This document shows, piece after piece, positions 1 through 64,000 of a DNA stretch of 64,000 nt. Origin of the DNA: Paracoccaceae bacterium (lineage in GTDB: Bacteria; Pseudomonadota; Alphaproteobacteria; Rhodobacterales; Rhodobacteraceae); NCBI GenBank assembly GCA_958296035.1, contig OY282431.1, forward strand, positions 2,340,037 through 2,404,036. The letters run 5' to 3'. Numbering within the stretch: position 1 is the stretch's first letter; each line of letters opens with the position of its first letter. The notes under the pieces were generated by a model. It ran no database searches. It worked only from the letters and a program-made list of their open reading frames with translations, and was not told the DNA's origin. A program made the position numbers and the translations under genes.

Positions 1-364
1 AATAGTACGGACAGGAGACCTGGATGAACTGGGCTCCGATATCCTGCGCTGCCCTTGCCAACCGGCAGACTTCCAGAGTACTCGTGGTTTGTGCTCCCAT
101 TGCAACCGGTGCTCTTCCGGCAACTTCCTCGACGACGACCGAGGCAACTTTCACCCTCTCGTCGAATGTCATGGTCGAGAAATCGCCCGCTGCGCCGGCG
201 GCCAGAAACACGGCATAATCCGCCTCCAGCCCAGCACCTGTCAGGAATTGCACGTGCCGCCTCAATGCCGGCTCATTGACCGACAAGCCTGGTTCGTCAT
301 GAAACGGTGTCGGTATCGTGACATAGCAGCCCGTCAGGCGGTCTTTCAGTCGTTGTGCGGTCAC
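1..364 (-). CDS. DapA-family (dihydrodipicolinate synthase-like) aldolase/lyase, N-terminal part
   Basis: The reverse strand encodes about 121 residues before leaving the window. They fit the start of the class I lyase/aldolase TIM barrel of the DapA family: an opening strand with VTIPTPF, a glycine-rich loop (LAAGAAGDFSTMTFDER) matching the family's GTTGE-type loop, a PVAMGAQTTST strand, and the family-typical CPYY near the cut end. The Schiff-base lysine would lie outside the window. The start is taken as GTG at 364, directly after an in-frame stop; no good ribosome site is visible. It is divergent from the GlxA-type regulator, so it may be that regulator's target. It is distinct from the housekeeping dapA at 55.7 kb. 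The substrate (sialate, keto-deoxy sugar acid, hydroxyproline product or other) cannot be told. Confidence 0.8.
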   Translation of the reverse strand, partial: MTAQRLKDRLTGCYVTIPTPFHDEPGLSVNEPALRRHVQFLTGAGLEADYAVFLAAGAAGDFSTMTFDERVKVASVVVEEVAGRAPVAMGAQTTSTLEVCRLARAAQDIGAQFIQVSCPYY

Positions 365-556
365 TCAGCCATCCATCGCGCTTTGCTACATGCTCCTGGA
401 AAACACCTCCCAGGCCTCGAGATTGATTTGATGAAAACCCGGCAACTGGTCTCTGGACTCGAGCCCGCTATATAGGTACTTCACGATTGTTGCCACTTAT
501 TGATATATTGTGCCAAAAACTGTTCCAATTCTGACATTCAAACTGTTTCGCATCAC

Positions 557-1672
557 GTGAATACCTCAATACAGCGCGATCTGGACTACATACGGTTCAA
601 TTTCATCATGCAATCCGAGTTTCCGGTCAATGCGCTTGTGCTGGCAAGTGAGGCTCTGCGAATTGCCAACCAGAACACCGGAAGGCAACTTTTCGACTGG
701 TCGTTTGTATCCGAGGATGGCCAGCCAGTTCGGGCCAGCAATGGTATGTGGCTGGGAGCCGACTGTGCGACAACGAGGATGCCCCCGGCAGATGTATATC
801 TGTTCTTTGCCGGCAATCTACCCACACAGTGCAACTCGCGACAACTCCTGGCTCCGCTGCGCCAGGCTGCCCGGGAGGGAGCAATTGTCGGGGGCGTCGA
901 CACCGGAGCCTTTGCTCTGGTCGAAGCGGGGTTGGCAGGGCAGCGTGATAGCCGAAACGTAATCCTTCACTGGGAAGCAGTATCGAGCTTTCTCGAGCAG
1001 TTTCCCGATGCCAGCGCAAATAATCAGATTTTTGCCATTGAGAGGGGCCGGGCCTTCTGTGCCGGGGGCATTGCCACCCTGGACATGGTTCTGGAACTTG
1101 TGGCCCGCTTTCGCGGCCAGACACTGGCCAATGAAATCGCCAATGCACTGGTCCATACCCGTCGGGAAATGACGACACCGCAGCGCAGCGACTCCAGATT
1201 TGGCAAGCGCTCCGTTTCACCTCTGAGCAGAATGATTGAACTCATGGAATGCAACATCGAAGAGTGCCTGACACTACCCGAATTGAGTCGCAGGCTAGGC
1301 GTTTCGGACCGGACCTTGTCACGCATATGCCATCGCGCTTTCGCGCAATCGCCGATGAAGCTTTACCGCAACATCAGATTGAGATCTGCCAGGAATCTGT
1401 TGTTCTATAGCGAGCTTTCCATTCGTGAAATCGGTCTGGCCTGCGGTTTTTCGCACCCTTCTGTTTTTTCGCGAGTTTTCAGGAAACAGTTCGGCAAGTC
1501 ACCTCGTGCATTTCGGTCCGAGTTTCGCGACATCCAGAATCTGAATCTTCGTCCAGAGTTGCATCGAATGGTGTACCTTCCGGTGGAACCCAGGTCCCTG
1601 AGCAGTTCGCCGGGCCCGAACGAGCCTGGCCACCCGCCTACCTGGGTTCCGTCCAACCAATGCCGCACGTAG
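557..1672 (+). CDS. GlxA-family AraC-type transcriptional regulator
   Basis: Two domains are visible. Residues about 1-200 form a DJ-1/PfpI (class I glutamine amidotransferase-like) sensor fold, with ALVLASEALRIANQ, a VRASNGM strand and GGVDTGAF, where the nucleophilic cysteine position carries Asp as in many GbdR/CdhR-like regulators. Residues about 225-330 are an AraC helix-turn-helix pair (LTLPELSRRLGVSDRTLSR and IREIGLACGFSHPSVFSRVF). Such proteins usually activate catabolism of quaternary amines, arginine or other amino-acid derivatives. The start is uncertain: GTG 557 keeps the first beta strand, TTG 500 is an in-frame alternative and ATG 608 would cut the strand. The 190-bp divergent gap to the DapA-like gene is the likely operator region. 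A role in controlling argD-argF downstream is possible but unsupported. Confidence 0.85.
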   Translation: MNTSIQRDLDYIRFNFIMQSEFPVNALVLASEALRIANQNTGRQLFDWSFVSEDGQPVRASNGMWLGADCATTRMPPADVYLFFAGNLPTQCNSRQLLAPLRQAAREGAIVGGVDTGAFALVEAGLAGQRDSRNVILHWEAVSSFLEQFPDASANNQIFAIERGRAFCAGGIATLDMVLELVARFRGQTLANEIANALVHTRREMTTPQRSDSRFGKRSVSPLSRMIELMECNIEECLTLPELSRRLGVSDRTLSRICHRAFAQSPMKLYRNIRLRSARNLLFYSELSIREIGLACGFSHPSVFSRVFRKQFGKSPRAFRSEFRDIQNLNLRPELHRMVYLPVEPRSLSSSPGPNEPGHPPTWVPSNQCRT

Positions 1673-1850
1673 GCTGGTTGTACGGGGACATCCCTTGCGA
1701 CCCTGCAGGATCGACAAGGGTTCGACTCTTGCCAGTTGCAGAAACCGGACCCGTATGACAGGTGCAAATGCCAATTCACGCCCGTGTTTCATTGACTTGC
1801 ATCTGGCATGCCGGCATTAGGCTAGCCCGCAGAATACGCAGGACTTTCCC

Positions 1851-3035
1851 ATGATATCACCGGTAATGCCAACTTATGCCCGGACCAATTTCGGTTTCGA
1901 GAGGGGCGAGGGATGTTGGGTCATTGATGAAGAGGGCAATCGATACCTTGATGCAGGTGCCGGCATCGCCGTATCCTGCCTCGGGCATGCGCATCCGCGC
2001 CTTGTCGAAGTGCTGACACAGCAGGCCGGGCGGCTGTGGCATACATCGAATCTCTACCGCATACCCAATCAGGAACGCCTGGCAGAATTGCTGGTTGATC
2101 ATTCTTTTGCGGACACCGTCTTCTTCAACAATAGTGGTGCCGAAGCCGTCGAAACCGCGGTCAAGATGGCTCGCCGCTACTGGCATTCGATTGGAGAGCC
2201 GGAACGAAACGAAATCATCACGCTGGAGCACGCCTTTCACGGACGAACTCTGGGCATGATTTCGGCGGCACCCAGCGCCAAGCTAGTGGAGGGATTTGCA
2301 CCCCTCCTGCCTGGATTTAGGCAGGTCCAGGCCGGCGAGATTGAGGAGGTCGATGCAGCTCTAGGTCACAACACGGCCGCTGTTCTGGTTGAACCTGTGT
2401 TGGGAGAAGGCGGAATCATTCCACTGTCTGACAGTTATCTCAAGGCACTGCGACAATTGTGTGACAACCGCGGTGTGTTGCTGATTCTTGACGAAATCCA
2501 ATGTGGTATGGGCCGAACCGGTAAACTGTTTGCCCATGAGTGGGCCGGAATATCGCCGGACATCATGGCTGTTGCCAAGGGAATCGGCGGCGGCTTTCCG
2601 CTCGGTGCATGCCTGGCAACAGAAAAAGCAGCAGGTGGCATGGTTGCGGGTACGCACGGATCGACCTACGGTGGCAATCCACTTGCCTGTGCAGTTGGTT
2701 GCGCCGTCCTGGAAATCGTCTCGGATCCCGGCTTTCTGCAACAGGTCAGCAGGACTGCCGGCTATTTGCGTCAGGGGCTGGAAGGGGTCATCTCGTCACA
2801 TCCGGATGTATTTGACTCGGTGCGAGGCAGCGGCCTCATGCTCGGCATCAAGTGCAAGGTAAAGAACATGAGCGTCATCGAATCTGGCTACGACCAGCGG
2901 GTCCTACTGGTCCCGGCCGGCGATAACGTCGTTCGCGTCCTGCCACCGCTAAACATTACCATCGACGAGGTGTCCACGCTCGTCAGGAAAATAGACCGGG
3001 CGGCCGGAAATTTGGCAGGCAGTAGCGATGCCTGA
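1851..3035 (+). CDS. argD: Acetylornithine/succinyldiaminopimelate-type aminotransferase (ArgD)
   Basis: A class III PLP-dependent aminotransferase of 394 residues, a normal length for ArgD. Visible features are the N-terminal [12 protein letters not shown], the [17 protein letters not shown] phosphate-binding region, [24 protein letters not shown] with the cofactor aspartate, and the Schiff-base lysine K243 in [13 protein letters not shown]. It interconverts N-acetylornithine and N-acetylglutamate semialdehyde in arginine synthesis (and often the DAP analogue). ATG 1851 has an AGGA site 7 nt upstream. The stop overlaps the argF start by 8 nt, the usual alphaproteobacterial argD-argF pairing, which favours a biosynthetic role, although the upstream GlxA regulator leaves a catabolic role open. 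Confidence 0.93.
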
Positions 3036-3942
3036 CTTCCTGGAAATCAGTGAAGTATCGCCAAATGAACTGGAGTGCATCCTCCGCAACACAGCTTTTA
3101 TCCGCAACTCGGCAAATCGGACATCCGATCTGCTGGCGGACAAATCTGTAGCGCTGATCTTCGAGAAACCATCGACGAGAACCAGGCTGTCCTTCGAAGT
3201 TGGTGTTCGTCAACTGGGGGGCACACCTATCGTGCTCTCTAGCAGCGAAATGCAATTGGGGAGAGGAGAATCGATTCACGACACAGCCAAAGTGCTGTCC
3301 CGATTTGTGGATCTGATCATGATTCGGACCTTTGCCGACCGAACACTTCGAGAGCTGGCTGAATTTGCCGATATTCCTGTAATCAATGGCCTGACCGACA
3401 AGAGTCATCCGTGTCAGATCATGGGGGATATCTTTACGTTTCAGGAATTGCGGGGAAACATTGCCGGCCGCACTGTTGCCTGGCTCGGTACAGGCAACAA
3501 TGTCTGTACTTCATTCTTGCACGCAGCCGGACAGATGGGTTTCAATCTGATCTTCAGTGGACCCGGGCAGTTTAACCCTAGTGAAGATGCGGTGGCCTTT
3601 GCCATTGGAAAGGGTGTCAGTGTTGATTTTGAGCCGGACCCGATTGCTGCGGTTGCGACCGCCGACCTTATCGTGACCGATACCTGGGTCTCAATGCACG
3701 AATCGGTGCTGGAACGCGAGAAAATCTGGGATACGCTCATGCTCTATCAAGTCAATACAGAGTTAATGTCTCATGCCCGCCCGGATGCCCTCTTCATGCA
3801 CTGCCTGCCTGCCCATCGCGAAGAAGAAGTTACTTCGGAGGTGATGGACGGACCACAGTCGGTTGTCTTCGACGAGGCGGAAAATCGGCTCCATGTCCAG
3901 AAGTCAATCATGTGCTGGTGTCTCGGCCTGCTTCCGGTTTGA
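3028..3942 (+). CDS. argF: Ornithine carbamoyltransferase (ArgF)
   Basis: Makes citrulline from ornithine and carbamoyl phosphate. The carbamoyl-phosphate loop STRTR is at residues 49-53 ([12 protein letters not shown]), HPCQ is at 127-130, and the ornithine-side MHCLPAHR loop is near residue 270. At 304 residues it is of standard length. It starts inside the last codons of argD (8-nt overlap), so the two are translationally coupled. hslO, which often follows this pair in alphaproteobacteria, is absent; a transposase remnant lies downstream instead. The anabolic enzyme is the likely form, though the catabolic one cannot be excluded from sequence alone. Confidence 0.95.
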
Positions 3943-4282
3943 CGGCAGCCCGGGCCATGTGTCCAAAGCTCCCTTCCTGTTCTATTGAAGTATAGAATAG
4001 TACCAAACGCTCACGAATTACGCCTCCAGAATGTTCCGTTCTCACGCCCATCACAACTGCTTGCCGGGACCAGACTGCCAAGAGCTGCGGGCCAGTCCTT
4101 CCAGAGTGGCGGCGCAAGATTGGAAGGGTCGGCGACACCTTTCTCTGCTTTCCCAATCGAAATGCGTATCAAAGCAGAGTTGCCAATCCACTTCACCAGT
4201 TCATGCCGGAAATCGTTGCACATGTTTGGACACTGATCACAATCCCGGGTAGTCCAGAACATGACATTGCAGACGACGCACC
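3943..4282. other. Gene-free stretch downstream of argF
   Basis: No open frame here has recognisable protein features. Short frames on both strands of 70-83 codons look like noise. An in-frame stop just before 4283 blocks upward extension of the transposase fragment. It is probably the decayed 5' part of that element or simple debris. Confidence 0.4.
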
Positions 4283-4867
4283 GTGACCCGCGGTAAGGGC
4301 AACAGGAGGCGTCTCTTCCGCTATCGCTGGTGCAACACCCTGCCGCTGCGGACCGATGACGATGCCATGCCTGTCAACGGGCTGGAACGGGTCATCGAAA
4401 ACCCTCGCAACGGGCATCGCAGGCGCTTTGCCTTCATCACCAGCCTCGACATTGATGCCAGCAATGTCGGCGAACGGGCCGCCTGTGGCCGCGCCCGCTG
4501 GAAAATAGAGAACGAGGCTTTCAATACGCCAGGGAATTTCGGCACCAGTCTGTCGCACGGTTTCGGGCATGGCCAGGACACGCTGTCAACGGTGCTGGTG
4601 ACGCGCAACCGCCTGGCCTTCGCCATGCGCGGCAGGTGCGACATGGCACAGGACCTGTGGCAGCAGGCGCGCACCGTGGTCGGCACCCGCAAGGCGATGG
4701 TCCAGCACATCCCGATCATCACCCGGTATCACCTGTTTGGCAACTGGACCGAGATGCTGCTGGTCATGGCCGGCCGCAAGGCCGTCCCGGCGCGTCCTTG
4801 CACCACCGCCCCAATTGCAATCTCGAAAACCGGTGCAACCGCTGACAGGACAAGAAAAATGCCATAA
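4283..4867 (+). pseudogene. Decayed DDE transposase, C-terminal fragment (ISNCY/IS4-like)
   Basis: The frame opens right after a stop and reads YRWCNTLPLRTDDDAMPVNG, then RARWKIENEAFNTPGNFG, FGHGQDTLSTVL and RYHLFGNW. These follow, in order, the conserved C-terminal blocks of a DDE transposase family (YRWVNGLPLR.., RWKIENE..NTLK, HNYGHG.., RYL.F..W). The DDE glutamate would be the E of KIENE. A full protein would be roughly 430-460 residues, so well over half is missing. After about 4,760 the frame continues into unrelated sequence. No inverted repeats were found. Subfamily assignment is from memory of the motif pattern and is tentative. Confidence 0.65.
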
Positions 4868-5077
4868 TGAGAATTGCTGATTCAAGGAACGTATTCCAGT
4901 TTCCTTGAATTCAGGAATGCTCCTAAAAGACGGCATTTGCGGAAATATCGCAGTTCCAATGCCTGAACTCAGGCCCAGACATCGGCCTGCCACCCAACAG
5001 GAAGCCAAACCATTGCAAGAGGCCTATCCCGACCATGCCCCAACGCAACGCCGGGCAAACTGTCTGGGCAGGAATCC

Positions 5078-6016
5078 ATGAGTTCAACAGTGAATGGACG
5101 CCCCTCAAATGCAATGGCGGGGGCCTTGGTTGTCATTGGCTCGATGTCAATTCTGGGACTGATCGACAACTTTGTGCGTTATATCGCCGAGTATGCCGGC
5201 CTCTGGCAATTCCACATGACCCGTGCCCTGATCGGGAGCACAATCATCATTTGTTATTGCTGTTGGAAGAAGCTTCGTATCAGGCCAAAAAGACCTGGTG
5301 CGGTTGCCGTAAGGTCACTACTCCTGGCGTCCGCCATCCTGCTCTACTCCGGCTCGTTGACCTTGATGCCGGTCGCCGAAGCCGGCGCAGCCCTCTTTAC
5401 GTCTCCCGTTTTCATGGTAGTGATCGCGGCATTGGCGTTTTCCACCCCGATTGGTACGTGGCGGCTGATTGCAGTCGCGCTTGGGTTCGGCGGTGTTCTT
5501 CTTGTGTTGAAGCCTGACGTGGCAAATCTGAACCTTACCACAATCCTGCCGCTCTCCGCCGGTTGCCTTTATGCCATCGGCCAGCTCTGTACGCGCCACT
5601 TCTGCTCGGAGGAAAACACCTCTGTTGTCCTGCTCGGTTTCACATTCACTATCGGCCTCCTCGGCCTTCTAGGCATGGTGCTGTTTACTGTCATCAGCGT
5701 GCCGGCATCCTGGAAGGAGGCTGCACCATTCTTTGTCGCAGGCTGGCAGACACCATCGCCCGAGTTTCTTATGTGGACATTTCTTCAGTCAATTGGCTCG
5801 CTGATCGCGGTAGCCGGCCTAATACGCGGTTACCAGATTGCAGAGCCGACGTTCATTGCAGTCAACGAGTACAGTTTTCTTGTCTTCGCCGGTTTCTGGG
5901 CGTGGGTACTCTGGAGCGAACTTCCGGACGTTTACAGCATGCTCGGTATCGCCCTCATCGCAGGCGCAGGCATTCTGATTTCATTCCGGGTTGCTCGCCT
6001 GGCCGACCGCAGATGA
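5078..6016 (+). CDS. EamA/DMT-family transporter
   Basis: A 312-residue inner-membrane protein with about ten hydrophobic helices arranged as two EamA repeats (residues about 15-145 and 155-300). The pattern, including the mid-helix TLMPVAEAGAALFTSPVF and the second-repeat EPTFIAVNEYSFLVFAGFWAW, is that of the drug/metabolite transporter superfamily, whose members mostly export amino acids, nucleosides or small metabolites. ATG 5078 has an AGGAA site. It precedes the dipeptide-type ABC operon on the same strand by about 170 bp, so co-expression is possible; the substrate is unknown. Confidence 0.88.
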   Translation: MSSTVNGRPSNAMAGALVVIGSMSILGLIDNFVRYIAEYAGLWQFHMTRALIGSTIIICYCCWKKLRIRPKRPGAVAVRSLLLASAILLYSGSLTLMPVAEAGAALFTSPVFMVVIAALAFSTPIGTWRLIAVALGFGGVLLVLKPDVANLNLTTILPLSAGCLYAIGQLCTRHFCSEENTSVVLLGFTFTIGLLGLLGMVLFTVISVPASWKEAAPFFVAGWQTPSPEFLMWTFLQSIGSLIAVAGLIRGYQIAEPTFIAVNEYSFLVFAGFWAWVLWSELPDVYSMLGIALIAGAGILISFRVARLADRR

Positions 6017-6189
6017 CGCGGCTCAAAGGCCGGCAACTGCAAGACTTCAACCCAACTGCCAAGCTATCTATCAGCGCGTCCGCTGGTCATGGCCTGCGCA
6101 AGCGGACTTCGCAGACAGTTGCAATCCTGTTTCAAACACCTATTGCCCTTGAACAATATAAACACCCTGCAGGTATGGGAGGAATACCA

Positions 6190-7701
6190 ATGAAGATGGT
6201 AAAACTGCTATGTGTGTTGGCCGCAGGTGCGCTTCTCGCCACCAGCAATGCGTCAGCTCAGAATATTCGCCTTGGTGCTGATGTAGATGCTGGAACACTT
6301 GATCCGAGAGTCATGCGCGATACGACTGCGTATCGTGTGGTCAATCTGCTTTACGACGGCCTGGTGCAGTTGGACGCAAGCTTGCAACCCAGCCCGAATC
6401 TGGCCGAGAGCTGGTCCAATCCAGAACCGACCATGTGGATATTCAATCTTCGAGACGGCGTTAAGTTTCATGACGGCTCGTCACTCGACGCTGGAGACGT
6501 AGTGTTTACTTTTGAGACTATTCTCGATCCTGAATTAAAGGCCAGATTCCGCTCCTTGTTCACACCGATAGAAACAATTGAGGCTGTGGATGACCTGACT
6601 GTTCGAATTACGCTGAAGGAACCCTATGCACCCTTGCTTAGCTATCTCGATATGGGAATTGTGCCTAGTGACTATGTCGAGGGTGGTGGAGACCTGTCGT
6701 CCAATCCGGTGGGAACGGGCCAAATGCAGCTGGCGTCCTGGGAAAGGGGTTCCCGCATTGTTCTCGAACCCTATGGCGACCACTGGAGCGGTCAGACACC
6801 TGCCAATGGATTCGAGTTTGTGGTTGTCGGCGACAACACAGCAAGGGCACAGGCATTCGAGGCCGGTGACCTGGAGATCATCCAGTCTCCGCTTTCGCCC
6901 CAGGACATAGGACGCCTCGTCGGCGACGACAGGTTCCAGAACGCGATCATGGGCGGTCTCGGAATAACCTATCTCAACATTAATGTAAGTGACCCGCTGC
7001 TCGCCGATCCACAGCTTCGGCGCGCCCTGTCGATGCTGGTTGATCAGGAAACGATTGTCGGTCAGATCTACGAAGGCGTTGATCAGGTGGCGACATCCAT
7101 TCTGCTTCCTTCATCCTGGGCATATGATGCGTCAATAACCCAGCCGACATTTGATCCGGAAGGGGCCAGTAGCGCGTTTGCCGCCGCCGGCTGGACGGAT
7201 ACGGACGGAAACGGCATTCTTGATCGCGATGGTCAGGATCTGGAACTGACTCTATCCACACACAGTGAGGACCCGAACCGCATCCAGGCTCTGGAATACA
7301 TTCAGTTCCTTATGCAGGAAAACGGTGTCAATGCATCCATTAGCATCAGTGACTGGCCGGCGTTTTCGGCTGGAGTGCGAGTTGGTGAGCATCAGATTGC
7401 GCTTCTTGGATGGCTTAACATCGTTGATCCGGACAGGTTGATGTATGCTCAGTTCCATTCTTCCGGCACTCTCAACTGGGGCGGCTATGCCAATGCCGAA
7501 GTCGATCAACTCCTGGACACAGGCAGGGCCTCGATCGACGTAGACGACCGCATTGCAGCCTACCAGGCAGCGGCAGGAATGATTGCCGATGAACTGCCTT
7601 ATTTCGTGATTGCCTATCAGGGCTATCAGGTCTTCTATTCGGGAGACATTTCGCTCGTCCCCGATGCGCGTGGCATGATGCGCTCGGCAGCCCGAAACTA
7701 G
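6190..7701 (+). CDS. Periplasmic substrate-binding protein of a dipeptide/oligopeptide-type ABC importer
   Basis: A family 5 solute-binding protein (DppA/OppA/NikA type) of 503 residues. A signal peptide (basic MKMVK, hydrophobic core, cleavage after SNASA) is followed by GADVDAGTLDPRVMRDTTAY, YDGLVQLD, LAESWSNPEP, FNLRDGVKFHDGSSLDAGDVVFTF and later GYQVFYSG, all typical in order and spacing. The start at ATG 6190 is chosen because GGGAGGA lies 7 nt upstream and the signal peptide begins there; the frame is open back to 5563 but that part overlaps the EamA gene and is not protein-like. It heads the operon that runs to 13787, and a strong hairpin separates it from the first permease gene. Confidence 0.93.
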   Translation: MKMVKLLCVLAAGALLATSNASAQNIRLGADVDAGTLDPRVMRDTTAYRVVNLLYDGLVQLDASLQPSPNLAESWSNPEPTMWIFNLRDGVKFHDGSSLDAGDVVFTFETILDPELKARFRSLFTPIETIEAVDDLTVRITLKEPYAPLLSYLDMGIVPSDYVEGGGDLSSNPVGTGQMQLASWERGSRIVLEPYGDHWSGQTPANGFEFVVVGDNTARAQAFEAGDLEIIQSPLSPQDIGRLVGDDRFQNAIMGGLGITYLNINVSDPLLADPQLRRALSMLVDQETIVGQIYEGVDQVATSILLPSSWAYDASITQPTFDPEGASSAFAAAGWTDTDGNGILDRDGQDLELTLSTHSEDPNRIQALEYIQFLMQENGVNASISISDWPAFSAGVRVGEHQIALLGWLNIVDPDRLMYAQFHSSGTLNWGGYANAEVDQLLDTGRASIDVDDRIAAYQAAAGMIADELPYFVIAYQGYQVFYSGDISLVPDARGMMRSAARN

Positions 7702-7714
7702 ACCCCATACTTGC

Positions 7715-7743
7715 GTCGAAGACCGTCCGGAGCGGTCTTCGAC
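7715..7743 (+). terminator. Strong intra-operon hairpin after the binding-protein gene
   Basis: A perfect 11-bp stem (7715-7725 with 7733-7743) and 7-nt loop lie between the binding-protein stop and the first permease start. No U-run follows, so it is more likely an mRNA 3'-end stabiliser or partial attenuator that keeps the binding protein in excess over the membrane parts than a full terminator. Confidence 0.6.
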
Positions 7744-7753
7744 ATATCACCCC

Positions 7754-8734
7754 ATGCTCATATACACGGCGCGCCGGCTGATCCTCTTTCTGCCGATCGC
7801 CATCGGCATAGTTGCCGTGACATTTGCCATCATGCAGTTGCTGCCTGGTGACCCGGCCGCGGTTCTGCTTGGCGAAGATGCATCCGAGGAAGGTGTACGC
7901 GATATCCGGCAGGCACTGGGTCTTGATCAACCCTGGTGGATACGCCTGGGGACATACTATTTCGACCTGTTGCACGGCGACATGGGAGTGTCATACTTCC
8001 AGAACCAGCCTGTTGTTGATGCAATTGGCCAGCGGCTGGTTCCAACTCTCGAAGTTGCCATTGTCGCGTTACTGATCTCAATAGTGATCGGCATAGTTTT
8101 CGGAGTCGTCGCGGCAGTGCGTCGCGGGACGCCGATTGATGCCTTTTGCATGCTTTTCGCGCAACTTGGCGTATCGATGCCAGTCTTCTGGTTCGGCATT
8201 CTTCTCATGTATCTCTTTGCAATTCAGCTGGACATGCTGCCGTCAATCGGACGCGGCCCACCTTTGGTACCTGCCCTGGGCAGGGCATTGATGGGAAATC
8301 CGGGCGACCTCGGCCTGGCTTTAATGCACATTGCCATGCCTGCCCTGACCTTGGGGCTTACCAACGCAGCTGTGATTTCGCGCCTGGTGCGCAGTTCCAT
8401 GCTGGAAACCCTGGGACAAGACTATATCCGTACAGCAAGGGCAAAGGGATTGGCGCCAACTCGCATCGTCCTCGTTCACAGCTTGCGCAATGCGATGCTC
8501 ACCGTGGTCAGTGTCATGGGGTTGCGCTTTGGCGCCCTGCTCGGTGGTGCCGTCCTGACCGAAAGCATTTTCGGCTGGCCGGGTCTGGGTCAGCTTGCAG
8601 TAGCGGCGATTTCGCAAAGGGACATACCGCTTATCCAGGGCGTCGTGCTGACCTTTGCGCTGGCCTTTGCACTGGTTAATGTGCTGGTTGATCTCCTCTA
8701 CGCGGTTATCGACCCGCGAATTCGATACGAGTGA
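7754..8734 (+). CDS. ABC importer permease, DppB/OppB type
   Basis: A 326-residue inner-membrane permease. It opens with the typical first helix (YTARRLILFLPIAIGIVAVTFAIM) and LPGDPAAVLLGEDAS, a conserved DppB-type periplasmic segment. The cytoplasmic EAA-like loop is seen as LGQDYIRTARAKGLAPTRIV, the site that docks the ATPase. About six helices are present. It pairs with the next permease (GTGA overlap at 8731-8734) and the ATPases at 11.8-13.8 kb to form a peptide/amide importer. Confidence 0.92.
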   Translation: MLIYTARRLILFLPIAIGIVAVTFAIMQLLPGDPAAVLLGEDASEEGVRDIRQALGLDQPWWIRLGTYYFDLLHGDMGVSYFQNQPVVDAIGQRLVPTLEVAIVALLISIVIGIVFGVVAAVRRGTPIDAFCMLFAQLGVSMPVFWFGILLMYLFAIQLDMLPSIGRGPPLVPALGRALMGNPGDLGLALMHIAMPALTLGLTNAAVISRLVRSSMLETLGQDYIRTARAKGLAPTRIVLVHSLRNAMLTVVSVMGLRFGALLGGAVLTESIFGWPGLGQLAVAAISQRDIPLIQGVVLTFALAFALVNVLVDLLYAVIDPRIRYE

Positions 8735-9582
8735 TCATGTTTTCTTGGCGCGGCAATCTTTCACTGGCAGCCGGTGGTACGATAATCGCTACAATTGTGC
8801 TGTTTGTTTTATTCGGTCCGCTTGTATCGGGTTACGAATTTGATCAGATGGACATGCGCAATCGCCTGCAACTGCCATCGGCAATTCACTGGCTCGGCAC
8901 GGACAATTTTGGCCGGGACCTGTGGACCAGGATGGCCGTAGGCGCACGGGTATCGATGGTGATCGCGGTATCATCGGTGGCTATCGCGGTCGTGGTCGGA
9001 GTCACTGTCGGCCTGGTCAGCGGCTATTTCGGCGGCTGGGTGGATCTAGCGATCATGCGGGTTGTCGATATATTTCTCGGAATTCCGCCTATCGTACTGG
9101 CGCTGGCAATCGTTGCTGCGCTTGGCCCCGGAGTCGTCAATCTTACGCTTTCGCTGGCGGCCGTATTCTGGACCGAATATGCGCGTGTCGTTCGTTCCGT
9201 GACACTGTCTCACCGGGAAGCGGATTACGTGGCGGCAGCGGTCGCTCTGGGGGCGTCCAAGGCCAGGATTCTCTTCATTGAAATCCTGCCCAATGTCGTC
9301 GGACCGGTGATCGTGCTTGCCACGCTTGGCATAGGGACGGCGATAATTGCCGAGTCAGGCCTCAGTTTCCTGGGCTTTGGCGTGGAGCCTCCTACCCCGA
9401 CCTGGGGCTGGACGCTTGCCTATGGCACTCGCTACCTGCGTGCCGCGCCCTGGCTTTCAACGGTGGCTGGCCTTGCCATCATGATTACGGTGCTCGGCTT
9501 CAATCTATTTGGCGACGGGCTGAGAGATTACCTTGACCCGCGTGGCGTAGCCCGCCGCTACCGTCGCCTGTCTTCAACCTGA
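8731..9582 (+). CDS. ABC importer permease, DppC/OppC type
   Basis: A 283-residue permease with the DppC signature LGTDNFGRDLWTRMAVGARVS after the first helix and the docking loop READYVAAAVALGASKARIL. GLSFLGFGVEPPTPTWG near residue 210 is also a DppC hallmark. The start may be GTG 8731 (GTGA overlap with the preceding stop) or ATG 8737. It forms the transmembrane pair with the DppB-type protein. Confidence 0.92.
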   Translation: MIMFSWRGNLSLAAGGTIIATIVLFVLFGPLVSGYEFDQMDMRNRLQLPSAIHWLGTDNFGRDLWTRMAVGARVSMVIAVSSVAIAVVVGVTVGLVSGYFGGWVDLAIMRVVDIFLGIPPIVLALAIVAALGPGVVNLTLSLAAVFWTEYARVVRSVTLSHREADYVAAAVALGASKARILFIEILPNVVGPVIVLATLGIGTAIIAESGLSFLGFGVEPPTPTWGWTLAYGTRYLRAAPWLSTVAGLAIMITVLGFNLFGDGLRDYLDPRGVARRYRRLSST

Positions 9583-9593
9583 GGAGGCATCAA

Positions 9594-10541
9594 ATGCGTA
9601 CGCATAGAATACATCGCCCCAAATACACGACCATGGCCGACGGCACCGATGCGGTACTGACCATTCACGAACTGGTGGGAGAATCCGACGGGCCGACTGT
9701 CGGCATATCGGGGTCTATCCACGGCAACGAAAACGCCGGTAGTCAAATCATTCGGGAATTGTGGCCGGTCCTGCGCGATAGCGAACTGGCGGGCCGCATT
9801 CTGTTGCTGCCGGTTGCCAATCCCCGGGCTTTCGCTGTCAACAAGCGTTACACGCCTGTCGACGAGTTGAATCTCAACCGTCAGTTTCCTGGTTCGACGA
9901 CAGGCTGGTATTCCGATCATCTTGCAGCCGCCATTACGCACGAGTTCCTGGAACGTATAGACATCCATATTGACCTGCATGCCGGGACAGATCGACCAAC
10001 GGTTGATTACGTTTACATCATGAACGACGAGCCCCTTTCGCGGGCATTTGGCTCGCTGATCCTGTATCGTCCGCAAATGGGTATAAGCGGGACCACATAC
10101 AGCGGCACGACCAAGAGTGTAACCGTCGACAGGAGGGGAATCTCTTCGGTGGTTGTTGAACTGGGTGGTGGCATCATTGCCCAGCAGAGCTATGTTGATC
10201 GCGGGGTTGACGGTGTCATGAATATCCTACGGACCGCAGGTGTGGTCGCGGGCGAACCAAGTGAGATGCACCGCCAAATCGTTGTGCGCGGTATCGAGAT
10301 CGTACGACCAAGCCAGGGAGGCTGGCTGGAGACAACTGCACCACCCCTGGGAGAGCTTGTCGGTGACAAGCAGGAGCTGGGACGTGTCGTCAGCCCCTAC
10401 ACCTTCGAAACACTGGAGGTCATCCACTCACCACTATCCTCGGGCATCATGATACTGTCACATCTCAATCGCAATCTCGTGGAGCCTGGAGACTATGGTT
10501 ACATGGTCGGAGACATGTCGACCGCCGAGCTGGAACCGTGA
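9594..10541 (+). CDS. Succinylglutamate desuccinylase/aspartoacylase-family zinc deacylase (AstE/DoeB-like)
   Basis: A cytoplasmic M14-type zinc amidohydrolase of 315 residues. Zinc ligands can be assigned: H43 and E46 in SGSIHGNENAG and H129 in IDLHAGT; E189 in VVVELGGG is the likely general base. NLNRQFPG supplies the expected substrate-carboxylate arginine region. Family members remove acyl groups from N-acyl amino acids (N-succinylglutamate, N-acetylaspartate, N-acetyl-diaminobutyrate). It sits inside an ABC operon and is followed, with a 4-nt overlap, by an aminotransferase. This order suggests imported N-acyl amino compounds are deacylated and then transaminated. Resemblance to DoeB of ectoine breakdown is an inference; no other ectoine genes are in view. 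Confidence 0.82.
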   Translation: MRTHRIHRPKYTTMADGTDAVLTIHELVGESDGPTVGISGSIHGNENAGSQIIRELWPVLRDSELAGRILLLPVANPRAFAVNKRYTPVDELNLNRQFPGSTTGWYSDHLAAAITHEFLERIDIHIDLHAGTDRPTVDYVYIMNDEPLSRAFGSLILYRPQMGISGTTYSGTTKSVTVDRRGISSVVVELGGGIIAQQSYVDRGVDGVMNILRTAGVVAGEPSEMHRQIVVRGIEIVRPSQGGWLETTAPPLGELVGDKQELGRVVSPYTFETLEVIHSPLSSGIMILSHLNRNLVEPGDYGYMVGDMSTAELEP

Positions 10542-11848
10542 CTGAATTCAACGCCTCGAAACGCATGTATTCGAGGGCGAGATGCAGTGTTCCGGCCGGG
10601 GTCAGCACAAACACCCGGGCCCGTCAGCCACATCCGCTGTATTTTGAACAGGCTTCGGGGGCCTGGGCAATTGACCTCGACGGCAATCGCCACCTTGACA
10701 TCATTATGGGGAATGGGGCTATCCTGCTCGGCCACAGCTGTGCCGAGGTCACCGATGCAGTTCAGCGTCAACTTTCCCTCGGACTCACTTGCGGTCTCGA
10801 GTCGGCCCAGATGTGCGATGCTGCCGAAGGGTTGCTCAGGGCCGCGCAATGGCCTGACCTGGTGCGCTTTACCAACACCGGAACAGAAGCGGTTCAGCAT
10901 GCCTTGCACATTGCCAGACATGCCACAGGTCGGACCAGGATAGCCAAGGTCGAAGGCAGCTATCACGGGTGGTCAGATGAAGTCTTTGTCAGTGTGTGGA
11001 TTGATCCCGCCAGGTCGGGAACACCTGCAAACATCGTTCCTCAACCCCAATTTGCGGGTCAGCGACTCGACCTTGTCTCTGAAACGATCGTGCTGCCCTT
11101 CAACAATCTGGAGCTGACCGCAGCCACACTGGATCGCCATGGTGATCAGATTGCAGCAGTGCTGCTGGAACCGACCCTTATCGATGTTGGCTATATCCCG
11201 GCCAGCCGGGCCTACCTTGAGCATTTGCGCGAAATTACAGGCAAGCACGGCATTGTCCTGATCTATGACGAGTTGCTCACAGGGCTCAACACTTCGGTGG
11301 GAGGAATAGGTCGCGAAACCGGCATAGCTCCGGATCTTGCCCTGTTTGGCAAGGCGCTTGCCAATGGGTTCCCCCTTGCAGCGGTGGCGGGTCGAGAAGA
11401 ATTGATGCGCTTGACCGAGCCGGGCTGTGGCCCGGCCTTTGTAGGAACCTTCAATGGTCATGCCATTTCAATCGCAGCGGCGGCGGCGACACTCCCGATA
11501 CTGGCTTCCGGTCTGGTACAAAGGGAGATGAACAAGCGAGGTCGGCGGCTCAGGACAAGTTTTGAATCCGAAGCCCGACGCCTTGGTGTCAAGGCCAAAC
11601 TGGTCACTGGTGGTTCGCACTTTCACTGGTACTTCTGCGACAATGAAATCGTCGATTTCAGATCTGCGGTGAACACCGATGCAGCGGCCTACGCCAGGTT
11701 CACAGGTACGCTGTCTGCATCGGGCGTGCTGACATTGCCCAATCCACTGTCACACCATGCCATTTCCTTGGCTCACGACGAACAGGTCCTTTCCGAGATG
11801 GAAAACGCATTTTCAGATGCATTGAAGGCTGTGGCGAAAGCGGCCTAG
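10538..11848 (+). CDS. Class III aminotransferase, glutamate-1-semialdehyde aminomutase-like
   Basis: A 436-residue PLP enzyme. Seen are NTGTEAVQHALHIARHATGR (phosphate site), EGSYHGWSDEV, LIYDELLTG with the cofactor Asp, and the Schiff-base lysine K272 in LFGKALANGFPLAAVAG. Overall order matches HemL-like class III aminotransferases, many of which are catabolic amine or diamine transaminases rather than true HemL. The setting between a zinc deacylase and ABC ATPase genes argues against a porphyrin role and for processing of an imported amine. The start overlaps the deacylase stop (ATG of GTGA-type junction at 10538-10541); the stop is 2 nt before the next gene. Confidence 0.88.
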   Translation: MTEFNASKRMYSRARCSVPAGVSTNTRARQPHPLYFEQASGAWAIDLDGNRHLDIIMGNGAILLGHSCAEVTDAVQRQLSLGLTCGLESAQMCDAAEGLLRAAQWPDLVRFTNTGTEAVQHALHIARHATGRTRIAKVEGSYHGWSDEVFVSVWIDPARSGTPANIVPQPQFAGQRLDLVSETIVLPFNNLELTAATLDRHGDQIAAVLLEPTLIDVGYIPASRAYLEHLREITGKHGIVLIYDELLTGLNTSVGGIGRETGIAPDLALFGKALANGFPLAAVAGREELMRLTEPGCGPAFVGTFNGHAISIAAAAATLPILASGLVQREMNKRGRRLRTSFESEARRLGVKAKLVTGGSHFHWYFCDNEIVDFRSAVNTDAAAYARFTGTLSASGVLTLPNPLSHHAISLAHDEQVLSEMENAFSDALKAVAKAA

Positions 11849-11850
11849 CG

Positions 11851-12822
11851 ATGACAGTGCTTGAGGTTAAGGCGCTGACGACAGTTCTTCACCTGCCCTT
11901 CGGCACGGTGCCCGTTGTCAATAATGTCAGCCTTGATCTACATGCCGGAGAAACGCTCGGTATTGTAGGCGAGAGCGGTTGCGGCAAGAGCATGCTGGCC
12001 CTGTCTCTGCTGGGACTCCAACCCAATCCTCCTGCCGAAATTTCGTCGGGTTCTGCACATTTCGAGAATGTCGATCTGCTTGACATGCCACCTGCCAGGT
12101 TGCGCAGAATTCGCGGCAAACGGATAGGAATGATTTTCCAGGATCCTATGGCGGCACTCAACCCGGTCATGAAAATCGGCGACCAGATTACCGAGGTCTT
12201 GCGTCGCCATCTTGATATGTCGAGATCTGCGGCGAAGCGCAGGGCCGTCGATTTGCTGGAACTCGTCAGGGTGCCGGACCCAGTTCGGCGTGCCGGTGAA
12301 TATCCCTTCCAGTTGTCAGGCGGCCTGCGTCAAAGAGTGATGATCGCCATTGCGCTATCCTGCAACCCCGCAGTGCTGATAGCCGACGAACCGACAACCG
12401 CATTGGATGTTACGATACAGCGCCAGATTCTGGAACTGGTTCGCGATCTTCAAGCCGACCGCGGAATGGCAGTACTGCACATTACCCACGATCTCGGCCT
12501 GATTTCTGAACATGCCGACCGTGTCATGGTGATGTATGCCGGCCGAATTATCGAGCAGGCGACAACCGTCAACATTATTGACCACCCGCGCCATCCTTAC
12601 ACGGCCGGGCTTGTGAACTGCGCTCCGGCGCTCGGCCAGAACCGCAACAGTCATCTAAGCGAGATTCCGGGGATTGTACCACCACTCAACCAGCTCCCGC
12701 CTGGATGCAGCTTTGAACCGCGCTGCCTGCGGCGTCTCGCGAGGTGCAGACAAGTCGTTCCAGAATTGGACCGACATCACTCCAGACACGTAACCGCCTG
12801 TCATAACCCCTGTTCTGCATGA
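11851..12822 (+). CDS. ABC importer ATPase, DppD/OppD type
   Basis: A 323-residue ATPase with Walker A GESGCGKSM (residues about 36-44), Q-loop IFQDPM, signature LSGGLRQRV, Walker B AVLIADEPTTALD and switch histidine ITHDLG. The C-terminal oligopeptide/dipeptide cluster domain is present, with CSFEPRCLRRLARC giving the cysteine set that in some relatives binds an Fe-S cluster. It overlaps the next ATPase gene by 4 nt and energises the two permeases upstream. Confidence 0.94.
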   Translation: MTVLEVKALTTVLHLPFGTVPVVNNVSLDLHAGETLGIVGESGCGKSMLALSLLGLQPNPPAEISSGSAHFENVDLLDMPPARLRRIRGKRIGMIFQDPMAALNPVMKIGDQITEVLRRHLDMSRSAAKRRAVDLLELVRVPDPVRRAGEYPFQLSGGLRQRVMIAIALSCNPAVLIADEPTTALDVTIQRQILELVRDLQADRGMAVLHITHDLGLISEHADRVMVMYAGRIIEQATTVNIIDHPRHPYTAGLVNCAPALGQNRNSHLSEIPGIVPPLNQLPPGCSFEPRCLRRLARCRQVVPELDRHHSRHVTACHNPCSA

Positions 12823-13787
12823 TGCCCAAAGTCACACTCGAAGCCAGGCAGATAACCAAATACTTTCCTACCGGCGGCATGTTGACCGGAGGTGTCAAGC
12901 AAGTTCGCGCGGTCGAGGGCGTTGACCTGATCCTCTACGCCGGAGAGACATTGGGGCTGGTTGGTGAAAGCGGATGCGGGAAGTCGACTGTCGGCCGGTT
13001 GTTGGTCAGGTTGCTGAGGCCAACAAGTGGTACAGTTTTTCTGCATGGAGAAGATATCGGCAAAGCGACTGGAGACAGGCTGCGTCGCCTGCGCCGCAAG
13101 TTGCAGATTGTGTTTCAGGACCCCTTGTCGTCGCTCAACCCGCGTCATCGGGTGTCCCGCATTCTTGCTGCACCATTTCACATACATGACAATCTCAGTC
13201 TGGACCAAATTGACGCGCAAGTCTCCCGGCTCATGCAGCGTGTCGGTCTCGATCCAGCGGGCAGGCACAAGTTTCCACACGAGTTTTCTGGAGGACAATG
13301 TCAGCGTATTGGCATCGCCCGCGCCATCGCCCTGGACCCCGAACTGATTGTTTGCGATGAACCTGTTTCAGCACTGGATGTTTCCGTGCAGGCTCAAATC
13401 ATCAACCTGCTTCGCGATCTCAGGCGTCAGTCCGGTTCGTCACTGCTATTTATTTCTCATGATCTGGCGGTGGTTGAGAACCTGTGCGACCGGGTCGCCG
13501 TCATGTATCTGGGTCGCATAGTCGAGCTTGCCGATCGTGACAGCCTCTTCGACAATCCCCGGCATCCATACAGTGAAGCGCTGCTTGCATCGGTTCCGCG
13601 TCTGCATGGCCGTCGACGACAATCGCGTTCACGCGCCCTGTCAGGTGAAATTCCAAGCCCTGTCGATCCGCCCTCCGGCTGCGCCTTTCACCCCCGATGT
13701 CCGCTGGCTGCCGACATCTGTCGCAAAGAGGTCCCGATGCTCGCCTTGCGTTCTGACAGTCATTCGGTTGCCTGTCACTTCCGTTGA
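12819..13787 (+). CDS. ABC importer ATPase, DppF/OppF type
   Basis: A 322-residue partner ATPase: Walker A GESGCGKSTVGR, Q-loop VFQDPLSSLNPR (the SSLNPR is typical of DppF), signature FSGGQCQRIGIARA, Walker B LIVCDEPVSALD, and FISHDLAVV. The C-terminal cluster domain contains CAFHPRCPLAADIC. It starts in a 4-nt overlap with the DppD-type gene and is the last gene of the operon. No clear terminator follows. Confidence 0.94.
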   Translation: MMPKVTLEARQITKYFPTGGMLTGGVKQVRAVEGVDLILYAGETLGLVGESGCGKSTVGRLLVRLLRPTSGTVFLHGEDIGKATGDRLRRLRRKLQIVFQDPLSSLNPRHRVSRILAAPFHIHDNLSLDQIDAQVSRLMQRVGLDPAGRHKFPHEFSGGQCQRIGIARAIALDPELIVCDEPVSALDVSVQAQIINLLRDLRRQSGSSLLFISHDLAVVENLCDRVAVMYLGRIVELADRDSLFDNPRHPYSEALLASVPRLHGRRRQSRSRALSGEIPSPVDPPSGCAFHPRCPLAADICRKEVPMLALRSDSHSVACHFR

Positions 13788-14186
13788 ACCACCGATCATG
13801 CGGCAGGAAATGCAAGAACGCGGCCTTTTTGCCGGCTTCCAGAACCGTCACTTTGCAGTCACCTCGACACCCATCTGTCTGCCCAATGCGATTATTGCTG
13901 TCCCGGTGTTTTCCAATTTGCCAATTCTGTTGAGTTTAATTGCCCTAAGGGATGGTGTGCTGATTCGCGCCGACTCCCCTCAGTGCTTCCAGCCGGTTGC
14001 TCGGCAACCCGGCAAGGTCTCAAGGCTACTCTGCCGCTGTTCGTAATAGACCCTCTGACATGCGCATGTCGCAGGCCGTGTATCGGATGGAGAATCAGCC
14101 CCATGCTCCGCTTGGAACTTTTAGACATGCGATTTGGCGTTTTTCTTGTCGTAGACCCCTATTGAAAATGGAATATTTTCTAAAGT
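13788..14186. other. Gene-free stretch between the ABC operon and the restriction-modification element
   Basis: Frames on both strands here are short and lack recognisable motifs; the longest on the plus strand overlaps the ATPase gene in another frame. No intrinsic terminator with a U-run was found. Confidence 0.4.
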
Positions 14187-14209
14187 GCCTATGCCGCCAT
14201 CATGTTAGC
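14187..14209 (+). repeat. Left imperfect inverted repeat of the putative transposon
   Basis: This 23-bp segment matches the reverse complement of 16884-16906 at 18 of 23 positions, with an uninterrupted 11-bp core (ccgccatcatg, 14194-14204). It covers the stop codon of the small minus-strand gene. No 8-bp target duplication is visible outside the two copies. Confidence 0.4.
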
Positions 14210-14370
14210 TTCTGGTTCTCGAAATAATCCCAGTCGTCTTCGGTGCGTGGCAGAGCAATTACGATAGCTCGCAGCACATTCTCCGGACTTTCGGGGATCG
14301 GCTCCGGCATTGGCTTTACAGGCGGTCTTCCGCGTCGCTTCAGCTTGCCGTCGGTAATTCTCTTCTCCAC
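14200..14370 (-). CDS. Small hypothetical protein (RGRPP...WDYF type)
   Basis: A frame of 56-62 residues, very basic at the start (KLKRRGRPP) and acidic at the end (EDDWDYFEN), with PESPENVLRAIV between. The layout resembles small proteins of unknown function often found in alphaproteobacterial genomes near mobile elements (RGRPPK..IPDTPENIA..WDYLK); this is from memory. The start is unclear: GTG 14370, TTG 14388, or CTG 14343, which would overlap the endonuclease stop as CTGA. It is the last gene of the cassette and could be a controller or accessory factor, but nothing proves this. Confidence 0.5.
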   Translation of the reverse strand: MEKRITDGKLKRRGRPPVKPMPEPIPESPENVLRAIVIALPRTEDDWDYFENQKLT

Positions 14371-15110
14371 TCGGCGTGAACGGTACAAACGGAGAGTTGT
14401 ATCCGCCGGATGGTGATTTTCGCATCTGATCGGTCAAGCGCCACTATTGCAGCCAACTCGTCGCCTGCCTTGCAATTTATGAGCGGCGCGTCTCGCTCGA
14501 ACACCGGCAGGGGTGCGGTCTGCACCGCGTCGAAGATTGTGGCCGGGATTTCGAGAAGCTGATAGCGGTTCGGCGTTGTGGCTGGTCCAGCGCGGAATGC
14601 TCGGAGAATGATGATCGCGGTCACGGCAGCCTGGTATTCTCGGAATAGTTCCAGTGTCCGGTTTCTTCGCCCCGTGGCTGTCCGCTCATCCTGAATCCAT
14701 GCGGCCTCGGTCAACTTCGAGATATGGGCGGACGTTTCGGACAGCCTGGCGGCGGCGGTTGATTTGAGGGACAGCCGCCGTTTTGGCCCGGAGGCCGGTT
14801 GAACAATCAGATCGACGAACCGCCGTGTCGGGGAACCTAGCGGATCGACCGCCCATCCAACATGCTGGCAGGCGTTGCGGAAAACGGACTCGAAGGCAGT
14901 CAAGCCAAGCGGCTCGGTGGTGGCACTGTGATGAACCGAGAGCGCTAGGCCGAAGTATTCGATCCATGCTCCAACGCTAGTCAGCCATGTACCCGGCGAC
15001 CGTATGTCCGCACTCGGTGGGTTGGAAAGGGAGGACACAACCGTAGCGACGAACTCGATCTGCGCGGGCGAGAACAAGTCTAGGCGGGCCTTGAGATCTG
15101 CGAGTGTCAA
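14340..15110 (-). CDS. Putative type II restriction endonuclease
   Basis: About 256 residues from the chosen TTG at 15110, which overlaps the methyltransferase stop by 4 nt (TTGA). An in-frame ATG at 15179 would give 279 residues but a 72-nt overlap. The body has D100 in RFVDLIVQ followed after 15 residues by SLK (S114-K116), a PD-(D/E)XK-like arrangement similar in form to the D...SxK sites of Cfr10I/NgoMIV-type enzymes, with E74 as a possible extra ligand. No family name can be given with confidence. Its position directly after an m4C-type methyltransferase is the main argument for an endonuclease. There is no internal stop or frameshift, so it may be active. Confidence 0.65.
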   Translation of the reverse strand: MTLADLKARLDLFSPAQIEFVATVVSSLSNPPSADIRSPGTWLTSVGAWIEYFGLALSVHHSATTEPLGLTAFESVFRNACQHVGWAVDPLGSPTRRFVDLIVQPASGPKRRLSLKSTAAARLSETSAHISKLTEAAWIQDERTATGRRNRTLELFREYQAAVTAIIILRAFRAGPATTPNRYQLLEIPATIFDAVQTAPLPVFERDAPLINCKAGDELAAIVALDRSDAKITIRRIQLSVCTVHAEWRRELPTAS

Positions 15111-16012
15111 AGGCCCGACACCCGGTGTTCGATCAGGTCCACATAGTTCGGTTTGATTTCTGCGCCGACCCATCGACACCCGAGTTCCCGCGCGACGATG
15201 AGGCTCGTTCCACTACCTGCATAAGGATCAAGCACAACGCAATTCTGACGGACAGTCATCGCCATGCACTGGCGGGCCAATGACAACGGCATCATTGCCG
15301 GATGATCTGCAGACCAGTTGGCAGGCCGTCGTAGCGGCTTGGTCGGCAAATCCCAAACCGTCCTGAGCCGACGGCCGCCCGGCCCGCAAACCGCGCCGAT
15401 GGTATAGTGATAGTCTTGCTCTTTCGAGAGCAGGAAGACGGTCTCATGTGCCTTGGTTGGACGGTCCTGAACTGACTCGGGCTGCGCATTCGGCTTGTGC
15501 CAGATTACTTCGCTACGGAGCCACCAGCCGGCCTCCTGCAGGCCGAACGCGAGCCGCCACGGAATGCCGATGAGGTCTTTCGGCTTAAGCCCTTCTGGTG
15601 TCGGAGGTCGGACATCCATTGCCCGCGCGCGGTTCTTTCTGTCAGGAGCCCTGTAACGGCGATTACCAGAGGTGTAGACATCGCCGACGTTCAGCCAAAC
15701 GGTCCCATCGGTACGCAGGACCCGCCGGACTTCCTCGAATACATCCATGACGCTCGCGACATAGCTCTCAAGGCTATCGTCGCAGCCGGTTTGATCCTCG
15801 ACCTCATAGTCCCGCAACGACCAGTAGGGCGGCGAGGTCAAAACGGTCTGCACCGACTCACTGGGCAACAACGCAAGCGACTTCTTCGCATCGCCACAAA
15901 ACAGCAGGTTCTCGTCTATAGAGGTGAAAGGCTTGCGGTCGAGGTTGTCAATCCGCGTGTATCCGGGAGTCGCTTCATCCCAGAGAGCGGCCTGCAAAGC
16001 CCGCCCACTCAT
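15107..16012 (-). CDS. DNA methyltransferase, class beta, probably N4-cytosine (type II R-M)
   Basis: A 301-residue SAM-dependent DNA methyltransferase. The catalytic motif IV TSPPYW is at residues 59-64 and the SAM-binding motif I DPYAGSGTS at about 262-270, so the motif order is IV-TRD-I, the class beta layout. SPPY with a following W is typical of N4-cytosine enzymes, with N6-adenine as the alternative. The central part, roughly residues 110-240, should contain the target-recognition region. ATG 16012 was chosen because AAGGAAG lies just upstream and ATGA overlaps the transposase stop. It protects host DNA from the linked endonuclease. The recognition sequence cannot be read from the protein. 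Confidence 0.88.
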   Translation of the reverse strand: MSGRALQAALWDEATPGYTRIDNLDRKPFTSIDENLLFCGDAKKSLALLPSESVQTVLTSPPYWSLRDYEVEDQTGCDDSLESYVASVMDVFEEVRRVLRTDGTVWLNVGDVYTSGNRRYRAPDRKNRARAMDVRPPTPEGLKPKDLIGIPWRLAFGLQEAGWWLRSEVIWHKPNAQPESVQDRPTKAHETVFLLSKEQDYHYTIGAVCGPGGRRLRTVWDLPTKPLRRPANWSADHPAMMPLSLARQCMAMTVRQNCVVLDPYAGSGTSLIVARELGCRWVGAEIKPNYVDLIEHRVSGL

Positions 16013-16740
16013 GCGCTCTTCCTTGCGCCCGACGGGAGGCCATTGTTGGCAATGAGGTCTTGGTACCACACCCTCTTCCTGGCCATGCCAATAGCGACCA
16101 GGCGCAACATGCTTAGCGTATCGCAGAGCAGGATGTTGTGCCGTCCTGCAAACTCCCGGACATTACGGACAATTTTCTTCACTGAGAATTTGTGGAAGGT
16201 TCTCTGATAGACGCGTTTAAGGTGACCCCAGAACGACTCCATCCGGTCAGTGCGCGCCTTCCGACGTACATACACGCCGACTCTGTGATTGGCGGGCTCG
16301 TCGGTCAAGGATATTACTCCTGGTGCTGTTTGGTCGCAGACGAACCCCTTTAGCAGCGTTGCATCAGTCTGGGAAATAGGCTGCGCAGCAACGCGGTTCG
16401 AGTAGCGGTCCCCGATCCAGGCGACAGCCGACTTGCCCACTGTTCCACGCCTGGCACCCGCCTCGGCCGGTTCCTTGGGCTTCGCCTTCGACTTCGACAT
16501 GTTCGTTCGCTTGCTGCCAATGCAGACCTTATCGACCTCCACCTGGCCCGTGAACATTGAGCCGCCTTCGCGCTCCCGTGTCTCCCGGTTGCGATGCGCC
16601 AGTTGCCATGCTGTCTCCTGCGTGATACCAAGGTCCCGGTGCAGCTTCTTGCTGCACGAACCTTCTATACCTGCTGTCATCAGATAGCCGGACAGTACGT
16701 CTGTCTTGTTGAGTCGCCCAGAAACACTCGCGCAATCTCT
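16009..16740 (-). pseudogene. Degenerate IS1595-family transposase
   Basis: The frame starts mid-protein with RDCASVSGRL (remnant of the zinc-ribbon), continues GYLMTAGIEGSCSKKLHRDLGITQETAWQLAHR, then VEVDKVCIGSK (first catalytic Asp kept, usual following Glu now Lys), LTDEPANH (second Asp), RMESFWGHLKR (last acidic residue region) and EFAGRHN. About 20-25 residues between LTDE and VGVYV are missing relative to the family, the N-terminal zinc finger is largely lost, and a stop precedes the frame in the same phase. A full protein would be about 300 residues or more. Its stop overlaps the methyltransferase start as ATGA. Confidence 0.8.
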
Positions 16741-16883
16741 TCCTGCAGTCCCTGGCGGAGTTGCTTACCCAGTGCGTATAGAGCCATATACCCATTCCCG
16801 GCTATGTGGAGGCATTGTGCCGGAGTCGAAAGCGAGGCGCAAGGGGAATCGCCACTCGTCACGCTTCTTGCCTCCTTCTTGCT

Positions 16884-16906
16884 ACTACCATGATGGCGGT
16901 AACGGC
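16884..16906 (-). repeat. Right imperfect inverted repeat of the putative transposon
   Basis: Partner of 14187-14209 (18 of 23 positions, 11-bp core catgatggcgg at 16889-16899). It lies about 140 bp upstream of the transposase remnant, as expected for the transposase-proximal end. Confidence 0.4.
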
Positions 16907-17453
16907 AGTTGACTCGCCGGAAACGATTGCGCCGGGCATGGCAAACTTCGGGGATGCCAGAGAGACCCTGCCTTGTGCCCTTTCCTCAAGATTTGTTTCG
17001 TCCGGGAGACGTTAGTATTGTGCTGACTTACCCAGCGGCTTCAGCTCGATGCGGTGCGTGATGACCCGTGTATCCAGAAGCTCTAGATGCCGCTGTTGTT
17101 TTTAGGAATATCGCAATAGCAGGGGAGCAGACAGCATGAAGATATCTGAAACGAGCTATCCTCTCCAGGTGCCGTTGACACAGACCACCGCCTGCAGTGC
17201 GTTTGCGGAATCCGTGGCTCGCAGGCTCGGCGAACATTCAGGCCCGGCTGCAGGACCGCAATGAGTGGTCCAAACCCTGTGAGGATCAGGTTTGCTCGCC
17301 TTCCCGATCAAACCGGCTGGCTGTCCAAATCGATAACCTCGGTTACCGAGCGTTATGGCGACTGACTTCCCCCTGTCGCCTGCGGTGCAACACTGTTAAC
17401 GAGTATTCGGTTGGTGCTTCCTTCGACAGACCACAACTGAACCGCATCCGGCC
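16907..17453. other. Gene-free stretch between the R-M element and putA
   Basis: No convincing gene on either strand. Short frames on both strands (68-112 codons) show no family motif, and the largest plus-strand frame runs antisense into the 3' end of putA. No terminator with a clear stem and U-run was found after putA. Confidence 0.4.
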
Positions 17454-20400
17454 TCAACTGGCGACCGCAAACAGCGAAGCATTGCCGCCCGCGGCAGTGG
17501 TGTCGACACAGACATGGCGTTCGAGCACACAGTAGTCGGCAACATTCCTTGTCGTCACAAGTGGAACAATTGGGCCCTGCCGTTCTGAAAGCGCTATCCT
17601 GGCCTCTCGCACATCCGCTTCGTCGCTCCACAGTACGACGATGTCAATTCCCCTGAGTTCCGACAAATGGTGGCGTGGCAAAAAGCCGGAATGTGCATTG
17701 TTGCCCGTAGCACCAGCCGCCACCAGGACTGAAGAGCAACCGGCTGCACTGGCAGCCTCCGCCTGCAATTGTGCGTCAGCGGCCCCTGGACCCAGGCATA
17801 GGGCCGTGCCTCTGCCAAATGTGCTCAGGCGATTTGATTCGCCGGTAGGCCCCGGCATCTCCTCGGTTCCGAGCTTGACCGGTTGACCGGCCTGAACACT
17901 GTCAATCAGCGCCTGAACTTCAGCAACTGCAACCTGGAGCGCCTGGGGACACTCCCTTGTGATGACATGTGCCTTGGAAAATCCCTTCACGTATTGTGGT
18001 CCGCCCGCCTTGGGCCCGGTTCCGGACAGCCCCTCGCCACCAAATGGCTGGGAACCGACAACGGCACCGATCTGGTTGCGATTGACGTAAATGTTGCCGA
18101 CCCGAAGCTGACTGACTATCTTCCTGACGCGGGAATCAACCCTTGAATGGACCCCGAACGTCAATCCGAACCCACTGGCATTGATCGTATCAATCACCTC
18201 CTGCAAACGGCCGGACTGGTAGGAAGCGACGTGAAGCACGGGCCCGAACACTTCCTCCTTGACCGCCTCAATTCCGGAAACGGCAATCACCGCCGGGCCG
18301 ACAAACCAGCCGCTTTGTGGAACGGGGCATTGCTTGAGCAATCGGCCCTCTGATGCAGCCTGGTCGACATAGGCCTGTACATATTCGCTTGAGGCCTGAT
18401 CGATCATGGGTCCAATATCCGTGCTGACCTCCCAGGGATCGCCGATTTTCAATTCATCCATGACCCCGAACAGCATCTTCAGAAACGCGTCGTGAATGTC
18501 GGACTGCAGATACAGCACCCGCAACGCCGAACATCGCTGACCGGCAGACTGGAAGGAAGAAATTACAATATCCCGAACAACCTGTTCGGGCAGCGCAGTA
18601 CTGTCCACTATCATTGCATTGAGGCCGCCCGTTTCTGCCACCAGTCGGGCATCATTCTCCATGAACCTTGCCATCGACCGGTTGATTGACACCGCAGTTT
18701 CAGTCGATCCGGTGAAGGCAACAGCAGAAATACGCGGATCGGAAACAAGCTTGTTGCCAACGATTGATCCCTTGCCAGGAAACAACTGCAGCGCATTTTT
18801 CGGAACACCTGCAGCATGCAGCTTTTCGACCGCCAATGTAGCGATCAGCGGGGTTTGGCCTGCCGGTTTTGCCAGCACACTATTGCCGGCCGCTAGAGCG
18901 CCAGCAATCTGACCCGTGAAGATTGCGAGAGGAAAATTCCAGGGTGAAATACAGGCAACGAGACCGGCGGGGCGCAACCCCTTTTGGCGTGTGGCTTCAG
19001 TGGCGTAGTAGCGCAGGAAGTCAACCGCTTCTCGAAGTTCGGCGATGGCATCCGAAAGGGACTTTCCTGCCTCACGGCAAAGCAGGGCGAATATCTCCCC
19101 GGATGCCTCCTCGAAGAGGTCCGAAGCTCTGACAAGCACATCAGCGCGCTCCTGTGCCGGTACGTTCCATACTCGGGCACGCTGCAGGCCTTCTTCTACG
19201 TCCGCAACCGATGCCAACCATGCCTCCCCCACTGCCGTGGATGGGCTTTGTGGCTCGCTTACCCTCTGCCGGGAAGGTGTTCCGTCTTCAGTTCTGTATT
19301 CTTTGCTGGTCCAGGTGGATGTCTGGAATGGCAGCCGTGTTTCCTCAAGTTGTCGCAACACCGCTGAATCATGGAGATCCCAGCCTCTGGAATTGCGCCG
19401 CTCATGTCCAAACAGGTTCCGTGGATGTGCGATGTGCTGAATATTGCTGGCCCGGGCCTCGGCGAGTGTGTTGTAGGGATCGGCAGAAATCTCTCCCACA
19501 TCGAGGCTCGAGTTGGCGATCTGATTGACAAACGAACTGTTGGCACCGTTTTCGAGCATGCGGCGAGCCAGGTAAGGAAGAAGTTCACGGTATTCTCCGA
19601 CCGGCGCGTAGATCCTGCAGCGGGTTCCCCCGCGAGCAAGAATCTTGTCATGAAGTGCCTTCCCCATCCCGTGAATTCGCTGAAACTCGAACGCCTGACC
19701 GTCTTCGGCCATATCCAGAACCGCTGACACCGTATGGGCGTTATGGCCTGCGAACTGGGAGTAAATCCGGTCATTCATAGTCAGCAACTGGCGGGCACAA
19801 CACAGGTATGCAACGTCAGTCTCCGACTTGTGTGTATAGACCGGAAAATCCTCAAGACCCTCAACCTGGGCCCTCTTGATCTCGGTGTCCCAGTAGGCAC
19901 CCTTGACCAGACGGATCATGATCTTGCGATCCAGCTCGCATGCCAGCGCGTAGAGCCAATCGATAACGAAGGGAGCGGCCTTGCCATATGCCTGTACGAC
20001 AATTCCGAATCCGTCCCACCCCCTGAGTTCATCGTCGCGCAGAACGGCCTCGATAACCTCTAGCGAAATCTCCAGACGGTCAGCCTCCTCGGCATCGATG
20101 TTCATTCCGATATTGGCGTCCCTGGACAGACGGGCCAGGACCCGAACTCGTTCTGTCAGTTCTGCCAATACTCGCTGGCGCTGATTCAGTTCGTATCTCG
20201 GATGAAGCGCCGAAAGCTTGATAGATATGCCATTGTTGTCCCGGAAATCCGCAGATTTGCACCCTGCAGCCACACCCTGGATCGATTGCTTGTAGGCATC
20301 GAAGAAGAATTCAGCATCATCTTCGGTTATGGCCGCCTCGCCCAGCATGTCGAAGGAAAAACAGTTTCCTGCCCTTTCCGCCGGTCGGGCGCGGCGCAGT

Positions 20401-20942
20401 GCCTGACCAATTGTCCTGCCAAGAACGAACCGACCGGCCAGAATTGCTGTTGCCTTTCGCGCGCCAGCGCGGATCGCAGACGTACTGGCACGGCGCAGCA
20501 TACCATGAAGCCTGGCCCTGATTCCGGCACCCTGTTCCTGCGACAGGCAGAACGCCGTGACGTGCAGCGCCAACGTGGCTGCGTTGACGAGTCTGGATGA
20601 CGATTTTCCGCGGTGTTGCTTCCAGTCGACGGGTACAAGCTTGTCAGCGATAAGGGCGTCCATGGTTGCTGCGTCGGGTACGCGAATCAACGCCTCGGCA
20701 ATTCGCAACAATGCCAGACCTTCCTCAGTACCCAGGCCGTACTCGACGAGCATGCTCTCCAACACATTGGGCTTGACGGAACTCCGAATGTCTGTGACCA
20801 ACTTCTCTGCAGCACTGCATATCCTGGCCCGGCCATCTTCGCTGAGTCCGTACGCCTCATGAAGCGGGTCGAGCGTTACGTTACTTCCCTTGGTTCGCGC
20901 TTCGAGGAAGGCATCAATAAGAGCTGCGCGTTCGTCACTCAC
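17454..20942 (-). CDS. putA: Bifunctional proline dehydrogenase / L-glutamate-gamma-semialdehyde dehydrogenase (PutA)
   Basis: A 1162-residue PutA that oxidises proline to glutamate. The proline dehydrogenase barrel (about 170-470) shows ISIKLSALHPRYE, RLVKGAYWDTEIKRAQ and YTHKSETDVAYLCCARQ. The aldehyde dehydrogenase part (about 560-1000) shows ISPWNFPLAIFTGQIAGALA, AFTGSTETA, the AETGGLNAMIVD glutamate and the catalytic cysteine in SAGQRCSALR. The C-terminal tail ends in CVDTTAAGGNASLFAVAS, as in other PutA proteins. No N-terminal ribbon-helix-helix is evident, so it should not repress its own gene. The start is GTG 20942 in a GTGA overlap with the upstream hydantoinase gene, so it is translated as the last gene of the Hyu operon rather than alone with putP. 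Confidence 0.95.
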   Translation of the reverse strand: MSDERAALIDAFLEARTKGSNVTLDPLHEAYGLSEDGRARICSAAEKLVTDIRSSVKPNVLESMLVEYGLGTEEGLALLRIAEALIRVPDAATMDALIADKLVPVDWKQHRGKSSSRLVNAATLALHVTAFCLSQEQGAGIRARLHGMLRRASTSAIRAGARKATAILAGRFVLGRTIGQALRRARPAERAGNCFSFDMLGEAAITEDDAEFFFDAYKQSIQGVAAGCKSADFRDNNGISIKLSALHPRYELNQRQRVLAELTERVRVLARLSRDANIGMNIDAEEADRLEISLEVIEAVLRDDELRGWDGFGIVVQAYGKAAPFVIDWLYALACELDRKIMIRLVKGAYWDTEIKRAQVEGLEDFPVYTHKSETDVAYLCCARQLLTMNDRIYSQFAGHNAHTVSAVLDMAEDGQAFEFQRIHGMGKALHDKILARGGTRCRIYAPVGEYRELLPYLARRMLENGANSSFVNQIANSSLDVGEISADPYNTLAEARASNIQHIAHPRNLFGHERRNSRGWDLHDSAVLRQLEETRLPFQTSTWTSKEYRTEDGTPSRQRVSEPQSPSTAVGEAWLASVADVEEGLQRARVWNVPAQERADVLVRASDLFEEASGEIFALLCREAGKSLSDAIAELREAVDFLRYYATEATRQKGLRPAGLVACISPWNFPLAIFTGQIAGALAAGNSVLAKPAGQTPLIATLAVEKLHAAGVPKNALQLFPGKGSIVGNKLVSDPRISAVAFTGSTETAVSINRSMARFMENDARLVAETGGLNAMIVDSTALPEQVVRDIVISSFQSAGQRCSALRVLYLQSDIHDAFLKMLFGVMDELKIGDPWEVSTDIGPMIDQASSEYVQAYVDQAASEGRLLKQCPVPQSGWFVGPAVIAVSGIEAVKEEVFGPVLHVASYQSGRLQEVIDTINASGFGLTFGVHSRVDSRVRKIVSQLRVGNIYVNRNQIGAVVGSQPFGGEGLSGTGPKAGGPQYVKGFSKAHVITRECPQALQVAVAEVQALIDSVQAGQPVKLGTEEMPGPTGESNRLSTFGRGTALCLGPGAADAQLQAEAASAAGCSSVLVAAGATGNNAHSGFLPRHHLSELRGIDIVVLWSDEADVREARIALSERQGPIVPLVTTRNVADYCVLERHVCVDTTAAGGNASLFAVAS

Positions 20943-22531
20943 TCTCGAACTCCTCCATTCTCGCGGCTGGCAGATGGGCCTTTGCCCCAGCCGCCCCCGC
21001 CTGCTGTTTCAATAACAATATCATCGCCGGCGTCGACTTCGAGATCGCTAACATAACCAAACCGTTCCATTCCACCATCTCGGCGAACGACCGACAGGGA
21101 GTTCTTGCCGCCCTGGCTACCCCCATTGGATCCCCAGACCCTGGTCTTGTTGTGGCTGAGACCCACCGCTACCAAGACTTTCGAACGAGGCCGGTAGCAG
21201 ATAGACAAGCCTGCTCCACCGTCGTGCCTGCCTCTCCCGACAGCGGTGTTGAGACGCTTCCATCCGACCTCTATACCATACCGAGCCTCGCATATCTCGA
21301 CCGGGCAGTTGAATGTTTCGCCATGGTTCGAGGAAAACATGCAATGCAAGCCGGGCCGACTTCTGGTTGCACCCCAGCCACCCATCTGCGGCTCCACCAT
21401 TGTAAAGTCGCGTCCCGTGTCTGGATGGCGTCCGGCAATGACTGTCCCGCATATCGAGGCAAAATGACCGGCAGGAAGTTGCTCCGGAATATGTTTGGCC
21501 AGACAGCGCCACAACATGTCGAAGAGTCTGATCCGGGTCTCAAAGTAGTAGCCATGGGGAGCGCTTCCAATGGCATGGAAAATTGTTCCGGGCTCGGTTA
21601 GCACTTCCAGAGGAGCAAATGAACCTTCGTTTGCAAACAGCTGGGGATCGGTCACCGCCTTGAATATCATTTGGGCCGAGATTACCGCACCATCCCTGCT
21701 GGTATTGTAGGGACCAGCCTTCTGTGCCGGGTTGTCCCGCAGATCAACCTGGAATCGATCGTCGCCTATCGTGATGCCTGCGTGCCAGACCTCGCCATCA
21801 TCCTGTTCCATGTCGATGGAATATGAACCCTTCGGCAGTTTTTTCAGCCCATCGGCAGCGCGTCTCCTGCCCTCGGTGAACAGTTCTGCGATTGCGCATT
21901 CGAATTCTTCCAGCCCGTAGGTATCGACCAGACGACTGATACGCGCTGTCGCCCTGCGACAGGCTGCGATCTGTGCCCAGAGATCTCCGCGGGCAAAGTC
22001 TGGCAACCGGGAGTTGGCGAAGATAATCTCAAGAACAGGCGTGACCGGCTCACCTCCGGCGAACAGCCGGACCGCCGGAAGCCGAAGGCCCTCCTGAAAG
22101 ATCTCGCTGGCGCGCGTCGACATCGAACCTGGCGTAATGCCGCCAATGTCGCTCCAGTGGGCAATCGTGGCCGACCATGCCAGACAACGACCATTCCAGA
22201 ATACCGGCATTGCGATCACGACATCGCTCAGATGGGTGACGCCACCATAGTTTGGATCGTTGGTGACAAACATGTCTCCTTCGACCAGACTGTCCGTACC
22301 GTGCAATTCGATGATGCGCTTTACTGACTTGTCGAGCACGCCGACAAAGGTCGGAATACCGGCACCGGATCCAAGAAGCCGACCGTCAGCATCCGTGATT
22401 CCGGTTCCCACGTCGAGCACCTCGTGAATGATTGGGCTCATCGCCGTCTTGCGCAAGAACAGGAACATTTCGTCGGAGGCCGCCGCTATTCCGGCCTGGA
22501 TAACGGTACGGCTGATCCTGTCGCCGGTCAT
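20939..22531 (-). CDS. Hydantoinase B/oxoprolinase-family protein (second HyuB)
   Basis: A 530-residue HyuB-type subunit: MSPIIHEVLDVGTGITDADG, GAGIPTFVGVLDKSVK, FVTNDPNYGGVTHLSDV, DIGGITPGSM, LRDNPAQKAGPYNTSRDG, PQMGGWGATRSRPG and the glycine-rich tail IETAGGGGWG. HyuB works with HyuA in ATP-dependent opening of cyclic amides (N-methylhydantoin, 5-oxoproline). It is clearly paralogous to the 559-residue HyuB at 23.4-25.1 kb, giving two B subunits for one A subunit. The ATG 22531 lies just after the racemase stop; its stop overlaps putA. Confidence 0.9.
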   Translation of the reverse strand: MTGDRISRTVIQAGIAAASDEMFLFLRKTAMSPIIHEVLDVGTGITDADGRLLGSGAGIPTFVGVLDKSVKRIIELHGTDSLVEGDMFVTNDPNYGGVTHLSDVVIAMPVFWNGRCLAWSATIAHWSDIGGITPGSMSTRASEIFQEGLRLPAVRLFAGGEPVTPVLEIIFANSRLPDFARGDLWAQIAACRRATARISRLVDTYGLEEFECAIAELFTEGRRRAADGLKKLPKGSYSIDMEQDDGEVWHAGITIGDDRFQVDLRDNPAQKAGPYNTSRDGAVISAQMIFKAVTDPQLFANEGSFAPLEVLTEPGTIFHAIGSAPHGYYFETRIRLFDMLWRCLAKHIPEQLPAGHFASICGTVIAGRHPDTGRDFTMVEPQMGGWGATRSRPGLHCMFSSNHGETFNCPVEICEARYGIEVGWKRLNTAVGRGRHDGGAGLSICYRPRSKVLVAVGLSHNKTRVWGSNGGSQGGKNSLSVVRRDGGMERFGYVSDLEVDAGDDIVIETAGGGGWGKGPSASRENGGVRE

Positions 22532-22539
22532 CGGTTTTT

Positions 22540-23349
22540 TCAGTCAGGCGAGACAATCAGGCGATTGCCGAAAATACCAGCGTCGTCAAAAACACCCAGT
22601 TGCGCAATTTCCTCTTCCGGTGGTGCTTCGCAAGACCAGACCCGACTCGGAACCCAGCCGCACTGGCGTTTCAGGATAGCCCCGTATTCGGCGCGCTTGA
22701 ACGCTGCTATTGATGGGTCAATAACCGGCACACCGAGTTGCCGCGACATCTGCCTGAAGAAGCCGATCTCGAGTGTGCAGCCGAGGATCAATGCCTCCGC
22801 ATAATCCTCCTCGACAGCCCTGCGGCCAGCTTCACACAACAAGTCGTTGGATCGCGCATGGTCTTGCTGGAACTCGGTAACGCCGAGCCCGACATGGTAG
22901 AATCCCGTCAGATTCTTGCCCTGACCATTGTCGTGCACGGTTGCGTTCATCTGATTGACCCACTTGCGACGGCCGACAATTATGCCAAAGCGATTGGCCA
23001 GGCTTGTGGCAATCTCGAGAGCCGCCACACAGGGGGCCGTGACGATCATCTCGCCCGAAATCTCGCGGGCATCTTCAAGTGCCGTGTCGTAGAAACAGCC
23101 GATTGCCAGTGCGTCGAAGCCCTCCTTCTGGGCAGCGCGGGTGGCCAGGATGATACCCGCAGTGACCATCGCCTCATAGGATCGATATTCGATATGCTTG
23201 AAGGCACCTTCCGCCGACCGCAGTGATGTGATGTGCACTTCAGTGTCGGGAAGTTTGTGCTCGCGAACCATATCCGCAAACACCTTGTCGTATTCCGCTG
23301 TACCGAGCGGGTTCAAATACATGACCTTGGTAGAAATTCTGTCGCTCAT
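22540..23349 (-). CDS. Aspartate/glutamate/hydantoin racemase-family protein
   Basis: A 269-residue protein with the two-cysteine arrangement of PLP-independent racemases: C85 in AIGCFYDTALEDA and C191 in ILGCTLEIGFF. The fold pattern matches hydantoin racemase (HyuE) and related maleate isomerase-like proteins. ATG 23349 has GGAGA a few bases upstream. Set between two HyuB genes, it most likely epimerises the cyclic substrate or its opened product so both enantiomers can be used. The exact substrate is unknown. Confidence 0.85.
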   Translation of the reverse strand: MSDRISTKVMYLNPLGTAEYDKVFADMVREHKLPDTEVHITSLRSAEGAFKHIEYRSYEAMVTAGIILATRAAQKEGFDALAIGCFYDTALEDAREISGEMIVTAPCVAALEIATSLANRFGIIVGRRKWVNQMNATVHDNGQGKNLTGFYHVGLGVTEFQQDHARSNDLLCEAGRRAVEEDYAEALILGCTLEIGFFRQMSRQLGVPVIDPSIAAFKRAEYGAILKRQCGWVPSRVWSCEAPPEEEIAQLGVFDDAGIFGNRLIVSPD

Positions 23350-23422
23350 TGGCTTCTCCGACCCGTCTGGTGGTCTTCACAGTCTAGTGTGTTCGAGTCC
23401 GGGTTTCGAACCGTTTGAATCC

Positions 23423-25102
23423 TCAGTTGGAAGTTTCCTGACATTCGACGCCAAAAACCTCGCGCGCCCGTTGTGCCGAGATCAACCCGTTCCTGACATC
23501 TTCGCGGACCAGAGCCGCGTCCCGCTCGCGCGGATCGCCCAACCCGCCACCTATGCCGGTATAGACGCGGATTACATCGTCGGTCGTCGTGGCCAGGCCC
23601 GAGACTTCCGAGTACCTGGTCCTCTCGCCGGAATGCGAAATGAACTCGATGTAGTTCGGGGATCCATCGCGCCCCCCATGCAGCCCCCAGGGAGGAATCC
23701 TGGAGCGCGTGTAGGCGACTGTCACGAATCCCTCCTTGGAGCGCACCCGATAGTCAAGGACAATTCCCCGGCCTCCCTGATGCCTGCCTTCGCCACCCGG
23801 TTGCGTGTTCAGGGCCATCTGATCGACAATCAGCCCGTTGCGCGCTTCATTGACCTCGGCAGGACAGTTGTAGGTTTCACCGTGAAAGCCACAGAACATG
23901 GCCGTATTGCCGTCGCCGGACAAACTGGCGCCCCAGCCACCCAACTGTGGTTCGATTACCGTATACTGGCGCCCGGTATCCGGATGGATGCCGCCGATGA
24001 AGGTTCCGCAGACCGATGCGAAATGTCCAGCCGCCAGCCGCTCCGGCATGTGGGCAGCCAGGCATCGCCACATCAGGTCGTAGGCCCTCAGTTCGAGCTC
24101 ATAGTAGTATCCGAGGGCGGCCGGCTCCCTGGCCTGGAACGCAGATCCCTCACAGGTCAACAGCTCCAGAGGCCGGAACGAGCCACCATTGGCAGGCGAA
24201 TACGGACTGGTGAGCGATTTGAAGATCATCTGGGCGGCAACCATGACCCCGTCACGGCTGGTGTTAAGCGGGCCACGCATCTGTTCCGGATTGTCGCGAA
24301 GATCAACCGTGAAGCGATCTTCGGATATGGTGATCTTGACGTTGTAGATCAGTCCGTTGTCCTGCTCCTCGGAAAGTTCGAACTTGCCTTGTGGCAGTTT
24401 TGCCAACTCGCGCAAGGACGCCTGCTCGCCAAATTCCATGAAGGATTCAATGGCTGCAAGAAATGTTGCGGTTCCGTATCTTTCGGCCAGTGCAACAAGC
24501 CTCCGGCTGCCAACCCGGACCGACGCGATTGCTGCCCAAAGATCACCCTCAAGCACTTCGGGCATGCGCGAATTGACCTTGATGATCTCCATCACCGGGG
24601 CAATGGGCTCGCCCCTGGATATGATCTTTATGGCTGGCAGTCGAAGGCCTTCCTGGAAGATTACGGTTGCATCTCCGCTCATCGAACCTGGCGCCATTCC
24701 TCCCACGTCCGAATGATGTGCAATGTTACCTGTCCAGGCGATGAGTTCGTCGCCAACGAAAACCGGCATGATCACGACAATGTCATTCAGATGGGTTACA
24801 CCGCCATAGTAGGGATCGTTCGTTGCAAATACGTCGCCTGGCCCGACATCTCCCGGCGCGTTGAATTTGTCGATGATCACTTTGGTAGACTTGTCGAGCA
24901 CCCCGATGAAGGCAGGAATCCCGGCTCCTGACGAAGCCAGTTCCCCTTTGGGGTCCATTATACCGGTCCCCATGTCCAGCACCTCGTAGATGATCGAGCT
25001 CATTGCTGTCTTGCGCATGGCAGCGAACATTTCATCGGCTGCCGCCTGCAACGAATTCTGGATTATTTCGAGTGTGATAGGGTCGTTTGTCTTCGCCACC
25101 AT
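23423..25102 (-). CDS. Hydantoinase B/oxoprolinase-family protein (HyuB)
   Basis: A 559-residue HyuB subunit with SSIIYEVLDMGTGIMDPKGE, FATNDPYYGGVTHLNDI, DVGGMAPGSMSGDATVIFQEG, LRDNPEQMRGPLNTSRDG, EPQLGGWGASLSGDGN and GGIGGGLGDPRERD. It lies directly after hyuA (11-nt gap) and is the natural partner of that subunit. GGGAGTGAC precedes ATG 25102. The C-terminal region ISAQRAREVFGVE resembles the usual ending of this family. Confidence 0.92.
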   Translation of the reverse strand: MVAKTNDPITLEIIQNSLQAAADEMFAAMRKTAMSSIIYEVLDMGTGIMDPKGELASSGAGIPAFIGVLDKSTKVIIDKFNAPGDVGPGDVFATNDPYYGGVTHLNDIVVIMPVFVGDELIAWTGNIAHHSDVGGMAPGSMSGDATVIFQEGLRLPAIKIISRGEPIAPVMEIIKVNSRMPEVLEGDLWAAIASVRVGSRRLVALAERYGTATFLAAIESFMEFGEQASLRELAKLPQGKFELSEEQDNGLIYNVKITISEDRFTVDLRDNPEQMRGPLNTSRDGVMVAAQMIFKSLTSPYSPANGGSFRPLELLTCEGSAFQAREPAALGYYYELELRAYDLMWRCLAAHMPERLAAGHFASVCGTFIGGIHPDTGRQYTVIEPQLGGWGASLSGDGNTAMFCGFHGETYNCPAEVNEARNGLIVDQMALNTQPGGEGRHQGGRGIVLDYRVRSKEGFVTVAYTRSRIPPWGLHGGRDGSPNYIEFISHSGERTRYSEVSGLATTTDDVIRVYTGIGGGLGDPRERDAALVREDVRNGLISAQRAREVFGVECQETSN

Positions 25103-25113
25103 GATGTCACTCC

Positions 25114-27189
25114 CTATGGCTGGATTTCGATGACGATATTGCGATAGCCGTCCACTTCAACCCGATTGCCGGGATGAACGACCACGGTCATGCCGGGGTC
25201 CTCGATGATTGCCGGGCCGACGAGCGTCATGCCGGGCTCCAGTTCGGGCCCCTGATAGATGCAGGACTCAAGGACACCTTCCAGCGCGAAGTCGACCGGA
25301 CGCGTGGCCTTTATGGCAGCGCTTGAATCGCTGTCCCCCAGTGCACTTTCCCTGACGTCCAGCTTGCCGACCTGAGCCGTAGCCACGACGTGGATGCCGA
25401 CCATTTCGACCGGAGCGTCCAGTCGGTAGGTATATTCGCGCTGGTAGGCCGTCTGGAAGGTCTCGCGGATTTCAGCGATGCGACCCGGCCTGACCGGCTC
25501 GGAACCAAGATCGATTTCGGTAGTGTGTTCCTGGTTCTGGTAGCGGAACTGTCCGAAGCGCTTGAACGAAATCTCTTCGGGAATCACTCCCTCCGATTCA
25601 AACTGCTGGCGCGCCCCGGACTCGACCCGGACCAGCTGGTCTTCGATGCGGGCGGCGTTGTCCTCATCCAGATCCATCAGCCGTGTCACGAAAAAATCGC
25701 GACGGAGATCTGACATTATCATTCCCCAGGCCGAGAACACCGGTGCGTTGGCCGGGACCACAACCCGTGAAACGCCGAGTTCCTGGGCCAGGGCAACAGC
25801 ATGCATGGCACCACCACCGCCAAACGCAATCAGCGTGAAGTCGCGCGGGTCGAAGCCTCGATTGAGCGAAACAAGCTTGAGAGCATTGACCATGTTGTTG
25901 TTGGCGATACGCACGACGCCGCGGGCGGCTTCGTCGGGCCCGACGCCGAGCCGATTGCCAATCTTTCGGATAGCGCGCTCGACAGCATCCATGTCGGCAT
26001 CAATCTCGCCGCCGAAGAAGTAGTCCGGATTGAGTCTGCCCAGCCACAGGTTGGCGTCGGTTGCGGTTGCCTCTGTTCCGCCGAGGCCGTAGGCAGCCGG
26101 TCCAGGTTGGGCACCGGCCGATTGTGGTCCAACGTGCAGCTTGCCGAATTCGTCCACCCAAGCAATCGATCCACCACCATTTCCGATTTCAACCAGATCA
26201 ACGACCGGCACCATGACCGGGTAGCCGGCGGATTTCTTGTCGCGTTCGATCCAGTAATCGGTAATGATCTTGACGTTTCCATCTTCGATGAGCGAACATT
26301 TTGCTGTCGTTCCCCCGATATCGAGTGCGATGATATCACGATAACCTGTTAACTTGCCAAGTTCGGCTGCGCCCCATATTCCCGAAGCCGGTCCCGACTC
26401 AATCATCGTAATCGGTGTGCGAGCAACCGCCTGAAGGGAATCCACGCCGCAATTTGATTGCATGACATACGGGCTGCCGGAAAAGCCCTTGTTGTTGAGG
26501 CCGTTGTTGAGGCCCAGGAGATATTTCTCGGCTACCGGCTGGACATAGGCGGACAACACGGTTGTATTGGTCCGCTCGTACTCCCTCCACTGGCGGGCGA
26601 TTGCGTGCGACGATACAACCGGCACCTCGGGCCAGAGCCGTCTGACTTCGGCCTCGACCGCCTCTTCGTGGGACATGTTGGCGTAGGAATGAATAAGGCA
26701 GATCGCTACTGCCTGGACATCTTTCCGTCTGAAATCCTCAATAATTTCTGGCAGCGGAGCAAGGTCGAGTGGGCGCATCAGGGCACCGAGATAGCTCATG
26801 CGACCGGGAACTTCCCTGCGCAGGTGGCGCGGCACAAATGGTGGCGGTTTGACATAGTGCAGGTTGAAGAAATCGGGCCGATTGCCACGGGCGATTTCAA
26901 GCGTGTCCCTGAAGCCCTCGGTGGCAATCAATCCAACCCGTACGCCCTTGCGTTCAGTCAGGGCGTTGATCACAACAGTCGTGCCGTGGGCCAGGAAATC
27001 GACGTCGGTCAAGTCGATTTCGGCCTTGTCGATGACCTGCAATACGCCGGTTTCATAGTCTGGCGGTGTTGTTGCGACCTTTGCTGTCCTGACCTCGGAC
27101 TTGCCAGATGCCGGATTGAAGTCAAAGCTTACAAGATCGGTAAATGTACCTCCGACATCGGTGGCAATGCGCGTGATCTTCCTAACCAC
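25114..27189 (-). CDS. Hydantoinase A/oxoprolinase-family protein (HyuA)
   Basis: A 691-residue ATP-dependent subunit. The N-terminal Hydant_A_N domain opens with RIATDVGGTFTDLVSFDF, an ASKHA-type phosphate loop; ALDIGGTTAKCSLIEDG begins the second ATPase half, and FGGGGAMHAVALAQELG gives the adenosine motif. A C-terminal hydantoinase domain follows. With HyuB it couples ATP hydrolysis to ring opening of hydantoins or 5-oxoproline. The start is GTG 27189, with GGGAGGG 8 nt upstream; an in-frame upstream extension to 27237 overlaps the GAF gene. The stop of the GAF gene and this GTG share one base, showing tight coupling. Confidence 0.93.
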   Translation of the reverse strand: MVRKITRIATDVGGTFTDLVSFDFNPASGKSEVRTAKVATTPPDYETGVLQVIDKAEIDLTDVDFLAHGTTVVINALTERKGVRVGLIATEGFRDTLEIARGNRPDFFNLHYVKPPPFVPRHLRREVPGRMSYLGALMRPLDLAPLPEIIEDFRRKDVQAVAICLIHSYANMSHEEAVEAEVRRLWPEVPVVSSHAIARQWREYERTNTTVLSAYVQPVAEKYLLGLNNGLNNKGFSGSPYVMQSNCGVDSLQAVARTPITMIESGPASGIWGAAELGKLTGYRDIIALDIGGTTAKCSLIEDGNVKIITDYWIERDKKSAGYPVMVPVVDLVEIGNGGGSIAWVDEFGKLHVGPQSAGAQPGPAAYGLGGTEATATDANLWLGRLNPDYFFGGEIDADMDAVERAIRKIGNRLGVGPDEAARGVVRIANNNMVNALKLVSLNRGFDPRDFTLIAFGGGGAMHAVALAQELGVSRVVVPANAPVFSAWGMIMSDLRRDFFVTRLMDLDEDNAARIEDQLVRVESGARQQFESEGVIPEEISFKRFGQFRYQNQEHTTEIDLGSEPVRPGRIAEIRETFQTAYQREYTYRLDAPVEMVGIHVVATAQVGKLDVRESALGDSDSSAAIKATRPVDFALEGVLESCIYQGPELEPGMTLVGPAIIEDPGMTVVVHPGNRVEVDGYRNIVIEIQP

Positions 27190-27695
27190 TAATCCGTCCC
27201 TCCCTGATTGGTCAGCATGCCGTGCAGCAGAAAGCATGCAGTTGCTGGCAACACCAGATCATTTGCCCTGCCGACTCGCTCCGGCGAGTAATTGCCAGCC
27301 CGGTCCAGGCAATTGACAGTCCCTAGCAGGCGGCCGGCTGCTACCACGGGAAGGTTCAGAACCGAAGCACAGCCCAGTGAGGCAATGAGCTCGTAATCCG
27401 GAAATACCCTGGCAATTTCCTCTAAATTGTTGGCAATGAACATTCGTCGGTTTCCGACAACTGTATGCGTCCACTCGCCTTCGGGCAATGCCTTCATTCC
27501 GAAACAGGGGTAGGCCTCGGGCATGTTCGTGTAGATGCGGCATCCCCGGCCGCGGTCGGTATCCAGCGCCATGACCGTAAACAGTCGTGCCCCGATCGAC
27601 TCGTTGGCCAGCCGCTCCAATGCCGCGAATGTTGCCGCGGGCTGGCCGCGTTCCCCTGCAAGAGCCTCGGCAAATGTCTGTGGTTGCGTTGTCAT
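27189..27695 (-). CDS. GAF-domain protein, first gene of the hydantoinase/PutA operon
   Basis: A 168-residue single GAF domain: ALERLANESIGARLFTVMALD, RIYTNMPEAYP, WTHTVVGNRRMF, SLGCASVLNLPVVAAGRLLGTVNCLDRAG. No enzymatic or DNA-binding domain is attached. Stand-alone GAF proteins of this type occur beside amide and amino-acid catabolic genes; they may sense a small ligand. As the first operon gene, directly coupled to hyuA, it is a candidate sensor or accessory factor for the pathway. Function is not known. Confidence 0.85.
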   Translation of the reverse strand: MTTQPQTFAEALAGERGQPAATFAALERLANESIGARLFTVMALDTDRGRGCRIYTNMPEAYPCFGMKALPEGEWTHTVVGNRRMFIANNLEEIARVFPDYELIASLGCASVLNLPVVAAGRLLGTVNCLDRAGNYSPERVGRANDLVLPATACFLLHGMLTNQGGTD

Positions 27696-28525
27696 ACCAG
27701 ATTGTGTCCCGGTGCATTTGTTTCACATGTACATTGCCCAGTGCGGCAAAGGGCTGGTGTATGCGAAGTTAAGATAAGGGGTATAGCCACGAAACTGTTT
27801 TTCGAAAACCCGGCAGGAATTCAATCCAGGTACGGAATTTGGCAGTCTTGACGAGCCGCGTAAGCAGAATCTGCGCGCCAGGGCTGACTGGGATCGTGCC
27901 TCCAGTGCAGGGTCGCATTCGCGAATCCCGAACACCGCGGAAATGCCCTCCAGCCCAGCGATGCAGGTTCGTCACGGAGAAACTGCAGGTCATCCTTCGC
28001 ATCCCGTTCGCCCCAATGCATCGCTTGCTGTGTCACCTTGACTGCACTTGCTGACTATCTTCGTTCCGGCAGACATTCGTACGCTGGTCGACCTGATCAC
28101 AGTATGGAAAGGTTGAATTGTTCGAATGCAACAGGGTGGGCACCGAATATGCGAGAAACTTCACCTTGTGATCGCTGGGCACCAGAATTGTCTGTCGATT
28201 CACGATGAGCCGTCAGGGCGCGAGTTCAACGAGCCGGTCATGCGGTTCGACGAGTCTGATGGACCGATGGATTTCTCCCATGCAAGTCAGTCAACAGTGC
28301 AGGCAACCGGGTCAGGGTCCTGATTGCAAGGCGGCGACGGAACAGCGCTGCAGGCTGGCAGGTCAAACTCGTAGGCCGTGCCCTGGGCCTGGCAAACGGA
28401 GACGATCGAAGCAATTCAAATATGCTCCCGGTATCAGACTCGGTATCAGTGAAGGGTGTGAATCGAACAGGAGTGCGCTACACAGGAATAAGGTTTCACG
28501 TATAGCAAACGGAGAGTTTTTCCTT
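27696..28525. other. Divergent intergenic region between the Hyu operon and iolC
   Basis: About 830 bp with no convincing gene. Short frames on the minus strand (70-77 codons) have no recognised motif and are mutually overlapping. The region must contain the promoters for both divergent units. The open frame of iolC extends upstream to 28205 but the added residues are not protein-like. Confidence 0.45.
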
Positions 28526-30430
28526 GTGTACAAGCAGCTTGATCTAATCACAATAGGGCGTGCCTCGGTAGACCTTTATGGCAGACAGGTCGGCGGCTTG
28601 CTTGAGGACATGGCTTCCTTCAGCAAGTATATTGGTGGGTCACCAACAAACATTGCTGCTGGAGCTGCACGTCTCGGACTGCGTTCTGCACTGATTACAA
28701 GGGTCGGGGACGAGCATTTCGGCCGCTTCATCCGCAATCAGCTCGCTTACGAAGGCGTAGATGTGCGTGGGGTGATCACCGATGCCGACCGTCTGACTGC
28801 ACTTGCTATCCTCGGCATCCGAGACGACGATTCCTTTCCTCTGATCTTTTATCGGGAGAATTGTGCCGACATGGCACTGTGCGAGGCAGATATCGACGAA
28901 GCATTGGTCAGCAGCACAAGGTGCCTTTGCGCCACCGGCACCCATCTTTCCCATCCCCGTACAGAAGCCGCCGTTCTCAAGGCCGTCCACCTGGCGAGGC
29001 AGGCCGAGGCTTCTACGGCTCTTGATATCGACTATCGCCCAAATCTATGGGGGTTGGCCGGGCATGGGGAGGGCGAGTCCCGTTACATTTCCTCGCAACG
29101 CGTTACCGATCGCCTCCAGGTTCATCTCGGACTGTTCGATCTGATCGTCGGAACCGAGGAGGAATTTCAGATCGCCGGTGGAAGTACCGATATCTTGACT
29201 GCACTGGCCAACATACGTGAACTGACGTCAGCAACACTGGTGTGCAAGCGCGGGCCACTCGGAGCAGTTGCCTTTGCCGACGCCATTCCGGCATCGATTG
29301 AGGCCGGCGAGACCGGTCAAGGCTTCGAGGTTGAGGTTTACAATGTGCTGGGAGCTGGCGATGGATTCATGGCCGGGCTGCTCAAGGGTTGGCTCGACGG
29401 CAAGAGCTGGAAAAGTACGATGCGGATTGCCAATGCATGTGGAGCCCTGGCGGTATCGCGACACGGGTGTGCGCCCTCATATCCATCCTGGAAGGAGCTC
29501 GAGTTTTTTCTTTCCCGCGGCGTCAAGTGCCCGGCACTTCGACTGGACACACAGCTGGAACAAATCCACTGGGCAACAAACCGTAATGTGCACTGGCCAC
29601 AACTCAGGGTCCTGTCGCTTGAGGATTGTCGCTGGCTCACTGCAATGTGTCGTCAATACGGCCACGATATCTCTCGGGCCGGTGATTTCCTGCAACTATG
29701 TGTCGAAGCCGTGCAAATTGTGGCTGCCGAACAACCTGGGGTTGGCGTCCTGTGCAACGATACCCTGGGCCGTAAATCGCTCTACCGTGCAGCAGGGTCG
29801 GGCCTGTGGATCGGGCGGCCGGTCGAACAACGCGGCACAAGACCTGTCGAATTCAGGGAAACCCTTGGTGCTGACCTTGGTGAATTGCAGGAGTGGCCAC
29901 TGGAGCACGTCGTACGCGTCCGTTGCCTGTGCAGTTCCGATGATTCGGACGCGTTGTGGAACACGCAGTTAGCAAGATTGAAACTGTTGTCCGCAGCGGC
30001 GCGCAGGTCGAGACTGGAACAGTTCCTGGAATTGGTGGGGGTCGCAGGCGGCACCTGGAACGAAACTTCGTGCGCCAGGGCCATGGACCGAATCTATACT
30101 GCCGGGATATATCCCGATTGGTGGGGATTGGGGCCATTCAACACAGCATCAAGAGGTGACAGGTTGGGCGAAATCATCAACCGACGAGACCCGAACTGTC
30201 GTGGCATGTTGTTGCTGGCAATGAATAGTAACCCGGATGAATTTGCACAGGACGTGGGGACACTCGCAACATGCGCGATCGTGCGGGGTGTTGTGGTCGG
30301 ACATGATATCTTCGGTTCGATGGCGAAGAAATGGCTTGAAGGCACGTATGACCGACAGGCAACTGTCAACCGGCTTGTGTCAGACATCTTCGAATACTGC
30401 CAACGCTGGGACGACCTGCTGTCCAACTGA
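28526..30430 (+). CDS. iolC: 5-dehydro-2-deoxygluconokinase fused to DUF2090 (IolC)
   Basis: A 634-residue two-domain protein. The N-terminal half is a PfkB/ribokinase-type kinase: LDLITIGRASVDLYG, FSKYIGGSPTNIAAGAARLG (family motif 1) and VYNVLGAGDGFMAGLLKGWL with the catalytic Asp of GAGDGF. The C-terminal half (from about residue 340) is a DUF2090 / aldolase-like barrel with SGLWIGRPVEQRGTRPVEF, WPLEHVVRVRCL, IYPDWWGLGPF, DPNCRGMLLLAMNS and GHDIFGSMAKKWL. It phosphorylates DKG in myo-inositol breakdown; the DUF2090 part may act on the phosphorylated product as an aldolase. GTG 28526 has GGAGAG 9 nt upstream. No other iol gene adjoins; iolB is about 20 kb away. Confidence 0.9.
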   Translation: MYKQLDLITIGRASVDLYGRQVGGLLEDMASFSKYIGGSPTNIAAGAARLGLRSALITRVGDEHFGRFIRNQLAYEGVDVRGVITDADRLTALAILGIRDDDSFPLIFYRENCADMALCEADIDEALVSSTRCLCATGTHLSHPRTEAAVLKAVHLARQAEASTALDIDYRPNLWGLAGHGEGESRYISSQRVTDRLQVHLGLFDLIVGTEEEFQIAGGSTDILTALANIRELTSATLVCKRGPLGAVAFADAIPASIEAGETGQGFEVEVYNVLGAGDGFMAGLLKGWLDGKSWKSTMRIANACGALAVSRHGCAPSYPSWKELEFFLSRGVKCPALRLDTQLEQIHWATNRNVHWPQLRVLSLEDCRWLTAMCRQYGHDISRAGDFLQLCVEAVQIVAAEQPGVGVLCNDTLGRKSLYRAAGSGLWIGRPVEQRGTRPVEFRETLGADLGELQEWPLEHVVRVRCLCSSDDSDALWNTQLARLKLLSAAARRSRLEQFLELVGVAGGTWNETSCARAMDRIYTAGIYPDWWGLGPFNTASRGDRLGEIINRRDPNCRGMLLLAMNSNPDEFAQDVGTLATCAIVRGVVVGHDIFGSMAKKWLEGTYDRQATVNRLVSDIFEYCQRWDDLLSN

Positions 30431-30816
30431 ACACCTACCTGAATCCATACTATTGCAATAAGCAAATCAGGTGATTGCCTGCCCGAGTGAATATGAACCG
30501 GCAGGCGTTCATGGACCGTACAGCGGCAACTCTGCCAGATGGTGCCCGCGTCCGGGAATTCGTGCTCTGGAGGGTTGGCTGCGTATATCATCCAGGGGGC
30601 AGATCTCATCAATTCCTGGCAACGTCGAGTCTGTCTGGTTCCTTGCCGGACAACAAGATCAGGCAGGGAGCAGCACGATACGTGCCCTCTTCGTGTTGGC
30701 CGAGGAACAGGTCGACATGAACCGCACCGAACGCCGGGGCGCTCCATCCAGGAGCACTCAAACAACTAGCTAGCCAGTATCAATTGCATTTGCACGGATC
30801 ATTCAGGCTCTCAGGG
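30431..30816. other. Gene-free stretch after iolC
   Basis: Three overlapping plus-strand frames of 76-100 codons are present but none has recognisable features, and none has a good start. No terminator with a clear U-run was found. Confidence 0.4.
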
Positions 30817-31427
30817 TCACCCCAGCCGGAAGCGGTTACGCAGGGTCAGTAGCACAAGAAACAGCAGAATAGGGCCCAGTATGGCCTGAACTGTGCCGAT
30901 GGCATTGAACATGTACTCCGCTTCACTGGAAACCATGATATCCACTCTTGCACCGTGCAGGTGGCCACCTTCCAATGCAAGCCCTGGAATAGCATGTGCA
31001 TTCGCAAAACCGAGACAGAGCGAGTTCCAGGCGATTTCTCGGAAAGCGGTGCAGGGACCGGACGGGCACACGAGCACGGCAATGGTTAGGATCGCTGCCA
31101 CAAGGACAATATGGCCGGCCCAGCACAGGAATGCACGGCCGGAGTGCCCTACCCGTAGCCGGATGATTTATCGAACAACCAGTTTGCCATTGTATGCATT
31201 GTGCGACCGTCTCGCTGACGCAGAGCCTTCATCTTCAATCTGTAAAACTCGTGCCGCTCCGGCAATTTCTTGCTCTGGCTCATGATCAATGCCAGCCTGT
31301 CCCATGCCCTGACTGCCTCATCTGCGTTACTGTCTTGCGCGCTACTGCGGGACTGCTTGGCTCCGGGCCAGTGGACATTTCTGAAAGTGGCATCTTCGTG
31401 GCGCCTGGTTTGACGAACCGTCGCCGG
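30817..31427 (-). pseudogene. Frameshifted C-terminal part of a pentapeptide-type membrane protein
   Basis: Read on the minus strand, one frame from about 31427 gives DATFRNVHWPGAK, then AWDRLALIMSQSKKLPERHE, FYRLKMKALRQRDGR and MANWLFDKSSGYG before a stop at 31149-31151. A second frame then continues VGHSGRAFLCWAGHIVLVAAIL, a soluble stretch, and YMFNAIGTVQAILGPILLFLVLL ending in RNRFRLG at 30817. Joined, they resemble the C-terminal module (coiled helix pair plus two membrane helices) of a family of pentapeptide-repeat membrane proteins that I recall from alphaproteobacteria. A one-base frameshift near 31150 breaks it, and a stop at 31428-31430 cuts the 5' side, so the gene is dead. Confidence 0.6.
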
Positions 31428-31492
31428 CTACGCAGTCATTTCGACCTGCATCAGTTCCCTTGCGTTGGAAATCGACCACAGGCTGGCGCAAG

Positions 31493-32251
31493 TCAGTGAC
31501 TGAGATTGATATGTCTGGGATCATCCAATTGAATCGGAAAACGCATCGGAACAAGCCCGGATTGGAGCCATGTGACCAGAGTATAGATGGAATACACGGG
31601 AAGTTTCGTAATTCGTCTGATTTCGGGGGCAAACGGAGCCATATTCGTGCACTCAAGCACGACCGCTCCCAAGTCATCGTAACGGTCCATCAATTCATGG
31701 GCCGTTCTACAGAGATCCTGGCGACAAAGATCGAAGTCAATATCTGGATGGTCATCCAGAATCTTGCGCGTAAATTCACTGCCGCGCTCGGTTCCGACGA
31801 TAGGTGTATCCGGAGGAACGCCCGCAGCTTCCAGGTGCTCGCCGGTCAAATGCTCTTTCGAAATCGTAATGACTCCGGCCCGCTTTCTGCCACCGAGCAT
31901 GCTGTTGACAGCCGCTACCTGCATGAGCGACGACGTTGCAACCGGCACATCAACCGCTGACATGACCGCATCCTGAATCAGCGAAAGGTAGCCACAATTG
32001 GTGGTCAACCCATCGGCACCGTGGGCCACAAGGTCCTGTGCAGCAGCAATGAAACCCTCGGTCAGACCCTTGGCCTTGTGCCGCACAACAAGGTCGGGCG
32101 AGGCCCCCCTGACAATACGATACTGCACTGGAAACGGCCAGGTGTTTGCATTGGCAATATCCCCGTAAATGCGAGGAAACTGGGTTTCCAGCATCATGAC
32201 ACCGACCGTCGCTCCGTAGACGGTCTTGCCTCCAAATTCTATGTTTGCCAT
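31493..32251 (-). CDS. Aspartate/glutamate racemase-family protein
   Basis: A 252-residue cofactor-independent racemase-like protein with paired cysteines: C86 in LTTNCGYLS and C201 in VVLECTNMAPF. It differs clearly from the racemase of the Hyu operon (TTNCGYL and LECTNM rather than GCFYDTA and GCTLE). ATG 32251 follows AGGAAACAGG; an upstream in-frame start at 32275 lacks such a site. No operon partner is adjacent apart from the glycosylase gene on the same strand further upstream. Substrate unknown; aspartate, glutamate or a hydantoin are possible. Confidence 0.82.
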   Translation of the reverse strand: MANIEFGGKTVYGATVGVMMLETQFPRIYGDIANANTWPFPVQYRIVRGASPDLVVRHKAKGLTEGFIAAAQDLVAHGADGLTTNCGYLSLIQDAVMSAVDVPVATSSLMQVAAVNSMLGGRKRAGVITISKEHLTGEHLEAAGVPPDTPIVGTERGSEFTRKILDDHPDIDFDLCRQDLCRTAHELMDRYDDLGAVVLECTNMAPFAPEIRRITKLPVYSIYTLVTWLQSGLVPMRFPIQLDDPRHINLSH

Positions 32252-32409
32252 CCTGTTTCCTAGTAATTCCAGCACGACGCTGTAACCGGGATCCAGCCCG
32301 TGTATATTCGACCCGCAGGATCACACAATCAACCAGTCAGCCATCATCACGAAGCTATTCCCAACCGCGCCGACAAGAATAGATATCCCCACAGCTCCAA
32401 AGCCAATTG

Positions 32410-32889
32410 CTAGTTCGAAAGAAGGAACTTTCGCCAGACCTGTAGCTTCAGGCTTATTGGAACAGTGTGGGCCGGGCTTGTGGAGGGCAGGTAACGACTG
32501 GGAATGCAAATTCCCGGAAAATGTCGGATAAACAACTGCTGTGCCTTCCGGCCGTTGAAGCCGATGGCAACAATTCCCGGATTGGCTTCAAGAAACTGCG
32601 GCAGCGCGTTGGGGATTACGTTTGTCATACTGGCATCAAGACTGCCAGGTCGACTAGCCGACCTGGCCACGTCCCACAAGGCGAGATTGTGGCGTCGAAG
32701 GACGTCTTTGCGAGCTTCGTAATCGTCGTCAATCAACTCTCCGAATACGGTCGACAATACTTGCCAGAATTGGTTCTGAGGGAAAGCATAGTACTGTTGC
32801 GTAGCCAATGATCGATCACCTGGAAGTGACCCGAGTACGAGGCGTCTCGATTCACCGTCGACAATCGGAGGCAAACCAACCTTTTTCAA
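32410..32889 (-). CDS. DNA-deoxyinosine glycosylase-like protein (UDG superfamily)
   Basis: About 159 residues. LVLGSLPGDRSLATQQYYAF then PQNQFWQVL is the motif-1 region of hypoxanthine-DNA glycosylases; ALWDVARSASRPGSLDAS, PGIVAIGFNGRKAQQLF and LPSTSPAH complete the fold in order. These enzymes remove deaminated purines from DNA. The start TTG 32889 (AGGAAC 6 nt upstream) is tentative; the frame is open to 32973. Ser in SASRPGSLD replaces the Cys often seen there. Single gene, no operon. Confidence 0.8.
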   Translation of the reverse strand: MKKVGLPPIVDGESRRLVLGSLPGDRSLATQQYYAFPQNQFWQVLSTVFGELIDDDYEARKDVLRRHNLALWDVARSASRPGSLDASMTNVIPNALPQFLEANPGIVAIGFNGRKAQQLFIRHFPGICIPSRYLPSTSPAHTVPISLKLQVWRKFLLSN

Positions 32890-33145
32890 GATCTGTTCCT
32901 GTTGCTTTTGGCCGGGTTCGAAGGAAGCTGCAATTCTGCCGACCCATAATTGCTGTCTGATCTGCCACTGCAAGCAGTTTCAGTCGAGTACAACCGAGTT
33001 GGTTGCACCGGTTCCACCCGTCGCACCTATGCTTGCAACGAGGGGCGTGGAGCGAGTATCGGTAAAGGCCAGCCTTACGGCCGTGACGAACCAAGCTGTC
33101 GTACGCCAAAATGCAGACAAGGTCGCCAGCTCCGGGAGAACGGAA

Positions 33146-33916
33146 ATGGAATTGACATCACGTTACCAGGACCTCGCAGGCAAGTCGGTATTCATAACGG
33201 GCGGTGGTTCTGGAATAGGCGCAGCACTGACTGAAGCGTTTGTTCAGCAGGGCTCGCATGTGACCTTTGTTCAGCGTTCTCCTGCCGACGAGTTTTGTCA
33301 CAGGCTGAAGCGGCGTTACGGCCGGTCCGCGGTTCACATTCCTTGCGACGTAACCGATATCCCGGCGCTGCGTAGGGCCATCAAATGCGCGGCTGCTGCC
33401 CACGGAGGGATACACGTCCTGGTCAACAATGCAGCCAGCGACGCACGGCACACGACAGAGGAAGTCTCGATTGAAAACTGGGATAACAATCAGGCCGTCA
33501 ATCTGCGACCATATTTCTTTGCTGCACAAGCTGTCGTTGACGGCATGCGCTCGAGAAAGTGTGGATCCATCATCAATATCACGTCAATTTCGTACATGAT
33601 GGGCAACGCATCCTATCCAGCTTATGTCACCGCCAATGCAGGGATAACCGGATTGACGCGTGGCCTGGCCAGAGAATTCGGACCTGACGGCATTCGGGTG
33701 AATGCCATCGCTCCTGGCTGGGTGTTGACCGCCAGGCAATTGCGACTGTGGGCTACTCCCGAAAGTCTTGCCGCTCACCTGGACAAGCAGTGCCTCAAGG
33801 AACACCTGCGACCGGAACATATAGCAGGCGGCTGCCTCTTTCTGGCCTCTTCAGCCAGCAGCATGATGACGGGTCAAGTCATGGCAATTGATGGTGGCGT
33901 TGTAACGACCGGTTAG
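33146..33916 (+). CDS. SDR-family oxidoreductase with Lys-to-Asn change at the active site
   Basis: A 256-residue short-chain dehydrogenase. The NAD(P)-binding TGGGSGIG is at residues 18-25 and NNAA near 92. Catalytic S147 and Y160 are present, but the expected lysine of YxxxK is N164 (AYVTANAGITGL; codon AAT). The C-terminal AIAPGWVLTARQLRLW is the pattern I recall for D-xylose/L-arabinose-type 1-dehydrogenases. ATG 33146 follows GGGAGA; an upstream in-frame ATG at 32999 would add an unstructured tail. It is the first gene of a plus-strand run leading to the TPP enzyme and TRAP transporter. Loss of the lysine suggests weak or altered catalysis. Confidence 0.85.
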   Translation: MELTSRYQDLAGKSVFITGGGSGIGAALTEAFVQQGSHVTFVQRSPADEFCHRLKRRYGRSAVHIPCDVTDIPALRRAIKCAAAAHGGIHVLVNNAASDARHTTEEVSIENWDNNQAVNLRPYFFAAQAVVDGMRSRKCGSIINITSISYMMGNASYPAYVTANAGITGLTRGLAREFGPDGIRVNAIAPGWVLTARQLRLWATPESLAAHLDKQCLKEHLRPEHIAGGCLFLASSASSMMTGQVMAIDGGVVTTG

Positions 33917-34142
33917 GTAATTCGAAATTGACTCACCTCGAAACCTGCGGTTGACTTGCGGATCGTTCGATGTGCAATGGGACTGCCGGGCGTCCGACTG
34001 ACTGTTGTGGACATCTCACTTCATTGAAATCTCGGTGAGCCGAAATGACTTGCCGTTGATCCTTCCCCACTGCGGCAAGAAGCGAATGTAACAACATCCA
34101 TAACATTGACAACGCAATTTGCTGCCACAAAGGTGCGTCGAA

Positions 34143-35858
34143 ATGCACAAGAACTCTGACACTGCAATTCGCAACACGTATAACGGAGCCGAAGCGATGC
34201 TCCGTATGCTCGAAGCCTATGATGTGCGCCACGTTTTCGGGTTGTGCGGAGACACGACGCTGCCATTTTACGACGCGCTGTACAGGCTCGATCACAACAT
34301 CGACCACATTCTGGCACGTGACGAACGAACCGCAGCCTATATGGCTGACGGTTATGCCCGCGCCTCCCGACGCGTCGGCGTTTGCGAGGGCCCATCCGGC
34401 GGCGGTGCCACCTATATTCTGCCAGGTCTCATCGAGGCCAACGAATCCTCGTCCGCGGTTCTTGGCATAACAACAGACGTCTCGGTCTCGTCGTATGCAA
34501 AATTCCCGTTGACCGAGGTCGATCAGGAAGCCCTGATGCGACCTCTGACCAAGTGGAACACGGTTGTCAAAAGGGCCGACCATATTCCGAGAATGATGCG
34601 TCGCGCCTTTCGTAACATGACCACCGGTCGGCCAGGTTCAGCCCATCTCGGCATCCCCTACGATATTCAGTATGATCCTGTTGACGTTGCCGACATTTGG
34701 GCGGATGAAACGCATCAGTCGTTTCCGGCGTGGCGAGCGGCACCCGAGCCGGGAGCAGCGCAGGCTGTTATCGACGCCATTTTGTCTGCCAAACGTCCAC
34801 TCATCGTTTGTGGCGGCGGCATTGTGATTGCCGATGCCTGTGCTGAACTCGACAAGTTGGCATCAAGGCTGGACATTGCGGTCGCAACGTCGATATCCGG
34901 ACAAGGCAGTCTTTCCGACCTTCATCCCAACTGCGCCGGGGTGGTCGGATCGAACGGTGGCACCGACGAGAGCTGGGAGTTGATCCAGCTTGCGGACATG
35001 GTGATTTTTCTGGGTTGCCGCGCAGGCTCCACAACCACTGCACGTTGGGAAGCCCCGGGCAGGAAGACCCGCATTGTCCACATTGACAGCGACCCGGACA
35101 CCATAGGGGCCAACTACCAGACGGAAGTTGGTGTTGTTGCAGACCTCCGACTGGCGCTATCCGAAATCAACCGTCAGCTTGACGCAGATTCGAACACGAT
35201 CAAACGGTTCGGTGGTGCTGCCACGGTCAAGGAAATCAAGAGGCGTAAGTTTGCGAGATTTGCCAGCCTGGCACGTTGTCCGGATGTACCAATTCGGCCA
35301 GAAGTTCTGATCGCGGCGATGCAGAAGACGTTGCCCTCCAATACGATTGTAGTCTCGGACCCAGGCACCTCATGCCCTTATATTTCAGCTTTCTTGCAGT
35401 CTTCCGAAGCTGGTCGTCGATTCATAACTAATCGTGCTCACGGTGCTCTCGGTTACTCTTTGGGGGCCGCGATCGGGGCCTGGTTTGCCCGGCCACAGAA
35501 TCCTGTTGTCGCCGTTATGGGTGACGGCTCCTTTGGTTTTTCGGCCGGGGACCTCGAAACCCTGTGTCGCCTGAACGTTCCACTCATGGTAATTGTCATT
35601 TCCAACGCCAGTTTTGGTTGGATAAAGGCCAGCCAGCATGACGATTGTGGTGCCCGCTACCACAATGTTGACTTCAGCGTCACAAACCATGCCAGAATTG
35701 CCGCCGAATACGGCTTGAAATCCTGGCGCGTGACCGAACCGAACGATGTTGCCGATACATTGACACTGGCGCTTGCCGCTGACGGCCCAACGCTCGTCGA
35801 TGTCGATTGCCTGGCTCTGGAACTCTCAAACGCTCCGGTGCGCCGATGGATGGGCTGA
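34143..35858 (+). CDS. Thiamine-pyrophosphate-dependent enzyme, acetolactate-synthase-like
   Basis: A 571-residue three-domain TPP enzyme. The N-terminal domain has the cofactor-activating E61 in LARDERTAAYMADGYAR; the central domain reads PLIVCGGGIVIADACAELDKLA; the C-terminal TPP domain has VVAVMGDGSFGFSAGDLETLCRL and VIVISNASFGWI (the GDG...N pattern). It belongs with acetolactate synthase, glyoxylate carboligase and related decarboxylases. It is not IolD-like in length or motifs. Start ATG 34143 is preferred to TTG 34119. Its neighbours (SDR, DadA-like oxidase, TRAP importer) suggest a catabolic role on an imported organic acid; the reaction is unknown. Confidence 0.85.
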   Translation: MHKNSDTAIRNTYNGAEAMLRMLEAYDVRHVFGLCGDTTLPFYDALYRLDHNIDHILARDERTAAYMADGYARASRRVGVCEGPSGGGATYILPGLIEANESSSAVLGITTDVSVSSYAKFPLTEVDQEALMRPLTKWNTVVKRADHIPRMMRRAFRNMTTGRPGSAHLGIPYDIQYDPVDVADIWADETHQSFPAWRAAPEPGAAQAVIDAILSAKRPLIVCGGGIVIADACAELDKLASRLDIAVATSISGQGSLSDLHPNCAGVVGSNGGTDESWELIQLADMVIFLGCRAGSTTTARWEAPGRKTRIVHIDSDPDTIGANYQTEVGVVADLRLALSEINRQLDADSNTIKRFGGAATVKEIKRRKFARFASLARCPDVPIRPEVLIAAMQKTLPSNTIVVSDPGTSCPYISAFLQSSEAGRRFITNRAHGALGYSLGAAIGAWFARPQNPVVAVMGDGSFGFSAGDLETLCRLNVPLMVIVISNASFGWIKASQHDDCGARYHNVDFSVTNHARIAAEYGLKSWRVTEPNDVADTLTLALAADGPTLVDVDCLALELSNAPVRRWMG

Positions 35859-35910
35859 TCAAAGGCTCCGAAGTCCGGCGGTCGGAAGCCGTCCAATCCG
35901 GCCCGATTTC

Positions 35911-37164
35911 ATGAACGCCTCTGCTTCGAGGGTGGCAATAATCGGCGCCGGCATCGTCGGCGTGGCAACCGCAATATGGCTGCGCAGACACGGCTTTCAA
36001 ACCATTCTGATCGACCGTTCGGCACCTGGGGAAGGCGCGTCCTTCGGGAATGCGGGCATCCTGGCTGCCAGTTCGGTTACCCCTGTCACTGCCCCGGGCA
36101 TGATCCCGAAGGTTGCTCGCTATTGCCTGGACCCCGAGTTTCCACTGTACGTGATTTGGCGTAAACTTCCAGGATTGGCACCTTGGCTGGTGCGTTACTT
36201 GCGCCATGCCAATGACCAGGACACACGGAGAATATCCCGGGGGCTGGCGTCAATTGTGTTTGACGCCGTGAGACAGCATCGTGACCTCGCACACCAGACC
36301 AGGGCCGAGAAGTGGCTCGTCGATGCGGACTATGTCTACGCCTATGAGTCGCGAGAGATGTTCGAGAACGAGGGCTATACCTGGGGTCTGCGAGACGAAG
36401 TCGGGTTTCGCCCGTGGTTTGTCAGTGGCAACGAAATTGGCGATTATCTACCCGGCCTTGGTTCGCACATCAGGTTCCTGGCAGTCTTGCCGGAGCACGG
36501 TTTCGTGCTAAACCCGGGAAACTATGTCAAGGATCTGGCGAGGTCGCTTGAGGACCTGGGCGGTACGATCATCCAGGCATCGGTCAAGAATATTGACATG
36601 CAGGGCGGTAAGGTCGCAGCCGTTGACACCGACCAGGGTCGCTTTGAATGCAGCCGCGCGGTCGTGGCGGCAGGAGTCTGGTCGCGCGCCTTGCTGGCCA
36701 AGCTTGGAGTCAACGTCCCGATGCAGACCGAACGCGGATACCACATCCTGTTCCGTGAACCGTCGGTCCAATTGCCGGTGCCAGTCATGGTTGCCAGCGG
36801 CAAGTTCGTGATGACGCCTATGGCCATCGGCTTGCGCTGCGCCGGGGTGCTGGAATTCGGCGGACTGTCTTCGCCACCAAGCCAGAAACCTCTGGACCTC
36901 ATTCGTCGTCAAACGATGAGGACTTTGCCTGGCCTGCGCTTTGATCGTACCGAGGAGTGGTTGGGGCACCGGCCGGCGCCATGCGACAGTCTGCCCTTCA
37001 TTGGTGAAGTCCGTTCCTCCGGGGTGTTTGCTGCATTCGGGCATCACCATGTCGGACTGACATCGGGCCCCAAGACGGGACGCATCATCGCCGATGTTAT
37101 TGCCGGCAACTCCCTTCCGTTTTCCATTGTGCGATATGACCCCATGCGATATACGCTGTCGTGA
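35911..37164 (+). CDS. DadA-like FAD-dependent D-amino-acid dehydrogenase/oxidoreductase
   Basis: A 417-residue DAO-family flavoprotein. The dinucleotide-binding loop VAIIGAGIVGVATAIWLRRHG begins at residue 8; GASFGNAGILA, VVAAGVWSRALLAKLG, TERGYHILF and FGHHHVGLTSGPKTGRIIADVI follow as in DadA. These enzymes deaminate D-amino acids to keto acids with electrons passed to the respiratory chain. It starts 52 bp after the TPP enzyme and is followed 34 bp later by the TRAP binding protein, so the three are likely co-transcribed. The substrate may be what the TRAP system brings in. Confidence 0.88.
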   Translation: MNASASRVAIIGAGIVGVATAIWLRRHGFQTILIDRSAPGEGASFGNAGILAASSVTPVTAPGMIPKVARYCLDPEFPLYVIWRKLPGLAPWLVRYLRHANDQDTRRISRGLASIVFDAVRQHRDLAHQTRAEKWLVDADYVYAYESREMFENEGYTWGLRDEVGFRPWFVSGNEIGDYLPGLGSHIRFLAVLPEHGFVLNPGNYVKDLARSLEDLGGTIIQASVKNIDMQGGKVAAVDTDQGRFECSRAVVAAGVWSRALLAKLGVNVPMQTERGYHILFREPSVQLPVPVMVASGKFVMTPMAIGLRCAGVLEFGGLSSPPSQKPLDLIRRQTMRTLPGLRFDRTEEWLGHRPAPCDSLPFIGEVRSSGVFAAFGHHHVGLTSGPKTGRIIADVIAGNSLPFSIVRYDPMRYTLS

Positions 37165-37198
37165 TACGTACCGAATTCCACATTCCAAGGACATTTCC

Positions 37199-38182
37199 AT
37201 GAAGAAACGACTCAACTTCTTGCTTTTGGTGCCGATCATCCTGATCAGCCTGGCCCTGCCTGCAATGGCCGAAAAATGGGACATGCCCATGGGTTACTCG
37301 GCAACGAATTTTCACAGTGTTACGGGTGCAGAATTTGCCCAGTGCGTAACCATCGGCACTGGTGGTGAGCTTGAAATCGTCACGCACCCGGGTGGATCGC
37401 TATTCAAGGGAAGCGAGATCAAACGCGCTGTCCAGACCGGACAGGTAGATATAGGCGAGCGCTTGCTATCCGCTCACCAGAACGAGGACCCCCTGTTCGG
37501 TATCGACTCTGTTCCGTTTATCGCGACATCGTTTGAAGCCTCAACCGACCTCTGGGAAGCGGCAAAGCCGGCCATGAACGATATGATGAAAAGACAGAAC
37601 CTCCATCTTCTCTATTCGGTTCCCTGGCCGCCACAGGGCTTATATTTCAAGAAAGAAGTGAATACCGTGGCCGATATGCAAGGCGTGAAATTCCGGTCAT
37701 ATAATTCGGCAACGGCTCGAATCGCCGAGTTGGCCGGAATGGACCCGGTGCAAATTGAAGCCGCTGAAATCTCACAGGCCTTCGCCACCGGCGTAGCGGA
37801 ATCCATGATTTCGTCCGGTTCCACAGGTTACGACCGCAAAGTCTGGGAAAGCCTGACCCACTTCTACGAAGTCGACGCCTGGCTGCCCCGAAACTATGTG
37901 TTCATCAATTCACAGTCCTGGGACAGGCTGGATGAAAGCACCAGGAACATTCTTGACGGTTGTGCTTCCCTGGCGGCCTATGCCGGCTACTGGCGTGCCG
38001 TCCACTACACACAGTTCACGCTCGGCGAACTTGCCAGAAACGGCATGCTTGTCCAGCGCGCCGGCGATGAGTTGACCAGTGAACTCAAGGGTTTTGGCGA
38101 AATTATGACTCAGGAATGGCTGGAAGCAGCGGGAGAAACCGGCCGGAATGTTATTGATGCCTATTTGGCATCACAACAGTAG
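37199..38182 (+). CDS. TRAP transporter periplasmic binding protein (DctP family)
   Basis: A 327-residue protein with signal peptide (MKKR, long hydrophobic core, cleavage after PAMA). The mature part has the DctP pattern: VTHPGGSLFKGSEIKRAVQTGQVDIGE, YFKKEVNTVADMQGVKFRSYN (with the ligand-carboxylate arginine of KFRSYN), and YVFINSQSWDRLDESTRNIL. It captures an organic acid or amino-acid-like ligand for the DctQM pair. ATG 37199 follows closely on the oxidase gene. A terminator-like hairpin after the stop lets it be made in excess. Confidence 0.92.
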   Translation: MKKRLNFLLLVPIILISLALPAMAEKWDMPMGYSATNFHSVTGAEFAQCVTIGTGGELEIVTHPGGSLFKGSEIKRAVQTGQVDIGERLLSAHQNEDPLFGIDSVPFIATSFEASTDLWEAAKPAMNDMMKRQNLHLLYSVPWPPQGLYFKKEVNTVADMQGVKFRSYNSATARIAELAGMDPVQIEAAEISQAFATGVAESMISSGSTGYDRKVWESLTHFYEVDAWLPRNYVFINSQSWDRLDESTRNILDGCASLAAYAGYWRAVHYTQFTLGELARNGMLVQRAGDELTSELKGFGEIMTQEWLEAAGETGRNVIDAYLASQQ

Positions 38183-38201
38183 ACACGGTTTGGAAGACTG
38201 G

Positions 38202-38229
38202 AGCCCGGCTGTCCAGAGCCGGGCTTTTC
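38202..38229 (+). terminator. Attenuating terminator between the TRAP binding protein and permease genes
   Basis: A 9-bp perfect stem, agcccggct at 38202-38210 with agccgggct at 38217-38225, then TTTTCATTT. This is a standard intrinsic terminator, placed so that only part of the transcripts continue into dctQ and dctM. Confidence 0.75.
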
Positions 38230-38242
38230 ATTTGCCAAGTCA

Positions 38243-38788
38243 ATGAATACGAAAGCGCAACCTAAAGGTATTGCCCTGCTCAGGAGATGCCTTGATGCAA
38301 TCTATCTCTCATCTGGATTCGTTGCGGCCTTTTTTCTCATATTGATCTTGCTGCTGATCGTGTTGCAGATGGTGGCTCGCTGGGTGGGCATGATTGTCCC
38401 CGGAGCCACCGAATACGCCGGTTACTGCATGGCGGCAGCATCGTTTTTTGCTTTCGCCTACGCCCTGAACAATGGTAGCCACATTCGCGTCAATCTCCTG
38501 CTTGGCATAATGGGACGCTACCGTCGGCTAGGTGAAATCTGGTGCTTTGCAATTGCGGCAGCCCTGGCAATTTACTGGGCCCGCTATGCCATCAAGACCG
38601 TGTTGTGGTCGAGAATTCTGAATGATGTGTCACAGGGTCAAGATGCAACGCCGCTGTGGATACCGCAGATGTCTATGGCAATTGGATCCGTCATCTTCGC
38701 AGTTGCGCTCGTAGACAATTTGGTTTCGGTAGTCTTCGCGGGCACACATTCGGCCCATGCCGAAGAAGTTGAAGACAGGAGTGAATGA
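38243..38788 (+). CDS. TRAP transporter small permease (DctQ family)
   Basis: A 181-residue protein with four hydrophobic helices, including ILILLLIVLQMVARWVG in the first and AASFFAFAYALNNGSHIRVNLLL in the middle, which is the DctQ hallmark segment. It forms a complex with the large permease that begins 3 bp after its stop. Confidence 0.9.
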   Translation: MNTKAQPKGIALLRRCLDAIYLSSGFVAAFFLILILLLIVLQMVARWVGMIVPGATEYAGYCMAAASFFAFAYALNNGSHIRVNLLLGIMGRYRRLGEIWCFAIAAALAIYWARYAIKTVLWSRILNDVSQGQDATPLWIPQMSMAIGSVIFAVALVDNLVSVVFAGTHSAHAEEVEDRSE

Positions 38789-38791
38789 GCC

Positions 38792-40096
38792 ATGGAACAG
38801 ATTTACCTGACAATGGTCTTCCTCTTCATCCTCTTCCTCTTGCTCGGAACTGGCGTGTGGGTCGGACTTGCCCTTTTTGGTGTGGCCTTTGTCGGTCTGG
38901 AATTGTTTACGACCAGACCGGCTGGCGATGCGATGATCACCATCATCTGGTCTGCTTCGAGCAGCTGGACATTGACGGCACTGCCGCTGTTCATCTGGAT
39001 GGGCGAAATCCTCTATAGAACTCGATTATCGGAGGATATGTTCCGTGGACTTGCGCCGTGGATGGCGCGCCTTCCGGGAGGGCTTGTCCACACCAACATT
39101 GTCGGATGCACGGTGTTCGCCGCCGTATCCGGCTCATCTGCCGCCACTTTGACAACTGTTGGGAAGATGGCAATCCCGGAACTCAGAGCCCGCAAGTATC
39201 CAGAGTACATGATCATTGGAACTTTGACCGGAGCAGCAACTCTCGGCCTCATGATACCGCCGTCATTGACACTAATTGTCTATGGTGTGACGATCAATGA
39301 ATCGATATCCAAGCTGTTCCTGGCCGGAATCATCCCTGGAATTGTTCTGGGTGGAATGTTCATGGCCTACGTAGCGGCCTGGTCGATCATCAAGCCGAAG
39401 GAAGTTCCAAATATCGGAACAGACTGGTCGTTCCGAGAAAAGCTCTACGAATCTCGGTTCCTTATTCCCGTTCTGTTGCTGATCCTTGTGGTAATCGGGT
39501 CAATGTACACCGGTTTTGCAACCGCCACCGAAGCCGCCGCAATTGGTGTAGTCGGCTCGCTGGTGTTGGCCGCCAGTCAGGGTTCACTGACCTTCGAGAC
39601 CTTCAAGACCAGCCTGCTGGGGGCTACGCGCACTTCGGCGATGATTGCTCTCATTCTCGGCGGCGCGGCGGCTTTGTCATTGGCAATGGGCTTTACAGGC
39701 TTGCCAAGGGCATTGGCGGCATGGATCGACGAATTCGGATTGTCCCGGTTCGAGTTGCTGATCGCATTGATGTTCTTTTATATTGTACTGGGGTGCTTTC
39801 TGGACGGGATCTCATCCGTCGTACTCACCATGGCAATTGTTGAGACCATGGTTCGGGAAGCCGGCATAGATGTCATCTGGTTCGGCATATTCATTGTGGT
39901 TGTTGTCGAAATGGCGCAGATCACGCCTCCAATCGGGTTCAATCTCTTCGTTATGCAAGGGATTACAGGTCACAACATGGGCTATATCGCTCGCACCGCG
40001 CTGCCCATGTTTGGTATCATGGTCCTCATGGTATTCGTTCTGATCCTATTTCCCGAACTGGCGACCTTCCTGCCTGAAGGAATGCGCGAACGGTAA
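38792..40096 (+). CDS. TRAP transporter large permease (DctM family)
   Basis: A 434-residue sodium-coupled permease with about 12 membrane segments. Conserved DctM features include GEILYRTRLSEDMFRGLAPW, FAAVSGSSAATLTTVGKMAIPEL, GAATLGLMIPPSLTLIVYGV and EMAQITPPIGFNLFVMQGIT. AGGAGTGAA precedes ATG 38792. It is the last gene of the plus-strand run, with a terminator about 30 bp downstream. Confidence 0.95.
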   Translation: MEQIYLTMVFLFILFLLLGTGVWVGLALFGVAFVGLELFTTRPAGDAMITIIWSASSSWTLTALPLFIWMGEILYRTRLSEDMFRGLAPWMARLPGGLVHTNIVGCTVFAAVSGSSAATLTTVGKMAIPELRARKYPEYMIIGTLTGAATLGLMIPPSLTLIVYGVTINESISKLFLAGIIPGIVLGGMFMAYVAAWSIIKPKEVPNIGTDWSFREKLYESRFLIPVLLLILVVIGSMYTGFATATEAAAIGVVGSLVLAASQGSLTFETFKTSLLGATRTSAMIALILGGAAALSLAMGFTGLPRALAAWIDEFGLSRFELLIALMFFYIVLGCFLDGISSVVLTMAIVETMVREAGIDVIWFGIFIVVVVEMAQITPPIGFNLFVMQGITGHNMGYIARTALPMFGIMVLMVFVLILFPELATFLPEGMRER

Positions 40097-40125
40097 CACA
40101 ACCTGTTCCGACAAACACAGGATGT

Positions 40126-40159
40126 GCGGGCAGTATCGGCAGCGGTACTGCCCGTTTCC
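40126..40159 (+). terminator. Intrinsic terminator after the TRAP operon
   Basis: Inverted halves cgggcagta (40127-40135) and tactgcccg (40146-40154) with a 10-nt loop, followed by TTTCCTCTT. It ends the plus-strand run that begins near 33.1 kb. Confidence 0.75.
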
Positions 40160-40730
40160 TCTTGGGCAGCGCGTTTCAAGTGAATCCGGCAGACACGCCG
40201 GAAGATCATGCCGGGTGCGCTCTGGAGATCGAAAGGGCATCAGTACTCACTGTACTGCCCCGTTCTTGCCGGCCACCAGGTTCAATCACCAGATTCCCTG
40301 TTCCGACGGGCGCTTTCGAGCTGCGTCCCGGATCAACACCAAGGGGTGAATCCAGAACGGACAGGCTCCGCTGCGACGTTGCCTTTCCTGAGTGGGGCGA
40401 CCTGCTGGATTCTGAGTCATGGCACCTTGCAGGGGTTGTTGACCTTGCATGACATTCCGGTCAGGAATCTGGTCCCCGACCTGTATTCTGTGCTGCAACC
40501 GGCTACCTTGTCCTGGCTGGCTTCCCGGATTCCAGGACACCCGCCGGAATGCACGACCGGGGCAGGCGGGAACCGCACTCTTCAGTGCGGATTCATTCCC
40601 ACGGTCGCAAATGGTCCGAGCTCCGTTGCCGGCCTGATATCAACCTGATGCAAGGATGTTGTACAGGTACCACAAAGGTGACAATATCCTGTAGGCTGTC
40701 AGGGCAGGAACAACACAGCACACCAACCGA
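40160..40730. other. Gene-free stretch between convergent units
   Basis: Several overlapping plus-strand frames of 60-146 codons exist, with no recognisable motif and no good start. Probably debris between the TRAP operon and the convergent SLC13 gene. Confidence 0.4.
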
Positions 40731-42611
40731 TCAGAATACAACGTTCATCATGACCATCGAAATGACCAGGAATAAAATGGTCATGACGCCGCCCGACCTC
40801 ATGAAGTCACTGACCCGGTATCCGCCTGGCCCCATAATGAGTGCATTGACCTGGTGAGTGGGAATCAAGAACGAATTCGAGGTCGAAATAGCAACTGTCA
40901 GGGCAAATATTGCTGGGTCCCCGCCAGAGGACACGGCCAGTGAAACGGCCAGTGGAACAAGCAGGACCGTCGCTCCAACATTTGACATTACCAATGTAAA
41001 GAATGTCGCCAAGACGGCAATTCCGGCTTGCAGGCTCCAAATCGGCCACCCTTCCAGAACGCCCAGTATCAGTTGCGCAATCCAGGCTGCGGTTCCAGTA
41101 TTCTGCACGGCCTGCCCTAGTGGCAGAAGGCCGGCCAACAGGAAGACCGTGTTCCAACCAACCGAGGTATAGGCCTCGTCAATCGTCAAGACACGTGTGC
41201 AGATCATCCCGATTGCCCCAACCAGAAGGCACAGGGAAAGTCTGACGTCTGTAAACAGAACGAGGAAGAGTGAAACGGAAAAGAAGAGCAAAGCCCATCC
41301 GACCTTGGTCGGGCGGACCTGTTCCTGCGGGAATTCCGTCGTAACAACGACAAAATCCTTGTCCTTGGTTAGCGCCGACAGAGCCGTCCACTGCGTCTGT
41401 ACAATCAGGGCATCGCCTGCCTGGAACGGAATTACACCCAGCCGCGAGGCCTTGTGGTCTGGCGTTTCTACATAGCTGAGGCTGCCCTCGGCTCGGTGTA
41501 TTGCGAGCAGGTTCAACCCATAGGTCTTGCGCAGACTGATTTCGCGTGCCGTCTTGCCAATTAACTGCGAGTTGGGCGGCAGGATTATCTCCGCGATGCC
41601 AGCTTTTTCCACCGAGCAATCGCGGCCGAATATCGTCATTTCCTTGTCAATGGTGAAGTTGAACACATTGGCGAAGTCCTTCACCACGCTGGTAGTGCCC
41701 AGTATCGCCAGGCGACAAGGCGTTTCCACCTTGACATCGACAGGTGGTGACAACCACTTCTGGCCGTCATGGTAGGCGCCGATTACATATAAGTGAAACG
41801 CTTCCATGATATCCGCGTACTTTTCACCGTACAGCGGATGGTTGTCCGGAACGACAATCTCGAAAATGTCGGCATCGATTCCATAGAGATCCTTGACGTA
41901 TTCCTTCATCGACAAAGCACCACTCTTTCTGGTGCGCTTGGATGCCGGTAGCACAAACTTTCCGAGCAACATGAAATAGACGATACCCGTCAGCACCAAG
42001 ACAATGCCGACCGGAGTCACGGAAAACAGGCCGAATGGCTCCATCTGATTTGCACTCGACAACTCAAGATTGGCAGATGCGATCAGGTCATTGAGGAGAA
42101 TAAGCGGAGATGATCCAACCAGGGTCATTGTACCGCCCAGGATGGCACAGAAACCCATCGGCATTAGCAAGCGGCTGATCGGCAATTCGGTCTTGACAGA
42201 TATCCTGTTGACGACCGGCAGAAACAGCGCCGCAGCACCGACGTTCTGCATGAAGCTCGAAATTACCCCAACCGTTCCAGATACGATGGGAACTATGCGG
42301 CGCTCCGAAGAGCCGCCCCATTTGAGAATGACCTTGGCCAGACTGTTCAGGAGACCTGTGCGATCCAGACCGGCACCAATTATCATGACGGCAATGATCG
42401 AAATTACTGCGTTGGAGGCAAAGCCGTCAAATAGTTTCGTTACATCGGCAATTCCGCCAAGCCCCGGAACGTAACTCAGGGCACCGAGCGTGACCATGAT
42501 GATGATGGCCGCTACATCGACCCGCACGATCTCGCTGACGAACAAGACAATCGTAATCGCCAGGAGTCCAAGAACCACGATCATTTCGTTGGTTAGTGTG
42601 ACCGGGTCCAT
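40731..42611 (-). CDS. SLC13-family anion permease with paired RCK (TrkA-C) domains
   Basis: A 626-residue membrane protein: an N-terminal transport half (VLGLLAITIVLFVSEIVRVDV, FASNAVISIIAVMIIGAGLDRTG, FMQNVGAAALFLPVVNRIS, ILGGTMTLVGSSPLIL), a central cytoplasmic stretch of about 200 residues holding two TrkA-C/RCK-like units (NHPLYGEKYADIMEAF and NSQLIGKTAREISLRKTYGLN), then a second transport half (TSVGWNTVFLLAGLLPLGQA, NVGATVLLVPLAV). The plan is that of SAC1/SLT-like sulfate or dicarboxylate/anion sodium symporters. ATG 42611 has AGGAG. Single gene; substrate not determinable. Confidence 0.9.
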   Translation of the reverse strand: MDPVTLTNEMIVVLGLLAITIVLFVSEIVRVDVAAIIIMVTLGALSYVPGLGGIADVTKLFDGFASNAVISIIAVMIIGAGLDRTGLLNSLAKVILKWGGSSERRIVPIVSGTVGVISSFMQNVGAAALFLPVVNRISVKTELPISRLLMPMGFCAILGGTMTLVGSSPLILLNDLIASANLELSSANQMEPFGLFSVTPVGIVLVLTGIVYFMLLGKFVLPASKRTRKSGALSMKEYVKDLYGIDADIFEIVVPDNHPLYGEKYADIMEAFHLYVIGAYHDGQKWLSPPVDVKVETPCRLAILGTTSVVKDFANVFNFTIDKEMTIFGRDCSVEKAGIAEIILPPNSQLIGKTAREISLRKTYGLNLLAIHRAEGSLSYVETPDHKASRLGVIPFQAGDALIVQTQWTALSALTKDKDFVVVTTEFPQEQVRPTKVGWALLFFSVSLFLVLFTDVRLSLCLLVGAIGMICTRVLTIDEAYTSVGWNTVFLLAGLLPLGQAVQNTGTAAWIAQLILGVLEGWPIWSLQAGIAVLATFFTLVMSNVGATVLLVPLAVSLAVSSGGDPAIFALTVAISTSNSFLIPTHQVNALIMGPGGYRVSDFMRSGGVMTILFLVISMVMMNVVF

Positions 42612-43689
42612 GCACCTACTCCTGACCTGACCGCCACTGCAGCGGGCACTTTTGGGCTGCCTTCTGAATTAGCGGTCAGCGGCAGGTTGTTCAAGGAAAG
42701 CCTCGCTCGGTCAGCAGCCCAGGTGCGCCGCATTCCCTTGGGTCCGGGCACCGGATCTTGCCCTACAATCGTTGCCCCTTCAGCAATTCCCGCTAACGAC
42801 CAGTCTGTACATTGACTTGCTGACCTTGGCACAGGTCCGGGCGGCAAGTCATACCACGCCAGCGGCGACCTGCAACTGGGCGCCGCAGGGGTCTGCTATG
42901 TCATGGCCAGGGTTCGGGCGTCAGGGGTGAAGGGAAGGTGATCTGTACTTTCGCTGCCAGTGCCGGCGGGTCATGGCCCTGCGCCATGGCCCGGTCGCAG
43001 GTCTCCCGGTCGGCAATACGGAGGTCAGGGAAATTGTTCCGTATTCTCTCCCACAGCACCGGTGCATGGACTTGAACAGGGCGCAGCACCAGGCCAGGGT
43101 CCGGTCGATCAGACAGGCCGGCATGGCCAGGGTTGCAAACAGGTCACAGGGGTGCTGTCGGCGGTGATAGCAATGTCGGTGACCCAGGTTGCCACGCCTG
43201 TTGTCAGTCTGCCGGCCCGCAAGAACGTTGACCCTGCACTGGCCATGGCTGGCATTGAGACAGTTACGGTGTCATCTTATGGTTACGTGGGACTCCACTT
43301 CCTGACCAAATGTGTGACTTGCTGGAAATTGCCAAATGCGCCCAGGTCTTATCCCCGGACATGCATAACTCTTGGCGGCAATTGCTGGTACCCCATCAGG
43401 ATGAAGACCCATTGGCGTTGCCTAACCGGTACAAGCCTGTTGCAATATCAGTTTTGGGTTGAAATCCACCGCATGGATGGTGTAGTGTGAGCATTGAGAA
43501 CAGACCAACCCGAGGGTAGCTGCGTTGTCTCAATTCTTTTTCCAGTTTTCATATCTTTACTGAGTCGCACATAGGGCAGGCTCAGCTGGCATAAGCGGTA
43601 ACCATCCCACCAGGCTGTGGCCTTAAGCCCGGCCAATGGGAGGTTGAAATCCTTTTCCACAATTGACCAATGATCTTGGAGATAGGACG
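42612..43689. other. Gene-poor debris zone upstream of pckA
   Basis: No intact gene. On the minus strand near 42901-43089 a short frame (WERIRNNFPDLRIADRETC..., ending TFPSPLTPEPWP) reads more like real protein than its surroundings and may be the tail of a lost gene. A plus-strand frame at 42960-43490 has mixed composition and no motif. The last 150 bp should contain the pckA promoter, not identified. Confidence 0.4.
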
Positions 43690-45318
43690 ATGGACGTAGT
43701 CGCCATCCGCGGGGACGAAGAAATTTCCAGGCAAGCGGTTGCCACAGGGCACCGAGACCTGGCACCACCAATTCTTGTCGAGCACATAATTCGTCGGAGG
43801 GAGGGCCGAATCGGATCGGGCGGGTCCGTTTTGGTTACCACAGGAAAGTATACCGGTAGGGCTCCCAACGACAAATATGTGGTGTCCAGCACCAAGGTGG
43901 CACCACGCGTCTGGTGGAAGAACAATCAGTCGATGTCGGAGGAAGTGTTTGAGCGGCTTGAGCGCCGCTTTACGGAGCACCTGGCTACGCGCCGGCCCTA
44001 TGTTCAGGACCTGCTTGCCGGGCCTGAAGGCCCCTCACAACTGAGGGCCAGATACATAAACACTCTGGCATGGCACTCTCTCTTTATCCGCCAATTGCTG
44101 CGTGTTCCTTCGGAATGCGACCAACAGCGATTTGTCCCTGAATTGACTGTTGTGAATTGTCCAGAACTGGAGCTCGACCCGCATGAATTCGAACTCCGAT
44201 CGCCAGCGGTCATTGCCATACACCTGGAACGGCGGTTGATTCTTCTGGCGGGCACCGCCTATGGCGGTGAAAACAAGAAGGCGCTCTTTACGTTTCTCAA
44301 CTACAGCCTTGTTCAGAAGGCTATTCTACCCATGCACTGTGCGGCAAATCACGCCGTTGACAATCGCCATGATACGGCGCTGTTTTTCGGACTTTCCGGC
44401 ACAGGCAAGACAACCCTATCTGCCGACCCCGGGCGAATCCTTGTCGGCGATGACGAGCACGGCTGGTCGGACCACGGTGTCTTCAATATCGAAGGCGGTT
44501 GTTATGCCAAGACCTACAAGCTGGACCCTGCCGCCGAACCTGACATCTTCGCGACAACCGGGATGTTTGCTACGGTAATCGAAAACATGACCTTCGATGC
44601 GAGCTCGCGCCGGGTCAATTTTCAGGACGCCAGCCTGACTGAAAACACCCGTTGCGCATACTCGATGGATCGTATCCCCTACGCCTCGGACTCCGGTGCT
44701 GCAGGTCACGCGAAAAACATCTTCATGCTGACGTGTGATGTCTTTGGTGTACTGCCACCCATTGCCCGATTGACACCCGCCCAGGCCATGTATCACTTCC
44801 TTTCAGGCTTTACTTCGAGAGTGGCCGGAACCGAAAGTGGCAAGGACGGGTTTTCGCCTGTGTTCTCAAGCTGCTTTGGCCAGCCTTTCTTGCCTTGTTT
44901 ACCCGAAGAATATGGTCGCCTTCTCAGGCAGCGTATTACCGAACACGGAACAGCTTGCTGGCTGGTCAATACTGGCTGGACCGGTGGGTCATACGGCCTT
45001 GGCAAACGCATACCAATCGCCATCACCCGACAACTGCTGACAACAGCACTGGAGGGTCTCCTTGACGACGTTCCCTGTCGTGTAGATCGGCAATTCGGAT
45101 TAGCCGTTCCGATGCAGGTACCTGGAGTGCCGGACCCTATCCTGAATCCGAGATTGACCTGGGAAGATCCACTTCAGTTTGACGACCGGTCGGCCCGTCT
45201 GGCGACACTCTTCGAAGCGAATTTTGCCCAGTACCGGAACCGCGTCGGCACGGACATACTCAATGCCGGAATCAGGCCGTATCCAGAATATACAGAAGCG
45301 CGGGTTGCAGTTGCCTGA
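43690..45318 (+). CDS. pckA: Phosphoenolpyruvate carboxykinase (ATP) (PckA)
   Basis: A 542-residue gluconeogenic enzyme making PEP from oxaloacetate with ATP. Visible are VTTGKYTGRAPNDKY, the kinase-1a P-loop GLSGTGKTTLSADP, the metal-binding LVGDDEHGW, NIEGGCYAKTYKL and GYTSRVAGTE-type FTSRVAGTE. ATG 43690 is chosen because GGAGATAGGA lies just upstream; TTG 43663 would add nine residues. It stands alone between two debris zones. With methylsuccinyl-CoA dehydrogenase nearby it fits growth on acetate or other C2 or acid substrates. Confidence 0.96.
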   Translation: MDVVAIRGDEEISRQAVATGHRDLAPPILVEHIIRRREGRIGSGGSVLVTTGKYTGRAPNDKYVVSSTKVAPRVWWKNNQSMSEEVFERLERRFTEHLATRRPYVQDLLAGPEGPSQLRARYINTLAWHSLFIRQLLRVPSECDQQRFVPELTVVNCPELELDPHEFELRSPAVIAIHLERRLILLAGTAYGGENKKALFTFLNYSLVQKAILPMHCAANHAVDNRHDTALFFGLSGTGKTTLSADPGRILVGDDEHGWSDHGVFNIEGGCYAKTYKLDPAAEPDIFATTGMFATVIENMTFDASSRRVNFQDASLTENTRCAYSMDRIPYASDSGAAGHAKNIFMLTCDVFGVLPPIARLTPAQAMYHFLSGFTSRVAGTESGKDGFSPVFSSCFGQPFLPCLPEEYGRLLRQRITEHGTACWLVNTGWTGGSYGLGKRIPIAITRQLLTTALEGLLDDVPCRVDRQFGLAVPMQVPGVPDPILNPRLTWEDPLQFDDRSARLATLFEANFAQYRNRVGTDILNAGIRPYPEYTEARVAVA

Positions 45319-45451
45319 GCAGGACCACCACGTGGCGTTGCAACCTTCACCGACGGCCGGCAGCGCCCACCGGTTTTATCTTGCAGTTTCAATCGGGATT
45401 TCCGGGACCAGTATTCGTTAGGGGATTATATGCAATCAGACCCCACGCATG

Positions 45452-46098
45452 TCACTCCCGGCGCGGCGTCCACCTGATGTTCACCGGGCGCATGATCAAC
45501 CTCGCCAGATCATCTGGTGACATGCTCTCCGGAAACGCGAGTACTTCTTCAAGCTCCGCCCTCTTCGATTGATACCCTGCCGAGTCTCTTGTCGCAGATT
45601 CCGGCTGCAGGGGACGCGCTGACATCTTCTTCGCACGGCGATTCAGGTATGGGAAAGCGCATGACCATTTGACCGACCACCATGTCTCGCTAGGGACAAC
45701 TTGCGGGGTAGCCAAATTGAACTGACTTCGAGATATGACGTTGATTGCGATGTCATGCTGTCGCGCTGAACCTACGCGGTTAGCTGTCGGATGTAATAGT
45801 TGGGTTGTGGGTACCATGGTGACGTGCTCAGGTGCTGCGTGTCAGGACAGGTCGCCCTGAGCAGCGAGGTAGGCAATCCTCGGCAGCACCGAGCCGGTTG
45901 CACAGATAGTCCCAAGACGGGATGTCTAGCATGGCACAGGCCATCATCATACCAAAGCAGCCAGCACCGCCGGCTCAGGTCCTGGACCAGCTGCATCTTG
46001 TTGACATTGGCCGCCAAGACAAGCGCAATGACCTCGTAGCGGAATACTACCACCGCTTTCCGGGCCTCTTCAAAGGTCTGATTCATGCTGAAGACCAT
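45452..46098 (-). pseudogene. Minus-strand mobile-element debris (possible Mu/IS481-like transposase start)
   Basis: Two overlapping frames are open. The upstream one (45772-46098) begins FEEARKAVVVFRYEVIALVL, which resembles the first helix of Mu/IS481-type transposases (…ALFRYGLIAPVL…) and then loses sense. The downstream one (45452-45817) ends SKRAELEEVLAFPESMSPDD plus LARLIMRP, which looks like real protein but is not recognised. No intact gene can be built. Assignment is weak. Confidence 0.3.
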
Positions 46099-46166
46099 CC
46101 TGGCGTTGGCACAACGCCACCAGCACGCCGTCCGAGGCGTCTAGGCGACGGCCAATGTTCTCAAGC

Positions 46167-46451
46167 TCAGGAATCGTGCCCGCCATCTCGACCCGTCGCC
46201 GCGACATCAGCAACAACCTGCTCGAAGTCCGAGAACGTCCCGGGTTGCGGGTCCGCCAACAAGTCGGGCAAGGCACTGAATGTGGTGCGGCATGGCCGGC
46301 AGTACCAGCGCTTGATCCGCATGCCTTTCGATTCATGGCGCCGGTAGGTGCCGTGACCAACCTTGCCACATGCGGACCGGCACCGAGACTTGGGCCTTGA
46401 CGTAAGTGAGTCCGGTGAGATGGACTTCACTGCCTCCACGCTTGCCAGCAA
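46167..46451 (-). pseudogene. Zinc-ribbon (DUF6431-like) transposase-associated fragment
   Basis: A 94-codon frame with CRSACGKVGHGTYRRHESKG and RIKRWYCRPCRTTFSALPDL: a four-cysteine ribbon (C..C, CxxC) followed by TFSxLPDLL, the arrangement I associate with DUF6431-like N-terminal domains linked to transposable elements. The frame breaks after VVADVAATGRDGG, so only this domain survives. Confidence 0.5.
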
Positions 46452-46481
46452 TTGTGAGGAGGCTTGTCTACTGGAAAAGGT

Positions 46482-46532
46482 CTCTTGTGAGGCTCTTGTC
46501 TACGCAACATAGGCCTGGTCGTAGGTTACACC
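46482..46532 (+). repeat. Dispersed remnant repeat, copy 1 (IS982-like)
   Basis: These 51 bases match 53804-53854 at 43 positions. In one frame they read like the SSYEAPVNA..AWSWVT segment of the IS982-like remnant at 53.6 kb but with two stop codons, so this is a second, more decayed copy. Confidence 0.6.
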
Positions 46533-47505
46533 CTCATGATGCATCCTTTCCCGCAGGTTGCACTGAATTGAGCGATGGTTGCGGCAGGAGTGTCGGGTTG
46601 GCACGTCATGAATTCAGTGCGCCTTAGCGTGGCAGCTCTACTCTAATCCGGTCCGAGGGTCTGTGGACCATGGCCGGCTTCATTTCCCCTCTGCAACTCC
46701 AATACCGATCCAGTCGGTGCGACGTACCTGGGGACGGGACCCATTTGAGAGCCGGTACTGCATGCCGCAGCCCGAGTTGCACGCCGGTCACACATCCGCC
46801 TGGCATCCCGCGCCATCCCCGTTGGTCGGCTGGTGGTTCACTTTGGCTCCCTGCCGGTTACAACAATTGCAATCTGCGGATCGCCATTTTGCGCCGAATG
46901 AATTCCTCATGGTATCTTGTGAAAGAAACCTCTGCCGGATTAAACCGGTATCGCCGAAAGATCGGTATTGGCGTTAACCGAGTAATCTGGCTCCCCTGCT
47001 ACTGAGACAATCCTGTCAATCCCAAGATCGGCAATCCTGGTCGTGGCAGCCATGGTTGGTGAAGGATGTCTGATATCCATGATTCCTGGTCTGTTGATTG
47101 CGACTTCATCCAGATCAGGAATACTATGGAGATATTTGTAATAAAGCGTACTATAACCAAAATCCCATAGGGTTACATGCTGTCCCTGGAAAGGGCTGGT
47201 CAGACCATCAGAAGAGATGTTTGATGGTCTTGCTGTGAGGAAAATGACACGGGGAAGTGGCCCAACGACTTACGCGTTTGACCGCTTACCGAGGATCGTT
47301 CTTGTGGTCGGCAAATGCCCGATTGCGAGCTGGAGTTGATGTTTACCGACCACGAGCTCGACTTTGTGCGCAACTATGCACAAGAGCATGCCAAGGTGGG
47401 GTCGGGCCGGCCAAAGGCATGCCCTGCAGCAAATGGTATAACCTGTTGCCATGCAAAGTTGTCATGACATGGTACAGCGTACATGGTCCCCAATTGTCAG
47501 GGCAG
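46533..47505. other. Gene-free stretch in the 45.3-47.5 kb debris zone
   Basis: Only frames of 60-132 codons without recognisable motifs are open on either strand. Together with 45319-46532 this makes over 2 kb without an intact gene. Confidence 0.4.
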
Positions 47506-48279
47506 TCAATTGAGCGTTGCCTGAGCTATCAGGTTGAGACCTGCTGCAACCAGCGCGATCTGGATACAAAGCCTGAACGTCGGCGAATCCAGTCTGCTGT
47601 TGAGCGCAAAACCCAAAAGCAACCCGGCTACCGATGGAACGACAAGCAGGGCTGACACACGCATTGTTTCGGCATTCAGGACCTCTGTCGTCCGGTGTGC
47701 CAGCATGAGCACGATCGCCCCCCATGTGTAGATAACACCCTGAGCCAGAATATTCTGCCGTTTGGACATGGCAATCGAAATGAAATATGTGACGATAAGT
47801 GGTGCCCAAACACCTGCAAATCCACCGAAAACTCCTGCTCCCAAGCCAGCCAGCAGTTCGGCTGGCCTACGGTATCGCTGCACAATGACGAATTTCCAGC
47901 CGATCAGTTGCAGGCTCGCCACCGCTGTGATTGTCACCCCCAGGACAAGCCAGAGGAATTGATGCGGGACCATGATGACAAAACGGGCTGTCACAAGCAA
48001 AGTCAGACTCAGCGAAAGGATAATCGGCCATTGCCTCATCGACATACGAAGTGCTTTGGACACACCGAACTGTAAAGCCTGAACTGCATTGACGACAAAC
48101 AGTGGCAGAACCAGGAATGCTACTGCTACTTCGAGATCAAGGAGAAAACTCAATCCGCTGATCATGATCATCGGATAAGCAAAACCAACAACTCCTTTGA
48201 CAAACGCAGCAACGAATGCCACGGCGCTAACGCCCAGCAGGAGGGAGATTTCAGGTGTGACAAGCAACCATTCGTTTGC
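47506..48279 (-). CDS. TauE/SafE-family sulfite/anion exporter
   Basis: A 257-residue membrane protein with about eight helices: VSAVAFVAAFVKGVVGFAYP (the first repeat with the family's G.GGF-like turn), an LVLPLFVVNAVQALQF loop, and the second repeat GLGAGVFGGFAGVWAPLIVTYF. These belong to the TauE/SafE family, exporters of sulfite, sulfoacetate or other organic anions. ATG 48279 is preferred over GTG 48300 (seven residues upstream). Single gene; mercaptopyruvate sulfurtransferase at 54 kb is the only other sulfur gene in view. Confidence 0.87.
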   Translation of the reverse strand, partial: ANEWLLVTPEISLLLGVSAVAFVAAFVKGVVGFAYPMIMISGLSFLLDLEVAVAFLVLPLFVVNAVQALQFGVSKALRMSMRQWPIILSLSLTLLVTARFVIMVPHQFLWLVLGVTITAVASLQLIGWKFVIVQRYRRPAELLAGLGAGVFGGFAGVWAPLIVTYFISIAMSKRQNILAQGVIYTWGAIVLMLAHRTTEVLNAETMRVSALLVVPSVAGLLLGFALNSRLDSPTFRLCIQIALVAAGLNLIAQATLN

Positions 48280-48444
48280 CATGTGTTGTGTATCCGTCAC
48301 AAAGTGCAGGTATGACCTTCTATCCTCAAGGTCCGTTCGGGTTGCCAGTCAGCCCGACTCTCTCGGCAGGATTCCAAGGTTGAATCCGGGAGGAAGGCCA
48401 TCTCGGTCTCACCTGAACATCAAAACCGGCTACGGCCAAACCTG

Positions 48445-50094
48445 ATGAATTACAAGACTACCGAATTGGCCTGTAAGATCATGCCGGCACTGGACCGGTT
48501 GGTCGAAATTGCGCGAGACAACCTCCGGGCACGCATTGTGGTCAAGAGGCGGATTTCAGCCGCAGCTCTGGAACGCCATCAGTACATCGCCCATGGGCTT
48601 GCATGGTTTGCGACCTACGTGGAAGCGCTCCGACAGCTGGAACGGTGGGCAGGCAAGCTGGAACTGTCAGGAGAGTTTGGTGAACTTGATGCTTGTATCC
48701 TGACTTTCGGATTTGGAGAATATCTGTCCCAGTTGCGCGGTGGCATCATGATGAACCAGGGTGAAATCGTCCGGCTTGACGATATTGGCCTGTCGATCAA
48801 GCAGTTTCAACAATGCACTGGCAATGCGGCCGACATCCTGATCAGCAAGGGGTGCTCGGACAGAACAAGGCGGCGACTTGTCACATTGCTTGCCCGGCAG
48901 GGAAACTGGGAGGTCAGCACCGGCCTGTCCAATGAAATGGAATTGGTGAGACAGCAATTTCGCCGTCTTGTGGAGGTCAGGGTCGCCCCCCATGCCCATC
49001 GCTGGCATCTCGAGAATCAGTTGATCCCGATGGAACTGGTGAAGGAACTGGCCGATCTGGGCGTATTCGGACTAATCATACCAGAAGAATTCATGGGTTG
49101 CGGCCTGTCGAGGGTCGGAATGTGTGTCGTAACCGAGGAACTGTCTCGTGGCAGCCTGGCTGTAGGGTCGCTCGCCACACGTAGCGAAATCGCCAGTGAA
49201 CTCATCCGGGTCGGCGGAACAGCCGAACAAAAGCGCAAGTGGTTGCCCATGATTGCAACGGGAGCGTGTCTTCCGGCGGCCGTGTTCACCGAACCCCAGG
49301 CCGGATCGGACCTTGCCACATTGCAGACTCGCGCAATCCCGGGAAACGGACACTACCTGGTCTCCGGGCAGAAAACCTGGATAACCCATGCCGGTCGTGC
49401 TGATCTGATGATTGTGCTGGTCCGCACCGATCCGGAGAGTGCCAGCCACCGCGGGCTTTCGGTCCTGCTGGCGCCCAAGCAGCCAGGCGACGATGAGGTG
49501 CCCTTCCCCGACGACGGTCTTTCGGGAAGCGAGATCGATGTCCTTGGCTATCGTGGAATGAAAGAATTCGAACTGGCTTTTGAAAATTTTCGGGTCGCAA
49601 GAGACAACCTGCTTGGTGGCGAGGAAGGATATGGATTTCGACAACTGATGGAAACCTTCGAGAGCGCCCGGATTCAGACAGCTGCAAGAGCCATTGGCGT
49701 GGCCCAGTCGGCGCTCGACCTTGGTGGGCGGCATGCTTGCGAACGGCACCAGTTTGGTAAACCCTTGATAGCCTTTCCAAGAGTGGCTGGAAAGTTAGCC
49801 ATGATGGCGGTTGAAATCGCAATTGCACGCCAGCTGGCCTATTTCGCAGCCCGCTGCAAGGACAGTGGACGCCGTTGTGATAAGGAAGCAGGAATGGCCA
49901 AAATGCTGGCATCAAGGGTTGCATGGGCTGCTGCCGACAACGCCGTTCAGATCCATGGCGGCGCCGGATATGCTCTGGAATGCAATGTCAGCCGGGTATT
50001 TTGCGATGCTCGACTTCTCAATCTGTTCGAGGGATCTGCCGAAATTCAGGCCAATGTCATTGCCAGGAGTCTTCTTGAATCCCGTGTCAACTGA
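48445..50094 (+). CDS. mcd: Methylsuccinyl-CoA dehydrogenase (acyl-CoA dehydrogenase family)
   Basis: A 549-residue acyl-CoA dehydrogenase with an extra N-terminal domain of about 150 residues (QYIAHGLAWFATYVEALRQL, GFGEYLSQLRGGIMMNQGE) that sets methylsuccinyl-CoA dehydrogenase apart from ordinary members of about 380 residues. The core has AVFTEPQAGSDLA, KTWITHAGRADLM, ESARIQTAARAIGVAQ, QFGKPLIAFPRVAGKLA and AVQIHGGAGYALE, with NLFEGSAEIQ at the end. It converts methylsuccinyl-CoA to mesaconyl-CoA in the ethylmalonyl-CoA pathway for acetate assimilation. The other pathway genes (ccr, ecm, mch) are not in this window. The ribosome site before ATG 48445 is weak. Confidence 0.88.
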   Translation: MNYKTTELACKIMPALDRLVEIARDNLRARIVVKRRISAAALERHQYIAHGLAWFATYVEALRQLERWAGKLELSGEFGELDACILTFGFGEYLSQLRGGIMMNQGEIVRLDDIGLSIKQFQQCTGNAADILISKGCSDRTRRRLVTLLARQGNWEVSTGLSNEMELVRQQFRRLVEVRVAPHAHRWHLENQLIPMELVKELADLGVFGLIIPEEFMGCGLSRVGMCVVTEELSRGSLAVGSLATRSEIASELIRVGGTAEQKRKWLPMIATGACLPAAVFTEPQAGSDLATLQTRAIPGNGHYLVSGQKTWITHAGRADLMIVLVRTDPESASHRGLSVLLAPKQPGDDEVPFPDDGLSGSEIDVLGYRGMKEFELAFENFRVARDNLLGGEEGYGFRQLMETFESARIQTAARAIGVAQSALDLGGRHACERHQFGKPLIAFPRVAGKLAMMAVEIAIARQLAYFAARCKDSGRRCDKEAGMAKMLASRVAWAAADNAVQIHGGAGYALECNVSRVFCDARLLNLFEGSAEIQANVIARSLLESRVN

Positions 50095-50267
50095 GCGGTC
50101 CAGACACACCGTAGTGGCCGCACTACTGGCAGCAGGAATAGCAAAAAGACCGAGCAAGACTCCATTTGACCGCAGGGAATGGACAGGCGTTGCCCTGATG
50201 CGGGCTGCTCTACCGTGCCTCGGTCCTGTCAACCCGCCACGTCCATTCGAGTGACCACCGTCGTCGG

Positions 50268-51080
50268 TCAGGCTCCCGGATCATAATCGGTCAGCCAGTC
50301 GTGCTGTGGATGCGTCTTGAACCGCCATTTGCGCAAGGGTCCTGCCATTACGTTGAGATAGTACATTCCGTACCCGAACGGTGTGCCACAGGGGTGATGA
50401 CCTCGGGGCACGAGGACGACATCATGGTCATGGACGGTCACGGTCTCGTCGAGCGCATGATCGTCGGTAAACACCCTCTGAAACCCGAACCCCTGCGGCG
50501 GATCGAACCGATGATAATAAGTCTCTTCGAGATACGTAATCTCCGGAAAACTGTCCTCGTCATGACGATGGGGAGGATATGATGACCAATTTCCCTGTGG
50601 CGTGAACACCTCTGTCACCAGGAGACTGTCGGCGACATCACGATCCTCCATTGCGATATTGAAGATCTCCCGGTAATTGGCACCCACGCCCCGCCGAACG
50701 TCCACGACGCCCTGTGGCCCTATCACCTGTGAAGGTCGACGCGTTGTCGCAGGCGCTTGGCAAAAGGCCAGAACAGCAGGTGTTGTTGCGACAGCCTGAA
50801 CAGTTCTTCCAGATGACGCATAGACGGCATGGGGCAAGGACTTTTCAAAGACATTCAAGCGGTCACCCAGTTGACCAAACGCTTGGTCATCAACCCAGAT
50901 CTCGGCGAGCCCTTCGACGAGAACGACAATACACTCTGTGTCGCCAGTGTTGACTTCGGTTGTCTGCCCTTCCGACAGACGGAAAAGCTGAAACCCGACA
51001 TAGTGCCAGCCTGCGGTTTCCGGTGTGATGGCATGAACCCGGCCCTCTTCACCGCCGGGCCTTCTCAACAACTTCGACAT
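50268..51080 (-). CDS. iolB: 5-deoxy-glucuronate isomerase (IolB)
   Basis: A 270-residue double-cupin isomerase of the myo-inositol pathway. The N-terminal half has GWHYVGFQLFRL; the metal site of the C-terminal cupin is visible in YPPHRHDEDSFPEITYLEE with its histidines and glutamate, followed by YYHRFDPPQGFGFQRV, VLVPRGHHP and YYLNVMAGP. The chosen ATG 51080 has AAGGAGG upstream, at a slightly long 13-nt spacing; longer frames upstream lack sense. It works just before IolC in the pathway, but the iolC fusion is about 20 kb away and no iolA, D, E or G is present here. Confidence 0.94.
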   Translation of the reverse strand: MSKLLRRPGGEEGRVHAITPETAGWHYVGFQLFRLSEGQTTEVNTGDTECIVVLVEGLAEIWVDDQAFGQLGDRLNVFEKSLPHAVYASSGRTVQAVATTPAVLAFCQAPATTRRPSQVIGPQGVVDVRRGVGANYREIFNIAMEDRDVADSLLVTEVFTPQGNWSSYPPHRHDEDSFPEITYLEETYYHRFDPPQGFGFQRVFTDDHALDETVTVHDHDVVLVPRGHHPCGTPFGYGMYYLNVMAGPLRKWRFKTHPQHDWLTDYDPGA

Positions 51081-51253
51081 GAGCGGTTGCTTACCTCCTT
51101 GTTCATTGTTCAACTTACCTGAGGCTCGGGTTCGGTCCTGTCCACCGGGAGATGGTTGGCTGGCAGGCGTCCGGCGCAATTCCTGCGCCCCGATTATCCT
51201 GTTTCATTGCATGACAATCAATCTGCACTGTTGCACCGGCATTGGAACGCCCG

Positions 51254-51895
51254 TCAAACTTGGCTGGAACCGACCATTCGGCCAGTAAGAAACCGAAACG
51301 GCAACAATAAGATGGCTGCAAATGCCACCTTCACCAGAAAGTCCGCTGTAGCAAGACTGACCCAGAGCGGGGAGCGGGGACCGATTCCTAGCAACGGCAC
51401 TTCGTCCATTGCCCACACTGGAATGTTTGAAGGTTCGAGAAAGGCCAGACTTGCTGAAAACGCAATTGAAAAGAAGATTGCCGTATCAACGGCTGAACCT
51501 GTCAGGCTGGAAACCAATGGCGCACGCCACCATTTCTGTGCACGCAGCCGATCAAAGATTGAAACATCAAGAAGTTGTGCACAAAGAAACGCTGTGCCAG
51601 ATCCCAGGGCAATTCTCAGAGTCACAATTGGGCCATATCCAAGATCGATCAGTGATCCCACGGCAGAACAAAGGACTCCCGTCAGGAAGCCGGCTGCGAT
51701 CACCTGTCGTGCCATTCTTGGCCCGCAGACGCGGTTGATGATATCGGTAACCAGAAAGGCAACGGGATAGACAAATGCTCCCCAGGTCAACCAATCCCCG
51801 ACAAGAAACTGCACGAGCACGTTTGCCGAAATAACGACTATTGTCATCGACAGAATGCCGGCAATAAGTGTAACAGGCAAAACTCGCTCCAACAT
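51254..51895 (-). CDS. Queuosine precursor transporter (YhhQ/VUT family)
   Basis: A 213-residue membrane protein with about six helices. It shows WLTWGAFVYPVAFLVTDIIN, AAGFLTGVLCSAV, GSGTAFLCAQLLDVSIFDRL and SLTGSAVDTAIFFSIAF, the order seen in YhhQ-type importers of preQ0/preQ1. ATG 51895 is favoured over TTG 51925. The aminotransferase gene is just upstream on the same strand but unlikely to be functionally linked. Confidence 0.88.
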   Translation of the reverse strand: MLERVLPVTLIAGILSMTIVVISANVLVQFLVGDWLTWGAFVYPVAFLVTDIINRVCGPRMARQVIAAGFLTGVLCSAVGSLIDLGYGPIVTLRIALGSGTAFLCAQLLDVSIFDRLRAQKWWRAPLVSSLTGSAVDTAIFFSIAFSASLAFLEPSNIPVWAMDEVPLLGIGPRSPLWVSLATADFLVKVAFAAILLLPFRFLTGRMVGSSQV

Positions 51896-51966
51896 TCCCG
51901 AATGTACTACCCGGAATCGCCTCAAGAATCTGTGCTACAGCCGCCGAATGGCATGTGCGCATGATC

Positions 51967-53154
51967 CTACATGCCGACATCCAGCATTGCTGCTGCCATA
52001 ATCGGAACCGTTTGCTCACTGAGTCCGGCGACATTTATCCGACCGCCGCCGACGAGGTAAATCCCGTGACGCTCTCGGATGACGCTCACTTGTTCGTCCG
52101 TAGCACCGAGGAGCGAAAACATGCCCTTGTGCGATAAAATGAAGGAGAATCTGTCCGAACCGGAAAGTCGACACAGTTCGTCCACAAGCATCCGCCTCAA
52201 GTGTTGCAGGCTATTGCGGATTTCATCGAGTTCATTTTGCCACAGGGTTCTGAGCCTGGCGTCCTGCAGGACCATCGTGACCAATCTGGCGCCGTGATCC
52301 GGCGGGAACGAAATGCTTTGTCGACCAATGTGTGCAAGCATTCCCTGGGTCAAACCGGCTGCGATGGAATCGGACGCCCTGGCGAGAAGTATGCCTGTGC
52401 GTTCGCGGTAGACTCCGAAGTTTTTTGAGCAACTGGCTGCAATGAGCACTTCATCGAACCTGGAAGCAAAGTTGCGCACACCCTGTGCGTCAGCATCCAG
52501 CCCGTCACCGAACCCTTGGTATGCAAAGTCGATTAGTGGCAAGGCCTCCCTCCTCTGCAGGAGTTCGGCAAGCGCGTTCCAGTCAGCTGGACTCAGGTCG
52601 GCACCTGTCGGGTTGTGACAGCAACCATGAAGAATCACGACATCGCCAGCACAAACAGCATCAAGGTCAGCCATCATATTGTCAAATGCCACGCCTCTGG
52701 ACTGAAAATCGAAGTACCGGTAGGTGGTGGCAGGAATTCCTAAGTGTTTGAGAATCGAAGCATGGTTGGGCCAGGATGGCGTGGGCACCCAGGCTGTCAG
52801 CTGTGGTGATGCAATCTTGGCAAGTTCCAGCGAAAGGCGAACCGCTCCTGTGCCACCGGCTGTGTGCAGCGCTGCTACACACTCACGCTCAACTGAATCT
52901 GCCAGAACCAGCCCGATCATGCTGTCGAGGAATTCGGGTTCGCCGGCCATCGCTGTGTATGTCTTGGTCACTTCTTCATTCAGCAGTTGGCGCTCAGCCT
53001 CCTTGACCGCGGCCATGATCGGCGTGATACCGTCCGCATTGCGATAGACACCGACTCCGAGATCAATCTTGTTTGTGCGCGGGTCTGCCCTGAACTCTTG
53101 GATAAGCCCAATGATCTTGTCCGGGGGTTGCGATTTTAGTGAATCAAGCAACAT
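51967..53154 (-). CDS. Aspartate/aromatic amino-acid aminotransferase (AspC/TyrB type)
   Basis: A 395-residue class I (Ia-type) aminotransferase: IQEFRADPRTNKIDLGVGVY near the start, ILHGCCHNPTGADLSPADW, IDFAYQGFGDGLDAD and the Schiff-base lysine in SCSKNFGVYRERTG. SLLGATDEQVSVIRERHGIYLVGGGRINVAGL closes the protein. It differs in subtype from the Ib enzyme at 61.1 kb. ATG 53154 is preceded by GGAAAA; longer frames upstream are not protein-like. Confidence 0.92.
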   Translation of the reverse strand: MLLDSLKSQPPDKIIGLIQEFRADPRTNKIDLGVGVYRNADGITPIMAAVKEAERQLLNEEVTKTYTAMAGEPEFLDSMIGLVLADSVERECVAALHTAGGTGAVRLSLELAKIASPQLTAWVPTPSWPNHASILKHLGIPATTYRYFDFQSRGVAFDNMMADLDAVCAGDVVILHGCCHNPTGADLSPADWNALAELLQRREALPLIDFAYQGFGDGLDADAQGVRNFASRFDEVLIAASCSKNFGVYRERTGILLARASDSIAAGLTQGMLAHIGRQSISFPPDHGARLVTMVLQDARLRTLWQNELDEIRNSLQHLRRMLVDELCRLSGSDRFSFILSHKGMFSLLGATDEQVSVIRERHGIYLVGGGRINVAGLSEQTVPIMAAAMLDVGM

Positions 53155-53627
53155 TCTGATTTTCCAGGCAAACGATGGTGGAGAAACTGGACTCCCTTTA
53201 ACACCGCACGCCAAAATCGGGAATCACACAGTTGCCCAAAATACCTTTGGCAATCTCCAGAATGCGGATGCACCGGCTGGATTGTCCCCACAAGACACCT
53301 GCCTCGATTACAAGTACAGAATTCCAGAAGGGCTGTCTGAAAGTCAGCCTTAAACCTGATTAACTTCTCCGGGATATTTTCGGGAGCATCCGAAGCCCGC
53401 ACCTTGTTTTCTGTATAGCGGCGGTTGCCTGTGCACGCTTCGAACGGCAGAACTTCAGTCCTGCGCCCCGCCGATCGCTGGCGCAATTGGCACGCCTGCC
53501 AATTGATCAATCTGAATTGACCACGATTCCGGATAAGGGGGGGCGATTCTGGGTAGGAGGGATTCCCTTTGCCCATAGAGTCTGATGCCATGGGTTGTGA
53601 TCTACAGCAATCCAGAGGATCTTTCCC
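53155..53627. other. Gene-free stretch upstream of the aminotransferase gene
   Basis: A 216-codon minus-strand frame spans 53136-53786 but has no family features and is antisense to the IS982-like remnant at its 5' end, so it is not called. The promoter of the aminotransferase gene should lie here. Confidence 0.4.
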
Positions 53628-54008
53628 GTGAACACATCGACCATAGTGCTCTTCTGCTGTCTCTGCGCTTGTGGCTGCGTCGGCGAGGCATGGGAAAGAC
53701 ATCACCTCGTCCCCTCGACACGAAAACGCATCCGCAAGACCAGGCGCACACGGGGCGTAATGATGGTCATCATGACCCTGTTCCACCTGTCGCCCTGCCG
53801 CAGCTCTTATGAGGCTCCTGTCAACGCAAGACTGGCCTGGTCATGGGTTACACCGCTCTCTCCACTTCACAATCGCCAACAGCCAACACAGGCGCCGCCG
53901 CGTGCGCCATGTCATGCCACCTACCCTGCCTGGTCACCCGCTGTCTGCGTAAACCGGGCATCAAGATGGAAAACAGACCCGCTTATCCAGAATTCGGGTC
54001 GAATCTGA
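53628..54008 (+). pseudogene. IS982-family transposase remnant (N-terminal part)
   Basis: The frame opens GTG (VNTSTIVLFCCLCACG...) and reads EAWERHHLVPSTRKRIRKTR then VMMVIMTLFHLSPCRSS, matching the start of IS982-type transposases (…TRKR.RK.R.S.SEMMTI.ILFH.S.YR.FK…). After about 53,860 the similarity ends and the DDE domain is absent. A 51-bp part is repeated at 46482-46532. Confidence 0.6.
53804..53854 (+). repeat. Dispersed remnant repeat, copy 2 (IS982-like)
   Basis: Matches 46482-46532 at 43 of 51 positions; part of the IS982-like remnant reading SSYEAPVNARLAWSWVTP. Confidence 0.6.
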
Positions 54009-54249
54009 CCCCTCACAATTGCACAGCCGATTTGTTGTCTTGCCTTCGCTTGCAGGCACAGGAACGCGCTCAACCCCGGAAACGGGATTGCCCTGCAATC
54101 CTCCCAATGACATTCGCTCCGGCGTGAACATGCAACAATTCCTGGATGACGTTCTGCTGGCCACCAGGTCCGTGGCATTTCCCTGGCTGGCAATTGTGGT
54201 GACTTCGGCCTCTGGTCAGGGACGGTGAATGTAATTCTGTCGGCGAGAC

Positions 54250-55101
54250 CTAGGATTCTCCAGGCGCCACCTCTGGACCGAACGCTCCCCACTCTGCCCA
54301 GGACCCGTCATAAAGCGCATGGTCGCGATGGCCCATTATCTCGAGGGCCAGATTGACCATTGCCGCGGTCACGCCTGATCCGCAGGTTGTAACAACTGGC
54401 CTATCAAGACTTACGCCGGCTGCGACAAGCTCATGTTTCAGTTGATTTCGCGGTTTGAAGGTGCCATCGGGATTGAGCAGCTTCGTGTAAGGCAAATTCA
54501 ATGAACCAGGAATATGTCCTGATCGCAATCCAGCTCTGGGTTCAGGAGAAACGCCCGCGAATCGGGCCGCAGGCCTGGCATCAACTATTTGCACGTCGCC
54601 GTCCTTCCGGTAGCGATCCACCTGCTCCATGGTTCTCACAAGATCCGCTTGTTGGCGCACTGGCATGCTGCACTGCTGATTGACTGGATTACTTTGCGCG
54701 GTAGTAAAACCGTCAGCGATCCATTTCTTCAGCCCGCCGTCCAGCACTGCAACAGCCTCATGTCCGGCCAGCCTGAACAGCCACCATACGCGCGCTGCGG
54801 AAAACACGCCGGCACTGTCATATGCCACAACCCTGTGGGTGCCGCCGATACCCAGCTTTTCCATTTGTGCAGCAAACTGTCCTGGCGCTGGAGCCATATG
54901 TGGCAAAGGAGAATCCAGGTCTGCGACCCGGTCGATGTCAAAGAACATGGCCCCCGGGATATGGCACGCTGCATACTCGGCCTTCACGTCTCGCCCGGCG
55001 TCTGGCAGGTACCAGGAGCCATCAACAACACGAATATCAGGACCATTGAGATGGTCGTTTAACCAGCAAGTCGAAACAATTGTCCGCGTGTCTTCCAGCA
55101 A
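54250..55101 (-). CDS. sseA: 3-mercaptopyruvate sulfurtransferase (SseA-type double rhodanese)
   Basis: About 283 residues, two rhodanese domains. The first has VVDGSWYLPDAGRDVKAEY and HIPGAMFFDIDRVAD; the second has VDARPAARFAGVSPEPRAGL, HIPGSLNLPYTKLL and the active loop CGSGVTA, whose CGSGVT form is that of mercaptopyruvate sulfurtransferase rather than thiosulfate sulfurtransferase. The start is TTG 55101 with GGAG 8 nt upstream; the open frame to 55224 adds non-family residues. It lies 31 bp downstream of smpB on the same strand. Confidence 0.9.
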   Translation of the reverse strand: MLEDTRTIVSTCWLNDHLNGPDIRVVDGSWYLPDAGRDVKAEYAACHIPGAMFFDIDRVADLDSPLPHMAPAPGQFAAQMEKLGIGGTHRVVAYDSAGVFSAARVWWLFRLAGHEAVAVLDGGLKKWIADGFTTAQSNPVNQQCSMPVRQQADLVRTMEQVDRYRKDGDVQIVDARPAARFAGVSPEPRAGLRSGHIPGSLNLPYTKLLNPDGTFKPRNQLKHELVAAGVSLDRPVVTTCGSGVTAAMVNLALEIMGHRDHALYDGSWAEWGAFGPEVAPGES

Positions 55102-55132
55102 TCTCTGATCTCCTGCAAATACCCGGACCGGA

Positions 55133-55606
55133 CTAGCGTTGCCGCAGCAATCTTGCCTTTTGCCTGTTCCAGTCACGTTTGCGCTGCACTTCACGCTTGT
55201 CGGCCAGACGCCTGCCCCTGGCAATGCCGATCCTTATCTTTGCAACCCCTGCATGGTTGAAAAACAACACAATCGGGACAAGCGTCATGCCCCGACGCTG
55301 CGTCTCTGACCACAAATGGGCAAGTTGCCGCCGGGTTACCAACAGCTTGCGCCGCCGGCGCTCGTCATGACGAAATGCACCTGTCTTGGCGTAGGGCGCG
55401 ATGTAGGAATTGATCAGCCACAATTCGGAGTCCTCAACCGAAGCGTAACTCTCGGCGATATTGACCTGTGCAGTCCTCAGCGCCTTGACCTCGGTGCCCT
55501 TCAACATGATGCCGCAATCAAGCTCTTCCTCAATCGCGAAATTGAAGCGGGCGCGGCGGTTTTCTGCGACAACCTTGTAGTTGGACGCCTTTCGGGAAGA
55601 ATTCAC
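55133..55606 (-). CDS. smpB: SsrA-binding protein SmpB
   Basis: A 157-residue tmRNA partner needed for ribosome rescue. It shows [65 protein letters not shown] and the basic tail [20 protein letters not shown]. The start GTG 55606 gives the normal length; the frame extends to 55657 with proline-rich residues that are not SmpB. Downstream of dapA with a hairpin in the spacer, a common alphaproteobacterial order. Confidence 0.95.
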
Positions 55607-55650
55607 AGGCCTAGCTCGTCCCGGAGGCGGGGATTCTCGAACCCGAAGCC

Positions 55651-55670
55651 AATGCACTCCCTAGTGCATT
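55651..55670 (-). promoter_or_regulatory. Hairpin in the dapA-smpB spacer
   Basis: A perfect 8-bp stem, aatgcact and agtgcatt around a 4-nt loop, lies between the dapA stop and the smpB start. No U-run follows on the transcribed strand, so it is more likely a processing or weak attenuation site than a terminator. Confidence 0.5.
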
Positions 55671-55674
55671 TCCA

Positions 55675-56550
55675 TCAGTCAATAATGCCGGCATGACGCA
55701 TCGCCTCCCGGATCCTGGCACCAGTCGCCTCGGTTACCGGCAGCAGCGGACTACGCACTTCATTGCAACATCTGCCGAGCAGGGAAAGGCCGAATTTGGC
55801 GCCAGCCAGTCCTGGTTCGATGAACACCGCTGTATGCAAGGGCATCAGCCGATCCTGCAGGGCCAGAGCTGAAACATAGTCACCGTCCAGGGTGGCTCTT
55901 TGAAAACTGGCGCAAAGCGCGGGCGCGATGTTGGCAGTCACTGAAATGCACCCTCTGCCGCCATGCGCATTGAAGCCCAGCGCCGTGGCATCCTCGCCTG
56001 AAAGTTGCACAAAATCCGTTCCACAACTCTGCCTCTGCAGCGAAACTCGCGCCAGGTCACATGTTGCATCCTTAACACCGACAATCCGAGGAAGTTCGGC
56101 CAGTCGGCCCATCGTTTCAGGCGACATATCGATGACGCTGCGTCCAGGAATGTTGTATATGATAATCGGGATGCCGGAAGCCTCGTGCAACCGTCGGTAG
56201 TGGTCGTAGAGCCCCTCCTGGGTTGGCTTGTTGTAGTAAGGCGTAACCACAAGCGCCGCGTCTGCACCGGCTTCCTCTGCCGCGGCTACCAGCTGTTTGG
56301 CTTCTGCCGTGGCGTTCGATCCAGCGCCTGCAATTACAGGCACGCGGCCTGCAGCGAACCGGACCACCGCCTGTACGACCGCGTTGTGCTCCGCATGCGT
56401 CAGTGTCGGACTCTCGCCCGTGGTGCCGACCGGTACCAGCCCATTCGAGCCTTGCCCGATTTGCCATTCCACGAGACTCTCGAGCGCTTGCCAGTCCACT
56501 GTGTTATTCCGAAACGGCGTGACCAGCGCCGGTATAGATCCCTTGAACAT
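55675..56550 (-). CDS. dapA: 4-hydroxy-tetrahydrodipicolinate synthase (DapA)
   Basis: A 291-residue TIM-barrel enzyme condensing pyruvate with aspartate semialdehyde for lysine and [16 protein letters not shown] opens the protein; [14 protein letters not shown] is the phosphate-like loop, [18 protein letters not shown] carries the catalytic Tyr, [15 protein letters not shown] follows, and the Schiff-base lysine is in [13 protein letters not shown] 56550 has GGAG upstream. Long non-family frame upstream to 56814 overlaps the slt start and is rejected. It lies between slt (divergent) and smpB. Confidence 0.95.
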
Positions 56551-56689
56551 CACGAGTGTCTCCAATTGCAAACCAGTTCCAGGCCGGATATCCCTTTTGT
56601 GTAACCTCCGGTTGAATGAAGGCTGACCCAGCAATATATACCGGCACGCTGCCGAAAGGTCTTGCGTTACGCAACCATGTGGAATTCTG

Positions 56690-58729
56690 ATGCACATATA
56701 TATGCAGGTTCGGAATGCCGCAATTCTGATCACTGTTTTTGGCTTTCTCTGGCCGGGTCTGGCTGCTGCGCAAGATGCCTTTCTGACAGCAGTCGAGGAA
56801 GCATCCGCCCACAACTGGGAGAAGGCCTATAGTGCCGCACGAAGGGTCGATGATCCGGCTGCCCTGACAGTGGTCAACTGGATGCGCTTGCGAGCCGGCG
56901 TAGACAGCTACAAGTCCTACGCCCGATTTCTGGAAAACCATGGTGACTGGCCCGGCCTGAAGTTATTGCGCAAGGTCGGTGAAGCAACACTGGCGGAGGG
57001 TGTCTCGCCCGCCGAGGTAGTCAACTACTTCCGCTTGCAGCCGCCCCAGACCGGGAATGGAGCCCTGGCTCTTGCCGCCGCCCTGGAGGCGCTGGGAAGA
57101 CCGAACAGGGCGAAACGCCTGATGGTCGATTCCTGGCAATCGCTGCCATTTCCGGTCCAGGCCACAAATCAGGCCTTGCGAAGGTATGGAAACCTGCTGG
57201 GGCCGCTTGATTCCAGGCGTCTTGACCAGTTGTTGTGGGAAGGTCGCCTGAACGAGGCTCGGCGTTTCCTGATTCATGCAAGTCCGGCCCGCAGGCAACT
57301 CGCGGAAACACGCATTGCACTGCAGCAAAGGCGCAACGGTGTCGACGCCCTGATCGCGAACCTCCCTTCTTCCATGCGGAACAACGCCGGTTTGCTGCAT
57401 GACAGGGTATCGTGGCGCCGCTCCCGCGGGATGGATAACCGTGCAGCCAATTTGCTGATTGAAGTCAGTTCCGACCCGGACAGGCTAGGCCGCCCTGCAC
57501 GATGGGCCAGCACGCGATTGAGCCTTGGCTACAGTCTGATTAACGCCGGGAGTCATCAACTGGCCTACCAGGTTGTCTCAAATCACCACCTTTCTCTGAA
57601 TGGCTCCCTCGATTCCCTGGACTGGCTATCCGATACGCATGTTGAGCGACAACAACGTACGCTCCGCAGAGACTACCTTGACCTCGAATGGTTGGCCGGC
57701 TTCATTGCCCTGCGAAAGCTCAAGGAGCCAAAACTAGCCATCTTCCACTTTCAGAATTTCATGAATGAGATCGTGTCACCGACTTATGATGATACCAACA
57801 ATTCGCACATTTCGCGGGGAAGAGCAGGCTATTGGCTGGGCCGGGCATTATCTGCAGCCGGTGAGACCGAGCGGTCCCAACTGGCCTACGAATTCGGTGC
57901 CAGGCATCAGACTTCCTTTTACGGGCAGCTGGCTGCGGAGAGCATTGCATCCGCCACCCAGAATGCGCTGGTCGGATCTATGGCTCGACCAAAGAACAAC
58001 CGCTCGAAACTGAGAAATGACTCCGTTGTTAGGGCTGCCTTTCTGTATACTTCAATCAAGTATCATTCCTATTCGGCCTGGTTTCTTGCCCACCGTGCCG
58101 AGACACTGGATCGTTCGGGAATCGTGGAGCTGGCCGATTTAGCCCGGCAACGGGGCGCCGAATTCGAAGCCCTCAAAATTGCCAAGCAGGGTGCCGTACA
58201 AGGCGAACCAATCGTGGACCTGCTCTTTCCTGTCACGGACATTGCCTATCTGGACCTGCCGCTGGCGAATGAGCTGGCCATCGCAGTTGCCCGGCAGGAG
58301 ACCGAGTTCAGGGACAATGCACGAAGCCCGCAAGGCGCCCTGGGATTGATGCAGGTCTTGCCATCAACAGCAAGGCCAATTGCTCGTTCGCTTGGCAAGT
58401 CCGGGCCGATCGAACGGATTCTAATTGATCCATCAAGCAACGTTACCATTGGTGCAACTTATCTGAACGAGAATGTCGAGCGCTTTGACGGATCGATTCC
58501 ACTTGCCGTGGCAGCATACAATGCCGGACCCGGACGCGTTTTGCAGTGGCTGAAATCATTGGGCGACCCGCGAAAGTCCCGCTACGCCATGATTGACTGG
58601 ATTGAAATGATCCCCTTCTCGGAGACGCGCAATTACGTAATGCGCGTCCTGGAAGCCTCGGTCGTCTATCGCATGCGACTGCACAAACGAACGACACCAA
58701 TCAACCTTTCGCGTCTCCTCGCGTCCTGA
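56690..58729 (+). CDS. slt: Soluble lytic murein transglycosylase (Slt70-like)
   Basis: A 679-residue exported enzyme. Signal peptide: [23 protein letters not shown] long alpha-superhelical region rich in TPR-like helices (about 30-480) is followed by the SLT catalytic domain with the glutamate in [43 protein letters not shown] and AYNAGPGRV. It cleaves peptidoglycan glycan strands with 1,6-anhydro product formation. ATG 56690 is preceded by GGAA; ATG 56702 is an alternative. It is divergent from dapA with a 139-bp spacer. Confidence 0.93.
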
Positions 58730-58983
58730 CATCCTGGACCTCTCGGGACAGCAACTGGATGGCCGACCGGGTCGGTACCAGGGGTTACTCTTGTCGGCAT
58801 GCCTGCTGGATAATCCTCCGGCAGCCAAGGCTGCCCAATTCGGGCGCAAATGCCGCAAAGGCGAACAGATTGCCGCGGCACACAACAATTATCACGTGAC
58901 CCTGCCCGGATTCCCGGCACAAGATTCGAGCTCCAGGTCTGTCATGTACTCAATCATGTCCTGCTCCCCTTGTGAAGCGATGG
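58730..58983. other. Short gene-free stretch between slt and mnmD
   Basis: No gene recognised. The two genes are convergent here and no clear two-sided terminator was found. Confidence 0.4.
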
Positions 58984-59691
58984 TCAGCCCGACGGCTCGG
59001 TTCGAATGGAACCGGAAGTGCCGGCGCCCTCGTAGTGCCCCACAACCATGTGGCGTTTGCTGCCAAATCCAGCCTGTCGAACTACCTTGAATCCGGCAAG
59101 CGCAAGGTTGCGCCGCACCCAACCGGCAGCAGTAAAGGTAGCGATTGTGCCCCCTGCCCTCGTGTTGCGCGCCACTTCCCGCAACAACGCCAGCTCCCAC
59201 ATTTGCGGGTTGCACCGGGGCGAAAAACCGTCCAGGAACCATGCATCTATGTCCAGCCTGCATTCGGGCAACGCTATTCTGGCATCGGCGTAGACTATTG
59301 CAACATTGGCGGCACCAAGCCTGAAACGGGACTCACCGCGTCTGATGTGATCGGTCAGCTGTGCAGAAAGACTTGACACTTCCGGAAACGCAGCATGGGC
59401 GCGCTGCATATCTCTCCAACGCATCGGATAAGCCTCGAAACTGGTGAAGTTGAACTGCCCTGAGCACCTCGAAGTATTCCACAGATCAAGGCAGGCAAGG
59501 AGATTGAGGCCGGTTCCAAAACCAAGTTCTCCAACATGAAACCCGTCTTGCAAGCGGACTCCAAGACGATTGCCACACAGAAAAACCATGCGGCTTTCTG
59601 CCAGGCCGTTATCCGTGCTGTAGTATGTGTCACCAAATCTGACAGAACGCGGGACCGACCCTGCAGACCAGTCTACTCTCTCCGCTGGCAT
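58984..59691 (-). CDS. mnmD: tRNA 5-methylaminomethyl-2-thiouridine methyltransferase (MnmD)
   Basis: A 235-residue SAM-dependent methyltransferase equal to the N-terminal domain of MnmC. It shows YYSTDNGLAESRMVFLCGN, FHVGELGFGTGLNLLACL (SAM loop), DIDAWFLDGFSPRCNPQMW (the DGF.P.NP catalytic loop) and TFTAAGWVRRNLALAGF. It methylates the final nm5(s2)U34 step of tRNA wobble modification. ATG 59691, after GGTGGAA, gives the usual MnmD beginning; the frame extends to 59805. The FAD enzyme that would be the other half of MnmC starts 203 bp away on the opposite strand. Confidence 0.9.
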   Translation of the reverse strand: MPAERVDWSAGSVPRSVRFGDTYYSTDNGLAESRMVFLCGNRLGVRLQDGFHVGELGFGTGLNLLACLDLWNTSRCSGQFNFTSFEAYPMRWRDMQRAHAAFPEVSSLSAQLTDHIRRGESRFRLGAANVAIVYADARIALPECRLDIDAWFLDGFSPRCNPQMWELALLREVARNTRAGGTIATFTAAGWVRRNLALAGFKVVRQAGFGSKRHMVVGHYEGAGTSGSIRTEPSG

Positions 59692-59894
59692 TTCCACCGT
59701 AAATACTGGAAAATTCTGTGCCTGCCTTGCACCTTGTCGGCGGTCTTGCCAAGGCAGAACTGTGCCTTGGCCATACCTGCTGCCACAATTTTGGCTCATT
59801 GACACCCTCCCGGCTGCCAGGCACTATTTCGCCAGCCCGGTCGAAATTGACCTTGCTACAGCGTCGGAAACGAAAGAAAGTGCCCGTCAGAATC

Positions 59895-60971
59895 ATGTCT
59901 GCATGCTCAACATTCGATGTCGAAATCGTCGGGGCTGGCATATTCGGGCTATCGATAGCGTTTGAATGTACGCGTCGTGGTGCGTCAGTGTACGTCTCTG
60001 ATCGCGGTCCGCCGGAAAGTTCTGCAAGTTTTGGCCTGCTTGGCGCATTGACACCGCACGCACCGGATGCGTGGAATGCCAGGAAGCAGTTCCAGCTGGA
60101 AAGCCTGCTGATGTCCAGGTGCTGGTGGCAAGAGGTCGAAGAAAAAGGAGGAAAGCCATCCGGTTATGCCCGCACAGGTCGCCTTCTACCCGTTGTCAGC
60201 AAGCGCGGGCTGGTGGCCGCAAGGCGACGCCAGCATGCAGCGACCGTCAACTGGCGCGGACACGCTCTGTGGACGGTCAAGCCGGCAGCCGAATTTGCCG
60301 AAAGCTGGCGACCCGTTAGCCCGAGCGGCTGGGTTGTCTCGGACACCCTGAGCGCACGCATCATGCCAAGACAGGCCATGCACGCGCTGTTGGCGGCGTT
60401 GCAGGAAATGGGAGGCCAGTTCGGCACGTCCAGGCTGAATGGTGGAAGTTCCGGAGCAACCGTTTTCGCAACCGGCGTGGCTGGACTGGCACAGCTTGGA
60501 CGTCAATTTGGATGTACGCTCGGAATGCCCGAAAAAGGCCAGGCCATGCTACTGGAACTTGCCGATGCAGGCACCCAGCTCCTGTGCGGTGACAGGCTTT
60601 ACATCGTGCCCCATGCTGATGGGAGAGTCGCTGTGGGATCAACAAGTGAACGCGAGTTCTCGGATGCGCGTCAGACAGATGGCATGCTTGATGAATTGCG
60701 CGATCGGGCTGTGCAACTCTTCCCCCGCCTGAAAGAGGGCAGAATTGTCCACAGATGGGCACATGCACGCCCACGCTGTATCACAAGGGCTCCCATTCTC
60801 GGAGCTGACCCAATGCGACCGGGAACCTTCATTGCCAATGGCGGCTACAAGACAGGATTTGGAATGGCTCCCAGGATTGCCTCGGTCATGGCCGACCTTG
60901 TCCTGGAAGGTCTGGACACCGTGCCTTCCGAAATGAGCCTCGAACACGCGCTGGGTTTGGCACGGCAATGA
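59895..60971 (+). CDS. FAD-dependent oxidoreductase, MnmC2-like (DAO family)
   Basis: A 358-residue flavoprotein with VEIVGAGIFGLSIAFECTRRG as the FAD loop, SASFGLLGALTPHAPDAWN, and the C-terminal ANGGYKTGFGMAPRIASVM. Its place directly divergent from mnmD points to the second half of MnmC, which removes the carboxymethyl group from cmnm5U34, although members of this alphaproteobacterial subgroup are usually annotated only as DAO-family oxidoreductases. ATG 59895 was chosen; an upstream in-frame extension to 59718 is antisense to mnmD and not family-like. Confidence 0.82.
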   Translation: MSACSTFDVEIVGAGIFGLSIAFECTRRGASVYVSDRGPPESSASFGLLGALTPHAPDAWNARKQFQLESLLMSRCWWQEVEEKGGKPSGYARTGRLLPVVSKRGLVAARRRQHAATVNWRGHALWTVKPAAEFAESWRPVSPSGWVVSDTLSARIMPRQAMHALLAALQEMGGQFGTSRLNGGSSGATVFATGVAGLAQLGRQFGCTLGMPEKGQAMLLELADAGTQLLCGDRLYIVPHADGRVAVGSTSEREFSDARQTDGMLDELRDRAVQLFPRLKEGRIVHRWAHARPRCITRAPILGADPMRPGTFIANGGYKTGFGMAPRIASVMADLVLEGLDTVPSEMSLEHALGLARQ

Positions 60972-61118
60972 CGGTCGGTCGCCCGGGCAGTTGCGAGAAC
61001 AACGCCGGTGGGGCAGACCCTCGGACCTCACACATCGTGATTCCAGAATTTACAGAATCGGTTTGCCAGCCTGGTTCAGAAAACCGAGGTTCGGCCGGAC
61101 CTGCTGCACTGGTTGCGT

Positions 61119-62318
61119 TCAGTGCAGCTGCTCAACAGCGCACAGCAATCGGTCACAGGCATCTGCAAGCCTGGCGCTTTCCCTGGCAAAACACATGCGC
61201 ACAAATCCGCTGCAGCCAAAGCCTGTTCCCGGCACCACGGCAACACCTGCAGCTTCGAGAAAATACCCGGATATGTCTTCATCACTGGCCATGATCGCCC
61301 CGTCCGGACGGTGTTTTCCCAGGAGCCGGCGGCAGTCAATAAAGTGATAGAACGCGCCTTGAGGCCGGGACGGAAACAGTTTTCCCGATGCGGTCAGCCT
61401 GTCGAAGACGAGGTCTCGCCGCTGTTGGTAGCGCTGAAGCCAACTATCCATGTGTGTGCCGGGTCCCTGGAGCGCGGCCAGTGCGGCTGCCTGGCTGACC
61501 GACGAGGCGTTGGTCGTGGACTGGCCCTGGAACTTGATCATGGTCCGCATGAAGCGGCGAGGACCGGCCGCGTAACCTATTCTCCATCCTGTCATGGCAT
61601 GCGCCTTGGAGACGCCGTTCACGGTCAGAATACGGGCCTGGAGATCTGGAGCCACCTCGGCAAGGGTTGCGAACCGACTGTCGTCGTATACGATCTTTTC
61701 GTAAATGTCGTCGCACATCACTGAAATGCGGGGATGTTCACGCAGAAAATCGGCGATTCTGGCCAGATCCTGTTGTTCCAGTACTGTACCAGTGGGATTG
61801 CATGGCGAATTGAGCAGCAGCCATGTCGTGCGTTCGTCAACCTTCGCCCGCAGATCCTCGACGGACAATTTGAAGCCGGATTCCGGTGTCGTTGGCACAA
61901 TGATCGGGGTCCCGCCGGCGAGGGTGACAATATCCGGATAGCTGACCCAATAGGGTGCAGGTATGAGCACCTCGTCGCCGGGATCAAGCGAGATCATCAG
62001 GGCATTGAAGATCAACTGCTTGCCCCCATTGCCGACCACAATGTTGTCGATGTCAAATGCCAGTCCGTTGTCGACCTGGAATTTCTCAACGATGGCCTGT
62101 CGCAGTTCGGGTGTGCCCGCAACTGCCGTGTATCTGGTTTGCCCGTCCAGTGCGGCGCGGTAGGCGGCTTCGATTACAAACTCCGGTGTGTCAAAGTCCG
62201 GTTCACCTTCGGTAAGATCGACGATTTTCCGGCCCGATGCGATAAGGTCTTTCACCTTGCCGGCGGTACTGACCGTCGGTGAGGCCCTGACCGACCTGAC
62301 GGTGGCGCTGATTTTCAC
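61119..62318 (-). CDS. aatA: Aspartate aminotransferase, class Ib (AatA)
   Basis: A 399-residue PLP enzyme: VDLTEGEPDFDTPEFVIEAAY, TRYTAVAGTPELRQAI, VVGNGGKQLIFNALM, LNSPCNPTGTVLE, CDDIYEKIVYDD and the Schiff-base lysine in NGVSKAHAMTGWRIGYAAG. The tail FVRMCFARESARLADACDRL carries the substrate-carboxylate arginine. In alphaproteobacteria this enzyme transfers amino groups between aspartate or prephenate and 2-oxoglutarate. Its ATG lies in a 4-nt overlap with the end of the DnaE2 gene. Confidence 0.93.
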   Translation of the reverse strand: MKISATVRSVRASPTVSTAGKVKDLIASGRKIVDLTEGEPDFDTPEFVIEAAYRAALDGQTRYTAVAGTPELRQAIVEKFQVDNGLAFDIDNIVVGNGGKQLIFNALMISLDPGDEVLIPAPYWVSYPDIVTLAGGTPIIVPTTPESGFKLSVEDLRAKVDERTTWLLLNSPCNPTGTVLEQQDLARIADFLREHPRISVMCDDIYEKIVYDDSRFATLAEVAPDLQARILTVNGVSKAHAMTGWRIGYAAGPRRFMRTMIKFQGQSTTNASSVSQAAALAALQGPGTHMDSWLQRYQQRRDLVFDRLTASGKLFPSRPQGAFYHFIDCRRLLGKHRPDGAIMASDEDISGYFLEAAGVAVVPGTGFGCSGFVRMCFARESARLADACDRLLCAVEQLH

Positions 62319-64000
62319 TGCATGGCTCCTGTTGCCGTGGTGGGGCGCGTGTCTGTCTTTCGGCGGCTGCAGGATTGCGGCGGCTGTGTGACCGCCCCGC
62401 CCGTCAATGACGCCAGTTGTCGATGGCCGCCAAAGGCAACTGCATCGCCGACCTGTTCACGCCATTGTTTACGGATATCGAAATCCGGGGTCAGCCGTTG
62501 ACGTAGCAAAGCCACCGGATGAACCCGGAGTGACAGCCGCATTGTCGCGAGGTCTGCTGCCAGATGTTCGCCGAGGGACATGGTCGGCATTTTTGCCTCC
62601 TGCTCGACAAATTCCAGGTCCTCGTTGCGGCGCGCAAATAACGGTAAGGTCTGCTCGTCCCTGACTGCCAATGCATCCCATAATGCCTGGCGGCGGTCGA
62701 TGCCAATCGATGCAAAAACATCTGCCTCCGCGAGTGCTCGCAGCGTGTGCGGCCGCAATCCGGCACGACGCCACAAATCGGCAACTTCCCGATAACCGTT
62801 ACCACGTGCGGACGCTATCCATATGGCATCATCCTTTGGTACCGACCTGATGTTGCGAAATCCCAGTCGAAGCGCCAACCCGCCGTGTCCGTCGGGCTCC
62901 ATCACATTATCGTAATAGGAGTTGTTGATGCAGACCGGACAAACCTTCACGTCGTGTCGTAACGCATCCTGGACGATTTGATATGGGGAATAAAACCCCA
63001 TGGGCTGCGAGTTCAGCAGGGCACACGCATAGATACCGGGATGATGATGTTTCAGCCATGCCGAAGCATAAACAAGAAGCGCGAAACTGGCTGCATGGCT
63101 TTCCGGAAATCCATATTCGCCGAATCCTTCAATCTGGGAAAAGCATCGTGCGGCAAATTCACTATCATGGCCGTTTCCAGTCATTCCGTTGATAAATCTG
63201 TCCCGGAACTGATGAATCGTTCCTGTCTTGCGGAAAGTGGCCAGAGACCTGCGCAAACGGTCGGCCTCCTCGGCGGAAAAACCGGCGCCGATGATGGCTA
63301 TTTGCATGGCCTGTTCCTGAAACAGCGGCACCCCCAGGGTTCGCCGCAGGACATCGCCCAGAGCACCTTCGGGATAGACCGGTTTCTCTTTGCCGTTCCG
63401 CCGCCTGATATAGGGATGCACCATCTTTCCCTGGATGGGCCCTGGCCTGACAATCGCAACCTGAATGACCAAATCGTAGAAGTTGCGTGGCCGCATGCGC
63501 GGCAGGAAATTCATCTGGGCCCGGCTCTCAACCTGAAACAGGCCGATGCTGTCTGCCCGACACAGCAGGTCGTAGACCGCCGGTTCTTCACGCGGGATGC
63601 TGTCGAGTGTGTATTGCCGCCGATGATGGGTCCTGATCAGCGCAAACGCCTTGCGGATGCAGGTCAGCATGCCCAGTCCAAGCACGTCCACTTTCAGAAT
63701 GCCCAGCGCATCGATATCATCCTTGTCCCAACATATGACGGTTCGATCTGCCATTGATGCGTTCTCAATCGGGATCAGTTCATCAAGCCGCCCTTCGGTA
63801 ATCACAAAACCACCCGTATGCTGCGAAAGATGTCGCGGAAATCCATGAATTTCCTCGCATAGCTGAAGAACTTTCCGCAATCTTGCATCGGTGTGATCGA
63901 GCCCGATCTCGCCGAGACGCTTGTCGGAAACACCGCTTGAACCCCAACCCCAGAGCTGCGACGACAGCGCTGCGACGACATCTTCTGACAACCCCATAAC
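62315..64000 (-). CDS. dnaE2: Error-prone DNA polymerase DnaE2, C-terminal part, shortened at its end
   Basis: About 562 residues, entering from the right edge. SQHTGGFVITEGRLDELIP, DVLGLGMLTCIRKAF, the polymerase segment VESRAQMNFLPRMRPRNFYDLVIQVAIVRPGPIQGKMVHPYI, GVPLFQEQAMQIAI and FGEYGFPESHAASFALLVY place it in the DnaE2 family. The finger and tandem HhH region follow (LRLGFRNIRSVPKDDA). After ASLTGGAV the expected OB-fold (…GLVLVRQRPGTA.GV.F…) is not found in any frame before the stop at 62315; the ending TQPPQSCSRRKTDTRP looks like read-through of unrelated sequence. imuA and imuB would lie outside the window. Confidence 0.85.
   Translation of the reverse strand, partial: VMGLSEDVVAALSSQLWGWGSSGVSDKRLGEIGLDHTDARLRKVLQLCEEIHGFPRHLSQHTGGFVITEGRLDELIPIENASMADRTVICWDKDDIDALGILKVDVLGLGMLTCIRKAFALIRTHHRRQYTLDSIPREEPAVYDLLCRADSIGLFQVESRAQMNFLPRMRPRNFYDLVIQVAIVRPGPIQGKMVHPYIRRRNGKEKPVYPEGALGDVLRRTLGVPLFQEQAMQIAIIGAGFSAEEADRLRRSLATFRKTGTIHQFRDRFINGMTGNGHDSEFAARCFSQIEGFGEYGFPESHAASFALLVYASAWLKHHHPGIYACALLNSQPMGFYSPYQIVQDALRHDVKVCPVCINNSYYDNVMEPDGHGGLALRLGFRNIRSVPKDDAIWIASARGNGYREVADLWRRAGLRPHTLRALAEADVFASIGIDRRQALWDALAVRDEQTLPLFARRNEDLEFVEQEAKMPTMSLGEHLAADLATMRLSLRVHPVALLRQRLTPDFDIRKQWREQVGDAVAFGGHRQLASLTGGAVTQPPQSCSRRKTDTRPTTATGAMQ

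Follow-up and report, generated by a model that had tools for sequence, protein, structure and literature searches.

Gene Order at the Locus

The analyzed window (a stretch of 64,000 nucleotides from a Paracoccaceae bacterium, contig OY282431.1) carries on its minus strand, in series, a truncated transposase of the IS1595 family, a DNA methyltransferase (MTase), an endonuclease (REase) of the SmaI family, and a small basic protein (Table 1). Judging by their translations, the flanking genes encode a proline-dehydrogenase-like protein (stop at 17454) and the ATPase of an ABC transporter (end at 13787). In the interval that separates the element from the proline-dehydrogenase-like gene, a 38-bp piece (17091–17128) has two other copies in the same genome (88–89%) and is a dispersed repeat.

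The transposase stop and the MTase start are joined in ATGA (16012–16009), the MTase stop and the REase start in TTGA (15110–15107), and the REase stop lies in CTGA (14343–14340), whose CTG belongs to the reading frame of the small protein. The initial annotation had described these three four-base joints, and all of them were confirmed by the sequence. The start of the small protein that it had considered at this CTG is indeed in frame, but according to the comparison with relatives an upstream GTG/TTG, at 14370 or 14388, is the more likely start.

Table 1. Coordinates of the features of the locus in the window.
Feature	Position	Strand	Basis or remark
Truncated IS1595-family (ISXO2-like) transposase	16009–16707	-	PF12762, 34.9 bits; alignment; similarity from 16707
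N6/N4 DNA methyltransferase, 301 aa, M.Pac25I relative (P0002)	15107–16012	-	PF01555, 135.7 bits
SmaI-family type II restriction endonuclease, 256 aa, TTG start (P0003)	14340–15110	-	PF17411, PADLOC
Small basic AT-hook-like protein (RGRP) (P0004)	14200–14388	-	Start uncertain: 14388, 14370 or 14343
Candidate decayed right terminal inverted repeat, ATGGAATATTTTCTAAAGTGCCT	14168–14190	+	Best end-profile site at the expected distance
Right arm of a 26-nt inverted repeat (81%), reaching into the element	14183–14208	+	Score 15 when anchored
Left arm of the same 26-nt inverted repeat, upstream of the transposase	16885–16910	-	Outer part of the terminal repeat unrecognizable

Transposase Remnant

The transposase ORF, when counted from ATG, occupies positions 16009–16680. 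Its ISXO2-like transposase domain exceeds the PF12762 cut-off of 27 bits (Table 1), and the NCBIfam model NF033547 gave 61.6 bits, under its cut-off of 75. The catalytic triad (D50, D127, and E148) is retained, and the C-terminus is complete, with NGLPSGAR as in the relatives. Approximately 87 N-terminal residues of about 323 model positions are lost, the similarity beginning at model position 87–89. The N-terminal zinc ribbon, whose cysteines are nearly invariant among the aligned relatives, is absent; therefore, this copy is a remnant. The loss had been described previously as that of a part of the zinc ribbon. It is real but extends further, the whole N-terminus of approximately 87 residues being unrecognizable. 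A deletion in the core, estimated earlier at 20–25 residues, is also present, but it comprises 14 alignment columns in comparison with ten relatives. The remnant is the sole transposase match in the window, and a plasmid search with it gave no match at 1e-30.

Methyltransferase and Endonuclease

The MTase matches PF01555 (N6_N4_Mtase) over residues 54–295, above the cut-off of 26.7 bits. The sequence SPPYW precedes DPYAGSGT; we take them to be motifs IV and I, respectively, in the order of the beta class of N4/N6 methyltransferases. The protein is 50.5% identical to the plasmid-borne pac25I.M. On the pac25I.M plasmid and in one other plasmid stretch, an MTase of this type is followed by a REase of the XcyI family, and the window REase matches (40%) an unnamed protein adjoining an MTase on an Arthrobacter plasmid. 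The window pair is thus similar to M.Pac25I/XcyI-type and SmaI-type systems in its MTase and its SmaI-family REase, whereas the three plasmid systems differ in these partners and have no transposase annotated in their stretches.

The REase matches the PF17411 (SmaI) model over residues 10–249 with 28.8 bits, a narrow margin above the cut-off of 27.3, and the PADLOC REase_II model at 3e-13. The TTG start of the gene is supported by the REase of the genome G654 (71% identical), whose ATG falls at the corresponding position of the alignment. A PDB sequence search with the REase gave no match at E ≤ 1, and a phage search gave none at 1e-3. The structure predicted for the REase alone was set aside (mean pLDDT 40).

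REase matches are rare: at E ≤ 1e-3 they were found in 3 of 295 genomes of the family and 3 of 385 genomes of the class, and at E ≤ 1e-10 in 2 of 390 genomes of the order and 2 of 398 genomes of the phylum, the genome of the window being counted in each sample. The nearest relative of the restriction–modification (R-M) pair is that of G654, a genome of another family, with an identity of about 70–71% for both genes (200/283 residues for the MTase and 178/251 for the REase). The G654 pair sits between frames read as a SAM-methyltransferase and pheT, and no transposase or small-protein match was found within 14 kb around it. No transposase was detected in the stretches around the other REase matches tested in the four taxonomic samples either; therefore, the R-M pair is a separable cargo. 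Among these surroundings and the 100 element loci described below, no other IS1595 element with a SmaI-type pair was found, and the window holds the sole copy seen with an IS1595 transposase. In the genome G233 (L013/L153), a SmaI-like REase homologue has as neighbors, as judged by reading, a methyltransferase of the C5 type and a Vsr-like frame, so this type of REase also occurs beside another MTase class.

Both R-M frames are open, as had been stated initially, and constrained. In comparison with G654, pN/pS is 0.195/0.722 (0.27) for the MTase and 0.193/0.686 (0.28) for the REase, values that refer to the whole divergence and not only to the time since insertion, with synonymous change near saturation. 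XcyI, SmaI, and Pac25I recognize CCCGGG. Judging from its family and partners, the window pair most likely acts at the same site; this specificity is a prediction. CCCGGG occurs 17 times in the window versus 22.3 expected (rank 13 of 64 palindromes), and avoidance is not clear.

Related IS1595 Elements

Ten relatives were aligned with the remnant and then used for a scan of 84,980 genomes, which gave at least 504 confirmed relatives. The best 80 of these at least 504, together with 20 from genomes of the family, made up the 100 analyzed loci of related transposases. Pairs of terminal inverted repeats (TIRs) enclosing the transposase and cargo were found at 15 of the 20 family loci and at 63 of the 80 loci from the genome collection, where 67 pairs had been scored and four dropped as not TIR-like (L082, L101, L108, and L111). 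After removal of the duplicates L063, L087, and L120, 75 distinct elements remained, bounded by GGGGATTATATAC-type inverted repeats around the transposase and cargo. An exact 8-bp target duplication was present in 61 of them and lacking in 14. The consensus of the element end, derived from 112 ends, is GGGGATTATATACCTAAGTAGCC.

The distance from the transposase stop to the right end ranges from 0.2 to 5.7 kb across the elements; the median distance from the end of the transposase match to the right end is 1843 bp. A cargo ORF is annotated in 78 elements (the window and the three duplicates included). In 26 of them, the first such ORF on the transposase strand lies no more than 10 nt from the transposase stop, and 12 of these 26 show a four-base overlap as in the window (ten ATGA, the window counted, and two GTGA). 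Given this recurrence, the joint of transposase and MTase in the window is more than chance.

According to the record titles, the relatives belong to Alphaproteobacteria, Gammaproteobacteria, Bryobacterales, Chloroflexi, Gemmatimonadetes, Acidimicrobiia, Flavobacteriaceae, Rhodothermales, and others, labels that may err because many of the genomes are metagenome bins. From the bin names, most of the genomes with related elements are presumably sponge-associated.

Small Right-End Protein and Element Ends

In the phmmer program, P0004 showed similarity to ORFs of nine other element loci (eight distinct elements) at E ≤ 1e-6, down to 5e-13. A profile trained on P0004 and eight other sequences matched 26 other loci at E ≤ 1e-3; for P0004 itself, a member of the training set, the value was 6.2e-26. 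At 17 of the 26 loci, the small protein is encoded on the transposase strand and its stop is 12–91 bp away from the right end (31–40 bp in 9 of the 17), and the remaining nine matches are placed elsewhere or on the opposite strand (L041, L051, L062, L063, L091, L100, L115, L120, and L138). A search of 14 genomes at E ≤ 1e-9 gave 17 matches, each of which has an IS1595 transposase upstream in the same orientation; 11 of these had trained the profile, and the six others agree (6/6). At E ≤ 1e-5, 21 of 25 matches are co-directional with a transposase, and the four without one count against the reading of the R-M pair as cargo. Two of the 14 genomes, G029 and G691 (the genome of the element L071), gave no small-protein match, which counts against this reading as well. 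Many of the small proteins contain an RGRP core, which we take to resemble the AT-hook motif; one might guess that the protein binds the AT-rich element ends. Since the small protein of the window is a member of this right-end family, the R-M pair appears to lie inside such an element.

The end-like site at 14168 is located 32 bp from the stop of P0004 (14200), as in many relatives. Its P value is 0.002–0.009 for ten expected positions and 0.017–0.071 for 80 positions, varying with the pseudocount. The score is far under the minimum of the ends that trained the profile, and the profile of 112 ends found no good site at the window element. Anchored to the expected ends, the 26-nt inverted repeat scored 15 versus at most 12 in 500 shuffles, in a comparison run once the repeat was already known; in an unanchored TIR search of the window, the best score was 15, which did not exceed the second-best scores arising by chance at other places. 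The repeat became informative only when the search was anchored to the right-end protein. These end-like signals, taken together with the gene order, suggest that the R-M pair is internal cargo of a dead element.

An 8-bp target duplication was not found at the window element, the best agreement being 6 of 8 over 576 combinations of its possible, uncertain ends. In eight other genomes of the genus, there was no DNA match to the R-M pair longer than 54 bases among the matches listed, and none of them gave the locus in one readable piece. The search for an empty site in nine genomes of the genus, the own genome included, revealed both flanking genes in G301, on different contigs. The best end-profile site of the window is an isolated IS1595-end-like sequence at 45421–45443, GGGGATTATATGCAATCAGACCC.

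Restriction–Modification Cargo of Related Elements

At least 23 of the 75 TIR-bounded elements carry an MTase and a recognized nuclease, and 17 of these 23 have an exact duplication. Both activities are fused in a single chain in 17 elements (MTase and nuclease domains both above the Pfam cut-offs), five have separate genes, and one is of the HsdR/M-S type. Fusions of MTase with HNH were found in L042, L048, L049, L060, L064, L066, L079, L088, L089, L100, and L107, with T5orf172 in L047, L091, and L099, and with Mrr, narrowly above the cut-off, in L044, L068, and L125. In L080, the Mrr domain is under the cut-off, and in L045, L051, L093, and L104, MTase–nuclease proteins are split over two frames.

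Separate MTase and BglII-family REase genes behind an ATGA joint were identified in L134, which also has the small protein and an 8/8 duplication. L071 combines an ATGA joint, an MT-A70 protein, a BglII-family REase, and an 8/8 duplication; L136 has a C5 MTase, an NgoFVII-type REase, the small protein, and an 8/8 duplication. Two elements are without an exact duplication: L090, with an ATGA joint, an MTase, and a BglII-family REase, and L065, with a GTGA joint and the PADLOC matches MTase_II and REase_II, the REase having no Pfam match. In L110, an ATGA joint precedes an MTase and a CfrBI-type REase, and no TIR pair was found. L070 encodes an HSDR_N-N6_Mtase protein and a specificity subunit. 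Since several unrelated endonuclease families occur in the elements, R-M cargo was captured several times.

A profile of cargo MTases matched 31 of the 75 cargos (151.5 kb) versus three flank sides in 665.8 kb at the same loci, a count that favors the cargos because the profile was built from their own MTases; the 31 include a GmrSD-HNH protein (L132) and several fragments (e.g., L062, L076, and L081).

In G691, two copies of the L071 element at different sites are identical over 2578/2578 bases and carry their own 8-bp duplications, AAATGAAT and CAAAATTG. Four further copies, which agree position by position at 2573/2578 bases, are embedded in a longer repeat and have their flanks in common. 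The genome of the window itself contains two other IS1595 elements with such cargo, one with an MTase–Mrr fusion and no exact duplication (L044, contig 1 at 88356) and one with an MTase–HNH fusion and an exact 8-bp duplication (L048, contig 1 at 2011481).

Some observations concern other transposases and cargos. Four copies of another IS1595 transposase in G691 (L193–L196), each followed by an MTase frame, have at least 2.6 kb in common. The cargo of L055–L058 is a P63C-domain protein (L055 tested, the others assigned by BLAST cluster), that of L086 shows a weak ParE-like match under the cut-off, and that of L062/L063 is a repeated 471-aa protein.

Discussion

We conclude, with a probability of roughly 0.85, that the R-M pair of the window is the cargo of a decayed "transporter IS" of the IS1595 family. 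This passenger reading, proposed in the initial annotation, is supported by the R-M cargo of relatives bounded by TIRs (at least 23 of 75) and by the right-end-family protein behind the REase. The passenger reading was to fail if this transposase family never occurred with an R-M pair, which proved false, the same relatives carrying an MTase with a nuclease. It was also to fail if related genomes had the R-M pair at this locus and no transposase there, which was not seen in the eight other genomes of the genus, none of which gave the locus in one readable piece. The window lacks a good TIR and a target duplication, and a second IS1595 element with this SmaI-type pair was not found at the loci covered; these points speak against the passenger reading. 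In the relatives, passenger genes lie between the transposase and the right TIR; in the window, this placement follows from the gene order with the right-end protein, not from a clear TIR.

The organization of the elements is left TIR, transposase, cargo, in many of them the small right-end protein, and right TIR. The transposase of such elements acts on their TIRs, and insertion makes an 8-bp target duplication, as shown in the relatives. Where type II cargo lies on the same strand, the MTase gene often overlaps the transposase stop by four bases, the endonuclease gene being next. From this overlap and gene succession, translation of the MTase and REase is probably coupled to that of the transposase on a shared mRNA. 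The ATGA joint, the order of transposase, MTase, and REase, and the weak TTG start suggest coupled expression in which the protecting enzyme comes first. The MTase would protect and the REase cut, most likely at CCCGGG. R-M systems can act as addiction modules, and by analogy the cargo may both protect its host and penalize cells from which the element is lost. Since the transposase and the ends have decayed, the unit of the window is probably unable to move itself, and its R-M genes stay open. The earlier suggestion that the system has outlived its carrier fits these data, the constraint on the R-M frames being that over the whole divergence from G654.

Another possibility is that the genes are indeed cargo of the element but not a working R-M system, the MTase serving the element in anti-restriction or transposition tuning and the nuclease being a relic. 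Solitary MTases are described as common in mobile elements (PMC4176335), and L113 and L122 encode an MTase with no recognized nuclease domain. However, the REase frame of the window is open and as constrained as that of the MTase (pN/pS 0.28 and 0.27), and nucleases recur with the MTase in the relatives; we consider a non-R-M role unlikely. The locus could also be a chance neighborhood, in which an independent R-M pair came to lie behind an old IS1595 copy, or received the insertion of such a copy, and the overlaps are accidental. The solitary G654 pair and the lack of a target duplication in the window agree with this, but the right-end protein of the element family stands behind the REase, end-like sequences occur at the expected places, and 11 other elements show the four-base overlap as well, which makes mere chance improbable. 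Finally, the remnant and the R-M pair might have been joined when DNA was deleted between a neighboring R-M locus and an IS1595 element that carried other cargo. The lost 5' part of the transposase and the unrecognizable left end are in line with such a deletion, but it is very improbable, since the C-terminus of the transposase is complete and joined as in intact elements and the right-end gene is also in place.

The decayed element with R-M cargo is comparable to the transporter IS (tIS) of the IS1595 family, such as ISNha5 and tISCpe8, in combining an IS1595-type transposase with passenger genes. The tIS passengers named in the available review passages and a reference title are a transcription regulator and lincomycin resistance; 25-bp TIRs and an 8-bp duplication are given there for tISCpe8/MTnSag1. 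These passages on tIS name no R-M systems, in contrast to the R-M passengers found here, and the MTase passenger named in the reviews is that of IS220, a member of the IS1380 family. A search of titles and abstract openings revealed no report of R-M cargo in IS1595 elements; full texts may hold an earlier mention.

Movement of R-M systems with insertion sequences has been considered before. Furuta and coauthors reportedly described in 2010 IS-flanked R-M complexes that had moved with insertion sequences, with short target duplications. Similar movement of PaeR7I and other R-M complexes, also with short target duplications, is reported in Takahashi 2011 (PMC3031569). There, the R-M genes lie between two IS copies or move via a plasmid co-integrate, whereas here the R-M genes are inside a single IS-like unit behind the transposase. 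A concrete vehicle of R-M genes is thus provided by the unit of approximately 2.6 kb with one transposase, an MTase, and a REase, whose two copies are identical and each flanked by a separate duplication.

Robbins et al. 2021 (PMC8163846) found R-M genes of types I and II almost only in genomes from sponges, with hardly any in those from seawater, and reported that many sponge-enriched genes had been transferred laterally. IS1595 elements with R-M cargo could explain part of this enrichment and transfer and make it testable. At about even odds, IS1595-type "restriction transposons" would form a large class of few-kb units with unrelated R-M systems in the slot behind the transposase, often with an AT-hook-like end protein; the cargo would serve addiction and defense, and the units would be a main vehicle of R-M genes between phyla of marine, mostly sponge-associated bacteria. 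IS1595-type elements that repeatedly carry R-M systems would provide bacteria with a simple vehicle for the exchange of these defenses.
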